Positions 1-64,000 of a stretch of DNA of 64,000 nucleotides are shown here, one piece after another; position 1 is the stretch's first letter; every line of letters begins with the position of its first letter. A model generated the notes under the pieces. It did not search any database. It was not told the origin of the DNA and worked only from the letters and a program-made list of their open reading frames with translations. The position numbers and the translations under genes were made by a program. Origin of the DNA: Acidimicrobiaceae bacterium (GTDB taxonomy: Bacteria; Actinomycetota; Acidimicrobiia; Acidimicrobiales; RAAP-2); NCBI GenBank assembly GCA_947455165.1, contig CANGMP010000002.1, positions 1-64,000 on the forward strand, read 5' to 3'.

Positions 1-1946
1 CGGTAGGCGGCGAGGACTGGGTCAGTGGCGTCAAAGGCGTACAGCTTGACCGAACCGTCGTAGGCGTCAATGACAACCTTGACCGAGTTGCGAACGTAGT
101 TGTAGTTGCCCGTGAGGCTGCCCGTCGGTGCACCATCTTGAGAGTTGGCCCCTTCGCTGTAGGGGTAAAGGCTCGAGGTGGTGTAACCGTCGAGAACGAA
201 GTTCACGCGTCCATTCGCCAACACGGCGTAGGGTGCGCTGTCAAAGGTAAGGAACGGTGCAGCCTTCTTCGCCATGTTGAGTACGTCGCGCTCAAAGAGC
301 ATCCGACTCTTGGTCGTGATCTGATTCGAAATCCAGAGATTCAAATCTTGGAATCGCAGAGCAAAGGCACTGCGACGCAAGAAACTGCTCATCTCGACGC
401 CACCAGTACCGGCGTAGTTCGAGGCCACGGGCGTTCCGGCCTGCGTCTTGTAGTCAAGTTCCTTTTGCTTGGTGTTGGCCACTACCCAGCCCGGGTCGTC
501 GATACCGAAGTAGACCCCGGGAGTCGTAAGGAGCGGTGTGCCGTTCGACGACGTCGGCGGCACGTTCTGGACCGCAAAGGTCGGGTTGCCGGTCGCCGAG
601 TCAAAAGTGTTGGCCGGCGAGACCACCATGCCGTAACCGTGGGTGTATTCGAGGTGCTGGTTGACCCAACTGCGAGCCGGAAGGTTGTTCTGGTTGAGCT
701 GGCGGGCGCCCACAAGCACCGGCGTCACTTTGCCGTCGAGGACGTAGCGGTCGACAGCGAGCGACGTGAAGGTGTAGTACGACTGGATGGCCTGGCGGCG
801 CTGCACCGTCTCGAGGGCAATGTTTGGCGACGGGTCCCAGAGGCGAACGTTATTGAGCGTGGCGGCGCTGGACTGCAAATCAGCCGGAGTGATTGACGTG
901 GCTCCGGCGAAGCTTTCGCGCTGAACCGTATCGATGCCGTAGGCCGCACGCGTGGCTTCGATATTGCGCTTGATGTAGGCAGACTCGAGCGAGACCTCGG
1001 CCGGCTTGACCTTGAACGTCTGAATGACCTTGGGGTAGATGACGCCAATGGTGAGTGAAACAAAGACCCACAACACGGCGGCCAGCACGGGCAGCGACCA
1101 ACCCTGACGCAGGACGTTGCCGAGCAGAAGCGCGGCAACGGCCAACGAGATCCAGAACATGATCGTCAATGCGGGCATCCGGGCGTGGATGTCGGCGTAC
1201 GTGGCACCCTGGACGTATCCGTTGGACTGCGTGACGAGCGTGTAGCGAGCGAGCAAGTAGTCAATGGCCTTAAAGATTGCGACCGAGGCCAGCAGGACAC
1301 TGAGGTGAATCTTCACTTGCGGGCTAACGCGAGGAGATACGCGCGCGGCCCGAATCCCACCGTTGAGGTAGTGAAAGAACGTCGTGATGAGTGTGATCAC
1401 CACCATGGACATCAGGGCCCACGTCACCACGAAGTGCAGAAAACTCAATCGGAAAATGTAGAAGCCAATGTTCTTATGAAAGACCGGGTCGACGCCGGGG
1501 AAGCTTTGGGCATGAGCAAAGAGGATGTAGTTCTGCCACTGAGGAACGGCGCTCAAACCGGCAACGAGCCCAACGACCAATGCCACGAGCGCGTAGAGAC
1601 GGCGGGCGAAGGGACGAATGAGCGTTTGAAACCAACGAACGAGTTCGTCCTCGGGCTCAAAGGTCAGATCGCGGGAGGCAAACCGCGTGGCGAGCAACAA
1701 GTTGCCCCAGAGCACCACGAAGAACGACGCCCCAAACACAACGGCGAGCCCCACTTTGACCGTAAGGAGACCAGTGAAGACGGAGCCCTGGCTGATTGAG
1801 TCGAACCAGAGCGAGTCGGTCCACAGCACGGCGACACTTCGCAGTGAGGTCAGCAGGATGAAGAGAACGGCAATGATGAGCACCGTTATCCCGCGACGGC
1901 GGGTAATGGGACTCTTGAAGGAAGCTAAATCATCAGGGCTACGCAC
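1..1946 (-). CDS. UPF0182 family large membrane protein (3' end outside window)
   Basis: Open minus-strand frame running off the window edge, so absent from the ORF track. My translation gives [29 protein letters not shown]... with several TM segments, then [42 protein letters not shown] and [34 protein letters not shown], typical of UPF0182/COG1615. GTG start proposed at 1946. Confidence 0.9.
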   Translation of the reverse strand, partial: [648 protein letters not shown]

Positions 1947-1965
1947 ACGCGAAGCCTAGGACTCT

Positions 1966-3693
1966 CTACGCCGGAACGACCGCGCAGCTACAACCAGCGT
2001 GCAGCGGCGGGTGAGGCTGGCCGCTGGGGAAGTTTTGGCCGGCCGGGTGAATACCCGAGTTGGCGTCCAACGTGCAGGCGTCACAAGGGGTATCGCTGGG
2101 CGAAACGAGGACTCGCACGTTGCCACCGGTGCAGGCGTTCACGACACCGACATTGAAGGCTCGGCGAGCAATATCGCCACAGAGGCGCTCGACTCGGGCG
2201 CCTCGCCACTCTTTGTAGGCGGCATTGGCCCGCTCGGCACCGTCGTCGCTGCCGTCGGCCTGAACGCGCTTGCGCAGCGCCAGCGCCAGCGTGATGGCCA
2301 AGTCGGTGGCACATTCGTCGACTGCACTCGTTGCGTTCAGCGATCCTTCGGTGCCGGTGATCTGGTTGGAAAACGCCACACCAGCTTGCGCGGCTGCGCG
2401 AATCGTTTCTAGGGACGCGGCGACGTAGCGGCTGCGCTGGTCGGCCTCATCTTCCATCTGATCGGTGATTTGACCCTTGAGTCCGCGAAGACGATCAATC
2501 ATGACGTTCTGATCGTCCTGGAGGGCACGCTTGACGTGGCGAACGAGTTCGCTGAGGTGGGGCGCCAGCGACTCTTCACGACGAAGGAAGACTTCGTCGT
2601 CGGGCGTCACGGGCGTCGTACGTTCCTTCGGCGCCCGCTTCGGCGCGGCCGGTTCGCGGCCCTTCTCCTCTTGCGTAGAGGCGCGAATGCGAGCGAATAT
2701 TTCCCCGACCACGTCACTGGCGGGAGCAGCGTCGCCGGGTCCTTCTGACGCTTCGGGAGCGGTGGCAGTTACTTCGGTTGAAGCGGTCGCCTTACGTGGC
2801 TTGACGGCCGTGGGGTCAACGGCAGGTAGCCGCAAGGGTGCTGACGATTCGGTTGACGCCAAGTCGTCGGGGGTCACGGTGGCCGGTTCGGGGACGACCC
2901 GAAGGGGCACGCCGCGCAGCAACTCTTCTTCCGTCGGCTCGGGCGAGGTTGGGCGGGAGCGCAGTGCCTCAATCGCCGCCGCTCGAGCACCTTCGTCTGA
3001 ACTCATCAGACCACCAAGGACTTGGTCGACCGATTCGCGCACCGAACTAACGGAGGCCGTGAGGACGTCACGAGCTGCGCGCAACTGTTCGATCTGTACG
3101 TTGAGCGCTTTGCGCTTGATCATGAGATCGTTCAGGACGGCGCGACGCGCCTCGTTGGCCTGCTCGATGATGGCCCGACCCTGTTCGCGGGCCCGCTCAA
3201 TCAGCGCCTCTCCGTTGATGCGAGCCGAGTCTTCGAGGCGCTGCGCGGCGGCGCGAGCCTCCTCGTCCTTGTGCTGAGACTGGACCTCGGCGTCGTTGAC
3301 AATTGCCAAAGCACGTGCTTGCGCTTCGACGATGTAGTTCGTCGCACGCTCTTGGGCCTGCGTGAAGATCTGAGTAGCGCGCTCCTGGCCTTCCGCAGTT
3401 ACGCGACCAGCTTCATCATGCGCGGCCCGCAAGATAGCGGCCGACTGTGCGCCGAGGGCAGCCGCGAGCTGCGATTCGTCCAGCACGGGATTATCGGCAC
3501 GGTGGAGTGCATCTGAAAGCTTGGCCTGCATGTCCTGCAGTCGCTTTTCCATGAGCGCAATTTCGCGGCCCACGCCGTCGAGGTAACTCCGTACTTCTTC
3601 GGGGTCAAAACCTTTGCGAACCGTCCGAAAGCTGGCGTTGGTGACGTCAGCGCCCGAGTGGCGATTCGGGGACAGTATTCGGCGGTCGTCCAT
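1966..3693 (-). CDS. DivIVA-domain coiled-coil protein with C-terminal Mu F/minor-capsid-like Cys/His domain
   Basis: N-term DVTNASFRTVRKGFDPEEVRSYLDGVGREIALMEKRLQDMQ (DivIVA-like), long Ala/Glu/Arg coiled coil, C-term RAFNVGVVNACTGGNVRVLVSPSDTPCDACTLDANSGIHPAGQNFPSGQPHPPLHAGCSCAVVPA. Confidence 0.8.
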   Translation of the reverse strand: MDDRRILSPNRHSGADVTNASFRTVRKGFDPEEVRSYLDGVGREIALMEKRLQDMQAKLSDALHRADNPVLDESQLAAALGAQSAAILRAAHDEAGRVTAEGQERATQIFTQAQERATNYIVEAQARALAIVNDAEVQSQHKDEEARAAAQRLEDSARINGEALIERAREQGRAIIEQANEARRAVLNDLMIKRKALNVQIEQLRAARDVLTASVSSVRESVDQVLGGLMSSDEGARAAAIEALRSRPTSPEPTEEELLRGVPLRVVPEPATVTPDDLASTESSAPLRLPAVDPTAVKPRKATASTEVTATAPEASEGPGDAAPASDVVGEIFARIRASTQEEKGREPAAPKRAPKERTTPVTPDDEVFLRREESLAPHLSELVRHVKRALQDDQNVMIDRLRGLKGQITDQMEDEADQRSRYVAASLETIRAAAQAGVAFSNQITGTEGSLNATSAVDECATDLAITLALALRKRVQADGSDDGAERANAAYKEWRGARVERLCGDIARRAFNVGVVNACTGGNVRVLVSPSDTPCDACTLDANSGIHPAGQNFPSGQPHPPLHAGCSCAVVPA

Positions 3694-3720
3694 AACGACC
3701 TAAGCCTAGGGTTTGGCGAC

Positions 3721-4842
3721 CTAAAAATTTGGTTTCGTATAGGGCACGGGGGGCTGGCCACCTAGACGACGAAGTTCGCGGAGCACCTGCGCGAGCTTCG
3801 TGGCACCAATGACCGCCAACTTGCCATGGGCCGCCGCTCGTGCTTGGTAAGCCTGATTAGCGGGGACGATGAAAATCGCTGCCCCGGCCGTTATCGCCGC
3901 CGCCGTCTTTTGCTCAATGCCACCAATATCGCCGACAGTTCCATTCGTCGCAATTTCGCCAGTAACGGCAACCTTCTTGCCGCCCGACAGGCTGCCCTCA
4001 CTCAGGCGATCAATGAGCGCCAACGTCATAGCCAGACCGGCCGACGGCCCGCCGATGTACTGAGTATTGATAGTGATGGTCGCGGGAAAGTTGTACGAGA
4101 CTCCGTCACTCAGCGAAACGCCGATCCACGACTTGGCAATCGTCGTGATACCGGGGCAGTCCGAAACCGCAACGTCTCGTGGCGTCTTTTTTGTACTGAT
4201 CTTGAGCATCGTGGGTTCGGCGTACGTGATGACTCCGGCGTCGCTCACCTTGGCCTTCTCAATACCCACCTGCACGGTGCTCGCTGGGGCCACGTCGTGC
4301 AGGGCCGCAATGGCGTCACAGGAGTTGGCGATTGGCGAACCATTGATACTCACGATGCGATCGGCAATACGTAGACCGGCCTTGCGGGCGGCACTGCCTA
4401 CGGTGAAGTCAGTCGTGACCGCACCAGTGGGCTGGGGCGTTAGTGACCACCCGAGGGCGCGGAATGCATTCAGCTCAGCGTTGTCTTTCGAGTTCTGCAT
4501 GTCGAGATAGCTCTGGCGGTCAAAGTCGGCGAAGGAACTGCCCTTGGAAACCAGATCGCTCAGTAGCACGGTGTTTGTAGCGCCCCGGACTTGAGCCCAG
4601 AACTGTGAGAGGGCCGTCATCTGTCGCAGGGCCACGTCGACCATCATGAAACCGGACTTCTTCGTGGTGGCCTGCGGGTCGGTCGGAACACCGCTCACCT
4701 TGATCATGGGACTCAAGGGCGATGCCTGGCCCGGAAGAATTTCGTACGTCGAGACGTGCACTCGGTTCAGACCAAACAGCATGAGTGCGATGACCGTGAT
4801 CACGATGACGAGCCGACGACGTACTACTGGCAATGACTTCAA
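3721..4842 (-). CDS. PDZ domain + Lon-type S16 serine protease domain protein (YlbL family)
   Basis: N-terminal TM, PDZ (AARKAGLRIADRIVSINGSPI), S16 Ser motif GGPSAGLAMTLALIDRLSEG and Lys motif GGIEQKTAAAI. Confidence 0.88.
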   Translation of the reverse strand: MKSLPVVRRRLVIVITVIALMLFGLNRVHVSTYEILPGQASPLSPMIKVSGVPTDPQATTKKSGFMMVDVALRQMTALSQFWAQVRGATNTVLLSDLVSKGSSFADFDRQSYLDMQNSKDNAELNAFRALGWSLTPQPTGAVTTDFTVGSAARKAGLRIADRIVSINGSPIANSCDAIAALHDVAPASTVQVGIEKAKVSDAGVITYAEPTMLKISTKKTPRDVAVSDCPGITTIAKSWIGVSLSDGVSYNFPATITINTQYIGGPSAGLAMTLALIDRLSEGSLSGGKKVAVTGEIATNGTVGDIGGIEQKTAAAITAGAAIFIVPANQAYQARAAAHGKLAVIGATKLAQVLRELRRLGGQPPVPYTKPNF

Positions 4843-4880
4843 AACCGCACTCCCGTGACAACGCAGGTGAGAATAGAGCT

Positions 4881-5513
4881 ATGGAGCTCAACGACGCCAC
4901 GCTACCCGAGGACGTGGTGCAGTCACTTGTCCGCGCCGCCTTCTCTCAGGACGAGGCCGACACGAGCCTGCTCACAAGCGCCCTGACATCCCTCGCGCCT
5001 CGGGCCCGCGTCTTGGCCCTGCGCGGTCTGGCTCGTCAGCGACGCCTCACCGACGAACACCTGGGACGGGCACTCAGCGACGATGCTGACGAAGTCGTTC
5101 ACGAAGCGCTGGCCCTGTTGGCCCGCGAGAGCGAACTCGGCCAGGGCCTCACCGGACAACTACTGGAACTCCTGGGCCATGCCAATCCCCTCGTCGTCGA
5201 GGCGGCAATCTTCGCCGCCGGTGAGCGGGAACTGGCCGAAGCCCTCGAGCCCCTGATTGACCTGGTTCTCACGCACGACGACGCCCGCTGTCGTGAATCG
5301 GGCGTCGTTGCGCTCGGTCAACTGGCTGTCGACGAAGCGAAGCCGGCGATTCTCTCGGCCATGAAGGACAAGCCCACTGTTCGCCGTCGAGCCGTCGTGG
5401 CATTGGCCTCGTTTGAGGGTGACGACATTGAGGCGGCGCTCGACGAGGCCAGTGAGGATCGGGACTGGCAGGTCCGCTCGGCCGTCGAGCAACTCCGCCG
5501 GGACGAGGACTAG
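4881..5513 (+). CDS. HEAT-repeat domain protein
   Basis: Alpha-helical HEAT/PBS-lyase-type repeats (ALRGLARQRRLTDEHLGRALSDDADEVVHEALALLARE...). ATG at 4881 preferred over the ORF start at 4833. Confidence 0.75.
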   Translation: MELNDATLPEDVVQSLVRAAFSQDEADTSLLTSALTSLAPRARVLALRGLARQRRLTDEHLGRALSDDADEVVHEALALLARESELGQGLTGQLLELLGHANPLVVEAAIFAAGERELAEALEPLIDLVLTHDDARCRESGVVALGQLAVDEAKPAILSAMKDKPTVRRRAVVALASFEGDDIEAALDEASEDRDWQVRSAVEQLRRDED

Positions 5514-6514
5514 GCGTCCACTTTTCGCAGTGCGCGATGGAGTGAACCCATGTCGTTCAAGCAGCGAACCAGGCCCCGAATGACGGCCAGTTCGGGTTGA
5601 TCAACCACGTGGCACGACACCCCGACTTCGCGGGCCAACAGATCAGCGAAGTCTTCGAGCCGGGCCAGTCCCCCGACGAGACTGAGACCGCGAACTGAAA
5701 CGTCGTGGGCCAGGTCTGGCGGGGCCTCACCGAGACACTCCTTCACGCTGCGCACAATGGCCCGAATGTTGTCGTTCACGGCGGCCTCGATGATGTCACC
5801 GGGGACCTCCACGTTGACCGGTAGTCCACGGTCGACGGTGCGGGCTGGCACCACTCGTACTTCACGACGACGAGAACCAAGCGGCGAAGCGAGTTCCATC
5901 TTGAGCGACTCGGCCACGTGCGGGGCGACGACAACGCCGTAGCGGTGGCGCAGCGCGACCGCAATTGCATCGTCGAGATGGGTGCCGCCAATGCGAACTG
6001 AACGCGACGTGACGATGCCGCCGAGCGACATGATGGCCGTCTCGCTGGCTCCGCCACCCACCATCACAATTGGCGCAGCCACGGGCTCTTCCACGCTCAG
6101 TCCGGCGCCGATGGCGGCGGCAATTGGTGTCTCAATGAGCGTCGCTTCGGTGGCCCCGGCCTGCAGGGCCGCTTGGCGGAGGGCACGGCGCTCAATCGAG
6201 GTCGCGAGGGCCGGCACACTCATCGTGGCGTGAATACGTGAGAACCGTCCAAATCCAGCCCGGTCGAACATGGCTCGCAGCAGTCGAGCCGCTACGTCAA
6301 AGTCAACGGTGGTTCCATTGGCTAGTGGACGAAAGTTCACCACGTGTCGCGGGTCACGGGCGACGGTGCGCCACGCACCGTTACCGACGTCAACGATGTC
6401 CCCGGTGTGTGTATCGACGGCAACCACGCTGGTTTCGGAGAGAAAAACCGAGCCGTCGGCCGTGGCGAGGCGAGTCGCCGAAGTTCCTACGTCGAGTGCT
6501 ACGTGCAAGGCCAC
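5510..6514 (-). CDS. Divergent MreB/actin-like ATPase family protein
   Basis: LDVGTSATRLA, IETPIAAAIGAGL, VMVGGGASETAIMSLGGIVTSRSVRIGGTHLDDAI, SLVGGLARLEDFADLLAREVGV align with MreB-type motifs. Confidence 0.85.
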   Translation of the reverse strand: MALHVALDVGTSATRLATADGSVFLSETSVVAVDTHTGDIVDVGNGAWRTVARDPRHVVNFRPLANGTTVDFDVAARLLRAMFDRAGFGRFSRIHATMSVPALATSIERRALRQAALQAGATEATLIETPIAAAIGAGLSVEEPVAAPIVMVGGGASETAIMSLGGIVTSRSVRIGGTHLDDAIAVALRHRYGVVVAPHVAESLKMELASPLGSRRREVRVVPARTVDRGLPVNVEVPGDIIEAAVNDNIRAIVRSVKECLGEAPPDLAHDVSVRGLSLVGGLARLEDFADLLAREVGVSCHVVDQPELAVIRGLVRCLNDMGSLHRALRKVDA

Positions 6515-6570
6515 GCGCAGATGCTAGGGCGACACCCATTTTTAGGGGCGGAGTTCTAGCCTTGCTCCTT

Positions 6571-7677
6571 GTGGACAACGAAGTCTCACCACCGACTGGT
6601 GGAGGCCGCCGACGGCGGATCTTGCGACGGCGCGGTGTCGTGCCTTCCGTCGAGGGACGAACGTACCTACACCCATCTGAGCTGCCGGGTGACTTTGAAC
6701 TGCTGCTCACCACGGCAGTCGAGCATCGACCTCGTCGCTTTAGCGCCTCGATCATGGCCGTTGCGGTGTTGCTCCTCGGGGCCGGTTCGGCCACGCTGAT
6801 CGCCACCAACACTAAAGAACCTACGACCGAGGCACTTCCGGCCCACGTAGCGCGGTCACTCTTGTCAGTACCGAGTGTGGGCCGCAGTGCAGCCAACTCA
6901 CTCATCCAACTTTCCGTAAATGACCACGGCCACATCACGGCCACGGGGGCCATCATCGTCGGTGACGGTCACGTCGCCGTCACCACGCTTGCCATCAGCA
7001 AGTCGGCCAGCATCACCGGCTCAACCTGTGAAAAGCCGCGGGTGGCCGCCACGTGGCTCGGTCGTGACAGTCACGTCGGACTGACCTATGTGCACGTCAG
7101 AGAGACGCTCTCGACCACATCGGTGGCCCCCCAACCAGCCACCGAACCGGTCTTGGTGATCTCGCCCTACTTCAACGATCACGCACGCACCCCGCGCTTC
7201 GCCTACGCCAACACGGTCTTGAGCGATCCTCGATTCACGACCAACGACGGCATCGTTAGCTACCTCTCAGCCACGTCGCCCAGCTCACTCCACGGCATTA
7301 CCGGGGCCGTGGCGATTAATGATGGCGGCGACGTCGTCGCGATGCTGTCGAGTACTGGGCAGTGGTTCACGGCGTCGTACTTGACCGAAGTCGCGACCGC
7401 CTGGCTCCAGTCACCCAACTGTCACGGACGACTCGGTATCTCTGGCGTGAGCGCTGAAGGCGGGGGCGTCCTCGTCACGGCCGTGGCAAGAGGTCCGAGC
7501 TCGGGCGTACTGCGAGCTGGCGACGTGCTTTCCGAAATCAACGGTCAACATATCGATAGCTTTGACGCCCTGACGACCCTGCTCTACGCGACGCCTGGTC
7601 ATAGCCACGTTCGGGTCACGTTTCTCCGGCACCAGGTCACCCACGTTGCCGTTGTGAAGCTGGGCTGCCTCTCCTAA
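6571..7677 (+). CDS. Membrane-anchored trypsin-like/PDZ protein (HtrA-like, probably non-catalytic)
   Basis: One N-terminal TM segment, HtrA-like domain, C-terminal PDZ (GRLGISGVSAEGGGVLVTAVARGPSSGVLRAGDVLSEINGQHIDSFDALTTLL). GTG start at 6571 proposed; the upstream part of the ORF overlaps the opposite gene. Confidence 0.75.
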   Translation: MDNEVSPPTGGGRRRRILRRRGVVPSVEGRTYLHPSELPGDFELLLTTAVEHRPRRFSASIMAVAVLLLGAGSATLIATNTKEPTTEALPAHVARSLLSVPSVGRSAANSLIQLSVNDHGHITATGAIIVGDGHVAVTTLAISKSASITGSTCEKPRVAATWLGRDSHVGLTYVHVRETLSTTSVAPQPATEPVLVISPYFNDHARTPRFAYANTVLSDPRFTTNDGIVSYLSATSPSSLHGITGAVAINDGGDVVAMLSSTGQWFTASYLTEVATAWLQSPNCHGRLGISGVSAEGGGVLVTAVARGPSSGVLRAGDVLSEINGQHIDSFDALTTLLYATPGHSHVRVTFLRHQVTHVAVVKLGCLS

Positions 7678-7686
7678 GTTGCACGT

Positions 7687-8823
7687 ATGAGTGATTCCCC
7701 CTTCGGCAACTTCGGTTTCATGGGCGACTTGATGAAGATGCTCGGCCAGCAGGGTCCCGACTCGTGGTTCGAAACGGCTCGAGCGCTCGCGTCCACCATT
7801 GCTCGGGGCGACGATGCTGATCCCAACCCCCTGCCCCAGGAACGTCAGCGGCTCGAGCAGTACAGCGAACTGGTGGCTCGCCACATCGAGATGGTGCTCG
7901 GCATTCCCCAGTCTCAGCCCATCGAAGCGGCCACGCGCACGCTGCTCACCAACGCTGCCCTCGATGATTGGCGCCCCCTCCTCGAACCCTCAAAGGCCAG
8001 TCAGGCCACACCGGCTGCAGAGACTGAAGGCCTCGGCGATGCCATGGCGCCCCTCCTCGGCCAACTCAGCACCGTGATGGGTCCGCTCTTTCTGGGTTTC
8101 CAACTCGGCTCGGCAGCTGGCCACTTCTCCGAGACAGCCTGGTCTCGGGCCGCCTTGGCCCTGCCCCGTCTCGATTCGCGTCGACTGATCGTCGTTAACA
8201 ACGTGGCCCACTTCGCGCAAGAGTGGTCGCTTGATCACGACCACGCGACGATCTACGCCCTCGCACAAGAGATGACGGCCGCCACGTTCCTGACTCACGA
8301 CGGCACGACGACCGCGTTGCAGGCCCTGCTCTTTGATGCCGTCCGAGATGCTCAGGCCGCCCAGGGCGACATCATGAATCGCCTGACCGGCCTGATGCAG
8401 GGTGGCGACATCAGCGAAATGATGAGCAACCCCGAACGGTTACTCGAGGGAATCGAACTCGGCGAAGAGACTCCAGCGACGGCGGCCATCGACGCCGCCA
8501 CGGCGGCGCTACGAGCTGCGATTGACGCCCTAGCCGCGCACGTCACCCGCGCCATGGTCGGGCCCACTCCCCTGCTCGATGAAGCGCTGCGTCGCCACCG
8601 TCGAACTGACGCGCGAGGCGAAGACGGGGCGGCCGCCCTCTTTGGAATATCACTGCGAGGCGAGCGTGTCGACGAAGCCGAGCGATTTGTTCAGGCCGTT
8701 ATTGATCAGTTTGGAATTGAAGAACTCACGAGGATGTTCCAACTTGACGGCCTTCCGAGCGTCAGTGAACTCGGTACACCAGAATTGTGGGTGACTCGCG
8801 TTCGCAATTCACCGTTCGCCTAA
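7687..8823 (+). CDS. Zincin_2/DUF2342-like putative hydrolase family protein
   Basis: FGFMGDLMKMLGQQGP... and LGQLSTVMGPLFLGFQLGSAAGHFSETAWSRAALALPRLDSRRLIVVNNVAHFAQEWSLD resemble the actinobacterial family formerly called coenzyme F420 biosynthesis-associated. Confidence 0.7.
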   Translation: MSDSPFGNFGFMGDLMKMLGQQGPDSWFETARALASTIARGDDADPNPLPQERQRLEQYSELVARHIEMVLGIPQSQPIEAATRTLLTNAALDDWRPLLEPSKASQATPAAETEGLGDAMAPLLGQLSTVMGPLFLGFQLGSAAGHFSETAWSRAALALPRLDSRRLIVVNNVAHFAQEWSLDHDHATIYALAQEMTAATFLTHDGTTTALQALLFDAVRDAQAAQGDIMNRLTGLMQGGDISEMMSNPERLLEGIELGEETPATAAIDAATAALRAAIDALAAHVTRAMVGPTPLLDEALRRHRRTDARGEDGAAALFGISLRGERVDEAERFVQAVIDQFGIEELTRMFQLDGLPSVSELGTPELWVTRVRNSPFA

Positions 8824-8835
8824 GAGGCGAAGGAA

Positions 8836-9114
8836 CTATTCGTTCTCGTCGTAGCCGAGGATCCATTCGATCTTCAGCTGCTCGCGCTCGGCGTCACGGT
8901 TGACTCGCTCGCGGTTACGACGGAACTGCGGGTCGTGCGGTGGCAAGAGGCGCAGGCGGGCGTCGACACGGTCAACGAAGGCCTGGATCTGCTCGGGGTC
9001 ACCAAAGACCATGCGGCACTCCCAGTGGGGCGCCACGGGTCCCAAGTAGATCACCTGGACGTGACCGACCGGGTCAGTTACTTCGGTCGTTTCGGTAGCC
9101 GGGATCTGGCTCAT
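8836..9114 (-). CDS. Small conserved hypothetical protein
   Basis: Translation MSQIPATETTEVTDPVGHVQVIYLGPVAPHWECRMVFGDPEQIQAFVDRVDARLRLLPP...; internal ATG at 9114 preferred. Confidence 0.6.
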   Translation of the reverse strand: MSQIPATETTEVTDPVGHVQVIYLGPVAPHWECRMVFGDPEQIQAFVDRVDARLRLLPPHDPQFRRNRERVNRDAEREQLKIEWILGYDENE

Positions 9115-9309
9115 GGCCGCTCCTTTGTGAGCAAAGTCCCGTCGAACGTCAACGGGATAGTTCATTCTATCCGAGAAGGTTCTGTCGGCTGGCGGCCGAA
9201 AATTACCGGTGGAACTGGTGTTGTGTTGTGAAAGAGTTCGCATTTGAGAAATGGCTTTTGCATCACCCAGTGGCTACTGTCGGTTACAGACCTAACAAGG
9301 AGGGTCGTT

Positions 9310-9555
9310 ATGGGAACAGAGTGGATGGCAGAAGGCAAGTGCCGGAACTACCCGGCCGAGATGTTCTTCCCCGGCGATGGAGTTGGTGTCATTAAGGCCC
9401 AGAAGATCTGTGCCACGTGCCCCGTAGCGGAGAAGTGTCTTGAGTACGCCCTTCAGAACCACGTCGACCACGGTGTGTGGGGTGGCAAGAGCGAGCGTGA
9501 GCGCCGCCGCATGCAGCGCGCCCGTCGTCGCGGCCTACCCGTCACCAGCCGATAG
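9310..9555 (+). CDS. WhiB-family Fe-S transcriptional regulator
   Basis: Four-Cys pattern GKC...CATCPVAEKC, then GVWGGKSERERRRMQRARRRG. RBS aaggaggg upstream of ATG 9310. Confidence 0.93.
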   Translation: MGTEWMAEGKCRNYPAEMFFPGDGVGVIKAQKICATCPVAEKCLEYALQNHVDHGVWGGKSERERRRMQRARRRGLPVTSR

Positions 9556-9575
9556 AGCTAGGACGCACCCGAATC

Positions 9576-10403
9576 TTGTTTGAGTGCGTCATCAACATTT
9601 CCGAGGGACAAGACGAGCCACTCCTGCGCCAGTTTGAGCGCTCGGGTGGCTCGTCGTTTCGTCACCGTCACAGCGACCCCTGGCATAACCGGTCGGTCTA
9701 CACGCTGATTAACGAACGAACCGAGCTACTGCTTGATGCTCAGTGGATGGTGCGCAATGTCGTTGATGCCCTGGACTTGGAGTTTCACGAAGGTGTGCAC
9801 CCCCGCTTTGGCGTCGTTGACGTCGTGCCGTTCGTGGCCCTCGACCCCACCGAGCGATCCGTTGCCCGAGAACTACGCGATCAGATGGCCGCTTGGCTCG
9901 GGGACCTCGGCGTCCCGACCTTCCTCTACGGCGAAGTCAACGGCGTTGAACGCACCTTGCCTCAGGTACGGCGTGAAGCCTTTGTTTCTCTCCAGCCCGA
10001 CTTTGGCCCGGAGCTGGCCGACCCCGAAACCGGTTCGGCCGCGGTCGGAGAGCGCCCGCTGCTCTTGGCCTGGAACATGTACATTTCCGGCGTCGACCTG
10101 GCAACCACGAAAACCCTCGCTCGCGACCTACGCCGACCCGGCATTCGCACGCTGGGTCTCGAGGTCGGTCGGCGACTCCAAGTCAGTTGCAACCTCATCG
10201 ATCCCCTGAACGTTGGCCCCGAACAGGCCTACGACGCCCTGAGTGCCCGCCTGCCGGCCGGTGCAGCCATTGACGAGTGCGAACTGGTCGGACTGGCTCC
10301 GCGGGCCGTACTGGACCACGCGGGGGCCCTGCGTTGGAGTCAGCTCGGTCTGAGCGACGAGCTGACTATTGAACACGCCGTGCGCTCGGGCGCCTCGGCC
10401 TAG
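9576..10403 (+). CDS. Glutamate formimidoyltransferase (FtcD N-terminal-type)
   Basis: FECVINISEGQD..., FRHRHSDPWHNRSVYTL, FHEGVHPRFGVVDVVPFVAL, AWNMYI are formiminotransferase signatures. TTG start. Confidence 0.85.
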   Translation: MFECVINISEGQDEPLLRQFERSGGSSFRHRHSDPWHNRSVYTLINERTELLLDAQWMVRNVVDALDLEFHEGVHPRFGVVDVVPFVALDPTERSVARELRDQMAAWLGDLGVPTFLYGEVNGVERTLPQVRREAFVSLQPDFGPELADPETGSAAVGERPLLLAWNMYISGVDLATTKTLARDLRRPGIRTLGLEVGRRLQVSCNLIDPLNVGPEQAYDALSARLPAGAAIDECELVGLAPRAVLDHAGALRWSQLGLSDELTIEHAVRSGASA

Positions 10404-10411
10404 ACGTGCAA

Positions 10412-10438
10412 AGAGCCCCGGGTTGTCCCCGGGGCTCT
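10412..10438 (+). terminator. Rho-independent-type hairpin after the formimidoyltransferase gene
   Basis: Perfect 11-bp stem AGAGCCCCGGG-ttgtc-CCCGGGGCTCT between convergent genes; no strong U-tract. Confidence 0.8.
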
Positions 10439-10454
10439 CTACGTCGACTTCAAA

Positions 10455-10733
10455 TTAACTAGCGGCGCTGCGGCGCTCTACGGCGCGAGCTCGGCGCAGG
10501 CGGCGGCGCTCACGCTCACTCATCCCACCCCAGATGCCGAACTTCTCGCCGTTGTCGAGCGCGTACTCGAGGCAGTCCTCACGGACGACACAACCGCGGC
10601 AGACCTCTTTGGCCTCACGGGTCGATGCGCCACGCTCGGGGAAAAAGAGATCGGGGTCAACGCCCATGCAGTTCGCACGGGACTGCCAACCGCGGTTCTC
10701 CAAACCACTCAACAAACTCGTGATGTCTTCCAT
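10455..10733 (-). CDS. WhiB-family Fe-S transcriptional regulator (second copy)
   Basis: ANCMGVDPDLFFPERGASTREAKEVCRGCVVREDCLEYALDNGEKFGIWGGMSERERRRLRRAR. Confidence 0.93.
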   Translation of the reverse strand: MEDITSLLSGLENRGWQSRANCMGVDPDLFFPERGASTREAKEVCRGCVVREDCLEYALDNGEKFGIWGGMSERERRRLRRARAVERRSAAS

Positions 10734-10745
10734 CGGTTCCTCCCT

Positions 10746-10781
10746 GACAACAGCTCTGTTGTCACCGTTGTAATTACAACG
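10746..10781. promoter_or_regulatory. Two adjacent palindromes upstream of whiB (candidate operators)
   Basis: GACAACAG-ct-CTGTTGTC (10746-10763) and CGTTGTAATTACAACG (10766-10781), both just upstream of the whiB start at 10733. Confidence 0.55.
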
Positions 10782-10867
10782 ATGTGATTGTTATGCCAAT
10801 TACGACAAAATGCAAATGGAGATGGGAAAACCCTGATGAGATGTGCTTTGCCGGCCGAGCCGTTTTT

Positions 10868-10888
10868 GAAAAGTCCCAGAAAACTGGG
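10868..10888 (-). terminator. Possible terminator for the 10895-11320 gene
   Basis: On the minus strand CCCAG-TTTT-CTGGG followed by ACTTTTCAAAAA, directly after the stop at 10895. Confidence 0.45.
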
Positions 10889-10894
10889 CCAGAA

Positions 10895-11320
10895 CTAGTT
10901 CTGGGGTGCGTAGGCGGTGAAGGTCTGCTGACCTACGGTCTCGCCGCTCTCATCGTTGATGAGACGCATCTGGTACTGGCCGGGTGCGAGGTTGAGACCG
11001 AACCACTTGGCCGACCACACAAAGTCAAGTTCTGCGTCGTGCGTCGAGTCCGAGGCCGGGGTCACGATCTTGTCGGAGAAGCCGTATTCGAACGGGTTGC
11101 CGCCATCGTCACTACCGAGGGCCGGGGTGCCGTCTTCCTTGAAGATACGAATGGAGACCTGAATTTCACGTCCGAGCTCTTCGGGATCGAGGTCAAAGAG
11201 ACCGGCCACACCCATGGGGGTCGGGAAGTTTGCCCAGATCCAGGTGAGACCGCCACCCATGAGGTACAGGCGGCCGTTGTGGACTTCAGCGTCGTCGCAA
11301 AGCAGCAGAGTGGTCTTCAT
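10895..11320 (-). CDS. Conserved hypothetical protein, DUF6941-like
   Basis: MKTTLLLCDDAEVHNGRLYLMGGGLTWIWANFPTPMGVAGLFDLDPEELG... has a recognisable actinobacterial domain pattern; the family name is from memory. Confidence 0.6.
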   Translation of the reverse strand: MKTTLLLCDDAEVHNGRLYLMGGGLTWIWANFPTPMGVAGLFDLDPEELGREIQVSIRIFKEDGTPALGSDDGGNPFEYGFSDKIVTPASDSTHDAELDFVWSAKWFGLNLAPGQYQMRLINDESGETVGQQTFTAYAPQN

Positions 11321-11417
11321 GGTGACTCCTTGAGTTTTTCAACCGTCACAAGAACGGTCTTTGTCTAAATGCTAATACCGACCCGAATCTTTGCCAAGAC
11401 AAAGTTTTCGCTCGTTA

Positions 11418-13409
11418 TCAGGCGTTTCGGCGGTTCTTTACGAAGTCATCGAGGACGTAGCGACCCAGGTTGTCAATATCGGTATAGAAGGTCCGGCCAC
11501 CATTGACCTTGGCAATCTGCTCGACGAAGGGGAACTGGCTGCGCTCAATGTCCAGCGCGAAGGTATTGATGGTGATGCCGGACTTCGTACAGCGGAGCAC
11601 TTCGGCCATTGTGAGATAGAGCGTCTCGCGGACCGGCGGCCACGAGAAGAAGGGCTGACCGTCGGGCTGGAGGTGGGCCGTCGGTTCACCATCGGTGACG
11701 ACGATGATCTGCTTGGTGCCCTTTTCTCCGCGCATCAGGTGGCGCGAGAGCGCGAGGGCGTGCTGCAGGTTCGTTCCGTACTGGTAATCGACCGTGAGGA
11801 AGGGCACGTCTTCGACCTTGATTTCGTGTGCCGTCTCACCAAAGCCCACGATGGTGACAAAGTCCCGCGGGTAGGCCGTGGAGATGAGGTGCGAGAGTGC
11901 CAGAACCATCTTCTTAGCCGGACCCAAATTGCCGCGCATCTCCATTGAGAGCGACAGGTCGACGCAGATGACGGTGGCTGAGCGCACCGTGGCCTCGTGT
12001 TCTTCAACTTCGAAGTCTTCGGGCAAGAGCCGCACTGGCGTTCCGGGACCCTGGCGAAAGACGGCGTTGCGGAGGGTCTTGCCTAAGTGCAGGTTGACGG
12101 CCTCGCCCGGCTCCCAGGGCTTGGAGGTCTCTTCCCGGTCGTGACCCCGCGACGTGCTGGCGTGGCGGTGGGCACCAAAGGCTCCGCCGCGAAGTTGGGA
12201 GAAGAGGTCGCGCAGCGCCGAGCCAGCAATCTTGCGCATGCCGCGGGCCGTCAGTTTGGTCTCACCCTTAGACCGGTCAATGAGGCCATTCTCGGTGAGG
12301 CCTCGCATGGCTTTTTGAAGGCGCTCGACGTTTCGCGCCGCGTCGGGACCGAGATTGCGACGTACGGCTTCGACGTCAATCTCCGGTAAGCGGTTTGCTC
12401 CCCCGGGTCCTTCGAGGAACTGTTCAAGGTTGCGCAGTTCGGCGATCTCTTGCGATCGGTCGGTCGCTTCTGCGAAGCGACCCGGTTGGCCGCCGCGGTA
12501 GCGATTTGCTCGCTGCCAGTCAATGTCGGGGGTGGCTTGGCGAAGGTTTCCGACGAGTCGGTTAAGCGCCAGGTTGAGGTCGAGGTTTTCCAGCATCTGG
12601 CCAAAGAGACCGCGCAGCTCGGCCTGCTGGTCGGCCGAGAGGGAGTTAAACATCGCCTCGGCCGCCGCGGCCCGTTCGGCCATCATGCGCACGACATCTT
12701 CGAGGGACTCAGCGCCCGGGAAGAAGTCGCCGTATTCGGCCATGAACTCATCGAAGGTTGGGTCGAGGTCGTCACCACGACGTTCTTGTTCGATCATGTC
12801 CGACAGGGCATTCATCATGTCGCGGAGGCGAGCCATTTCGGCCTCATCGGGGTTCGCGAAGAACTCCTTGTTGGCCTCAAAGTAGGTATTGAGAATGTCC
12901 TCTCGAAGTTCGGCCATCATCTCTTCGTAGGCCTCACGGGCTTCAGAGGAGACAAAGTCGTAGTTCTGATAAGCGCTCAGACGTTCGCCGAAGCGATCGG
13001 GCATGAGGTCTTGCTGCATTCGCTTTTCGTTGACGAGGTCGGTCGTCACCTCGAGACGTCGTTCATCACCGGATGATTCGGCCTCGTCGAGCAGTTCGTC
13101 GAGAGCCGTTCTTTCGAGCTGTTCGATCGACTCGAGGCGCTCCATTAGCTCAGCCAGCTGACCTTCGGGGTCGGCCGAACTTTCGAGTTCGCGACGACGT
13201 TCGCGGGCCTGTTCGAGTAACTCGCGCAGACCCTCAATGCGTTCGCCGTCTGAGGTTTCTAGACCTTCGTACGCGAGACGGTCAAGGACCGCGTCGAGGT
13301 CGCCGTACTCGAGAAGCTCATCAAGGACGTACTCGAGCAAGTCCTCAGCACTGAGGTCGTCAAAGTCATCACCGTCTCCGGCGCGACGAAAGCCGTAGCG
13401 AACTGCCAC
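11418..13409 (-). CDS. VWA-domain protein (MoxR/Mg-chelatase partner type)
   Basis: C-terminal VWA with MIDAS VICVDLSLSMEMRGN and IIVVTDGEPTAHL; ends directly adjacent to the upstream AAA gene. Confidence 0.85.
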   Translation of the reverse strand: MAVRYGFRRAGDGDDFDDLSAEDLLEYVLDELLEYGDLDAVLDRLAYEGLETSDGERIEGLRELLEQARERRRELESSADPEGQLAELMERLESIEQLERTALDELLDEAESSGDERRLEVTTDLVNEKRMQQDLMPDRFGERLSAYQNYDFVSSEAREAYEEMMAELREDILNTYFEANKEFFANPDEAEMARLRDMMNALSDMIEQERRGDDLDPTFDEFMAEYGDFFPGAESLEDVVRMMAERAAAAEAMFNSLSADQQAELRGLFGQMLENLDLNLALNRLVGNLRQATPDIDWQRANRYRGGQPGRFAEATDRSQEIAELRNLEQFLEGPGGANRLPEIDVEAVRRNLGPDAARNVERLQKAMRGLTENGLIDRSKGETKLTARGMRKIAGSALRDLFSQLRGGAFGAHRHASTSRGHDREETSKPWEPGEAVNLHLGKTLRNAVFRQGPGTPVRLLPEDFEVEEHEATVRSATVICVDLSLSMEMRGNLGPAKKMVLALSHLISTAYPRDFVTIVGFGETAHEIKVEDVPFLTVDYQYGTNLQHALALSRHLMRGEKGTKQIIVVTDGEPTAHLQPDGQPFFSWPPVRETLYLTMAEVLRCTKSGITINTFALDIERSQFPFVEQIAKVNGGRTFYTDIDNLGRYVLDDFVKNRRNA

Positions 13410-14834
13410 TTATCGGTTCCTCGACCGGTACAGCGCGCGGGCGCCCGAGGCGTCCTTGGCGAGGCGCTTGGTGAGGTGGAGCCCTTCGAGAACGAACTCG
13501 AGGGCGGCGGCCATTTCGGCCGGTCCGGCAGTTGGACCCGCAATGCGACGCACCGGTGGCTCCAGGACCGGCATGTGGGCCAAGACGCTCAAGTAGTCCT
13601 GGGCCGGTAGGTCGTCTCCGACGTGAACTATGACCTCTTCGGTGAAGGCGTCGACGATTTCGCCGGCTTCCTGGAGAGCCACGTTCTCGGTGAAGCACTG
13701 ACGGGTGGCCAACGTGACGAGACCGGCAATCAAGAGACTGGGGTCGGTGTCGTCCATGGCGTCGATTTCGATCTTGCCCTGCGTCGATTGGACCATGGCG
13801 CTTAGGTCGCTCACGCGCGGTACGACGGTCTCTTCGTGAGTGCGCAGCGATCGGCGCAGAGCGTTGGCGATCACCGTCTCGTAGTTCGCAATGGAGAGTC
13901 GAACTGAAACACCCGAGCTCTGGTTCACGACGTGGCTGCGGCGGGCCACGTGGCTCACGCGGGCCACGATGTCGTCGATGAACCACGGCACGGTGATGGC
14001 CTTGTCGGTGGTGGGCAGGTGCGACTCTTGGCGAATGATCGAGATTTCCGTTGCGATGTCGAGTGGGTAGTGAGTACGAATCTGCGAGCCGAAACGGTCC
14101 TTGAGTGGCGTGATGAGTCGGCCGCGGTTGGTGTAGTCCTCGGGGTTGGCCGTGGCGACGACCATCATGTCGAGGTCGAGCCGCACCAGGTGGCCACGAA
14201 TCTGGACGTCGCGCTCCTCGAGGACGTTCAAGAGTCCGACCTGAATGCGCTCAGAGAGGTCGGGAAGTTCATTGATGGCAAAGATGCCGCGGTTCGACTT
14301 GGGGACGAGACCAAAGGAAAGGGCTCGCTCGTCGTCGAGGTAGAGACCCGAGGCGACCTTGATGGGGTCAATCTCACCAATGAGGTCAGCCATTGAGGTG
14401 TCGGGCGAGGCCAGTTTCTCGGCGAAGCGGCGTGAACGGTGAACCCACTCAATCGGCGCTTCATCGCCGAGCTCTTCGATCTGCGTGCGCCCGAAGATTG
14501 AGATTGGCGCGTAGGGGTTATCGCGGACGTCCGAGCCGGCCACAACTGGCATCCACTCGTCGAGCAGTTCCACGAGCGAGCGCACCAGGCGGGTCTTGGC
14601 CTGGCCGCGCTCACCCAGGAGGATGATGTCGTGGCCAGCCAAAATGGCCGTCTCCACCTGCGGCAACACGGTGTCTTCGTAGCCCTGTACGCCAAGTGAC
14701 AGCGGCTGGCCGGATGCGATACGCGCCTCCAGGTTGGTGCGCAACTCTTCGTGGATTTTCTTCGAAATCCAACCGGAGGCCTTCAAGGCTCCGAGGGTCG
14801 TTGGCAACGTGGCGGGGGCGGTGGGGAAACTCAT
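13410..14834 (-). CDS. AAA+ ATPase, Mg-chelatase subunit I/MoxR-like
   Basis: Walker A GHDIILLGERGQAKTRLVRSL; NRGIFAINELPDLSERIQVGLLNVLEERDVQIRG; MMVVATANPEDYTNRGRLITPLKDRFGSQI. Confidence 0.88.
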   Translation of the reverse strand: MSFPTAPATLPTTLGALKASGWISKKIHEELRTNLEARIASGQPLSLGVQGYEDTVLPQVETAILAGHDIILLGERGQAKTRLVRSLVELLDEWMPVVAGSDVRDNPYAPISIFGRTQIEELGDEAPIEWVHRSRRFAEKLASPDTSMADLIGEIDPIKVASGLYLDDERALSFGLVPKSNRGIFAINELPDLSERIQVGLLNVLEERDVQIRGHLVRLDLDMMVVATANPEDYTNRGRLITPLKDRFGSQIRTHYPLDIATEISIIRQESHLPTTDKAITVPWFIDDIVARVSHVARRSHVVNQSSGVSVRLSIANYETVIANALRRSLRTHEETVVPRVSDLSAMVQSTQGKIEIDAMDDTDPSLLIAGLVTLATRQCFTENVALQEAGEIVDAFTEEVIVHVGDDLPAQDYLSVLAHMPVLEPPVRRIAGPTAGPAEMAAALEFVLEGLHLTKRLAKDASGARALYRSRNR

Positions 14835-14973
14835 AGAGAAACTCTAGGGAATCGGTGAGACCCTCGCCCCCAGAATCCGTCACGGGACTGTAAAGGAGGC
14901 ACCCAGTCCTGCCTACAATGAACAACGGTTGCCTAAGGCGACCAATCCCCCGTTGTTTGAAGAGAGGAAAGCC

Positions 14974-15792
14974 GTGACGGCCGTAGAAAGCTCGACGCAG
15001 GTGGTACTAGGTGGAACGCGCGGAGGTCCAGATGTGGCCACGCTGCGTCAGGACCGTTGGTGGCTCCAACCAGTTATCACCGTTTCAATTTTGACTTCAT
15101 TCGTGATTTACGCCACGTGGGCGGCCTTTCAGGGCGTGAACTACTTCGTGGGCAACCTCGGCGTTCACGAACTGATCAGCCCCTTCTATAGCCCGTGTGT
15201 CTCGACGGCCTGTGTAGACGGCTCCAACAGCGTGGGCTTTGCGCTCAACGTCGGCAGCCTCTCCCCTGCGTTGATCATCCTGATCTTCCCCCTGGGCTTC
15301 CGCATGACCTGTTACTACTACCGCCGTAGCTACTACCGCGCGTTCTGGTGGAGCCCGCCAGCCTGCGCCGTGGCCGACAGCCACGCGAGCTACTCCGGTG
15401 AGACCCGTTTCCCGCTACTCATGCAGAACGCTCACCGCTACTTCTTCTACTTCGGTCTGGCCTTCAACGCCCTGTTGACCTACGACGCCATCCGCAGTTA
15501 CCACGTCGTTGGTGGTGGCTGGGGCGTCTCGGTCGGTTCGCTGGTGCTGACGTTGAATGCCACCCTGCTTTGGCTCTACTCGCTCAGCTGCCACGCCTGT
15601 CGCCACATCTGTGGTGGTCAGCTACGTAGCTTCAGCTCGCACCCCATTCGTTACAAGCTCTGGAAGATTGTGACTCCGCTGAACGCCAAGCACATGAACT
15701 TCGCGTGGGCCTCACTCTTTGTCGTGGCGCTGACCGACGTTTACGTCCGTCTCGTCGCTTCGGGCACTATCCGCGATCTCGTTTTCTTCTAG
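14974..15792 (+). CDS. Succinate dehydrogenase membrane (cytochrome b-like) subunit
   Basis: Multi-TM protein immediately upstream of sdhA/sdhB, with conserved His/Cys (ALLTYDAIRSYH, SLSCHACRHICGG). GTG start at 14974 after an AGAGAGG RBS. Confidence 0.75.
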   Translation: MTAVESSTQVVLGGTRGGPDVATLRQDRWWLQPVITVSILTSFVIYATWAAFQGVNYFVGNLGVHELISPFYSPCVSTACVDGSNSVGFALNVGSLSPALIILIFPLGFRMTCYYYRRSYYRAFWWSPPACAVADSHASYSGETRFPLLMQNAHRYFFYFGLAFNALLTYDAIRSYHVVGGGWGVSVGSLVLTLNATLLWLYSLSCHACRHICGGQLRSFSSHPIRYKLWKIVTPLNAKHMNFAWASLFVVALTDVYVRLVASGTIRDLVFF

Positions 15793-15800
15793 GAGCTGAC

Positions 15801-17618
15801 ATGACAACTACTGCAACCGAACACCACGAGTACGACGTACTCATCATCGGCGCCGGTGGCGCCGGTCTGCGTGCGGCCATTGAGGCCAAGCAGCGCGGAC
15901 TCAAGGTCGGCATCATCACCAAGTCACTCCTCGGTAAGGCCCACACGGTCATGGCCGAAGGTGGCATGGCCGCAGCCATGGGCAACGTCTACGAAGAGGA
16001 CAACTGGATGGTCCACTTCCGCGACACCATGCGTGGTGGCAAGTACCTCAACAACTACCGCATGGCGGAGCTGCACGCCAAGGAGTCCCCGGACCGCGTC
16101 TGGGAGCTCGAGCAGTGGGGCGCCCTCTTTGACCGCACCAAGGACGGCAAGATCCTCCAGCGTGACTTCGGTGGCCACCGCTACGCCCGTCTGGCGCACG
16201 TCGGTGACCGCACCGGTCTCGAACTGATTCGTACCCTGCAGCAGAAGGTCGTCTCGATGGGCACCGACGTGTTCATGGAGTGCAAGGTCCTTCGCCTGCT
16301 GCACGACCAGGACGGCAAGATTGCTGGTGCCGTCGCGTACTGGCGCGCCAACGGTGAGTTCGTAACCTTCTCCGCCAAGGCCGTCATCTTGGCCACCGGT
16401 GGTGTTGGTAAGTCGTGGAAGTTCACCTCCAACTCATGGGAGGGCACCGGTGACGGTCACGCCATGGCCATGTGGGCCGGCGCTGAGCTCATCGATATGG
16501 AGTGCATCCAGTTCCACCCGACCGGCATGGTCTGGCCACTTTCGGTGCGAGGCATTCTCGTCACCGAAGGTGTCCGTGGTGACGGTGGAGTGCTTCGTAA
16601 CTCCGACGGCGAGCGCTTCATGTTCAACTATGTCGCTGACATGTTCCGTGCCGAAACAGCCGAATCAGAAGATGAGGCTGACCGTTGGTACGACGACCAC
16701 GCCGCTGGACGTCGCCCCCCGGAACTTTTGCCCCGTGACGAAGTGGCTCGCGCCATCAACACTGAGGTCAAGGCCGGTCGTGGATCACCCCACGGCGGTG
16801 TCTTCTTGGACATTGCCTCGCGCCGTTCGGCCGAATTCATTCGTCGCCGTCTCCCCTCTATGTACCACCAGTTCATGGAGTTGGCCGGCGTGGACATCAC
16901 TCGTGAAGCGATGGAAATCGGACCGACCTGCCACTACATCATGGGTGGTGTGAAGGTTGACGCCGACACTGCCGCGACCAAGGTTCCTGGTCTCTTTGCC
17001 GCCGGTGAAGTTGCCGGTGGTATGCACGGTGCCAACCGCCTCGGTGGAAACTCACTGTCGGACCTCATCGTCTTTGGTCGCCGAGCCGGTATGGGCGCCG
17101 CCGACTACGTCGAAGGCATGCAGGGAACTGCGAAGTTCCAGCAGGGTGAAGTTGACGCCGCCATCGCCGAGGCGCTCGCGCCGTTCAACCGTGAACAGGG
17201 CGAGAACCCCTACGACATCCAGCGTGACCTGCAGGAAATGATGCAGGCCAACGTCGGCATCATCCGTACAGGATCCGAAGTCGAAGAGGCCATCAACCAG
17301 CTCGAAGTCTTCACCGAGCGCGTGCAGAACATTGCCCTCAAGGGCGGCCGCCAGTACAACCCCGGTTGGAACCTGGCTACCGACCTGCCGAGCATGCTCA
17401 CGGTGTCCAAGTGCACCGCCCGCGGCGCACGGGACCGTAAGGAATCACGTGGTGGACACACCCGTGAAGATTTCCCGGGTACCGACGCCCAGCTCGCCCA
17501 GGTCAATATCGGTCACACCCTCGAGGGTGGCGACTGGACTGCCTCAATCAAGACGGAACCAATTCCGTTGCTCCCAATTCCTGCTGAACTCAAGGCACTC
17601 CTCGAGGAGGGTAAGTAA
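15801..17618 (+). CDS. sdhA: Succinate dehydrogenase flavoprotein subunit
   Basis: FAD motif YDVLIIGAGGAGLRAAIEAKQRG; HTVMAEGGMAAAMGN; CIQFHPTGM; AGEVAGGMHGANRLGGNSLSD. Confidence 0.95.
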   Translation: MTTTATEHHEYDVLIIGAGGAGLRAAIEAKQRGLKVGIITKSLLGKAHTVMAEGGMAAAMGNVYEEDNWMVHFRDTMRGGKYLNNYRMAELHAKESPDRVWELEQWGALFDRTKDGKILQRDFGGHRYARLAHVGDRTGLELIRTLQQKVVSMGTDVFMECKVLRLLHDQDGKIAGAVAYWRANGEFVTFSAKAVILATGGVGKSWKFTSNSWEGTGDGHAMAMWAGAELIDMECIQFHPTGMVWPLSVRGILVTEGVRGDGGVLRNSDGERFMFNYVADMFRAETAESEDEADRWYDDHAAGRRPPELLPRDEVARAINTEVKAGRGSPHGGVFLDIASRRSAEFIRRRLPSMYHQFMELAGVDITREAMEIGPTCHYIMGGVKVDADTAATKVPGLFAAGEVAGGMHGANRLGGNSLSDLIVFGRRAGMGAADYVEGMQGTAKFQQGEVDAAIAEALAPFNREQGENPYDIQRDLQEMMQANVGIIRTGSEVEEAINQLEVFTERVQNIALKGGRQYNPGWNLATDLPSMLTVSKCTARGARDRKESRGGHTREDFPGTDAQLAQVNIGHTLEGGDWTASIKTEPIPLLPIPAELKALLEEGK

Positions 17619-18397
17619 TGACTGACGTAACAATGCGAATTTGGCGCGGTGACGCCAATGGTGGTGAGTTCGAGAACTACACGCTTGAGCAGAATGAGGG
17701 CGAAGTCGTCCTCGACGTAATCCACCGCATTCAGGCCACCGAGGCACCCGACCTCGCGTGTCGCTGGAACTGCAAGGCCGGCAAGTGCGGTTCGTGTGCC
17801 GTGGAAATCAATGGCAAGCCCCGCCTCATGTGCATGACGCGCATGTCGGACATGCCCGAGGGTCCCGTCACGGTGACGCCGATGAAGACCTTCCCAATTA
17901 TCCGCGACCTCGTCACCGACGTCTCCTTCAACTACCGTCAGGCCGAGAAGGTGCCAGCCCTGCTGCCACCTCCCATGCCTGAAGGCGGTTACCGCATGTT
18001 CCAAGAAGACGTGGAGCGCGGCCAGGAGTTCCGAAAGTGCATCGAGTGCTTCATGTGCCAGGACGTCTGCCATGTCATCCGTGACCACGAAGAGAACAAG
18101 CAGCACTACGCCGGTCCGCGATTCTTCATTCGCTACGCCGAGCTGGAGATGCACCCGCTGGACACCAACGACCGTCGTGACTTGGTTCGTGAAGAGATGG
18201 GTCTCGGCTATTGCAACATCACTAAGTGCTGCACCGAGGTCTGCCCTGAGCACATCAAGATCACTGACAACGCCATCATCCCGTTGAAGGAGCGTGTCGT
18301 TGACGCGCACTACGACCCGGTGGCGTGGCTCGGACGCAAGATCCGTCGCAAGACCAAGGTCTCGGCGGCCGACGCGGCCGTTCAGCCAGCCCCGTAG
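17618..18397 (+). CDS. sdhB: Succinate dehydrogenase iron-sulfur subunit
   Basis: 2Fe-2S CRWNCKAGKCGSCAVEINGKPRLMC and 4Fe-4S/3Fe-4S CIECFMCQDVCHV...CNITKCCTEVCPEHI. Confidence 0.95.
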   Translation: MTDVTMRIWRGDANGGEFENYTLEQNEGEVVLDVIHRIQATEAPDLACRWNCKAGKCGSCAVEINGKPRLMCMTRMSDMPEGPVTVTPMKTFPIIRDLVTDVSFNYRQAEKVPALLPPPMPEGGYRMFQEDVERGQEFRKCIECFMCQDVCHVIRDHEENKQHYAGPRFFIRYAELEMHPLDTNDRRDLVREEMGLGYCNITKCCTEVCPEHIKITDNAIIPLKERVVDAHYDPVAWLGRKIRRKTKVSAADAAVQPAP

Positions 18398-18403
18398 TAA
18401 GCC

Positions 18404-18757
18404 ATGGTCGACTTCTTGAGCGCGGACTGGTTCCGCTCCATGAATGAGGCCCTGGAGGCGGTGACGCCTGAATCTGCATCAACGTGGCGGGTGGTGTTCG
18501 AGTGGGCCGATGGCCCCTCGACACTCCCCCACGCGATGACGTTGAGCTCCATTGAACGCTCCGTTGCAATCACCCTCGGTGACCATCTCGCCGCCGACGC
18601 CCTCGTCACCATGAGTTACGTTGATGCCAAGAGTCTCTTTGACGGTTCACTCGAGCCCGCCACTGCTCTGCGCGAAGGACGGTTCAAGCTCCGTGGCGAC
18701 ACCGAAGCCATTGTGGCTATGGCCAACGCGCTTCGCAGCGCTGTAGCGAGCGCTTAG
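18404..18757 (+). CDS. SCP2-like (sterol carrier-type) small protein
   Basis: RSVAITLGDHLAADALVTMSYVDAKSLFDGSLEPATALREGRFKLRGDTEAIVAMANAL resembles an SCP2 fold. Confidence 0.6.
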   Translation: MVDFLSADWFRSMNEALEAVTPESASTWRVVFEWADGPSTLPHAMTLSSIERSVAITLGDHLAADALVTMSYVDAKSLFDGSLEPATALREGRFKLRGDTEAIVAMANALRSAVASA

Positions 18758-20049
18758 CGCGACCCGGGGCCCTTAATGGCCCCACCACGCACCACCCACT
18801 TGGCGGGTAGGGACGCCGGGGTACCACTCGTTCCCGTCGCCAAGAGACCCTTCAATACAGCCGTGCCAAGCACCACGCCCCGCAAGGCGGTGTTACTCAA
18901 ATTGGCGTTCGTAAGGTTGGCACCAGAAAAGATGGCCTTGGTGAGATTGGCGTGGATGAAGACGCTGTTGGAGGCGACTGATTTCGAGAAGTCGAACTCG
19001 GTCAGGTTGGCTCCCGAGAAGTTGGCCTGCGTGGCGTTCGAACTCTGGGCCGTGGCCTTGTAGAGCGACGCCTGTGAAAGGTCAGCGCCAACGAGCGAAG
19101 TGTGGCTCAAATTCGCCCCGTTGAAGTTGGCGCTCGTGAGATTGACTCCGTTGAAGTTCGAGTAGTTGAGGTTCGCACCAGTCAAGTTGGCGCCCTGCAG
19201 CGAGAAGCCGATGAATGAGCTGTACGAGAGCTGGGCGTGGCGTAAGACGGCGCCAGGACCAATCAGGTAGCCGCGCTGGACTCCCCAGAGATTCGGCAAC
19301 GCACTCGGCGTTCCCACCATCGATCCCGACGTCACCCCGGCCAGCGATGCCCCCGTGAATGTCGCACTAGCAATCGTGGCACCCGTCAGGGTTGAATCAC
19401 GGAGGTTGACGCGCGTGAGATTCGCACTGGTGAGGTCGGCGCGCGAAAGATTGGCAGCGTGCAGTGACGCATTGGTGAGATCAGCGCTCGAGAGATCGGC
19501 CCCAACCAGGATTGACTCTGGGCCTACGAGGTAGCCGGCCGCGAGAATCCAGCCAGTCGGCAGGGCTACGGAGGTTCCGACGATGCCTCCGGTGATCACG
19601 CCAGAGAGGTTGGCCGAGCGCAGGCTCGCTCCCGTGACGTCGATGCCTCGGAGGTCGTCGCCGGTCAGGTTGGCCTTAGGCCCGAGGAGAAAACCTCGTG
19701 AGACTTTCCAGCCCGACGGAAGTGACGAGGGAGTGCCGACAATGCCACGCGAGATGACGCCGTCCAACTTGGCCCCGGTGAGGTTCACTCCGGTCAGATT
19801 GGTGCCGATCATGACCGAGCTGGCCAGATTGGCGTTCGAGAGGTCGGTTCCAGTGAAGTTCGTGCTGGTGAAGTTAAACCCAGGTAAAGAAAGACCGCCC
19901 CATGAGCAGTGCAGGTAAGCACCGCCGGCTTTGGGCAGGCTCTGACACGGCGGAGTCGTGGTCGTTGTGGTGCCCTTGGCCTGAGCAGCCACCGGGGGAA
20001 AAGCGAGCAGGATGGCACCTGCGACCGTGGCAAAACGAGAGAAACGCAT
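18754..20049 (-). CDS. Secreted pentapeptide-repeat protein
   Basis: Signal peptide MRFSRFATVAGAILLAFPPVAAQA, long A(D/N)LxxANL-type runs, and spacer modules GTPxxLPxxWxVxxGxLxGP. Confidence 0.88.
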   Translation of the reverse strand: MRFSRFATVAGAILLAFPPVAAQAKGTTTTTTPPCQSLPKAGGAYLHCSWGGLSLPGFNFTSTNFTGTDLSNANLASSVMIGTNLTGVNLTGAKLDGVISRGIVGTPSSLPSGWKVSRGFLLGPKANLTGDDLRGIDVTGASLRSANLSGVITGGIVGTSVALPTGWILAAGYLVGPESILVGADLSSADLTNASLHAANLSRADLTSANLTRVNLRDSTLTGATIASATFTGASLAGVTSGSMVGTPSALPNLWGVQRGYLIGPGAVLRHAQLSYSSFIGFSLQGANLTGANLNYSNFNGVNLTSANFNGANLSHTSLVGADLSQASLYKATAQSSNATQANFSGANLTEFDFSKSVASNSVFIHANLTKAIFSGANLTNANLSNTALRGVVLGTAVLKGLLATGTSGTPASLPAKWVVRGGAIKGPGSR

Positions 20050-20133
20050 GGGGCAACTCTAGTGAGGGCGCCCTAGCGATTTTTGGTCGGCCTTCGTAGG
20101 CCTGAATCGTTAGAGATCCCAGGATGAAAACCA

Positions 20134-20165
20134 AAATGGCCCCGTGGAGATCCACGAGGCCATTT
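20134..20165 (-). terminator. Rho-independent terminator after mdh
   Basis: AAATGGCC-c-CGTGGA-ga-TCCACG-a-GGCCATTT, followed on the minus strand by TTTGGTTTTC. Confidence 0.85.
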
Positions 20166-20178
20166 GGAAGATGGTGAT

Positions 20179-21168
20179 TTAGATCAGACCGAGAGCCTGA
20201 ACTTCGTCGCGCTCGGCGATCAATTCGTCAGTGGTGACCTTGATCTTCTCAGCGGCGAACTCGTTGATTTCGAAGCCTTCCTTGACCTTCCAGTCACCCT
20301 TGCCATCGGCAACGATGGGGAAACCAAAGGTGAGACCGGCGGGCACGCCGTACTCGCCGTTTGAGGTCACGGCCACCGAGACACAGTCGTCAGCCGCCGT
20401 CGGGAAGACGAGGTCGTGGACCGTGTCGATGGCGGCGTTGGCAGCCGAAGCAGCCGAGCTGGCACCACGAGCTTCAATGATCGCGGCGCCACGCTTTTGC
20501 ACCGTCGAGATGAAGTCGGTCTGGAGCCAGGCGTGGTCGCTGATGGCTGCTGTAGCGGCAGCACCGGCGACGGTGGCGTTGTAGAAGTCGGGGTACTGGG
20601 TAGCCGAGTGGTTACCCCAGATAGCGAGGTTCTTCACGTTCTCGACTGGTGAGCCGGCCTTCTTCGCGATCTGCGTTTCGGCACGGTTCTGGTCGAGGCG
20701 GGTCATCGCGAACCAACGGTCGGCCGGAACTTCGGGCGCGTTGGAACGGGCAATGAGGCAGTTGGTGTTGCAGGGGTTACCTACGACCAAGACGCGAACG
20801 TCGCTGGCGGCGTTCTCGGCGATAGCGCGGCCCTGGGGCTTAAAGATGCCACCGTTGACGTTCAAGAGGTCACCGCGCTCCATGCCGGCCTTGCGGGGAA
20901 TCGAACCAACGAGGAGTGCCCAGTTGGTGCCGTCGAAGGCATGCTTGAGGTCGCTGGTGGCCTCAATACCGGCGAGCAGCGGGAAGGCGCAGTCGTCGAG
21001 TTCCATGACGACGCCCTCGAGCGACTTCATGGCCGGCTCGATTTCGAGCAGGCGCAGGACGACCGGCTGGTCGGGTCCAAAGAGGGCGCCAGAGGCAATA
21101 CGGAAGAGGAGCTGGTAGCCGATTTGGCCGGCAGCGCCCGTAACGGTGACGTGCTTGGGGGTGGTCAT
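20179..21168 (-). CDS. mdh: Malate dehydrogenase
   Basis: [86 protein letters not shown]. Confidence 0.95.
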
Positions 21169-21411
21169 GTTCTCTCCTTATGAGATCAATTCGCCGGCGA
21201 CACCGTCACGAATGGGGTGCATACCGCACCGTTTACTTTAGTTCCGCCCCAGCCTGGACTACCCGTGGCGCCTCGTAGTACGTGTTGCGCGAGGAGCCTT
21301 ATTTATCCCCCTTGGAGCGCATATCCGATGCGGGGAAAGTGGAAGCGGCGAGCAGTTTGCTGGGGTCCTCGCCACCCCAGCGGAGCGCCGGGATAGCGAG
21401 GACTCCGATAC

Positions 21412-24400
21412 CTAACGGGTGGCGATCACTACGCATCTGGTCGCGGCGGCCACGACAACTGGACCACCAATCCCAAACGTCGTGTCGGGCGCGCCGGCGA
21501 CGATTGCAATGACGACCTCACTATGGCCGAGTCGGGTGAGGGCACGGCGAAGCACGTCTCGAGCGTGTGACGCGCGGGCTAACCGGACTGCAGGGAGCAT
21601 CCCGGGATTGCCGTATCCGGTGACGGTCACCGACCAGCGGCCGGCGGCCACGATGGCGAGAGCCAGCGTCGTTATCTGTTGTGCCATGACGGTAGTCACG
21701 GTCGTGCTACTCGCCGCAAAACCGTTGATGCGCTGACTGATCGTCGCACCGACCGGGGTGACGGCCGTAAATGATTGATTAGCCGAGTTACCGGCTAGCG
21801 AGGTCGCGGCGACCGCAAAGGCGTATTGACTTCCGTTAGTCAAGTTGAAAATGGTGCACGCCAGACCTGTGGTGATGCACTGATGGCCATGACCATCAGA
21901 GACGGTGTACGAAGTGACCTCACTACCCCCGTTGTCGCTAGGAGCCGACCACGAAAAATGAGCGGTGCGAGAACCTGCGGTGACCGAGAGAGTTCGGGGT
22001 GCGCCGGGTACCCGATTGGTTGTTGCCGTGCTTGCATCACTGAGCGGTGAGCTGCCCCACGCATTCAACGCAGCGACAGTAACTACGTAGCTGGTTCCAA
22101 CTCGAAGCCCTCGAATCGTACAGCTGGTCCAGTTTGCGCTGATGCCGGGGCCGGCAGTACATGAGAAGGAGTTGCCGTTCTCGTCAGTCGCCGTAGCAAC
22201 GTATGAAGTAACGACAGAACCACCATCATTCACTGGGGCGTTCCACCAGGCAGTAATGATGCCCGGCCCACCAAGCACAGTGACTGCTGAGGGGCTGGCG
22301 GAGGCAGTCTTGGCGGTAGCACTAACACTTCCAGAGCCACTGTCACCGACTGCGCTCGTTGCGATGACGTACAGGGTGAAGCTCACGCCACCGGCGAGTC
22401 CCGTACAGGTGATGGTGGTCACGTTGCCCGAACCCGAACAGGCTCCGCTCCAGCTGTAGGACTTCACGTCACTGCCACCAGTCGTGCTGCTGGACCAGTC
22501 AAAGGTGATCGTTCCGGCGGACGAAATGGGTTCGGCCGTAACGGTCGGCGATGCAGGAACCGAGTACGTCAGCACAGTGACGCCATCGCCCAGGTCGGAC
22601 GAACCAGATGCATTATTCGCGATAACGGTGACGGTGTAGCTCGTACCGTTCGCCAATCCATTGATGTTGCAACTTGTCCAATTCGCGCTGATGCCTGGGC
22701 CGGCATTGCATGAGAAGGAGTTGCCGTCCGCGTCAGCAGCTGTTGCCGTATACGAAGTGACGGTGGCGCCTCCATCGTCTGCGGGTGGAGTCCAGCTGAC
22801 CCCGATTGAACCGTGTCCGCTACTGGCGACAACGTCGATCGGCGGCGTCGGTGGGGCGGTGGGAATGGCAGTGTCCGAAGGTGCCGACGCGTCACTCGAA
22901 CCAATGGCATTCTTCGCAATGACCCGGAAGATGTACGAGTGACGATTGGTTAAGCCATAGAACGTGGCCGAGAAAGTATTCGAATCAACGGAGAGCGAAC
23001 AGCCGACCTGCTGAAATTTCCAGACGGTGGCGTCGCCGCTTCTGACGATGAAGACGTTCTGTGAAGCATCAACGGTCGGCTGGCTAAGACCGCCGTAGCC
23101 CAGTACGACCGACAGCAGTGAGCCGGAGCTGTCAAACACCATCAGACCGGGGTAACAGGCGCTCCCGACGTAGTAGAAGAGGCCGTCGGCCGACTCGCCC
23201 AACCCCGTTGGACATGGCGTACCGGAAGGGGTAAGGACCCTCGTAGATCCATCCGAAGACACCACGTAAATTGCCGCGTCGCAGCCGCTCAAATAGGACA
23301 GGCGTCCCGAGCTGTCCGAGGTCACAAAATCAGGACACTGTGAACTGCTCGTCGCCACAGTGCTGACACCCGATGGCGTCACGATATAAATCGCATTGTC
23401 GGCCAGTGAGCCAACGGCAACATTGCCGTTACGGAGGGCCGCAACGCCGCCGGGACTTGTGATAGTCGCTAACGCTGCAACGGTTCCATCGGCGGCCACA
23501 GACACGACGAGGTTGTCGCAGGTATCCGCGACGAAGAGAGTACCCGTGGGCGACATGGACAAACTCCCCGGGCAGTTGACCAATGCGTACGTAGACGTAT
23601 CGCCGCCCGGTGTCACCTTGGTCACACTGTTGGTGCAGGTGTTGTTGCCAAAGAGGTTGCCGGCAGCATCAACTGTCGTAAATCTCGAACACCACAGTGT
23701 GGCTTGTTTTTCCCCGGTAGATGCAATCGACACGCCCGCTGTCAACCCAGAGTCAGATGACCATGTCAGCCCCCCATCCGACGACTTCTGCACCGAATAG
23801 CCCGTGATTACCGAATTACCGTTCGAAGTCGGAGCCGACCAGGAGACGGTTGACTGCCCGTCGTGATTAGACGTGGCTGAGACCGAAGTGGCTTGACCGG
23901 GCGTGGTCGGAGTGGACACTAATCCACCAGGTGCGCCAGGCGACCAGCCAACGACGTTCAAGGCCAGCACCTGAATGTCGTAGGTCGTTCCATTGGCGAG
24001 GCCGCTAATGGAACAGGTCAACTGCGAAGTGGTGCATGAGGTGGCGTTACCAAGGGCGTCGGTAGCGATTGCGGTGTAGCTGGGATCAGCACCACCGCCA
24101 CTATCCGTTGTCGGATCCCACGACACAAGAATCGATGCAGCGCGAGCACTCACCGTAACGTTCGTTGGAGCGGCGGGACTTGTCACTGCCGTGGCCATAA
24201 CGCCGACAGGTGTACTTGACCCAATGGCATTGGTTGCCGCAACGTACAGTGAGTACTGCCTACCGCCGGTCAACCCGGTGCACGTCACGGTCGTGACGTT
24301 CCCCGAACCCGAACAGGCTCCGCTCCAGCTGTAGGACGTGATGTCACTCCCACCGTTGTTGTTGTCGTGCCACGTGAAGGTGATGGATCCCGAAATGGTG

Positions 24401-25508
24401 ACTGGTTGTGCACTAACCGTGGGACTTCCGGGAGCGGTCGCCGACGATTGATTCACGACTTCAATCGCACCATTGCCGGTGTCTGCGATGTAGAGACCGC
24501 CCGAACTGTCGAGTGCGAGGAAGCGAGGTTGGGCCAAGTTGCTGTTCAGAGCGGGGCCAGCAGTGGGTCTTCCGGCAAGCCCAGTTCCAACGTAGGTGTA
24601 TTTCTGATACCAGCCACCTGAAGGCACGAACATATAGACCATGCTTTCGGCCAATGACGCGACCGCAATATTTCCGTAGGTGTCGACTGCGAGTCCCCGA
24701 GGATTGTTAACCGACCCGATTAATGAAGTAGTCCACCCAGAGCCGTCAGGAGTGAGCATTTCTACGAGATTGTTATTTGTGTCAGAAACAACGAGTGCTC
24801 CAGACGGTAAGAGTGCGATGTCCGATGGACTATTGAGGGGGCTCTGGCGAGACGACCCGGGCGATGGCGATCCCGCACTTCCGGTGCCAGCAACAATGTT
24901 GAGCGTGTACCCGTATGCGCCAGGAGTTAACGAGTACACCTCGTTGGCCGTGGCGTCGGCGATGTAGATGACGCCGCTCGCGGACACGGCGATGCCACCT
25001 GGATTTGAGAGGGGTGACAGCAAAGCGTCATAGCCGTCAATCAGTGGGCCACTGCTACCGTTGCCGGCAACCACGCTGACGTTGTACTGCGAACCTGATT
25101 TCGTCAATTTGCCAACTTGATAGGCGGTCGTGAAGATGATGTTGCCACTGGGGCGGCAGCTCAATCCTCGTGGGGCATTGAGCGTGCTCGATGTCGCCGG
25201 ACCTGACGCGATGTTGCCCTTCTGCCCCGTTCCGGCGATGGTGAGAACAGTTGCGTATTGGCTCGCACTCGTCAATTCAAAAATCTTGTTGGATGTTGAA
25301 TTGGTCACGAAGATGTTGTTAGACGAGTCCAGGCAGATCCCCTAAGTCCACCGGCTAACTGGCTGGCAGTACTGAGCACCTTGAGAAGGCCGCCGCCGAG
25401 TGTGGCGGCTTCGGCCGGAGACGGCGCGGCCGTTACGGTCAGTGTTGAAATTGAAATCATGACAACAGCCAGCAGGCTGACCACGCGCCGGGAACGGGAA
25501 TTACACAT
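21412..25508 (-). pseudogene. Giant secreted NHL beta-propeller/FN3 protein with OmpA-like C-terminus, interrupted by an apparent 1-nt frameshift
   Basis: Signal-peptide ORF from ATG 25508 (MCNSRSRRVVSLLAVVMISISTLTVTAAPSPAEAATLGGG...) ends in one frame; the 1298-aa ORF 21412-25308 continues in another. Adding one base at the CCCC run 25339-25342 gives continuous ...LAGGLRGICLDSSNNIFVTNSTSNKIFELT. NHL-type and several FN3 domains follow. Confidence 0.75.
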
Positions 25509-25553
25509 TGGGTCTCCAGACCTATTTGCTACCACTGCTAACAATACTATTTA

Positions 25554-25564
25554 TATCAGTGATA
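25554..25564. promoter_or_regulatory. Palindrome TATCAGTGATA between a TetR gene and the divergent surface-protein gene
   Basis: 11-bp inverted repeat in the AT-rich 25509-25619 intergenic region. Confidence 0.4.
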
Positions 25565-25619
25565 GTAACTGTGAAGAATTGGTGACATCCCTCAGATTTT
25601 CTTAATTCACCTAGCATTA

Positions 25620-26207
25620 ATGCGTATGCCAACCAAGCCAAACCGCACCTACGCGGCCCGCATCCCCCGTGAAGAGGCGGAGCGAAGGATTGTCACGGCG
25701 ACCATCGAACTCCTACGCCTCGGCGATTTCAGCGCAGTGTCCTCCCGCAAGATCGCGGAACGGGCAGGCGTTCACGCCCCGAGCATCGCCCGGTATTTCG
25801 GCTCAATGACTGGACTCTTTGCCGCAGTTGCCAAGCAGTTGGCCGCCCAAGGACTCTCGGTCTTAGGCACGGGAATTGACGAGATTGTAGGAGAATCGGA
25901 ACTCGTCTTGCGCTCACGGCTCGTGGCGTGGTGCCTGTCGGGCGGGGCCGATCCCCAGCTCTTCATGACTTCGCGTGCGACCCCCGCCGGCCAGAGCCTG
26001 TTAGGCCGACAAGAGAACTTTGTCCCGGTATCGCACCGAGCGACCGAAGCCATCGCCGAGATTGTGAGATTTTCTTTTGAAGGGTTTGCCGTACTAGGCC
26101 AAACCCACAACTACTCACCCGGACAGCTAGCCGACGTTCTCACCCTCTTGCAAGCGATTCGACGGCATCTACCCGAAATAGAACGAGATCTGGGTTGGTC
26201 CGAGTAG
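25620..26207 (+). CDS. TetR-family transcriptional regulator
   Basis: N-terminal HTH: RIVTATIELLRLGDFSAVSSRKIAERAGVHAPSIARYFGSMTGLFAAVAKQL. Confidence 0.85.
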   Translation: MRMPTKPNRTYAARIPREEAERRIVTATIELLRLGDFSAVSSRKIAERAGVHAPSIARYFGSMTGLFAAVAKQLAAQGLSVLGTGIDEIVGESELVLRSRLVAWCLSGGADPQLFMTSRATPAGQSLLGRQENFVPVSHRATEAIAEIVRFSFEGFAVLGQTHNYSPGQLADVLTLLQAIRRHLPEIERDLGWSE

Positions 26208-26296
26208 GTCTGCTCTAGGGCTCTCGGTATTTTCCGCAAGCGACTCACGGGAATGCTTCACGTGGCTTGCCCAGGCAACAATCCGGAACAAACCAA

Positions 26297-27148
26297 TCAA
26301 GTGAAGAGTTGCGAGTGAATTTCCTGCGTCGCCGTTGAGCGATTAAGGGTATAGAAGTGCAAGCCCGGAGCCCCACCGTCCAGCAGCTCGCGGCATAGTT
26401 CGGTAGCGGCACGAATACCCTCGGCTCGAACCGCCGGCCCACCACCCTGCTCGTGCGCCCGTTCGAGGCGCTCCACCAACCAGATGGGCACGGCGGCGCC
26501 CATATCGGACATCCGAGCGACGCCGCTAAGCGTGGTGACCGGCATGATGCCGGGTAGAACTGGCTTGGTCACACCAAGAGATCCCAGTTCGTTCACCAGG
26601 CGGCGCCACTCTTCAAAGTCAAAGAAGAACTGTGTCACGGCAAAGTCGGCCTCGCGGAGTTTGGCTGCGAGGTGTCGACGATCAATCACGAGATCGTCCG
26701 AACGCGGGTGACCCAATGGGTGCGCTGCCACCCCGATGGAGAAGTTGCCAACTTCACGCGCTAGTTCCACCAGTTCAATCGCGTGCGTGAAGTCACCGCC
26801 CTGTAGGGCCGGATCGGCGGGAATATCCCCGCCGAGCGCCATGATGTTCTCGACACCACCGTCGACGTAGTTCTTCAGAATCTCGCGCATTTCGGGGCGT
26901 GTGTGGCCGACGCAGATGAGGTGGGCCATCGCGGTGATGTGACCTTCGGTCTCGATGGAGTGCACTAGGTCAAAGGTGCGTTGCCGAGACTCACGGCCCC
27001 CTCGGTAGGTGACCGAGACAAAGGACGGGTCGAGCGAGCGGAGGTCGCGAATCGTGTCGGCTAAGACGGCCGACTCCTCATCGTTTTTAGGAGGAAAGAA
27101 CTCAAAGGAGCGTGTGGTGCCCGCCGCGAGCAACTGATCGATGCGCAC
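26297..27148 (-). CDS. metF: 5,10-methylenetetrahydrofolate reductase
   Basis: FEFFPPKNDEESAVLADTIRDLRSLDPSFVSVTYRGG; GGDIP; FFFDFEEWRRLVNELG; GIMPVTT; LHFYTLNRS. Confidence 0.93.
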   Translation of the reverse strand: MRIDQLLAAGTTRSFEFFPPKNDEESAVLADTIRDLRSLDPSFVSVTYRGGRESRQRTFDLVHSIETEGHITAMAHLICVGHTRPEMREILKNYVDGGVENIMALGGDIPADPALQGGDFTHAIELVELAREVGNFSIGVAAHPLGHPRSDDLVIDRRHLAAKLREADFAVTQFFFDFEEWRRLVNELGSLGVTKPVLPGIMPVTTLSGVARMSDMGAAVPIWLVERLERAHEQGGGPAVRAEGIRAATELCRELLDGGAPGLHFYTLNRSTATQEIHSQLFT

Positions 27149-27151
27149 GAC

Positions 27152-27523
27152 TTACTGGGCTCGACCGAAGTCGTCCTCGAGGCGAACGATGTCGTCTTCA
27201 CCAAAATACGTCCCATGCTGAACTTCAACAAAGACGACCTGCGAATCGGTGCGGTTCTCGCAGCGGTGTGCCGTGCCGACGGGAATGTCGATGGAGTGCC
27301 CTGGGCCGACCCGGTGCTCGGTCCCATTGAGAATCACCGTGGCCGTGCCAGAGACAACGAACCAGTGTTCGGAGCGCTTGGCGTGCCGCTGATAACTCAG
27401 GCGCTTACCCGGCTCGACCACGATGCGCTTGACCTTGTGGTCCGGCGCAGCATCATCGAGGACGATGTACATACCCCAGGGGCGTACGTCGTATTCACGT
27501 CCTAGTTCATCACGAGTGGTCAT
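27152..27523 (-). CDS. Cupin, mannose-6-phosphate isomerase type II C-terminal-like
   Basis: RPWGMYIVLDD...HKVKRIVVEPGKRLSYQRHAKRSEHWFVVSGTATVILNG...GHSIDIPVGTAHRCENR. ATG 27523 overlaps the folD stop (ATGA). Confidence 0.85.
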   Translation of the reverse strand: MTTRDELGREYDVRPWGMYIVLDDAAPDHKVKRIVVEPGKRLSYQRHAKRSEHWFVVSGTATVILNGTEHRVGPGHSIDIPVGTAHRCENRTDSQVVFVEVQHGTYFGEDDIVRLEDDFGRAQ

Positions 27524-28371
27524 CGAATCTTCTCCGCAGCTAGCACAGCGTTGCGTAAAAGCATGGCACGGGTCATCGGGCCTACGCCACCAATTCGTGG
27601 AGTAATCCAACCGGCCACATCGGCCACGTCTTCGGCCACGTCGCTCATGAGGCGCTTGCCAACCCAGCTAGTTCCGGCACCCACGACGGCTGCTCCAGGC
27701 TTGACCATGTCCTTCGTCACGAGTCCGGCGACACCAGCAGCAGCCACGATGACATCGGCCTGGCGAGTCAGACGCCCCATGTCTTCAACACCAGTGTGGA
27801 CCACCGTTACAGCGGCATTACAGCCCGGTCGGCGCATAGCCAGGAGGAGGGAGAGGGGGCGTCCGATGGTCAAACCGCGACCAATGACGACCACGTGCTT
27901 ACCCTCGACCGGCACTTTGTGGGCGGCGAGGAGCTCCACGATGCCGGCGGGGGTGCAGGGCAAGGGACCCGGTGCGCCCATGACGAGTCGTCCCAAGTTG
28001 GTCGGGTGCAGACCGTCCACATCTTTCTCGGGATGAATGCGCAACAGAATCTGCTCTTCGTTGATTCCGTTCGGCAACGGCAATTGCACGAGGATTGAAT
28101 GAATAGCCGGATCGGCGTTCATCTGGTCGACGAGCGCTTCGACGTCGGCCTGCGTGGCATCGCTACCGAGTTGGGCATGGTGCGACGTAATGCCCACTTC
28201 CTCGCAGTCGGCGTGTTTCATCGCCACGTACTTGGCGCTCGGACCGTCATCACCCACCAAAATGGTTCCCAAGCCGGCGGGACGTCCGGCGGCGATAAGG
28301 CGTGAGGCTCGATCAGCGAGCTCCATCTTCATCCGCGCGGCAACGCGTTCCCCATCGAGTAGTTCAGCCAT
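27520..28371 (-). CDS. folD: Methylenetetrahydrofolate dehydrogenase/cyclohydrolase
   Basis: VQLPLPNGINEEQILLRIHPEKDVDGLHPTNLGRL; GKHVVVIGRGLTIGRPLSLLLA; GVGPMTRAMLLRNAV. Confidence 0.95.
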   Translation of the reverse strand: MAELLDGERVAARMKMELADRASRLIAAGRPAGLGTILVGDDGPSAKYVAMKHADCEEVGITSHHAQLGSDATQADVEALVDQMNADPAIHSILVQLPLPNGINEEQILLRIHPEKDVDGLHPTNLGRLVMGAPGPLPCTPAGIVELLAAHKVPVEGKHVVVIGRGLTIGRPLSLLLAMRRPGCNAAVTVVHTGVEDMGRLTRQADVIVAAAGVAGLVTKDMVKPGAAVVGAGTSWVGKRLMSDVAEDVADVAGWITPRIGGVGPMTRAMLLRNAVLAAEKIR

Positions 28372-28380
28372 CGATACTCC

Positions 28381-29922
28381 TTAGTGGCGGAAGTGGCGTT
28401 CGCCGGTCATCATCATCACGATGCCGGCCGCGTCGGCCGCATCGATTACTTCTTGGTCGCGCACCGAACCACCGGGCTGCACCACGGCGCTAACACCGGC
28501 CGAGGTCAGTGCGTCCAGTCCATCGGCAAAGGGGAAGAAGGCGTCAGAGGATGCGGCTCCACCAATCGCCAGATCTCCAGCCTTCTGCGTGGCAATACCG
28601 GCGGCCACCACGCGGGACTGCTGGCCGGCACCGACGCCGACGGCCACACCGTCGCGGGCGATGACGATGGCATTCGAGGTTGTGCGAGCACAGACGCGCC
28701 AAGCAATCTGGAGGTCGCGAAGTTCTTCGGCCGTGGGCTGACGCTTGGTGACACAACGCCAGTCGGTAACGGGCACGACGAGTTCGTCGGCATTCTGCAC
28801 GAGCGCCGTGTTACCGAAGGTACGAATCGAAAGGCCAAGCGCCTCGGGGGCCGGTGCACTCAAGAGTCGCGTGGCTTTGCGACGAGCGACGAGCGTCGCA
28901 ATGGCCTCGGGCGTCATAGAGGCGGCAATGATGACATCGGCCTGGGGACCGGCGGCGATCGATTCAGCGAGTTCCTGGTCGAGCTCTCCCCCGACGGCGA
29001 CGATGCCGCCAAAGGCACTCTGCGGGTCGGCGGCGAGGGCCTTGTTGAAGGCGTCGACCAGAGACGTACCGAGCGAAGCACCCGAGGCATTGGCGTGCTT
29101 AATGATTGCCACGGCGGGAGCACCATTGGCGTCGGCCGAGAGTTCGTGTACTAAGCGCCACGCGGCGTCGGCGTCAAAGAGGTTGAGGTAACTGAGTGGG
29201 GTGCCGGCGTGTTTTTCCACACCGTCCCACCACGTCGTAGTGCCGTGCAGGCGGTAGCGAGCACCAATCTGGTGGGGGTTCTCGCCGTAGCGAACAACGT
29301 CGGCACGATCCAGCGACAAGTGCAGGGTTGGTGGAACGATGGCGTCGGTGGCGCTCGGTGCTTCGCCGATGACGCCACCCTGGTCGAACCAGGCCACAAT
29401 CGCCGCGTCGTAAGCCGCGGTGTGAGCGAAGGCGTCGCGGGCCAACTGGTGGCGGGTCGCATCGGCGAGCGTGCCGCTGGCCTTCAACTCGGCCAACACC
29501 GTGTCGTACTGCGCCGGATTCGTCACAATGCCAACGTGCTGATGATTCTTGGCGGAGGCGCGAACCATTGTGGGACCACCGATATCGATCAGTTCAACGG
29601 AGGGGTCCATGTGAAAGGGGTAGAGATTGCACACGACCAAGTCGATGGCCGTGATGCCATTGGCCTCAAGGTCTGCGAGGTGACTTGGCTTGCTACGGTC
29701 CGCGAGGATGCCACCATGAATCTTGGGGTGGAGGGTCTTTACACGGCCGTCGAGCATTTCGGGTGACTGGGTCACTTCTTCGACCTTCTGGTGGGCAATA
29801 CCGGCCTCCGAGAGGGCCGTAGAGGTGCCGCCAGAGGCGATGAGGTCGACGTTGAGGGCTTCGAGGCCGCGGGCGAACTCCAGTAGTCCGGACTTATCCC
29901 AGACGCTCAGTAGAGCTCGCAT
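28381..29922 (-). CDS. purH: Bifunctional AICAR transformylase/IMP cyclohydrolase
   Basis: ALLSVWDKSGLLEFARGLEALNVDLIASGGTSTAL; MLDGRVKTLHPKIHGGIL; RYGENPHQ; KHANASGAS. Confidence 0.96.
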   Translation of the reverse strand: MRALLSVWDKSGLLEFARGLEALNVDLIASGGTSTALSEAGIAHQKVEEVTQSPEMLDGRVKTLHPKIHGGILADRSKPSHLADLEANGITAIDLVVCNLYPFHMDPSVELIDIGGPTMVRASAKNHQHVGIVTNPAQYDTVLAELKASGTLADATRHQLARDAFAHTAAYDAAIVAWFDQGGVIGEAPSATDAIVPPTLHLSLDRADVVRYGENPHQIGARYRLHGTTTWWDGVEKHAGTPLSYLNLFDADAAWRLVHELSADANGAPAVAIIKHANASGASLGTSLVDAFNKALAADPQSAFGGIVAVGGELDQELAESIAAGPQADVIIAASMTPEAIATLVARRKATRLLSAPAPEALGLSIRTFGNTALVQNADELVVPVTDWRCVTKRQPTAEELRDLQIAWRVCARTTSNAIVIARDGVAVGVGAGQQSRVVAAGIATQKAGDLAIGGAASSDAFFPFADGLDALTSAGVSAVVQPGGSVRDQEVIDAADAAGIVMMMTGERHFRH

Positions 29923-30010
29923 TTCGTGGCCTCACTTTCGGAGAATTCCCCAAAGAACTTCCATCAGCCTAGTTAGTGCGACCACCACCAATTTCGGGTG
30001 ATGCTGAGAG

Positions 30011-30616
30011 CTAGAGCGAGACGCTCTCGGGGTGCTCACCGGCCTCGAGGGCCATCAGAACGGCACGGATCACTTCGGGGTAAAGCACCCTCTCCGTCTG
30101 CTTAATGCGCTCCTGGAGGGACTCTTCTGTATCTCCCACTTCGACCCCAACTTCACGTTGCGCCAGGATTGGGCCCTCGTCGAGTTCTTCGGTAGCAATA
30201 TGAACCGTGCAGCCGGTAACGGTCGCTCCGGCGGCAAGGGCGTCTCGCACGGCGTGCCAGCCCTTGAAGGCCGGCAGGAGCGACGGGTGGGTGTTGAGAA
30301 CAACCCCCGGGAAGGCTTCGTGAAAGGAGCCGGAGGTAATGGTGCCAAAACCAGCCATGGCGATGAGATTGACTTCGTGGTGACGAAGTGTTTTCACCAA
30401 CGCGAGGGAATACGCCTCACGGTCAAAGGCTTTGGTAAATCCACCAAAGTCACCCCGGCTCACTAGAGCGGCGGGAATCCCCGCCGCTTTAGCAATATCG
30501 AATCCGCGGCACGGCCGATCGGCTAGCACCACGTCTACGTGAATTCCTTCGGCCAGCATCGACTCGAGAATCGTGCCTGATCCAGAGACCAAGACGGCGA
30601 GTCGGGGGCTGGCCAC
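30011..30616 (-). CDS. purN: Phosphoribosylglycinamide formyltransferase
   Basis: LAVLVSGSGTILESML; VNLIAMAGFGTI; VVLNTHPSLLPAFKGWHAVRDALAAGATVTGCTVHIATEELDEGPIL. GTG start at 30616, just after the sucD stop. Confidence 0.92.
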   Translation of the reverse strand: MASPRLAVLVSGSGTILESMLAEGIHVDVVLADRPCRGFDIAKAAGIPAALVSRGDFGGFTKAFDREAYSLALVKTLRHHEVNLIAMAGFGTITSGSFHEAFPGVVLNTHPSLLPAFKGWHAVRDALAAGATVTGCTVHIATEELDEGPILAQREVGVEVGDTEESLQERIKQTERVLYPEVIRAVLMALEAGEHPESVSL

Positions 30617-30620
30617 GCGC

Positions 30621-31505
30621 TTAGAGCGCTCGGACGATTTCGACCATCTTTTCGCCAGCCTCGGTCGGGTTCTGGCAGACGTGAACGCCAGCTTCGCGCA
30701 GTGCGTCCATCTTGGCCTGAGCCGTTCCCTTGGAACCCGAGATGATGGCACCAGCGTGACCCATCTTGCGTCCAGGAGGAGCGGTGACGCCGGCGATGTA
30801 GGACACGACCGGCTTGGTCATGTTGGCCTTGATCCACTCGGCAGCGTTCTCTTCTTCGCTTCCGCCGATTTCACCGATCATCATGACGGCCTTAGTTTCG
30901 GGGTCGTCGTTGAAGGCCTTGAGGCAGTCAATGAAGTTGGTGCCGGGAACTGGGTCGCCACCAATACCGACACAGGTCGTCTGACCAATGCCCTGCTGGC
31001 TGAGTTCGTGGAGGGCCTGGTAGGTCAGGGTGCCGGAGCGCGACACGATGCCGACGGGACCGCCGGGCAGCGCAATGTCACCCGAGGTAATGCCGATGTT
31101 GCACTTTCCGGGGCTGATGATGCCGGGGCAGTTCGGGCCGAGCAAGCGGACGTTCGGAAAGTCCTGCTTCAAGCGGTTGTAGGTGACGGCCTCGTCCTGG
31201 GCGGGAATGCCCTCGGTGATGCACACGATAAAGGTGATGCCACCCTCGGCGGCTTCCAAGATGGCGGCGGCGGCGAACTTCGGTGGAACCGATACGAACG
31301 ACGCAGTGGCGCCCGTAGCGTCCACGGCTTCCTTCACCGAGTTGAACACGGGAATGCCGTCAACGTCGGTGCCACCCTTGCCGGGGGTCACGCCGCCGAC
31401 AACCTTGGTGCCGTAGTCGCGGTTACGCAGGCCGTGGAAACGACCTTGACCACCGGTCAGACCCTGGACAATGACTTTGGTGTTTTCGTCTACAAAAATG
31501 CTCAT
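30621..31505 (-). CDS. sucD: Succinyl-CoA ligase subunit alpha
   Basis: [72 protein letters not shown]-type signature; [17 protein letters not shown]. Confidence 0.96.
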
Positions 31506-31514
31506 GGTTCTTCC

Positions 31515-32657
31515 TTAGGCGTTTGCCAAGCCAACGGCCCTGCGGGCGGCGTCGAGCATGGTCGGTTCGGTAATCAACTTCTCGTTCAGGTGGGGAGCCA
31601 AAATGGCGCGGCCCTCAATGGCGTTCGTGCCGTCGAGTCGCAGCACGATCGGTGAGTTAATCGTCACCTTCTCGAGCGCCCCAAGGACACCCTTGGCTAC
31701 TTCGTCGACGCGGGTGATGCCACCGAAGATGTTGACGAAGATGGCCTTGACCTTGGGGTCGGCGTTGATGACTTCGAGCGCGGCGGCCATGACGTCAGCG
31801 TTCGCACCACCACCGATGTCGAGGAAGTTCGCAGCCGTACCGCCGACTTGGTTCACCACGTCGAGGGTGCTCATCGCAAGACCCGCACCGTTGGCAATAA
31901 TGCCGACCGTGCCGTCGAGTCCGATGTAGTTGAGACCCTTTTCCTTCGCCATTTTTTCGCGAGGGTCTTCGGTCTCATTGGCGCGGAACGCCTCCCACTC
32001 AGGGTGACGGAACGACGCGTTCTCATCCAGAGTGACCTTGGCATCGAGGGCGTGCACGTTGCCTTGGGGGGTCAAGATCAACGGGTTGATCTCGGCGAGG
32101 TCGCAGTCACCTTCGGTGTAGCAGCGGTAGAGCTTGACGAGCAGTTCGGCGGCCTGAGCCTGCGCTTCGTCGTCGAGCTTGGCATCCTTGACCCACTGCT
32201 GAGCCGTTGCGAGGTCGAGACCCTTGATCGGGTCAATTGAGAGAAGAGAAATCGCCGTTGGGTCTTCTTCGGCCACAACTTCAATCTCGACACCACCCTG
32301 GGCACTCAGCATGCCGAGGTGCTTCTTATTGGGACGGTCCAACGTGAAAGAGGCGTAGTACTCCTTCTTGATGTCGCTCGAGCGCTCAATCCAGATGATG
32401 TGGACCGTGTGGCCCTTGATGTCCATGCCCAAAATGTTGGTGGCGTGCTTACGAACTTCCTCGGCGTTGTCGGCAAGCTGAATACCACCGGCCTTGCCAC
32501 GTCCGCCGACCTTGACTTGCGCCTTGACAACGACGGGGTAGCCAATGCGGTCGGCAATGGCGACGGCTTCATCGACAGAGTCGGTGGCGTCACCGGGTGA
32601 AACGGGAATGTCGTAACGAGCAAAGTACTGCTTGCCCTGATATTCGAAGAGGTCCAT
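31515..32657 (-). CDS. sucC: Succinyl-CoA ligase subunit beta
   Basis: MDLFEYQGKQYFARYDIPVSPG; ATP-grasp VVKAQVKVGGRGKAGGI; FVNIFGGITRVDEVAKGV. Confidence 0.96.
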   Translation of the reverse strand: MDLFEYQGKQYFARYDIPVSPGDATDSVDEAVAIADRIGYPVVVKAQVKVGGRGKAGGIQLADNAEEVRKHATNILGMDIKGHTVHIIWIERSSDIKKEYYASFTLDRPNKKHLGMLSAQGGVEIEVVAEEDPTAISLLSIDPIKGLDLATAQQWVKDAKLDDEAQAQAAELLVKLYRCYTEGDCDLAEINPLILTPQGNVHALDAKVTLDENASFRHPEWEAFRANETEDPREKMAKEKGLNYIGLDGTVGIIANGAGLAMSTLDVVNQVGGTAANFLDIGGGANADVMAAALEVINADPKVKAIFVNIFGGITRVDEVAKGVLGALEKVTINSPIVLRLDGTNAIEGRAILAPHLNEKLITEPTMLDAARRAVGLANA

Positions 32658-32695
32658 TACTTCTCACTTTCGGCGTTGGAACGCCACTCAGCCGC

Positions 32696-33103
32696 TTACG
32701 CGGGCTCTCTTTCGTCTAATGCGCTCTCGAGCCACGAGCCAATCTCACCCAACGGCGAACCGGGGGTAAAGACTCGGGCCACGCCCGCTGCTTCCAGCGG
32801 AGCGATGTCGTCTTCAGGAATGATCCCGCCGACAACAACCAAGACATCTTCGCGACCGGCGGCACGAAGCTGCTCAATGACGCGAGGGACCAGTACCAGG
32901 TGGGCACCGGAGAGAAGGGAGAGGCCGAGGGCATCGGCGTCTTCTTGGAGAACGGCCTGCACCACTTGGTCGGGCGTCTGGTGGAGGCCGGTGTAGACGA
33001 CCTCAAAACCGGCGTCCCGGAGGGTACGAGCAATGACCTTGGCACCGCGGTCGTGACCGTCGAGTCCAGGCTTGGCTACTACTACGCGATACGTGCGCTT
33101 CAT
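32696..33103 (-). CDS. Stand-alone B12-binding domain protein (methylmalonyl-CoA mutase C-terminal type)
   Basis: VVVAKPGLDGHDRGAKVIARTLRDAGFEVVYTGLHQTPDQVVQAVLQEDADALGLSLLSGAH; contains the DxHxxG B12-binding motif (DGHDRG). Confidence 0.9.
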   Translation of the reverse strand: MKRTYRVVVAKPGLDGHDRGAKVIARTLRDAGFEVVYTGLHQTPDQVVQAVLQEDADALGLSLLSGAHLVLVPRVIEQLRAAGREDVLVVVGGIIPEDDIAPLEAAGVARVFTPGSPLGEIGSWLESALDEREPA

Positions 33104-33208
33104 CGGCTAAAGAGCATAGGGCGGATGAAAGGGTGCCCCTTGCGCCCGTCCGGCCCGTGACGGGCGAACCACAGTGGCCCCGGGGTCCTGAGAACTAGCG
33201 TTAGAGCG

Positions 33209-34114
33209 ATGAGTAGCCCAATCCGAGTCCTGCGAGGCGTGCTCAGCGCCCTCCGGCCGCGCCAGTGGGTCAAAAACGGTCTCGTCGTCGTGGCGCCCGT
33301 CGCGGCCGCGGACCTGACGAACCGGACCGTGCTGATCCACACCCTGTACGCCTTTTTGGCCTTTTCCTGCACCGCATCGGGCCTCTACCTCCTCAATGAC
33401 GTTCGTGACAAGCAGAGCGATCTAGCCCACCCCGCGAAGCGCAACCGGGCCATTGCGTCCGGCATCGTGCCCGTGGCGGTCGCTCTCGTCCTCTTCGTCG
33501 TACTCCTCGTCGTCGGTGGCCTCTTGGCTTGGGTCGGCGGAACCGACAGCCACGCCCTCTTCTACGTACTCCTGACCTACGCCGTACTCACCATGGCCTA
33601 CTCGTCGGGCCTCAAGCGCCAGCCGGTTATTGAGTTCGCCATTGTCGCCAGTGGGTTTTTCCTGCGGGCCCTCGGTGGCGCCGTTGCGAGCAATCTCTTT
33701 GTCTCCAACTGGTTCCTCGCGGTCACGGCCTTTGCTGCACTATTTCTCGTTATCGGCAAGCGTTCGGCCGAACTTCAAGAGCTGGGTGAGCGCGCCGCCA
33801 CCCATCGTCGAGTTCTCAGCGAATACACACTCCCCTTCCTTCAATCGAGCCTCACGCTGGTCGCGTCGGTTGTGGTCACGACCTACTGCCTGTGGGCCTT
33901 TGACGTTTCCTCGACGGGCCTATCGAACGTTCATCACCGCGTCGTATTGATTCGCCTCACCGTCGTGCCGGTCGTTTTGGCTATTCTGCACATCTTGCGA
34001 CTGCAGGAACGGGGTGAAGGTGGCGCGCCCGAAGACCTCGTCTTTAGCGATCGCACCCTCCAAGCTCTCGGCCTCGTCTGGGCCGTGCTCTTTTTCTTCG
34101 GGATCCAGGCATGA
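33209..34114 (+). CDS. UbiA-family decaprenyl-phosphate phosphoribosyltransferase
   Basis: LRPRQWVKNGLVVVAPVAA; YLLNDVRDKQSDLAHPAKRNRAIASG; FFLRALGGAVAS. Directly upstream of dprE1/dprE2, as in mycobacteria. Confidence 0.9.
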   Translation: MSSPIRVLRGVLSALRPRQWVKNGLVVVAPVAAADLTNRTVLIHTLYAFLAFSCTASGLYLLNDVRDKQSDLAHPAKRNRAIASGIVPVAVALVLFVVLLVVGGLLAWVGGTDSHALFYVLLTYAVLTMAYSSGLKRQPVIEFAIVASGFFLRALGGAVASNLFVSNWFLAVTAFAALFLVIGKRSAELQELGERAATHRRVLSEYTLPFLQSSLTLVASVVVTTYCLWAFDVSSTGLSNVHHRVVLIRLTVVPVVLAILHILRLQERGEGGAPEDLVFSDRTLQALGLVWAVLFFFGIQA

Positions 34115-35433
34115 CGCGCGAGCGACTCTACGGATGGGGCCGAACCTCACCGAGTGTGGCCGAGGTGCTCGCGCCAATCGCTAGTGACGTCGAGAACGAA
34201 CTGCACCGCGCTCCGCGCCTCTTGGCCCGCGGCCTCGGTCGAAGCTACGGCGACGCCGCCCAGCTGGCCGGTGGCACCGTGCTTCGCTCGAGTGAGATGG
34301 CGACGATGTCACCAATCTCTTCCGATGGGCGCGTCACGGTTGAGGCCGGCGTCACCATTGATGATCTCATCCGCGTTGGCGTGCCCCAGGGCTGGTTCGT
34401 ACCCGTAACGCCCGGTACCCGTCAGGTCAGCGTCGGTGGCGCGATTGCGGCCGACGTGCACGGAAAAAATCATCACGTCGAGGGATCATTTGGCCACCAC
34501 GTGCTCTCGATGAGACTTGCGACCCCACGAGGAATCATCTCCTGCAGTCCGACCGTCGAGTCCGAGCTCTTCTGGGCCACGTTTGGTGGCATGGGCCTTA
34601 CCGGTGTGGTGCTCGACGCCGAACTCCAGTTGATTGCGATTTCAAGCACTGACGTGTTAGTTGACACCACCCGCTTTAACAACCTCGACGCCGTAATGAA
34701 CGAGATGAGCAGTGGCGACCATCGGTATCGCTACTCCGTGGCGTGGGTCGACTGCATGACCACGGGGTCCTCGATGGGCCGGGCCATCTTGACTCGAGGA
34801 GACCACGCGACAGAGTCACGGAGCGAACTCGCCCCCCCTCGCGAGGCCAAGTTGGCGGTGCCCTTCAACGCACCTAGTGGACTACTCAACCCCCTGACGA
34901 TTCGCGCCTTTAACGAACTCTGGTTTCGCGCTGCTCCTAAGCAACGACGCGATGAAGCACAGTCAATCAGCTCCTTCTTTCACCCCCTCGACGGAGTCCG
35001 GGACTGGAATCGGCTCTACGGTCGCAAGGGATTTGTTCAGTACCAGTTCGCCGTTCCCGACACGGCCGGCGAAACGGTCGTCGACGCCATCAAGACCCTG
35101 TCGACGTCGAAGGTACCGAGCTTTCTCGCGGTGTTGAAGCGTTTTGGTGCCGGCACTCCGGGACCGCTTTCCTTCCCGATGCCCGGCTGGACATTGGCCC
35201 TCGACCTCCCGGTCGGACCGAGCGCATTGCCCGGAGTCTTAGACCAACTCGATGAACTGGTGACCAACGCCGGCGGTCGGGTCTACTTGGCCAAGGACGC
35301 TCGACTCGACCCGGCGCACTTTCGAGCGATGTACCCCCGGTACCAAGAGTTTCTCGCCATCAAACACCGTGTCGACCCTGACGACATCATCTCGAGCGAT
35401 CTCGCTCGGCGTCTAGAACTCATTAGAAAGTAA
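34111..35433 (+). CDS. dprE1: Decaprenylphosphoryl-beta-D-ribose oxidase
   Basis: ARGLGRSYGDAAQ; FVPVTPGTRQVSVGGAIAADVHGKNHHVEGSFGHHV; MPGWTLALDLPVG; VYLAKDARLDPAHFRAMYPR; SSDLARRLEL. Confidence 0.94.
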   Translation: MTRERLYGWGRTSPSVAEVLAPIASDVENELHRAPRLLARGLGRSYGDAAQLAGGTVLRSSEMATMSPISSDGRVTVEAGVTIDDLIRVGVPQGWFVPVTPGTRQVSVGGAIAADVHGKNHHVEGSFGHHVLSMRLATPRGIISCSPTVESELFWATFGGMGLTGVVLDAELQLIAISSTDVLVDTTRFNNLDAVMNEMSSGDHRYRYSVAWVDCMTTGSSMGRAILTRGDHATESRSELAPPREAKLAVPFNAPSGLLNPLTIRAFNELWFRAAPKQRRDEAQSISSFFHPLDGVRDWNRLYGRKGFVQYQFAVPDTAGETVVDAIKTLSTSKVPSFLAVLKRFGAGTPGPLSFPMPGWTLALDLPVGPSALPGVLDQLDELVTNAGGRVYLAKDARLDPAHFRAMYPRYQEFLAIKHRVDPDDIISSDLARRLELIRK

Positions 35434-35438
35434 GAACT

Positions 35439-36209
35439 ATGGAAAATGCCTTCGGTCAACCACAAACTGTCGTCGTCCTCGGCGGTAGCTCGGACATTGC
35501 TCGTGAACTCACGACGAAGCTCTGCGCTGAACGCGCTCGCACGGTCGTTCTTGCAGGACGCAATGAACAACTGCTTAATGAAGCCGCCGCCGAAGCCCAG
35601 CGGGCCGGTGCGACGCTGACGCCAATCGTTCGCTTTGACGCCGAGGACGTGACGAGCGCCGAGCGTGCGGTCCGCGAATCCTTTGAAGCCGTTGGCGCCC
35701 CAGTCGACCTCGTCGTGATTGCCGTGGGCCTCCTCGGCAACCAGGAAGTCGATGAGAATGATCCCGCCGCCGCCGCGCGTATGTCAATTGTGAACTACGC
35801 CTGGCCGGTCTCGGCACTGGCTGCGCTTCGTGAACGAATGATTGCTCAGGGGGCCGGACGCATCGTGGTCATCAGTTCGGTCGCCGGTATTCGTGTTCGA
35901 CGGGGTTCCTACCTCTACAGCGGTGCCAAGGCCGGACTGGACCGACTCTGCGAGGGCTACGCCGACTCGCTGATTGGCACCGGGGTCACGTTGCAGATTG
36001 TCCGCCCTGGCTTTGTCCATACCAAGATGACTACCGGCATGAAGCCGGCCCCCTTCTCAGTGGACGCCACCAAGGTGGCCAACGACATCGTGGCGGGAAT
36101 GCGCACTCCGCAGCGAATCATCTACACACCCGGCATCATGAAGTGGCTCTTCGCCATTCTTCGCCACCTGCCCGCGCCGCTCTGGCGCAAGATCAACGAA
36201 GACCGCTAG
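35439..36209 (+). CDS. dprE2: Decaprenylphosphoryl-D-2-keto-erythro-pentose reductase (SDR)
   Basis: Rossmann motif VVVLGGSSDIARELT, YSGAKAGLDRLCEGYADSL, VRPGFVHTKMTTGM; position after dprE1. Confidence 0.92.
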   Translation: MENAFGQPQTVVVLGGSSDIARELTTKLCAERARTVVLAGRNEQLLNEAAAEAQRAGATLTPIVRFDAEDVTSAERAVRESFEAVGAPVDLVVIAVGLLGNQEVDENDPAAAARMSIVNYAWPVSALAALRERMIAQGAGRIVVISSVAGIRVRRGSYLYSGAKAGLDRLCEGYADSLIGTGVTLQIVRPGFVHTKMTTGMKPAPFSVDATKVANDIVAGMRTPQRIIYTPGIMKWLFAILRHLPAPLWRKINEDR

Positions 36210-37462
36210 GGCTTCGTGGTGGTGGTTGTTCCCGTCAGGGCCGACTCACGAAACGACATCGTAAAGAAGTCGCGATTCCACCACGTCGTGAAGTAACGGC
36301 TGGGTGGACCAACCATGGTCGACAGCAACTTCTTTCCGTCACCACCATTTACGAACTTGCCAAGCTTGGCGTTAAACGACGAGAACTGTACCCAGTCGGT
36401 ATTGATGTCGAGTTCCATGGCTCGCACCGCGCCAGCGCGAATCAAGACGTCGGCCAGCGAACCAATCGTCAGTGCCGGGCCACCGGCGTAGATGATGGCC
36501 CCGTTGCTCGTGACGCCGATACCACTGCGCCAAACGTCGAACTTGCCGCCGAGCGTCTTGCCCCAGCGAAGCGTGTTGGTTGCATCGAGTCCTGCCACCG
36601 GCTTTGCGTTATCCACGATGAGATCCAGGTTTTGGCGAACCTCACGAACGTCCGACGTCATCTTGAAGTCACGGCCCCACTCACCCACGGTGAGTTTGCC
36701 GCTGTTATAGATAACGACCGACGCCCCGCCCTTGCGTAATGGAAGGACGGTCTTGCCATCGGTGTAGTAGCCACCGTTGGCATCTTGCATTCGGAATCCG
36801 GCGTTAAAGGCGGCGACCAGGTTGCCAGTCGTCTTCGGCAAAATTGGCGCGCTGTGCTTGTAAGGGCCGCCACCGGGAATGAATGATCCCGAGTAGAGCT
36901 GGGCTTCGAGAAGGGTCGGGTCCATCCAGACGAGACCGATGACATAGCTGGTGTGCACGGCGTCAGGACGAATAAAAGACTCGTACATCGCGGGAATACC
37001 GGCCGAAGTGCGTCGACCAACGGGATGCCAGACGCCCTCGCCGGCTTGAGCAACTTTGGCCGGCGTCGAAACGGTGGCCGGGGCCGGAAGGTGACCCTCG
37101 CGAGGAATGTTGACGTCGGGTGAACCAGAGCCGAAGTCATTCTTAGATGGGTCGCCACCCTTCTTTGGCGCATTGAGGGAGTAGTAACGCTGCTCGACCC
37201 AGGTGACGATCGATCCCATGCCGTGCTCGCGGCCCCACTCGGCCCCGCGGGCCGAGAGCGAGACGCCGTAGCTCTGGTTCGTGAGAGCAAAGGCCAGCGT
37301 CGTACCGAGATACAACGCGTACCCAAGCGTCAGGACCGAGACCACGAGGACCACTCGGCGGCGCCAGTAAACGAACTTGGGGTGACGAATCTGACCAGTG
37401 ACGTGCGGGGGACGACGGTCGAGGCGCGCCTGTCGTGTTTGTGGCGTCGAGTCGTCGGTCAT
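36206..37462 (-). CDS. Phosphodiester glycosidase (NAGPA/DUF2233-like) family, membrane anchored
   Basis: N-terminal TM; LVAAFNAGFRMQDANGGYYTDGKTVLPLRKGGASVVIYNSGKLTVGEWGRD; RQNLDLIVDNAKP; MELDINTDWVQFS. Confidence 0.8.
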   Translation of the reverse strand: MTDDSTPQTRQARLDRRPPHVTGQIRHPKFVYWRRRVVLVVSVLTLGYALYLGTTLAFALTNQSYGVSLSARGAEWGREHGMGSIVTWVEQRYYSLNAPKKGGDPSKNDFGSGSPDVNIPREGHLPAPATVSTPAKVAQAGEGVWHPVGRRTSAGIPAMYESFIRPDAVHTSYVIGLVWMDPTLLEAQLYSGSFIPGGGPYKHSAPILPKTTGNLVAAFNAGFRMQDANGGYYTDGKTVLPLRKGGASVVIYNSGKLTVGEWGRDFKMTSDVREVRQNLDLIVDNAKPVAGLDATNTLRWGKTLGGKFDVWRSGIGVTSNGAIIYAGGPALTIGSLADVLIRAGAVRAMELDINTDWVQFSSFNAKLGKFVNGGDGKKLLSTMVGPPSRYFTTWWNRDFFTMSFRESALTGTTTTTKP

Positions 37463-37488
37463 CTTGATAATGCTAGAGACTTATCGCC

Positions 37489-39765
37489 CTAAAGGCGCTG
37501 TAGGGGTGAGATTGAGAGCACGAGTTGTTTCTCGGCCTGGCCCTGATCGAAGCGGACAAAGGCGCGGGTGCGCTCCCCTTCGCCCGAGAGGCCAATGATG
37601 ACCCCAGGGCCGAAACGGTCGTGCGTTACCCGGTCGCCGACCTTGAGACCCAACTTGTCGGCGCCCGAGGTCCGAGCCTCTTGCACCTCGCCCGTTCCGA
37701 AGGCGCGGCCGCTGGCAAAATCGCTCGCGCGACCCTCAAAGCCGAAGTCGACGTCAGAAAAGCTGCTCCGTCGCATGGGCTTAACAACCGAACACTCTTC
37801 GCACAGCTCTTCGGGTACTTCGTTCCAGAAGCGACTCGTGATCGCGTCCATTCGGCGGCCCCACATCGTGCGGGTCCAAGCGTGCGTCAGCGAAAGGTGG
37901 CGCATCGCACGAGTGATGCCGACGTAGCAAAGACGACGCTCTTCTTCCAGCTCGGCTTGGTCCACGAGGGCCCGCTGGTGAGGAAACATTCCCTCTTCGA
38001 GGCCCGTTATGACGACCGCCGGAAACTCGAGGCCTTTGGCGACGTGCATGGTCATCAAGGAGACGGCTCCGGCACTGGCGTCAAGTTGGTCACTATCGGC
38101 CGTGAGGGCGAGTCGCTCCAAGAACTCCATCATCGTTTCGTACTCGGCGGCGGCGCTCGCGAGTTCGCCGAGGTTCTCAATTCGGCCACGGGCCTCATCA
38201 CTACCGTCGGCGAGCAATTCGTTCAAGATGCCGGATTCGCGAGCGATGGTTTCGATCATGATCCCGGGCGTGAGGTCATTCGACAGGGCCCGAAGCTCAT
38301 CGAGGAGACCCGCAAATTGGCGCACACCGGAAGCGGCCTTTCCGGAGAGGCCCGCTTCATCGCCGTGGTTCACCGACTCGGCAAAGGAAATGTTGTGGTC
38401 AGTGGCGTAAGACTGCAACTTGGTGAGTGCGACGGCACCGATGCCCCGTCGAGGCTCATTAATGACGCGACGGGCGGCCATGTCGTCTCGGGGATTCACG
38501 AGCAATCGGGCGTACGCGAGGGCGTCCTTAACTTCTTTGCGGTCATAAAAACGAAGACCCGAAATAACGCGATAGGGCACACCAGCGCGAATGCACTGCT
38601 CTTCGAGGACACGGCTCTGCGCATTTGTTCGATAGAACACGGCCATCTCGCGCCACTCAATGTTGTAGTCATTCCGGAAGCGACGGAGCTCGCTAATGAC
38701 CCAGCGACCTTCGTCGTACTCGTCCTCGCCGGCGTAGCGGCGAATCTTGTCACCGCGGCCTCGCTGCGTGAAGAGGTTCTTGGGGATGCGAGACTCGTTG
38801 CGATCGATGACGGCATTGGCCGCGTCGAGGATGGTCTGGGTCGAGCGGAAATTCTCCTCGAGCAAGATCGTCGTCGCGTCGGGATACCGCTGCGAGAACT
38901 GGAGAATGTTGCGCACATCGGCAGCGCGGAATCGATAGATCGACTGGTCGGCGTCACCGACCACGCAGATGTTCCCGTGGTGAGCCGAGAGAATCTCGAC
39001 TAACTGGTTCTGAACGCCGTTGGTGTCCTGAAACTCATCGACGAGCACGTGGCGAAACTGTTCTTGGTAGCGCTCACGAACGGCCGGGTCCTTTTGGAGC
39101 ATTCGCACCGCGTTCAACAAGAGGTCATCAAAGTCCATGGCGTTGGCCCGGCGCAGACAGTCTTCGTAGCGCTGATAGACCTTGGCGATCATGTCGCGCT
39201 TGGGGTCAGCGTCAATTTCCATGTAGGCCGTCGGCGACAACATGGCGTTCTTGGCCCCGGAAATGGCGGCCAGCACCGAGCGAGGCTTGGTGGCCTTCAC
39301 GTCAATACCAAAGTCCTTCATGATGCGTTCGACTTCACTGCGACTTTCGTCGGAGTCGTAGATCGTAAAACCGGGATCGAACCCGAGAACGCCAGCATTT
39401 GAACGCAGGAGTCGCAGGCAGGCCGAGTGAAAAGTCTGAACCCACATCCGTTCGGAGCGGCTCCCGACGAGTTCGGCGACCCGGCGCTTCATCTCGTCGG
39501 CCGCCTTGTTAGTGAAGGTGATAGCCAGGATCTCCCACGGCGCCACGCGATCGACTTCAAGGAGGTAGGCCACGCGACGAGTCAGCACGCGAGTCTTGCC
39601 AGAGCCGGCGCCGGCGACCACCAGCAGTGGGCCGCCGGGGTGGGTAACCGCGAGTCGTTGCGGTTCAGTGAGGTCTTCGGTCAGGCGTGCAACATCGAGA
39701 CGTGGTGCCGGAGACTGGTCACCCCAAAGCTCCGCATCGCCAAAACTGCCCTGGCTCACTCCCAC
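37489..39765 (-). CDS. pcrA: UvrD/PcrA-type ATP-dependent DNA helicase
   Basis: [88 protein letters not shown]. Confidence 0.95.
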
Positions 39766-41297
39766 TCAATCGTGCCCGGTGGCTTGCTCGTCACGTCGAG
39801 CGCCACGCGGTTCACGCCTGGTACTTCGCGAATCAGGCGATTGGAGATGGTCTCAATAAGTTCATAGGGCAAACGGGCCCAGTCGGCAGTCATGGCGTCG
39901 TCACTGGTGACGGCCCGAATGATGATTGGATACGCGTAGGTGCGACCGTCTCCCATAACGCCCACTGTACGGACGGCTGGTAACACGGCAAAGCTCTGCC
40001 ACAGTTCTCGGTAGAGACCGGCTTTGCGAATCTCGTCGACCACGACAAAGTCGGCCGCTCGGAGGATCTCGGCCCGCTCCCGCGTGACTTCGCCAATAAT
40101 GCGAACTCCGAGGCCGGGACCGGGGAATGGCTGACGCCAGACGATCTCGCCCGGCAGACCTAGCTCTTCGCCAACGTGACGAACTTCGTCTTTGAAGAGG
40201 CTTCTCAGCGGCTCAATGAGATCAAAGGCCAGGTCTTCGGGGAGGCCACCCACGTTGTGGTGACTCTTGATAGTGGCGGCGTGACCGGAGCCCGACTCAA
40301 TGACGTCGGGATACAGGGTTCCCTGCACCAAGAACCGCGGAGCATCAGAACTGGCGCCGAGGTCGCGGGCCACCGCTTCAAACTCGCGAATAAAGAGCTC
40401 GCCAATGATCTTGCGTTTGCGTTCGGGGTCGGTGACGCCGGCGAGGGCATCGAAGAAGCGGTCCTGGGCCTTGACGTGAATGAGCTCGACGCCGAACTGC
40501 TTCACGAAGGTCTGCTCGATCTGCTCGCCCTCGTTGGCTCGCATGAGACCAGTGTCGACAAAGACGCAGGTGAGCTGCTGACCAATGGCGCGGGTAACGA
40601 GCGCGGCCGCCACCGCTGAGTCGACGCCACCGGAGAGCGCACAGAGCACCCGTTCGGTGCCGACCTTCTCGCGAATGATGGCGACCTGTTCGTCAATGAT
40701 GTTGGTGTTCGTCCACGTCGCCGGTAGCCCCGCGAGCTGGTGCAAGAACCGTTCGATGATCTCTTGGCCGTAGTCGCAGTGGGCTACTTCGGGGTGATAC
40801 TGAACGGCGAAGAGCCGCTTCTCGCCGTTCTCCATGACGGCCACCGGCGCGAGCGGCGTCGAGGCCGTGGCGACAAAACCTTCGGGCACCGACGTAATGG
40901 CGTCCCCGTGGCTCATCCAAATGTCCGTGGTGCTTGGAACATCGTGCAACAGCACGCTGTCTCCTGAACGGGTCAGCGTCGTGCGGCCGTACTCACCGCC
41001 GCCCGTGGCGCTCACGACGCCACCGAGCTGCTGCGCCATGAGTTGTGCGCCGTAACAGATACCGAGCACGGGAATACCGAGCTCATAGATAGCGGGGTCG
41101 AGAGAAGGCGCCGGTGTTTCATAGACCGACTTGGGGCCACCCGACAAGATGATGGCGCCGGGCGACTTCTTCTTCACTTCCTCGGCCGTAATGGTCGACT
41201 GAACAATCTCCGAGTAGACGTGGGCCTCACGGACACGGCGAGCTATGAGCTGGGCGTACTGAGCCCCAAAGTCAACAACGAGAACAGTTGAGCTCAA
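39756..41297 (-). CDS. guaA: GMP synthase (glutamine-hydrolysing)
   Basis: [75 protein letters not shown]-term PPGTIEWE. Confidence 0.97.
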
Positions 41298-42481
41298 TGG
41301 CCCATGCCCACGCCCTGAGCGCGCTGCAGCTGCTTGCCCTCAGTTTGAAGTGATGGTGCCAGCATGATCTCAGCCTTCTGAAACTCCTTGAGCGTCTCGT
41401 AGCCACACGTGGCCATCGAGGTGCGGAGTGCACCGAAAAGGTTCATGCGACCGTCGTTTTCGGTGGCGGGGCCGAGCAGAATTTCGCGCAGGCTGCCACG
41501 AACCTCTGTCTTCACGCGGGCTCCGCGTGGCAGCGTGGGGTGGAAGGTCGCCATTCCCCAGTGGAAACCGCGAGCCGGAGCTTCGGTTGCGCTCGAGAGG
41601 GGTGAGCCGATCATGACCGCGTCAGCACCGCAGGCAATAGCCTTGGCGACGTCGCCGCCCTTGCTCATGCCTCCGTCGGCGATGACGTGAACGTAGACAC
41701 CGGTCTCGTCGAGGTGGCGCATTCGAGCGCCCGCCACGTCGGCAATAGCAGTGGCCTGAGGCACACCAATGCCGAGAACGCCACGGGTTGTGCACGCGTT
41801 GCCCGGGCCCACGCCGACCAGTACGCCAACGGCACCGGTACGCATGAGGTGGAGCGCAGCTTGGTAACTGGCACATCCACCGACAATGGTCGGAATCTCG
41901 AACTCACGGATGAAGCGCTTCAGGTTCAGTGGCTCGACCGTCTTGCTGACGTGTTCAGCCGAGACGACGGTGCCCTGGATAACGAGGATGTCGAGTTCGG
42001 CATCGGCGATGGCCTTGGCCATCCAATCGGTGCGCTGTGGGGTGACCGAGGCCGAGGTCGTGATGCCGGCGGCCTTCATCTCACGGATACGCTGCGTGAC
42101 GAGCTCCAACTTGATGGGCTCGAGATACATCTGCTGCATGCGTGCAGTGGCCTTGTCATTTTCGAGACCACGAATCTCTTCAAAGAGGGGCATCGGGTCT
42201 TCGTAACGAGTCCAGAGGCCTTCGAGGTTCAAGACACCGAGGCCGCCCAACTTGCCAATTTCAATTGCCGTGGCAGGTGAGACCACACCGTCCATCGCGG
42301 AGGCGAGGAGGGGAAGTTCAAACTTGTAGGCATCAAGTTGCCACGCAATGTCGACATCCTCGGGGTCTCGAGTTCGGCGGGACGGCACAATCGCAATGTC
42401 GTCAAAGCCATACGCTTGGCGCGCTGACTTGTAAATACCGATCTCTACCTCCGCCACAGTGACCTCCGCCGCTCTCGCCAC
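41294..42481 (-). CDS. guaB3: GuaB3-family IMP dehydrogenase-like protein
   Basis: [81 protein letters not shown]; overlaps guaA start. Confidence 0.93.
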
Positions 42482-42543
42482 TGGAGCAGTGGCGTTTCTT
42501 CCAATCTATCGGAGCGAGTCCGGCGGTCGGTCCGAGACCCGCG

Positions 42544-43725
42544 TCAGGAGGTAGCGAGCGAGCCCGCGATTGCGGCGCCGAGCCAGATCGTCGCCACGAC
42601 CCAGAGGTCCTGGGGTCGCCAGAGCGCCAAGGGGATTTCGGCGACTGCCAGCATCGCCATCGTGCCGACCGTGGCCCGATTGTGTCGCCCGGCCCGACGG
42701 AGTCGCATCACTCGAAACTGAAGATACCCGTAAGGGACGAGGGCCACCCCGAGAACAAGACTGGCGATCCAACCCGCTCGAAGATAACTCGACCCAAACG
42801 CGAAAAGCGCCACTTCGCCACCGAGCGCAGCCGCCAATCCAACGACGGCCGTCCTCCGGTAAATCTCCTTGCGGCGATAGCGGCGCTGCTCACCGAGGCC
42901 GAGAGAGGTCAAGGCGGCCACGAAGGAGTTGGCCAGGGTTCCAACGTTCCACAGCAGGTAAAAGACGGCTCCGGCACTCGGTCCAGCGATGAAGGAAACC
43001 GTTAAGGGCACGCCGAGCGTCACGGCGTTAAAGACGAGCGAGGCTGGCCAACTCCGCAGCGAGGTGGCAATCATCTCCCGCTCGGCTCCCGGCCCGTGGC
43101 GCCAAGGCACCGTGGTGCGGGTGGCTGCTAGGAACCACGGCAGCGCCAACAAAACGGTAAAGACAATCGGCGCAATAAACACTTGGGTGATGGCCGTCGT
43201 GCCATGCATGAGCGAGGCCGCGCCGAGTGCCAGCGCCAGGCGGAGCAGCAAGACGGCCCCGTTGCGCCACAAGGCAATCTTGGGTGCGCCGTAGCCCACG
43301 GCCACCGTGTCTATGAGCGTCGAGACGGCCAGGCCGGCGGAAATTTCGAGGAGCAAGACCAACATCCACGTTCTTGAGACGTTGGCCTCATGCAGCCAGT
43401 GGGTGGGCCAAGCCAAGCCGACGGCTATCGAGATAGCCGCACTGCCAAGTACGGAAAGAATGACGGCTAACGCCACTGAACGCCGGTTGGCCTGTTCCAG
43501 GGCGTTCTGCCGCAAGAGACCAACGGTGAGCCCGAATGACGTGACAGCGTTGACGAGACTTCCAGCCAGGACAATGGTGGCCGACCGACCGAGCACGACT
43601 GATGTGCTGGTGTGAGCAACAATCAACCAATAGAGAAATGCGGAGGCCGCACCCAAGAGCCCAGCCAAGGTGAGTGCGGAGGCACCACCACGAATGAAGT
43701 GCAGCAGCTTGTGCTGGAGCGCCAT
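42544..43725 (-). CDS. Multi-TM polysaccharide flippase-like (MATE/Wzx-type) membrane protein
   Basis: About a dozen hydrophobic segments, LHFIRGGASALTLAGLLGAASAFLYWLIVA, in a glycan gene neighbourhood. ATG 43725 preferred. Confidence 0.65.
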   Translation of the reverse strand: MALQHKLLHFIRGGASALTLAGLLGAASAFLYWLIVAHTSTSVVLGRSATIVLAGSLVNAVTSFGLTVGLLRQNALEQANRRSVALAVILSVLGSAAISIAVGLAWPTHWLHEANVSRTWMLVLLLEISAGLAVSTLIDTVAVGYGAPKIALWRNGAVLLLRLALALGAASLMHGTTAITQVFIAPIVFTVLLALPWFLAATRTTVPWRHGPGAEREMIATSLRSWPASLVFNAVTLGVPLTVSFIAGPSAGAVFYLLWNVGTLANSFVAALTSLGLGEQRRYRRKEIYRRTAVVGLAAALGGEVALFAFGSSYLRAGWIASLVLGVALVPYGYLQFRVMRLRRAGRHNRATVGTMAMLAVAEIPLALWRPQDLWVVATIWLGAAIAGSLATS

Positions 43726-43730
43726 ACGCC

Positions 43731-45590
43731 CTAGAACGGCTGTGCGATGGGCGACATGATGCCGGGAATCGGCCAGCGAACAGCGTCGTTGTGATAGATG
43801 ATCACGTACTTGTTGCGCCACACCTGACGGAGGGCGTAGGCGTGCGCAAACTTCTCAAGGTCGGCCTTCGGCAAGGGCTTCTTGTACGTCTGACCCTTTT
43901 CGGCGTCGAAGAGGTAGCCGTCGGCCGGCGCGTTACGACTCAAGCGAGTTTCCACAATCACGTAGTCAAAGAGACGGAGGTGTAGGAAGTATCCGTCGCG
44001 CGACTTCCACGTGTGATCGTGGAACATGTCCTTGCAGACGTAGTTCCACGGAATAATTGTGGCCACATTGGTCGCCGAGGACGTTGCGCCGATCACTCGC
44101 GACATCAACCGGTCGGTGCAGTAGGTGTTGTGCTGGTCGGTGTGGGTCGCCATCCAGCGAGCCGCTTCCTTTTCGTAGCCGTCGATCTGATTCGGCGAGC
44201 CCACCAAGAAGCCGGTGGGATAACGGGAATAGTACGGCGAGCCAGAAATAAAGCCGGAGAAGCAGAACAACGTACCGAGTACGGCCATGAGGACACGCCC
44301 CTTGGGCCCCCAGAGTCGGGGACGCGGGGCGTACTCACCAACGAGGAGAGCCATCCACAAAATAACGAAACCACCGCCACGGTTGGCGGCCTCTTGAATG
44401 CCCGGGATAACGCGACCGAGCACGGTGAGCGGGTAAACCAAGCCGGCCACAATGACCCACGTCATTGGCTCCTTGCGCTTAAAGCGCTTATAGGCCTCCC
44501 AGAGGCTGAGCAACGTCAAGAGGGCCAAGATGAGCTGACCACCGAGGGACATCACCACTTCAAAAAGCGGAGTTTGCAAGGCCGAAGATTGGAACGGCAC
44601 TCGAAGGTTTGACTTATTGCCGTTCAGGAAGTCGAGGAATGGTGCAATCGACTGGTTACCGATGTAGCGCAGGGCACCTCGAGCGACGGTGTAGGTATAA
44701 ATACCGATCATCGTCAAGGCAATAGAGAAGGTCAGTAAAAGTCGTGGCCACGGCTCGTCGCGCTGGTAGGCCTCCCAACCCAAAGTGAAGAGGATGGAGA
44801 GGAGCATGAAGAATGACGAAAGGTGGTGAGTACCGGTGGCCAGGGCCGCCATGAAAATGAATCCCGTCAACCACCAGCGGCGTGACAACTTGGTCTTGCC
44901 ACGGAAATGCATGAGCGCCATGGCGTACGCCGTTACCGCCAAACTGAGGCCGAGTGACTCGTAGGCGTACTGCGAGTCAAACATAACCATCGTCGGCGCC
45001 GCGAAGAAGAGCATTGTCACGAGGGCCGACGTCAGACGACTCTTTGAGAACTCTCGGGCCACGTAGAAGACCGAAATGATGGCGAGAACCTTGGCGACAC
45101 CAATGACAATCAGGGCCATAGTCATGGGCGGAATGCCGGTCATACGAACCAGTGTTGAAGCTACGAGAGCTAGTGACGGGTAGTGGCCGACGATAGGAAG
45201 AATCGAGTTATAAGAGTACGGATTGTTCGTGGCTAAGGTCACGATCAGTTGGCGAAAGTGGGCCCACTCGTCATCGAGTCCGATTTCGAACTTGAATCGC
45301 ATCAAGCGAATCATGTAAATCGAAAGGATTCCAATGCCCAAAATAAAGAGCGTGTCTCGGTCGCGCTGCCAAGGTCGAGTCAGGATGTAGAAAAACGGCA
45401 GCAAAATTGTGGCAAAGCCGGTCCAAAAGAGGGCGGCCACGACGCCGCTTCGGCTATGAAGCGAAAACGCCTGGCTGATCAGAAACAGGCCGGCGGCCGA
45501 GGTCGTGACTAGGACGAGCAGTGCTTTCCAAATATTGCCTGGAATACCATCCTCGAGTATTTGTAACTCTTCGGAAGCCGTTAGCGTCAC
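43731..45590 (-). CDS. Large integral membrane protein, possible GT-C type glycosyltransferase
   Basis: Many TM helices with an acidic loop FEIGLDDEWAHFRQLIVTLATNNPYSYNSILPIVGHYPSLALVASTLVRMTGIPPMTM; soluble C-terminal domain. Confidence 0.55.
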   Translation of the reverse strand: MTLTASEELQILEDGIPGNIWKALLVLVTTSAAGLFLISQAFSLHSRSGVVAALFWTGFATILLPFFYILTRPWQRDRDTLFILGIGILSIYMIRLMRFKFEIGLDDEWAHFRQLIVTLATNNPYSYNSILPIVGHYPSLALVASTLVRMTGIPPMTMALIVIGVAKVLAIISVFYVAREFSKSRLTSALVTMLFFAAPTMVMFDSQYAYESLGLSLAVTAYAMALMHFRGKTKLSRRWWLTGFIFMAALATGTHHLSSFFMLLSILFTLGWEAYQRDEPWPRLLLTFSIALTMIGIYTYTVARGALRYIGNQSIAPFLDFLNGNKSNLRVPFQSSALQTPLFEVVMSLGGQLILALLTLLSLWEAYKRFKRKEPMTWVIVAGLVYPLTVLGRVIPGIQEAANRGGGFVILWMALLVGEYAPRPRLWGPKGRVLMAVLGTLFCFSGFISGSPYYSRYPTGFLVGSPNQIDGYEKEAARWMATHTDQHNTYCTDRLMSRVIGATSSATNVATIIPWNYVCKDMFHDHTWKSRDGYFLHLRLFDYVIVETRLSRNAPADGYLFDAEKGQTYKKPLPKADLEKFAHAYALRQVWRNKYVIIYHNDAVRWPIPGIMSPIAQPF

Positions 45591-45666
45591 TGCCTACATC
45601 CCTTTCGGCTTGGAAAACTTATTTAATCCTACCGTGTTTGTTGGCTATTGCAACTAGGTCCAGAAA

Positions 45667-45710
45667 GACCTAAGGCCGGGCGACGCGCCTGCGTCGCCCG
45701 GCCTTAGGTC
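45667..45710 (-). terminator. Very strong hairpin downstream of the 45733-47313 gene
   Basis: Perfect 20-bp stem GACCTAAGGCCGGGCGACGC-gcct-GCGTCGCCCGGCCTTAGGTC, followed on the minus strand by TTTCTGG. Confidence 0.88.
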
Positions 45711-45732
45711 GGTACTTCTAGTAATTACTTAC

Positions 45733-47313
45733 TTACCGGGGGCTAAGTACGCCGCCGGAGATCTTGTAGCCCCATGGCAGTGCCGATGGCGTGCCACTGA
45801 CAGTGCCAGAAGCACCCGACAGGTTGGCCGAGGCCAAGTTGGCTCCACCAAGGTTCACATTGTTCAAGACCGCGTTCTTGAAGCTGGCACCTGAAAGGTT
45901 GGAGCCCGCGAAGTTGACATTGTTCAAGGTGTCTCCTGCGAACTGCACGCCACGAAGGTTGCGGTTCGACAAGTCAATTCCATCGAATCCAGTGCGGTTC
46001 GAAAGGAAGGCACCCGGTCCGACCAAGAAGCCATTGGCCACGAACCAGTCAGTCGGCAACGTTGACGGAGTGCCGGTCAGGCCCGCCGAACTAACACTCG
46101 TCTTGGTGCTGGGGTTGATGAACGTGGCACCGGTAAAGGTGGCACCCGAAACGTTCGAGTGCAGGAAGAATGCCACGGCCGTTGAGTTGTTCAGGTTGGC
46201 GTTCGTGAGGTTGGCCCATGTGAAGTCGATGCCGCTGAGGTTCAAGTTCGAAAGATCCTGACCAGTGAAGTCAACACCACTCATGTACACGAGTGGGCAG
46301 ATGATGTGGCCTGCGACTACTCGACCAGGCAACTGAGCGGGGGTGCCGGTCACCGTTGCCGAGCTGGCGTGGTTCCAGTTGTCGTTGACAAAGCTGGTGC
46401 CGTTGACGTTGGTGTCGTACCAGTACGAACTCAAGAAGCTCGTGGTGTTAGCGGTGACGTTGCTCATGTTGACGCTACGGAATACGGTGCCTGAGAAGCT
46501 CGAGTTCGAGATGTTGGCACCGGTCATGTTCACACCGGAGAAGTACGAGCTGTAAGCGCGGATGTTACGGAGGTCGGCGCCCGCGAGCGAGCCACCGTTG
46601 ATCATGAGGTACGTACCCACGACTGGTACGTCGCAGGTCGTGGTGCAGCCAGTGCTGTACAGGTACTCAGTGTTGTTTTCGACCGGGCTCTGCTCGCTGC
46701 CGATGGTCTGGTAGATCGAGAGAGTTTCGGCAAAATTGGCACCGCTCTGGTCGCGATTCGGACTCAAGACCACATTGTGCTGAACGCACGACGTCTTAGC
46801 CGTGGTGCAGACCTCAGTTGAACCATTGGCAATCACCGTGTAGGTCGCACCCGGGTAGGGCGAGCGGGTTAAGAAACGAATCGTGAGGTCGTGGTTCACC
46901 GAGTCGTAGTAGCCGTAGTAGATGTGCGGCTTGAGTGGCGAGCCATAGGGAGCAACGGTCGTCGTTGGCGAGTTGATCGACGTACCAATGGCGTTGGTCG
47001 CCTTTACCGTCGCGTAGTACGAACGGAAGTCCACCAGGCCCGAGTTAAAGGTGCAGGTGAACGTCGAGGCGTTCACGTCACATGACTGAGTGTTGTTGTA
47101 GATGTCCGAGATCTTGGCGGTGTAGCCAGTAATTGCCGAACCACCGGTACTCGAAGGCGAGCTCCAGCGAATGGTTACCGAGTGGAGACCACCGGTGCCC
47201 TTTACGTAGCGTGGCACTGAAGGTGCTGACACAGCCGCGCTGGCTGGCAGCACGGTAGCCAAGGTGGCCACCACGACTGCGGGAACGGCAAGTAGCTTCG
47301 CAAACTTATTCAT
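45733..47313 (-). CDS. Secreted FN3 + pentapeptide-repeat protein
   Basis: Signal peptide MNKFAKLLAVPAVVVATLATVLPASAA, FN3 domain, pentapeptide runs and GTPxxLP spacer modules. Confidence 0.87.
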   Translation of the reverse strand: MNKFAKLLAVPAVVVATLATVLPASAAVSAPSVPRYVKGTGGLHSVTIRWSSPSSTGGSAITGYTAKISDIYNNTQSCDVNASTFTCTFNSGLVDFRSYYATVKATNAIGTSINSPTTTVAPYGSPLKPHIYYGYYDSVNHDLTIRFLTRSPYPGATYTVIANGSTEVCTTAKTSCVQHNVVLSPNRDQSGANFAETLSIYQTIGSEQSPVENNTEYLYSTGCTTTCDVPVVGTYLMINGGSLAGADLRNIRAYSSYFSGVNMTGANISNSSFSGTVFRSVNMSNVTANTTSFLSSYWYDTNVNGTSFVNDNWNHASSATVTGTPAQLPGRVVAGHIICPLVYMSGVDFTGQDLSNLNLSGIDFTWANLTNANLNNSTAVAFFLHSNVSGATFTGATFINPSTKTSVSSAGLTGTPSTLPTDWFVANGFLVGPGAFLSNRTGFDGIDLSNRNLRGVQFAGDTLNNVNFAGSNLSGASFKNAVLNNVNLGGANLASANLSGASGTVSGTPSALPWGYKISGGVLSPR

Positions 47314-47374
47314 TGGTACTCCAAATGGTTAAACAACTCTGGAAAAAGTATAACTAACCCCACCCACCTCGTGG

Positions 47375-47392
47375 TAGGGCACAACTGCCCTA
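47375..47392 (-). terminator. Possible terminator hairpin after the GT4 gene
   Basis: TAGGGCA-caac-TGCCCTA 7-bp stem just past the stop at 47394; no clear U-tract. Confidence 0.4.
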
Positions 47393-47393
47393 G

Positions 47394-48551
47394 TCAGGCC
47401 AACTTTCCGAGAGCCCACTTGTAAAAATCAGCGACATCTTGAGCTACTCCGTCAATGGAAAAGTGGTCCTCAGCCCGCTGGCGGAGCCCTGAAGTCCACT
47501 CGGGGGGGAAAGATTTCGAAGAGAATTCAAGGAGCATTCGAGCTAAGTCGGCCGAGTCGTCCCGACGGAAGAACCAGGCCCGATGGTCGCTAACTTCCCT
47601 AAAAATCGCTAGATCCGTCAAAATCATTGGAATTTCAAGAGCCATTGCCTCTACCGCCGACCCGCCGAGCCCCTCAAACCGGGAAGGCATCACGAACGCA
47701 TCGGCGGCACAGAGGAGGTCACCGACGTCACCCCGCTCCCCCAGGATGCGAATGGAGCCTGGACGTCCAGCACGTTCTAGGGCCTGTTCAATCATGTCCG
47801 TGTTCCCACCCGGGCGGCCCGCGAGCAACAAGACCGGGGGAGGCGACATCGACGGCAGTTGGGTAAAGGCTTCAATCACCACTTCGTGGGCCTTTTGGTA
47901 GTCCTGGCGACCAACGCACAGGAAGACGGTCTCGTGCTTCAAGCCCAGTTCGGTTCGAACTCGCTGGCGTCTCTCTTCGGTGCGACGCCCGAGATGCTCA
48001 AGGTCTCGTCCGCGATATATCACTCGCACCCGAGTTGATCGAAGCATCAGTCGTCGCGACATGATCAAAGCGCTGCGCTGAGAAATTGCGTGGAAGTGGG
48101 AGGCAAACCTCGAACTGATGAAGTCGGCCAGTTGAGCGGCGAGAACGCCGGGTGCGCCATATTTGGAGTTCGCCCGATGTTCGGCTCCGTAATACTCGTT
48201 GGTCAACGACGTGACGACACGCATGCCCATCAAGCGAGCGAGTGGTCGAACAAGAACATCCGGCCAGAAGAGCATCGTATGCACGAGATCAGCGTCACTC
48301 GATCGAAGAAACTTCACGAGATTGCGAGCTGTCTGCCACTTCGAAGACCCCCGCACATAAGTAACGGGGATTCCGGCGGCCTCGAACTTGGGCAGCATCG
48401 TCTTGTCCTCACCCAGACAAAGCACCTGCACGTCAATGCCGAGTGGTTCCATCCGGGAAAATTCTGCCAGCAAAGAGGACTCTGCCCCACCGACTCGCAA
48501 GTCGTAGACGCACCCTACGACGCGCACTCGAGTCTCTTGCGAGGCAGTCAC
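47394..48551 (-). CDS. Glycosyltransferase family 4
   Basis: VVGCVYDLRVGGAESSLLAEFSRM; VIYRGRDLEHLGRRTEERRQRVR; FLCVGRQDYQKAHEVVIEAF; ADAFVMPSRFEGLGGSAVEAMALEIPMI. GTG 48551 preferred. Confidence 0.87.
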   Translation of the reverse strand: MTASQETRVRVVGCVYDLRVGGAESSLLAEFSRMEPLGIDVQVLCLGEDKTMLPKFEAAGIPVTYVRGSSKWQTARNLVKFLRSSDADLVHTMLFWPDVLVRPLARLMGMRVVTSLTNEYYGAEHRANSKYGAPGVLAAQLADFISSRFASHFHAISQRSALIMSRRLMLRSTRVRVIYRGRDLEHLGRRTEERRQRVRTELGLKHETVFLCVGRQDYQKAHEVVIEAFTQLPSMSPPPVLLLAGRPGGNTDMIEQALERAGRPGSIRILGERGDVGDLLCAADAFVMPSRFEGLGGSAVEAMALEIPMILTDLAIFREVSDHRAWFFRRDDSADLARMLLEFSSKSFPPEWTSGLRQRAEDHFSIDGVAQDVADFYKWALGKLA

Positions 48552-48558
48552 GTGTTGC

Positions 48559-49527
48559 CTAGCTTCGGGCCGAGGCACCGTTAGGCCCAGTGAACCACTC
48601 CCACGTGCGGACGAGTCCGTCATGAATACCAACCTCGGGCTTCCACTGCAGCGTCCGAGCCGCGAGGGAGATGTCGAGCACAGACCGATCGAGCTCGCCC
48701 GGACGCGCAGCGGCACGGGTGGGTTCTACGGGCTTGTCGGTGAGTTCATTCATGGACCGAACGAGATCATTTACGGATGTTTCGATGCCGGTTCCGATGT
48801 TGATGAGGGCACCCGTTCCAGAAACGCCGCTCGCGGCAGCGAAGGCGGCCGTTACGTCATCGACGTAGATGAAGTCACGCGTCTGATCGCCGGATCCAAA
48901 GACTGTTGGCGTCGTGCCGGCAAGGTAGTGCTGGAAGAAAATGGCGATGACGCCAGCTTCTCCGTGGGGGTCTTGACGAGGACCGAACACATTGCCCAAT
49001 GCAAGGCTCGTGGTTTGCAAGCCGTAGAGGGACTGCGTTGAACGCAGGTAGTCAATCATGACTTTCTTGGAAATGCCATAGGGGGCCAGAGGATTCCAAG
49101 GTTCTGTCTCAGCAATTGGAAGGTTCGAGGGATCAACTTCGCCGTACAACGTTCCACCGCTAGCGGCGGCAACGAAGCGCGTGGCGCCTCCGTCAACTGC
49201 GCCACGCAAGACATTCAATGTGCCGATCACATTCACGGTGGCGTCAAAGACGGGGTTGGCCACCGACACTCGGACATCTGCCTGCGCCGCTAGGTGGAAG
49301 ACGACGTCCGGACGGAAGTTCGCGATCAGGCTCGACGTATGAGCGTCAGTGATGTCGGCTTGTTCGAAAGAAAAGTTGGGATTTCCTTCGGCCAGATGGA
49401 GGTTGCGCATGTGACCCGTCGCGAGGTTGTCGATGACGAGCACCTCTGCGCCCAGGCCGAGCATTCGATCAACCAAGTTGGATCCAATGAAACCAGCACC
49501 GCCGGTGATTACAGCACGAACAGCCAT
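48559..49527 (-). CDS. NAD-dependent epimerase, UDP-glucose 4-epimerase-like
   Basis: AVITGGAGFIGSNLVDRMLGLGAEVLVIDNLATGHMRNL; YGISKKVMIDYLRS; RDFIYVDDVTAAF. Confidence 0.88.
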   Translation of the reverse strand: MAVRAVITGGAGFIGSNLVDRMLGLGAEVLVIDNLATGHMRNLHLAEGNPNFSFEQADITDAHTSSLIANFRPDVVFHLAAQADVRVSVANPVFDATVNVIGTLNVLRGAVDGGATRFVAAASGGTLYGEVDPSNLPIAETEPWNPLAPYGISKKVMIDYLRSTQSLYGLQTTSLALGNVFGPRQDPHGEAGVIAIFFQHYLAGTTPTVFGSGDQTRDFIYVDDVTAAFAAASGVSGTGALINIGTGIETSVNDLVRSMNELTDKPVEPTRAAARPGELDRSVLDISLAARTLQWKPEVGIHDGLVRTWEWFTGPNGASARS

Positions 49528-50468
49528 TACGCCCTCTCCGTCACTCGACGCGCGACGTAGTCATCACGCAGTGCAGTTAGTCCTTCAGTCAACGATGTAG
49601 TCGGTTCCCAACCCAGCACTTCACGGGCCAGCGTGATATCGGGTCGACGTCGAGTTGGATCGTCGGTCGGCAATGGTTCAAAAACCAACTTCGACGATGA
49701 GCCGGTGACCTCGAGAATCGACTGGGCGATTTCCAAAATGGTTTGCTCGCGCTGACCACCGATGTTCATGGGTCCAGAGTGGCCGCTGTCGAGGAGCGCC
49801 AAGAGGCCGCGAACTTCATCCGCCACGTAGATGAGTGAACGGGTTTGGCTTCCGTCACCGTAAATAGTGAGGTCTCGACCGGTCATCGCTTGGAACATGA
49901 AGTTCGACACGACGCGGCCATCACCCGGGTCGAGACGTGGACCGTACGTGTTGAAGATTCGAACAATTGTCGTGTTCGTCCCTCGAGCACTCCGATAGGC
50001 CGTGACGAGAGCTTCACCAAAGCGCTTGGCTTCGTCGTAAACACTTCGAGGGCCAACCGGATTCACGTTTCCCCAGTACGACTCGGGCTGGGGGTGAACC
50101 GCCGGGTCACCGTAAACCTCGGACGTTGACGCTTGAAGGAATCGTGCCTTGGAAGCGTCTGCCAGTTCAAGAAGCCGGCGAGTACCCTCGCTACCGACCG
50201 CCAGGGTCTCGAGAGGGTACTCCAGGTAATAGGGCGGTGAGGCCGGAGAGGCCAAGTTGCAGACGACGTCAACCTTCCCATCAACGGGAACATCTTGGGA
50301 AACGTCACACTGGACGAACGCATGACCCGCGTCAATCAGGTGCTGAACATTCTCCAATGATCCCGACGACAAGTTGTCGAGGATGATGACCTCATCACCG
50401 CGAGCGGCGAAGGCGTCAGACAGATGGGAACCGAGAAATCCGGCACCGCCGGCTACGACGACTCTCAC
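49527..50468 (-). CDS. NAD-dependent epimerase, UDP-glucuronate decarboxylase (UXS)-like
   Basis: VVVAGGAGFLGSHLSDAF; NLASPASPPYYLEYPLETLAVGSEGTRRLLELA; TSEVYGDPAVHPQPESYWGNVNPVGPRSVYDEAKRFGEAL; NTYGPRLDPGDGRVVSNF. Confidence 0.88.
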   Translation of the reverse strand: MRVVVAGGAGFLGSHLSDAFAARGDEVIILDNLSSGSLENVQHLIDAGHAFVQCDVSQDVPVDGKVDVVCNLASPASPPYYLEYPLETLAVGSEGTRRLLELADASKARFLQASTSEVYGDPAVHPQPESYWGNVNPVGPRSVYDEAKRFGEALVTAYRSARGTNTTIVRIFNTYGPRLDPGDGRVVSNFMFQAMTGRDLTIYGDGSQTRSLIYVADEVRGLLALLDSGHSGPMNIGGQREQTILEIAQSILEVTGSSSKLVFEPLPTDDPTRRRPDITLAREVLGWEPTTSLTEGLTALRDDYVARRVTERA

Positions 50469-51772
50469 AGAGAACCAATGCCTTCGTAGTGAAGGCCTCG
50501 GGCGCGAACTTCGCCAGGCTCAAAGAGATTGCGGCAGTCGACGACCGAGCCTTTGCCCAAACTGGCCGCGAGCGTGTCGACGTTGGCGAGACGAAAGTCC
50601 TTCCATTCGGTCAAAACGGCCAAGCAGTCGGCACCTTGCAGCACTTCGAACATGTCGGTCACGATTTCTATACCTGGCAGCTCGTCTACGGCCGAGGTGA
50701 CCATCGGGTCATAGGCACGAACATTGGCGCCAGCAGCGACGAGGCGCTGAACGATGTCGACAGCCGGTGAGTTGCGAAGGTCATCGGTGTCGGCCTTGAA
50801 GGTAAGGCCCCAAACGGCGATGGTCTTACCCGAGAGGCCGCCCGCACCGCGACTGATCTTGTCAACCATGCGCTTGAGCTGACTTTCGTTGGTGTTAATG
50901 GCACCACGAAGTAGTTCGAAGTCGAAGTTGTGCGTGTTACTCATGTGCAAGAGCGCGGCCGTGTCCTTGGGCAGACACGAGCCACCCCAGCCAGGACCAA
51001 CGTTGAGGTACCGATCGCCAATGCGAGGGTCAAAACCCAAACCAGTGATGAGGTAGCGGACATCGGCGCCAACGGTCTCGCAGAAACCGGCCATGGCATT
51101 AATGAAGCTCAGCTTGACGGCCAAGAACGCATTGGATGCGTACTTGATGGTTTCGGCAGTGGCCGTGGTGGTGAGAACGATGGGTGCTCCGGTCGGAGCA
51201 AAGAGCTCGCCAACCTCGCGACCACGCGCTGGGTCGTGAGCACCGACAACGACACGATCGGGGTGAAAAGAGTCTTCGACCGCCGTTCCTTCGCGGAGAA
51301 ACTCGGGGTTCGAAACAACTGCGATGTCGGAGCGACCAAGGGCCTTCTCGACGAGTTGTGCGGTGCCGACTGGGACCGTCGACTTGTTAACCACAATGGA
51401 GTTTGGCAACAGCGAGCCGCCAATTTCCTCAGCCGTTGAAATGACGTAACTCAGATCTGCCGAACCATCATCGTCCTGAGGTGTTGGAACACAGAGGAAC
51501 GTGACGTGCGCAGTGGCCACCGCTTCTACGGCGCTTTCGACACAGCGAAGCGTTCCGGCGCGGAGACACTCCTGTAGGAGAGGCTCGAGACCGGGTTCAT
51601 AAATCGGAGATTTACCCGACTGTAAAACAGAAAGGCGGCGTGGGTCACGCTCGGCCAAGACAACCTGGTGGCCAAGTGTGGCCAAAGTAACGGCCGTAGG
51701 GATGCCTACGTAACCGGCGCCAATCACGGCAACGTTCTTGGGGTTGTCAGTTTGGGGATATTTCGTACTCAT
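50465..51772 (-). CDS. UDP-glucose 6-dehydrogenase
   Basis: VAVIGAGYVGIPTAVTLATLGHQVVLAERD; NPEFLREGTAVEDSFHPDRVVVG; GPGWGGSCLPKDTAALLH; WGLTFKADTDDLRNSPAVDIV. ATG 51772 preferred over the long ORF start. Confidence 0.93.
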   Translation of the reverse strand: MSTKYPQTDNPKNVAVIGAGYVGIPTAVTLATLGHQVVLAERDPRRLSVLQSGKSPIYEPGLEPLLQECLRAGTLRCVESAVEAVATAHVTFLCVPTPQDDDGSADLSYVISTAEEIGGSLLPNSIVVNKSTVPVGTAQLVEKALGRSDIAVVSNPEFLREGTAVEDSFHPDRVVVGAHDPARGREVGELFAPTGAPIVLTTTATAETIKYASNAFLAVKLSFINAMAGFCETVGADVRYLITGLGFDPRIGDRYLNVGPGWGGSCLPKDTAALLHMSNTHNFDFELLRGAINTNESQLKRMVDKISRGAGGLSGKTIAVWGLTFKADTDDLRNSPAVDIVQRLVAAGANVRAYDPMVTSAVDELPGIEIVTDMFEVLQGADCLAVLTEWKDFRLANVDTLAASLGKGSVVDCRNLFEPGEVRARGLHYEGIGSL

Positions 51773-51809
51773 TGGGGGGGTACTCGATACTTTCTTATTT
51801 GGTGGATGT

Positions 51810-53942
51810 TTAAAAAATTTGATTGCCCATCTCCTCAAGAACACTGAATGGTTCAAGCATGGGGAGAATGTCATGGTGGACAGCACGCGTAATAAATCGC
51901 ATGTAGGTCTGCGTGACGACGCCGGGGCGTGACATCGTTGCGACGCCGTGAATAATCGGCGGGCAGTACGAAGCTGAGCAGAAGAGTGGCGACATGTCGT
52001 ACTGGTGCACACCGGCGGCCGAGTCGATGTCTCCTTCAGCCTGGACTCGATCGGTGGCGATGAAGTTCGTCCGGTCAACGGCGCAGAGCGATTGGTGCGA
52101 TGCGATACCCAAGCACTTACGTGGAACGATGGGCGACGTTGGCCAGCCCGTCACGTTGATAAAGACAATCGTTCCACTAGCTCGTTCGAGCGACTGAACG
52201 TAGGCGTGATACCCCGACTTCCACTCGTTGAGTGACAGCGTTGCGTAGGCCGGATCGCGCTCATCAGAAACGAGGAAAATCACGTTCGGACGGAGAGATG
52301 CCAAGCGGCTGCGCACCGAGGCGTGCCACGTGGCGCAGGTCTTGGCCGCCTTACTTTGCGGATCCGTGTCGTACGCGGCGTTGTTCCGACAGTTGTCATG
52401 AGACAGCAGGATGACCTTGAAATGTTCGGACTCAGCAATTGGCTGGAGTGCGGCCAAGAATGTTGCCGCTCGCTGGTCGCCAACCAGCGCCAAGGTCAGC
52501 GTTCCCTTGGGGTCACCAAAGATGCATTTGCCTGACGTTGTCGCGTTGCCCTTCAGTTGACAGTCGGAGAAGAGCTTGGAGTTTCCGTCACCACGGAGGT
52601 TGCTAATACCGGGCAGGAAGTTGCCAACCTCCATCGAAGCCGTTTCACTCGACTGCGCGATGTAGTCCGCCAATTGCGATGAGGTTGGATAGAACTTCGG
52701 GTCCAAGTGCAACGGAAAGCCGAGCTGTAGCGCCGTAGGTGGTGCGGCTTTAAAAGCCGTGACGGGCTTGAAGTGAGCCATGTTGGTAAGTCCGAAGGAG
52801 AACACCACCGTTACGGCAATGAGCAACGATGACCCGCGATACGTGATGAGGTAGTCCATACGCTTGTCGACGCGATCGTCGTTGGGGTCAAGCCAGTTCT
52901 GCACGGGACGCTCAATGAAGTGATACGAGAGGATGCTCGCCACCACAACACCAGCGAGCACGCCAAGTCGTAGCGGTGCGGATGGGTGACTCCGCGTTTG
53001 GTGGTTCAGTACGACGATTGCTGGGTAGAGCCACAAATAGAAGCTGAAGGTGTAGCGACCCGAAGCGGCCAGTGGTCGAAACGAAAGAACTCGGGCCAGT
53101 TTCGTATCATCGGCCCAAACCAGTCCAGCGAGTACGGCCAATGAGGCGAGCGCCACGATCGGGCCAAATGGTCCCGGGTACCACGAGTGACTCGTCAGTG
53201 TGATGGCGAAGAAACCAATGACCAACAGGCCAATGGCCGATGCCGAACCCCGCACAACCTTGGAGGGAACGGCGATCTGGTCTTGATACACCGCGAAGAG
53301 AGCGCCAATGGCAAATGCGGCGACGCGCGTGAAGGTGGCGTAGTAGTTGAGCTCTCCGGTGGTGAGCAGCGAAAGCGCAATCGAACCGACAAGCACAATC
53401 CACAAGGTTCGACGAATGAGTGATTCACCATTTGATCGCCGGGCAAAGTGGAAGAGGATGGCCCACAACAAAGCAACCTGCTCCAACACCGAGATCGACC
53501 AGAACTGTTGGAAGAAACTTGTCGACTCCGCGGGCAGCAATGGGTGGCTGTTCGACGTGGCCAGGAAAAAATTTGAAAAGAAGAGCATCGCCGAGCGAGC
53601 CGAAGACATCATGAAGTCGGCGCTGGCGTACCCGTACAAAGCGAGCGCTACACCACTCGTGATGATGATCACGAGTGCCATCACTGGCACAACGCGGCGG
53701 AGACGGAACGCTACGAAATCTGTAAGGAAATCACGCGTCGACTCCGGTGGCCTCGCCGCCAATTTGCGAGAGATGAAGTAACCGGCAAGAACGAAGAACA
53801 CGTCTAGGCCGATGTAACCACCCTGAAAAAGTGGAATGCGCAGCAGCCAGGCGGCCACGAGGAAGACGGCAACTACCCGAAGACCCTCGACGCTTCGAAT
53901 GCGCGAAGGGGTCGCTGGTTCCAATTCCTCAGTGGCCGACAT
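51810..53942 (-). CDS. Acyltransferase-3 (OafA-like) with C-terminal SGNH-like domain
   Basis: RSVEGLRVVAVFLVAAWLLRIPLFQGGYIGLDVFFVLAGYFISRKL, FVAFRLRRVVPVMALVII, about 10 TM segments, then an SGNH-like region LVGDQRAATFLAALQPIAES. Confidence 0.82.
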   Translation of the reverse strand: MSATEELEPATPSRIRSVEGLRVVAVFLVAAWLLRIPLFQGGYIGLDVFFVLAGYFISRKLAARPPESTRDFLTDFVAFRLRRVVPVMALVIIITSGVALALYGYASADFMMSSARSAMLFFSNFFLATSNSHPLLPAESTSFFQQFWSISVLEQVALLWAILFHFARRSNGESLIRRTLWIVLVGSIALSLLTTGELNYYATFTRVAAFAIGALFAVYQDQIAVPSKVVRGSASAIGLLVIGFFAITLTSHSWYPGPFGPIVALASLAVLAGLVWADDTKLARVLSFRPLAASGRYTFSFYLWLYPAIVVLNHQTRSHPSAPLRLGVLAGVVVASILSYHFIERPVQNWLDPNDDRVDKRMDYLITYRGSSLLIAVTVVFSFGLTNMAHFKPVTAFKAAPPTALQLGFPLHLDPKFYPTSSQLADYIAQSSETASMEVGNFLPGISNLRGDGNSKLFSDCQLKGNATTSGKCIFGDPKGTLTLALVGDQRAATFLAALQPIAESEHFKVILLSHDNCRNNAAYDTDPQSKAAKTCATWHASVRSRLASLRPNVIFLVSDERDPAYATLSLNEWKSGYHAYVQSLERASGTIVFINVTGWPTSPIVPRKCLGIASHQSLCAVDRTNFIATDRVQAEGDIDSAAGVHQYDMSPLFCSASYCPPIIHGVATMSRPGVVTQTYMRFITRAVHHDILPMLEPFSVLEEMGNQIF

Positions 53943-54066
53943 TGATAGTAAGAATAGTTCACTAAGCGCCCACGGTCACCGGAGAAGTTTCCATTGTCTA
54001 CAGAGTTTTTCAAGCAGAAACATAACTTTGGTAGACCCGAGGTACGCCTAGCCTGAGAGCATCCCT

Positions 54067-54981
54067 ATGAGTACACCTACCGCCTCCGTCGTTATCTGCG
54101 TCTATACCGAAGAGCGCTGGGACGCGATATTGCGGTGCCTAGACGGTGTTTCGAAGCAGACGGTCACCCCGCACGAGGTCTTCGTATCCGTTGACCACAA
54201 TCCGGAGATGCACCAGCGGCTGGTCAGGGAGGTAGCCCCACTCCACCCTTCAGTCAACTTCCTCGACGCGAGCGAGGGGCCACGAGGCATTGGTACCGCT
54301 CGAAACACGGGCGCCAACGCAGCCACGGCCGAAATTGTGGCATTTTTGGACGACGATGCAGCACCGGAACCTGGTTGGTTGGCCGCCCTCATCACCCCAT
54401 TCGCTCAGAGCGATGTCTTGGTCGCGGCCGGCCGCGTCGTCCCCAACTGGTTAGGCACCTACAAGGCTCCCTGGTGGTTCCCGCCCGAATATCTTTGGAT
54501 CGTCGGGTCAACGTGGCGCGGCTTTGGTAAGGACCACAGCGAGGTCCGCAATCCAATTGGCGCTTCCATGGCGGTGCGACGCTCGGTACTAAACGAGCTC
54601 AATGGCTTCGATACGTCAATCGTGTACTGCAATGACGAAACCGACCTCTGCCTGCGCATTCGGAAGGCTCACCCCGAATCTCGAGTGCTCTACGCCCCAG
54701 AATCGGTTATCAATCACGAAGTGCCGGCCGCACGTCAAAATCCCCGCTACTTCTTCAAGCGTTGTTGGACTGAGGGCACGGTCAAGGGAAAGACATCCGA
54801 GGACCATGGTCGCGGAACGCTCATGCGCGAACTCGACTACTGCATTCGCTATCTGACGACCGGTGTGCTGGGATCGCTCGTAACGCTCCGACTCGGTCGA
54901 GTGGTATTCCTCGTCGGCGGATTTGGCACGACCTTGGTTGGCTGGATCTACTCGCGCACCAAGCGCGCACTCGCCAAGTAA
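54067..54981 (+). CDS. Glycosyltransferase family 2
   Basis: ASVVICVYTEERWDAILRCLDGVSKQTVTPHEVFVSVDHN; ARNTGANAATAEIVAFLDDDAAPEPGWL; FDTSIVYCNDETDLCLRIRKA. Confidence 0.92.
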   Translation: MSTPTASVVICVYTEERWDAILRCLDGVSKQTVTPHEVFVSVDHNPEMHQRLVREVAPLHPSVNFLDASEGPRGIGTARNTGANAATAEIVAFLDDDAAPEPGWLAALITPFAQSDVLVAAGRVVPNWLGTYKAPWWFPPEYLWIVGSTWRGFGKDHSEVRNPIGASMAVRRSVLNELNGFDTSIVYCNDETDLCLRIRKAHPESRVLYAPESVINHEVPAARQNPRYFFKRCWTEGTVKGKTSEDHGRGTLMRELDYCIRYLTTGVLGSLVTLRLGRVVFLVGGFGTTLVGWIYSRTKRALAK

Positions 54982-55707
54982 CTACGCCTTGCGGCGCTCG
55001 TGAACCAAGACTCGCAGGATTCGCAGACCGTCGCGAATTGAATTCAGCTTGGACTCGCCACCGACTCGCGGTGACTCCCACGACGTAAATTCGCCGATAC
55101 GAAGTTCCGAGCGAGACAGGCGCGCGGCCAACTGAATTTCGAAGGCGAAGCCGTCGGCCAGACCTTCAGTTACCGGCAACACACGACGGTGGTAGGCGTT
55201 AAAGCCGTAGGTGATGTCGGTCCAGTTCATGTCAGCCACATGGTTGGCACACCAGGTCAGTACGTTATTGCCGAAGGCGCGCCACTTCGTGAAGTCAGAT
55301 GATCCGCCGCCGGGCTTGCAACGGCTACCTTTCACAAAGTCGTAGCCCTCGACGATGAGCATGTTGAGCGCATCAATCATGTCGAGTGGGTCCATCGAAC
55401 CGTCGCCGTCGCAGGTCACCAGAATCTGACCCTTGGCGAGTGCTAGGCCCTGCTTGATGGCCGAGCCCTTGCCACGACCCACCTGCTCTACGACGGTGGC
55501 GTCAGGGCGAATATAGGAGACGACATCGCGAGTGTCGTCGGTCGAGGCCCAGTCGACAATGATGATTTCGTCAACGACGGCAGGAATCGCCGGCAAGAGT
55601 CGTCGCAGACCTCGGGCTTCGTTGTGTGTTGGAACAATGAGGGAAACCGCGACGTCTTCTGGCTTGAGCCCGAGGGCCCCACGGACGTCGATCTTCAGGT
55701 GCTCCAC
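54982..55707 (-). CDS. Glycosyltransferase family 2 (DPM/GtrB-like)
   Basis: VSLIVPTHNEARGLRRLLPAIPAVVDEIIIVDWASTDDT; GKGSAIKQGLALAKGQILVTCDGDGSMDP; WTDITYGFNAYHR. Confidence 0.9.
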   Translation of the reverse strand: MEHLKIDVRGALGLKPEDVAVSLIVPTHNEARGLRRLLPAIPAVVDEIIIVDWASTDDTRDVVSYIRPDATVVEQVGRGKGSAIKQGLALAKGQILVTCDGDGSMDPLDMIDALNMLIVEGYDFVKGSRCKPGGGSSDFTKWRAFGNNVLTWCANHVADMNWTDITYGFNAYHRRVLPVTEGLADGFAFEIQLAARLSRSELRIGEFTSWESPRVGGESKLNSIRDGLRILRVLVHERRKA

Positions 55708-55709
55708 AC

Positions 55710-56801
55710 TTATTCCTTCTCACTTGCGATTTGTTGAATCATGGCGTCAAACTCGTCAGCCGCGTCATCCCACGTTACGAGTTCTTCAAGGTTGGGCGTG
55801 AATTTCGTGGTCGAAGCGACCCGAATGCTGCTCACGAATTGATTTGCGTCAAAGGAGGGCACGGCCTCGACGATGCCTCGACGGGCGAGTCCAACAACAC
55901 CTTCGTTCCCTTCGGCGGGAACGAGTACGTGACACCCCAAGGCGGCCGCTTCAATGACGGCCATCGGGTGCGTCTCGTACAGGCTTGGGGCAATAACCAA
56001 GTGGGCCGACTGGAGCGTGCCTGCCAAGAGCGCACGCTCATGTTGGTCAAACGATCGAAACCGCACCGCGTCCGCGATGTCGAGGTCGGCCGCTTGGGCT
56101 GTCAGCACCGACTGCTCTTCGCCACGACCAATCACTGTGAGATGCCAGGGCGTTTCCGGAGTGCGAAGTTGAGCCAGCGCGTCAATCACGATGTGATGAC
56201 GTTTTTGACGCTCGAGGCGGCCAATGCAGACCAAGTGCCACGGATCGACCTCGGGTCGAACAGCCGGTGTCGGCATGTCGGCGCCGTTGGGAATGTATTT
56301 AAGGCGCTCAACGTTTAACGAGAGCTCCTTTTGGTATAGCTCAACTTCGTGCGGAGCCGTGGCGACGGTAAAGCGTGCTCGGCGAAACCATCGCGCCAAA
56401 ACACGACGCTGCAACGGGTAGAGAGCTTGGCGTAGTCCATTCGCGTTGGCGCCCTCGTGGTAGACGACGATCAGCGGAATGTCGTGGCGAATCGTCGACA
56501 TGAGAGCCCACGCCGACACCACCGATTGGTAACCATCAAGGATGACGACATCAGGCTGGAGCGACTTAAGTTGCTTGACCCAACCCCTGGGAATAAAGGG
56601 GTCGCCACTGGCCGGCCAGGTCTTGACTCGGTTGATCGTCACGCCGTCGATGACATCGGCTCCTGGTAGCTCTAACCCGGGGTTTGAGGTGACAACGGTC
56701 ACATCATGAGAGCGATTCAGACGAGTCGCAATCTCTCGAGCGTGCGTTTGGACGCCGCCGAGGGAAGGGCTGTATCGAGCTGACGACAGCATGACTTTCA
56801 C
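55710..56801 (-). CDS. Glycosyltransferase family 4
   Basis: PSLGGVQTHAREIATRLNRSHDVTVVTSNPG; LVCIGRLERQKRHHIVIDALAQL; LVIAPSLYETHPMAVIEAAALGCHVLV. Confidence 0.92.
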   Translation of the reverse strand: MKVMLSSARYSPSLGGVQTHAREIATRLNRSHDVTVVTSNPGLELPGADVIDGVTINRVKTWPASGDPFIPRGWVKQLKSLQPDVVILDGYQSVVSAWALMSTIRHDIPLIVVYHEGANANGLRQALYPLQRRVLARWFRRARFTVATAPHEVELYQKELSLNVERLKYIPNGADMPTPAVRPEVDPWHLVCIGRLERQKRHHIVIDALAQLRTPETPWHLTVIGRGEEQSVLTAQAADLDIADAVRFRSFDQHERALLAGTLQSAHLVIAPSLYETHPMAVIEAAALGCHVLVPAEGNEGVVGLARRGIVEAVPSFDANQFVSSIRVASTTKFTPNLEELVTWDDAADEFDAMIQQIASEKE

Positions 56802-56888
56802 TTAACAATTGTAAGTGAACAGGTTTTGCGAATTCTTAGAAGAGTCAACTTTGTAACACTCCCGTCACGAGAAAGATAAGTGATTGCT

Positions 56889-57659
56889 TTATTCCCGGGA
56901 GCTTTCATCGGTCGTAATCAACGAGAGCAACTCGGTCAAAATCCTCGCCGTCGCCCCCCAGACCAAGTCCCCAGGAACTTTGTAGAAGTAGATCGGGAAT
57001 GAGCCATCCTGCGATGACGGGCGCCTCGATTCACGCCACCACCGTTCTTGCGCAAAGGCCTCCACCGTGAGTAGTTCTGCCAGAGACACCGTAAAAACTC
57101 GATCTACTTCACGTTCATCAATTTCAAAGCGAGGGCGACCATCGTGAAACGCCACGATCGGCCAAATGGCTGACTGGCTCGCCATGGTGACAATCGGGGT
57201 GAGCGCGCCAAGTACGCGCAAACGGTTGGCATCCAGCCCAACTTCTTCGTGCGCCTCCCGAAGTGCCGTGGCCACGGGAGTCTCATCATCGTCGCTTCGA
57301 CCACCAGGAAAGGCGACTTCTTGGCGATGATTACGGAGGTGGACAGACCGTCGGGTCAAGATGACGTGCACTCCCCCCTCGTCTTCAAAGAGACAGACCA
57401 AAACTGCGGAGCGGCGGAGAACTGCGTCCTGCTGTTCGAAAAACTCCAATTCGTCGTTTATGACGGGCATCTCACCATCGATATCGATCCGAGATGCTCG
57501 CAGTTTCAGTTCGATGTCTCGCAGCGTGAGCGTCGACCAGTCCTCTCCGTGTCGGTGGGCCCACGGGGCAGGGCCACCGGGCTCTCGACGGGCAACTATC
57601 GGCAGAACTTGGGGGTAGATGTGGCCGGGGAAGGGCGAAGCATCGGGTTCCAGAGTCAT
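56889..57659 (-). CDS. NUDIX hydrolase (CoA pyrophosphatase-like)
   Basis: Nudix box FPGGRSDDDETPVATALREAHEEVGLD. Confidence 0.92.
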   Translation of the reverse strand: MTLEPDASPFPGHIYPQVLPIVARREPGGPAPWAHRHGEDWSTLTLRDIELKLRASRIDIDGEMPVINDELEFFEQQDAVLRRSAVLVCLFEDEGGVHVILTRRSVHLRNHRQEVAFPGGRSDDDETPVATALREAHEEVGLDANRLRVLGALTPIVTMASQSAIWPIVAFHDGRPRFEIDEREVDRVFTVSLAELLTVEAFAQERWWRESRRPSSQDGSFPIYFYKVPGDLVWGATARILTELLSLITTDESSRE

Positions 57660-57748
57660 CGCATGCTCTTTCTTTGGCCTTAATTTACGAGTTTCTCGTG
57701 CTTTGCGTTACCGGTAAGGTCGAAGTGAATTCTTTGCGGTACCCCCCC

Positions 57749-59923
57749 ATGTCTAGGAGTTTCATGTCTTCCCTCGCTCGCTGGTGCGTTCGGCACCGTT
57801 TTGTCGTCATTGTCTTGTGGATTGGCCTGTTTGTCGGCCTCACCGCTGGATCTAACGCCCTCGGCAATAACTTCCGCGACACGTTCAACCTCCCCGGCAC
57901 GGAATCCACCAAGGCGCTAGGTCTGCTGGTTAAGGGTTTTGGCCAACTCGAAAAAGGTGACCAGGACACCATCGTCTTCCAGTCACGCAACGGTGAAGCC
58001 ATCACCAGCCCTGCCTTTCAGACAGAAATCAATCGGACGCTGCATGAAATTGGACACCTTCCGAACGTGGCGCTCGTCACGAGTCCATTTAGCGCTGACG
58101 GTAAGAATCAAATCAGCCCACTCGACAGCACCATTGCCTACGCCACCGTTACCTTTAACGGATCGGCCTTCACCCTCAACAAGGACGACATTCGAGCCGT
58201 GGTAACCAAGGGCTCGGCTCTGCGTAGCAAGAGCCTGGACGTTGAGTTCGGTGGACGGGCCATTGGCCAGCTGAACCAGCCCAAGGGCAGCCCCGGTGAG
58301 ATGTTCGGCATCTTGGCGGCCGGCATCATCTTGATCTTGGCCTTCGGCTCCTTCCTCGCCATGCTGCTGCCCCTGGGTACTGCCCTCTTCGCCCTCGGTA
58401 CCGCATCGGCCGCCGTCGGACTCTTGACCCACGCCTTTTCCATTGCGACATTTGCGCCTCAGCTGGGCTCGCTTATCGGACTCGGTGTCGGTATTGACTA
58501 CGCACTCTTCATCGTCACTCGCTACCGTCAGAGCCTGCAGCTCGGAATGAGCGTCGAAGAGTCGGTGAAGACCGCGGTGAACACGTCGGGCCGAGCGGTG
58601 ATCTTCGCCGGTGGCACAGTTTGCATCGCCCTCCTCGGCATGCTCGTGCTGCGTCTGACCTTCCTGAACGGTGTGGCTATCGCCGCATCGGTCACGGTGC
58701 TCATCACCATGGTGGCGGCCATCACGTTGTTGCCGGCACTCCTCAGCCTGCTCGGGAAGCGTGCCCTTAGCCGTCGCAGCCGTCGTGAACTGTCGGCCAA
58801 CGGTGGCACCAAGGAAAGCCAGCACCCGCGCTGGGAACAGTGGAGTGCCTTTGTGGCTAAGCGCCCAATTCCGCTGGCTCTCGCCGCTATCGCTGTAATT
58901 GCCGTGTTGATCGTCCCCTACTTCTCACTGCACCTTGGCAATGCCGACCAGGGGACCGACCCGAAGACCAGCACGACCTATAAGGCGTACTCCCTCCTTT
59001 CGAAGGGTTTCGGCCCAGGCTTTAACGGGCCACTCCAGATTGTGGCGCCTCTCACCAAGGTTGACGACGTCATGACGCTCAACGCGCTGCGCACCGAAGT
59101 CATGAAGAACCCCAATGTGTCCTTCGTCGCTCCACCCGAAGTGAGCCCCAACCAAAAAGTTGCGGTACTGATGGTCTTCCAAAAGTCGAGTCCGTCCGAC
59201 ATCAAGACTTCGGACCTCATCAAGGAGCTGCGCACCTCGACCGTGCCCAGCGTGACGAAGGGAACGTCCTTGCACGCGTACGTCGGTGGCTCAACGGCCA
59301 TCTTTGACGACTTCGCTCAGACGCTTTCCAACAAGCTTCCGCTCTTCATTGGCGTGATTGTCTTGCTCGGCTGCCTCTTGCTGCTCCTCGCCTTCCGGAG
59401 TCTGTTGATTCCGGCCACCGCAGCAGTCATGAACCTTTTGGCTGCCGGCGCATCCTTCGGTGTCGTCGTCGCCATATTCCAGTGGGGTTGGGGTGGCTCG
59501 GTGCTCAACGTGGGCAGCGGTCCGATCGAATCCTTCTTGCCGGTCATCATGATTTCGATTCTCTTCGGGCTGTCGATGGACTACCAAGTTTTCCTCGTGA
59601 GTCGCATGCACGAAGAGTGGGTGCACACCGGTGAAAACCGGCGCTCCGTAATGCGTGGTCAGGCCGACACCGGACGAGTCATCACGGCAGCGGCCCTCAT
59701 CATGATCTCAGTCTTCATCGCTTTCGTTTTTGGTGGTGAGCGAGTCATTGCCGAGTTTGGCATCGGCCTCGGTGGTGCTGTTTTCTTGGACGCCTTCATT
59801 CTGCGCACGATCTTGGTTCCGGCACTGATGCACCTCTTCGGCAACGCCAACTGGTGGCTGCCGGGATGGCTGGACCGCAAGATGCCCCACCTCGCAGTGG
59901 AAGCGCCGGACGAAGCGAACTAA
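57749..59923 (+). CDS. MMPL/RND-family membrane transporter
   Basis: Two hydrophobic halves, IGLGVGIDYALFIVTRYRQSLQLGMSVEESVKTAVNTSGRAVIFAGGTV and LFGLSMDYQVFLVSRMHEEWVHTGENRRSVMRGQADTGRVITAAALIM. ATG 57749 or 57764. Confidence 0.93.
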   Translation: MSRSFMSSLARWCVRHRFVVIVLWIGLFVGLTAGSNALGNNFRDTFNLPGTESTKALGLLVKGFGQLEKGDQDTIVFQSRNGEAITSPAFQTEINRTLHEIGHLPNVALVTSPFSADGKNQISPLDSTIAYATVTFNGSAFTLNKDDIRAVVTKGSALRSKSLDVEFGGRAIGQLNQPKGSPGEMFGILAAGIILILAFGSFLAMLLPLGTALFALGTASAAVGLLTHAFSIATFAPQLGSLIGLGVGIDYALFIVTRYRQSLQLGMSVEESVKTAVNTSGRAVIFAGGTVCIALLGMLVLRLTFLNGVAIAASVTVLITMVAAITLLPALLSLLGKRALSRRSRRELSANGGTKESQHPRWEQWSAFVAKRPIPLALAAIAVIAVLIVPYFSLHLGNADQGTDPKTSTTYKAYSLLSKGFGPGFNGPLQIVAPLTKVDDVMTLNALRTEVMKNPNVSFVAPPEVSPNQKVAVLMVFQKSSPSDIKTSDLIKELRTSTVPSVTKGTSLHAYVGGSTAIFDDFAQTLSNKLPLFIGVIVLLGCLLLLLAFRSLLIPATAAVMNLLAAGASFGVVVAIFQWGWGGSVLNVGSGPIESFLPVIMISILFGLSMDYQVFLVSRMHEEWVHTGENRRSVMRGQADTGRVITAAALIMISVFIAFVFGGERVIAEFGIGLGGAVFLDAFILRTILVPALMHLFGNANWWLPGWLDRKMPHLAVEAPDEAN

Positions 59924-61572
59924 GTCGGCGTACCGGCCAGCACCGTGCCGAGGACCGCGATGTCCTTGATGCCGTACGGTTCAACGGTCAACGGGTTTTC
60001 CGCGAGCACAGTGAAGTCGGCGGCCTTGCCAACTTCGAGCGAACCGAGTTCGTGGTCACGGTGAAGTAACTGGGCGGATCCCAACGTGACCGCTCGGAGC
60101 GCTTCGAGTGGCGTGAGCTTTTCCGCGTCCCCGAGCGTTATTCCCGAACGAGTAACTCGATTCACGGCGCACCACATCGTAAAGAGCGGACCGACGGGCG
60201 TCACGGGAGCATCCGAATGCAGTGAGTAGGTCACACCGAACGCTTCAGCAGATGCGGCGGGGTCCATTCTTCGGGCCTTGGCCGGACCCATAGTTGAGGT
60301 GCGGTGGATGTCTCCCCAGTAGTAGAGGTGATTCGAAAAGAAATTGATGGCCACTCCGAGAGCGGCGGCTTTGCGCAACTGGGCCGAACTAATCATTTGG
60401 CAGTGCTCTAAGCGGTGACGGTGATCGGGTCGAGGCGACAGCGTCAGCAGTCTCTCAATGGCCCGCAGGGCCACGTCGATGGCGGCGTCACCATTGGCGT
60501 GGATGGCGGCTTGATGACCAGCCTCGTGAAACGGGCGCAGTCCATGGACAATGTCGTCTTCATCCAAGAGAAGTATTCCGTGGTCGTCGTGACCCGAGCA
60601 GTAACCCGGCCAGGCCAGTGCAGCCGTGAACCCTTGGATGGAACCATCCGAGATCCACTTGAGCGGTCCTACGGCGAAGCGGTCGGTCGATTCACGCTGG
60701 AGGTCGTTGACGTGGGCAAGAAGCTCGCTCGGCGCAAAGCTCTTCGACATCTCGTGCACGTGCGGCGAGTAGACGACGCGTACCGGTAGTTCACCCGAAA
60801 GGCCGAGCGCCCGATACGTGTCGAAGCTCTTACCCTTCGTGATCACCGCCATATCACTGTGGGTCGTCACTCCAGCCAGCTTGGCTAATTGGGCCCCCGT
60901 GCGAACAGACGTGGCGGGGTCTTGGCGCATTGAAGAAACAGCCGAGAAGATGAGTGGCAGGGCCGTCTCGGCAAACGCCCCCGTCGGCTCGCCATTGGCA
61001 TCTTTCTCGACACCGAGCACCTCCGTGTCGGCCGTAATACCCTGCGCTTCAAGCAGCGTGGAGTTGGCGTAGCCCCAGTGCATCGAGGCATTCATGACGG
61101 AAACGAAATGTTCCGTACTCACCGAATCAAGGTCCTGTCGGGTGAGTGCGCGGCCCCCGACAAAGACTGGGTCAAACCCTGCACCAAAGACATGCTCGCC
61201 GCGAGGAGTCTGGGCGGCGGCTTCGGACAGACGGGCAAGAACATCTTCAATCGTGCGACATCCCGGGTCGAGCGAACCGTCGCTTCGTTGGCGGTCGTCA
61301 AATCCCAACCACAGATGGTGATTGAAGAGGCCGTTGTGGAGCAGATGACCGTGCGCCTCAATAAATCCGGGAACGATTACTGCCTCGGAAAATCTTTCAT
61401 CCACCGTGACGCTGTAGCCAGACAGTTCGTCGATAAGTTCCTCAAAAACGCCAACTGAAAAGATTCGTCCCTCATGAACCGCAATGCCCGTAGCGTCAGC
61501 GGTGCTCGGATCAAGCGATACGACCTCCCGAGCTCGGTACAGAGTGATGGCGAGGTTACTCACAATGACCAC
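59920..61572 (-). CDS. Amidohydrolase family protein (YtcJ-like)
   Basis: VIVPGFIEAHGHLLHNG; KWISDGSIQGFTAALAWPGY; AIHANGDAAIDVALRAIERL; RLEHCQMI; SLHSDAPVTPVGPL. Confidence 0.92.
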   Translation of the reverse strand: MVIVSNLAITLYRAREVVSLDPSTADATGIAVHEGRIFSVGVFEELIDELSGYSVTVDERFSEAVIVPGFIEAHGHLLHNGLFNHHLWLGFDDRQRSDGSLDPGCRTIEDVLARLSEAAAQTPRGEHVFGAGFDPVFVGGRALTRQDLDSVSTEHFVSVMNASMHWGYANSTLLEAQGITADTEVLGVEKDANGEPTGAFAETALPLIFSAVSSMRQDPATSVRTGAQLAKLAGVTTHSDMAVITKGKSFDTYRALGLSGELPVRVVYSPHVHEMSKSFAPSELLAHVNDLQRESTDRFAVGPLKWISDGSIQGFTAALAWPGYCSGHDDHGILLLDEDDIVHGLRPFHEAGHQAAIHANGDAAIDVALRAIERLLTLSPRPDHRHRLEHCQMISSAQLRKAAALGVAINFFSNHLYYWGDIHRTSTMGPAKARRMDPAASAEAFGVTYSLHSDAPVTPVGPLFTMWCAVNRVTRSGITLGDAEKLTPLEALRAVTLGSAQLLHRDHELGSLEVGKAADFTVLAENPLTVEPYGIKDIAVLGTVLAGTPT

Positions 61573-61584
61573 AGTAGAACTTCA

Positions 61585-61601
61585 TTCCACGTAACGTGGA
61601 A
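61585..61601. promoter_or_regulatory. Palindromic candidate TetR operator between divergent genes
   Basis: TTCCACGT-A-ACGTGGAA (17 nt, 8-bp perfect arms) between starts at 61572 (-) and 61606 (+). Confidence 0.7.
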
Positions 61602-61605
61602 CTCT

Positions 61606-62247
61606 ATGGCTCCCGACGATAAGACGCTTAAGATCGCGGAAACTCGAGCCAAGCCCACCCAGCAACGCTCCATCGCAACCTACGAAAAGATTCTTGCAGC
61701 GAGCATCTCAATTCTGTCTGAGGAGGGTGCCGGCGCACTTAACACCAACGCAATTGCCACTCGAGCGGGCGTCAACGTCGGATCGGTCTACCACTACTTT
61801 GACGACAAGTGGGCCATCGTTCAGGTACTCATGGAACGCATGTTGTCTCGAGGACTTGGGGTTATAAATAGTTACGTCATATCTCTGGTGCAAACGGACG
61901 ACACCTTCACATGGTCTCGAAATTTGCTCACCGATGTCCACCGCATGCGCCTGAACCACCCGGGGACGGCTCAGCTTCGAGCGCTCTGTCGCACCGTACC
62001 GGAACTCGAAAAACTCAATCTCGAGGTTGAAGCAATCGTGCGTGAACACATCACAGATTCGATTGCACAGCGGCTTCCCGGTATGCCTCCTGAACGACGC
62101 CTCCACGCCGCCTACACAATTCAACAGATTGGCGCGCTCTGGCTTGATAGAGCTCTGGCGTTTGATACGGCGTTCGAGCCTCGCCTCGACGAAATGGCAC
62201 TGATGCTGAGCAGTTATCTCAACACGCTGGACGCCGAGTACCTATAA
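61606..62247 (+). CDS. TetR-family transcriptional regulator
   Basis: TQQRSIATYEKILAASISILSEEGAGALNTNAIATRAGVNVGSVYHYFDDKWAIVQVLMERM. Internal ATG at 61606 preferred. Confidence 0.9.
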   Translation: MAPDDKTLKIAETRAKPTQQRSIATYEKILAASISILSEEGAGALNTNAIATRAGVNVGSVYHYFDDKWAIVQVLMERMLSRGLGVINSYVISLVQTDDTFTWSRNLLTDVHRMRLNHPGTAQLRALCRTVPELEKLNLEVEAIVREHITDSIAQRLPGMPPERRLHAAYTIQQIGALWLDRALAFDTAFEPRLDEMALMLSSYLNTLDAEYL

Positions 62248-62251
62248 AGCA

Positions 62252-62281
62252 AGTGGGCCGAGCCTTTCGGCCCGGCCCACT
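62252..62281. terminator. Bidirectional hairpin between convergent tetR and groEL
   Basis: AGTGGGCC-gagcctttcggccc-GGCCCACT with an inner GCC/GGC extension, located 5 nt after the tetR stop. Confidence 0.8.
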
Positions 62282-62301
62282 GCACATTCCCACGGGAATG
62301 A

Positions 62302-64000
<1,699 letters not shown>

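Follow-up and report, generated by a model that had tools for sequence, protein, structure and literature searches.

A second DivIVA-family protein with a phage MuF/portal-like C-terminal domain at a conserved MreB-YlbL-UPF0182 locus of Acidimicrobiia

Introduction

In a survey published in 2017, the MuF domain and Mu gpF were both described as lacking a known function, and almost all chromosomal MuF proteins were found in prophages or prophage remnants (PMC5576092). The best-studied member of the family, SPP1 gp7, binds the portal, is dispensable for assembly, and aids infection (PMC5576092, PMC6316719). Two cellular families also concern us here: YlbL, which in Bacillus is a membrane protease of DNA-damage checkpoint recovery (PMC6051672), and UPF0182, which Pfam still lists as uncharacterised. 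In the literature searched (titles, abstracts, and passages, with subscription papers mostly outside it), no description of a DivIVA-MuF fusion was found, which is weak evidence of novelty; a motif study of DivIVA proteins mentioned acidimicrobial members, and the word "phage" was absent from it. Here, we describe such a fusion from a 64,000-nucleotide stretch of an Acidimicrobiaceae bacterium genome (the window; assembly GCA_947455165.1, contig CANGMP010000002.1), in which a DivIVA N-terminal domain and a phage-like C-terminal domain are parts of one product.

Architecture of the DivIVA-MuF protein

The minus-strand reading frame at 1966-3693 (575 codons) is a real gene. A preliminary description had placed it at exactly these coordinates, and the C-terminal string quoted there was recovered in the translation. 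The window's own genome carries one copy, relatives across the genus share 47-81% identity, and 60 of 61 genomes (the window's own plus 60 relatives) contained a match. The gene and the parts of its product are as follows.

1966..3693, minus strand: DivIVA-MuF fusion gene, 575 aa (reading frame and homologue matches)
3493..3654, minus strand: DivIVA N-terminal domain, residues 14-67, motif FRTVRKGFDPEEVRSYL (PF05103 and TIGR03544)
2962..3477, minus strand: coiled coil, residues 73-244 (single continuous helix in the model)
2605..2961, minus strand: low-complexity linker, mostly disordered, residues 245-363 (pLDDT)
2665..2715, minus strand: short conserved linker motif DVVGEIFARIRASTQEE, residues 327-343 (conservation and modelled helix 328-343)
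1969..2604, minus strand: MuF/portal C-terminal-like domain, residues 364-575 (profile and fold matches)
1984..2085, minus strand: Cys/His tail CxxC...FPSGxxxPPLHxxCxC, residues 537-570 (sequence and alignment column counts)

The full-length AlphaFold model, built from a 16-sequence alignment, consisted of N-terminal helices within residues 14-67 (14-26 and 31-67, with low confidence over residues 1-28), a long helix spanning 73-244, a low-confidence linker (pLDDT below 50 at 246-256, 259-326, and 343-361), and a folded C-terminal domain from residue 364. The earlier figure of about 400 residues for coiled coil plus linker is reached only if the C-terminal helices are counted, as the coiled coil itself covers only about 170 residues (73-244) and the linker approximately 246-363. 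Similarly, the Cys/His tail that had been singled out as the phage-like module is present, but it closes a larger domain of about 210 residues (364-575) that includes a preceding helical bundle.

The DivIVA-type N-terminus proposed at the outset was upheld by both family profiles, each above its cut-off in the window protein: PF05103 (E 5.6e-8; residues 15-131; 33.3 bits against a cut-off of 28) and TIGR03544 (residues 14-44; 26.5 bits against 22). Ten divergent homologues, including four from outside the class, were scanned as well, and DivIVA exceeded the cut-off in every one. A Wag31 profile matched residues 79-206 weakly, and the score against the Wag31 equivalog (NF050102) was far below the 260-bit cut-off, at 28.7. 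The canonical DivIVA is a separate 257-aa protein, encoded next to FtsZ and SepF in the dcw cluster. The candidate assignment of the window protein as the canonical Wag31/DivIVA orthologue was rejected on this equivalog score and because the dcw position is taken by that other gene. Since the canonical DivIVA is encoded separately in the dcw cluster, the DivIVA-MuF protein would be free to serve a different client.

Among genus-level homologues, most of the linker was poorly conserved, unlike the C-terminal domain, and the motif DVVGEIFARIRASTQEE was kept. A pattern search found an LFARLR-like motif in 18/38 distant homologues, and the motif might serve as a docking site. It is also visible by eye in some homologues that lack the phage tail.

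Identity of the C-terminal domain

When the window protein was searched alone, PF04233 (Phage_Mu_F) gave no match, NCBIfam gave none to its C-terminus, and the PHROG collection returned the portal family PHROG_2662 at an E value of about 0.001. The genus of the window carries a derived form of the domain; other families of the order show a textbook tail (e.g., CPDCDDNALAG...FPTGQVHPPAHPGCRC). An alignment of 21 C-terminal domains from such homologues (A1) was compared with the profiles. PHROG_2662, annotated as "portal protein," matched all 21 members (best E, 1.7e-14), and the next commonest named PHROG families were minor head, head morphogenesis, and head maturation protease proteins. PF04233 matched 13 of the 21, the best at 3e-5 and still below the Pfam gathering cut-off of 29.6 bits; searches of genomes with PF04233 recovered the C-termini of these proteins, in many cases across almost all 112 profile positions, homologues scored up to 28 bits over most of the profile, and no member of the DivIVA-MuF family examined reached the cut-off. 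In a related genome, an 832-aa frame (L094; G052:C61:56072-56422) exceeded the Phage_Mu_F cut-off and is possibly a true prophage MuF protein.

Profile-to-profile comparison pointed in the same direction. A comparison alignment was assembled from phage proteins together with PF04233 matches found in other genomes, and hhalign aligned A1 with it at 96.2% probability (E 2.4e-9, as a single comparison) over 123 columns, in a run that left out three phage sequences found directly by the query domain and retained three found via one of the excluded sequences. Most of the 123 columns are helices that precede the tail. For controls, 20 column-shuffled versions and one reversed version were compared along with six unrelated families of neighbouring genes, and none exceeded 1.3%. 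A tblastn search of a phage collection gave only weak matches (E 0.2 to 3), all function-named ones being portal, MuF-like, or capsid maturation proteins. A hand-written consensus of the tail retrieved short portal and MuF/capsid matches from the phage collection, along with some hypothetical proteins (best E, 2e-4), and no match from a plasmid collection.

The predicted fold was also consistent with these results. Modelled alone, the C-terminal domain reached a mean pLDDT of 90.5 in AlphaFold and gave 36 viral structural matches in BFVD at E ≤1e-3 (E 1e-6 to 1e-3; TM up to 0.75). Those with informative names were head morphogenesis, capsid morphogenesis/maturation, minor capsid, and portal proteins; two further matches took their names from a toxin domain (zeta toxin and CDI toxin-like), which is consistent with the existence of MuF toxins. 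Sequence and fold searches of solved structures with the domain returned nothing relevant (best fold match, E 0.17).

Taken together, these sequence comparisons and models establish, in our assessment, the homology of the domain with phage MuF/portal C-termini. The assignment to a Mu gpF/SPP1 gp7-type C-terminus in the preliminary description is supported: PF04233 did not match the window protein alone, and significant Mu F-type matches emerged once the family was considered (PF04233 in 13/21, PHROG in 21/21 with a best E of 1.7e-14, hhalign at 96% with E 2.4e-9, and the fold matches). An unrelated zinc or redox site could have converged on a Cys/His knuckle resembling MuF, given that the tail is short and that no Pfam match falls there in the window protein alone. 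We consider such convergence very improbable, as the hhalign alignment lies mostly in helices before the tail, the controls did not reproduce it, and the model retrieved viral head and portal proteins. A transfer from phage to cell is the likely direction of this relationship.

The C-terminal domain was strongly conserved, with NAAYKEWRGAR and the Cys/His tail near-invariant at the genus level. The set C537, C540, H565, C568, and C570 (C-C-H-C-C) was intact in 36/36 of the close homologues and 28/38 of the distant ones. Among the distant homologues, the final CxC was universal except where the tail is missing, the His was nearly universal, and the second Cys of the CxxC was replaced by Ala in three. 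As judged from this sequence pattern, the five residues form a plausible but unproven metal-binding set.

DivIVA proteins help position chromosome origins in other bacteria. A nucleoid or chromosome tether, in which the MuF domain would keep an SPP1 gp7-like DNA-binding activity and anchor DNA at the pole or septum, is compatible with that role and with the title of Stiege 2003 (cited in PMC5576092 and PMC6316719), which calls gp7 a DNA-binding protein targeted by the portal to the procapsid. The domain is acidic here (pI of about 5.7; 22 K+R vs 26 D+E) and the locus holds no recognised chromosome-segregation gene, both of which make a tether unlikely.

Locus, distribution, and inheritance

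The gene lies among cell-shape and envelope genes, arranged in the window as follows.

3..1922, minus strand: UPF0182 membrane protein, downstream neighbour (PF03699, E 1e-196); start approximate, runs off the window
3721..4842, minus strand: YlbL-type PDZ-Lon protease, upstream neighbour (PF05362, E 4.7e-11; PDZ_2, E 3.4e-7)
4833..5513, plus strand: HEAT-repeat protein, conserved opposite-strand neighbour (PF13646, E 6.3e-16; synteny)
5510..6514, minus strand: MreB, conserved neighbour (PF06723, E 2.9e-80; synteny)

The two flanking genes had been correctly named beforehand as UPF0182 and a YlbL-type protease. The order MreB-HEAT (opposite strand)-YlbL-[DivIVA-MuF]-UPF0182 was largely kept across about 70 loci, with some members displaced or lost. 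Neither a prophage nor portal or terminase genes were found beside the gene, and its neighbours in these ~70 loci are cell-shape and envelope genes. MreB was present in 233/247 genomes, with or without the DivIVA-MuF gene; because it occurs regardless of that gene, its co-occurrence is uninformative and lends no support to a connection. Three further observations concern the surroundings. The MreB gene at 5510-6514 is missing from the initial account of the neighbours. MreB was matched twice in most genomes of the order, with one match at the DivIVA-MuF locus. A PDZ-domain protein (6811-7677) is encoded in the window between MreB and a metallopeptidase of the Zincin_2 type (7687-8823), and in close relatives it often occurs in the vicinity of the locus.

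With A1 as the query and a match threshold of E ≤0.01, 170 of the 247 genomes of the class were matched, nearly always in single copy. Across the phylum, 50/298 genomes were matched, nearly always once per genome, with some of the weakest matches falling in long unrelated frames and probably due to chance; strong matches outside the class occurred in four families (f100, f103, f105, and f124). The gene was intact and conserved across dozens of families. Pairwise distances of the MuF half correlated with those of UPF0182 (rho 0.57) and YlbL (rho 0.38), and UPF0182 and YlbL correlated with each other at 0.51. The phage-like half thus tracks its neighbours in the pattern of a vertically inherited gene.

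At five gene-less sites (L178, L179, L180, L181, and L182), YlbL and UPF0182 abut, with a gap of 3 to 50 bases and nothing between them, so that both halves are missing together; at two other gene-less loci (L177 and L183), UPF0182 was not found within the stretch read. Three loci (L074, L081, and L086) retained the DivIVA half and had a shortened or absent Cys/His tail or had lost the whole C-terminal domain. Given that the gene is missing in several families and the phage tail is lost in others, the protein is not universally required. Separate genes for the two halves, which the preliminary description had named as evidence against a fusion, were found in no relative. An apparently split gene in G012 was rejected as a candidate because both pieces end at contig ends.

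An origin as a remnant prophage, or as a phage gene that acquired DivIVA, would agree with the survey in which prophages and their remnants accounted for 96% of chromosomal muf genes (PMC5576092). The fusion has the same cellular neighbours in ~70 loci, the gene is intact across dozens of families, and its absences elsewhere are clean single-gene absences, which together leave this origin with almost no probability. Our data were consistent with the initial view that a chance remnant is less likely, given the breadth of the fusion in the class, its nearly constant single copy, and its largely kept neighbourhood; the fusion is not a remnant.

Its relation to virus particles might alternatively be antagonistic. 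A MuF head that mimics a portal or minor capsid part could act as a decoy and poison virion assembly at the membrane, a reading that draws on the homology of the domain with phage portal and minor head proteins and on the inhibition of virion assembly as a known principle of defence (PMC10884400). Stable core synteny in the class and outside it, vertical inheritance, and strong conservation contrast with the patchy distribution and fast evolution of defence genes; the neighbours are cell-envelope genes, and the only PADLOC match was weak, irrelevant, and in the coiled coil. A defensive role is hence quite improbable, less likely than a DNA tether.

Discussion

Our data indicated that a DivIVA N-terminus, a coiled coil, a linker motif, and a MuF-fold domain are joined in a single gene within a cell-shape and envelope locus and, as far as sequence comparison can tell, are inherited as one unit. 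We propose, with a probability of roughly 0.5, that the protein is a second, non-dcw DivIVA-family envelope scaffold, shared by Acidimicrobiales and their relatives, in which a domesticated phage MuF/portal domain serves as a docking or oligomerisation head. Sequence evidence documents the architecture and its conservation, and the function is what we infer from them. The DivIVA end would bind curved membrane from the cytoplasmic side, at the poles or the septum, a location that we only infer, and the coiled coil would multimerise the scaffold into a lattice. The linker would then present the MuF domain as a globular head for docking or oligomerisation, and a metal on the C-C-H-C-C residues would probably stabilise it. 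Together with the linker motif, this head may recruit or position a client in envelope growth, for which the proteins encoded at this locus are the most plausible candidates; the gene neighbourhood denotes linkage and not physical interaction. The checkpoint role of YlbL in Bacillus makes a division-linked role for the locus reasonable rather than demonstrated.

By analogy with gp7 on the portal ring, the MuF head could even have kept its phage assembly behaviour and dock on a ring-shaped or multimeric membrane partner, organising a YlbL/UPF0182/MreB complex, for envelope growth or of the checkpoint-protease type, at poles or septa. We regard this more specific version as unlikely.

The envelope scaffold that we favour would mean that a phage head/portal domain has been adopted by bacteria as a conserved component of a scaffold protein, usually in single copy, in most of a class. 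As the fusion is conserved beside cell-shape genes across most of that class, a virus part appears to have turned into ordinary cell machinery. MuF domains are widespread in tailed phages, and with a stably inherited cellular version the question of what the domain binds can be asked outside phages. The second DivIVA-family protein and the conserved MreB-YlbL-UPF0182 locus are also candidates for components of one pathway.

Compared with known systems, the protein resembles the phage MuF minor head proteins (PF04233; Mu gpF, SPP1 gp7, and Arthrobacter phage Edmundo gp17) in the profile and predicted fold of its C-terminal domain, and shares with them a series of helices followed by a Cys/His tail ending in HxxCxC. 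Unlike those proteins, it carries the domain behind DivIVA, lies in a core cell-shape locus with no adjoining portal or terminase gene, and misses the Pfam cut-off. The closest phage profile is PHROG_2662, a portal family with a MuF-like C-terminus whose C-terminal 100-120 positions match, and the portal of Brevundimonas phage Strzyga shares the tail form NAxAG...FPSGH..P.HP.CRC; in contrast to these portals, the host protein has no portal body and carries DivIVA and a coiled coil instead. The MuF polymorphic toxins of temperate phages (PMC5576092) likewise use MuF as a module within a larger protein, although their MuF domain is N-terminal and accompanied by a toxin domain, whereas here it is C-terminal, with neither a toxin domain nor a prophage. 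With the DivIVA/Wag31 family, the protein has in common an N-terminal domain that scores above the cut-off and is followed by a long coiled coil; it differs in lying outside the dcw cluster and in carrying two further parts, a disordered linker and a MuF-like domain of 210 residues.
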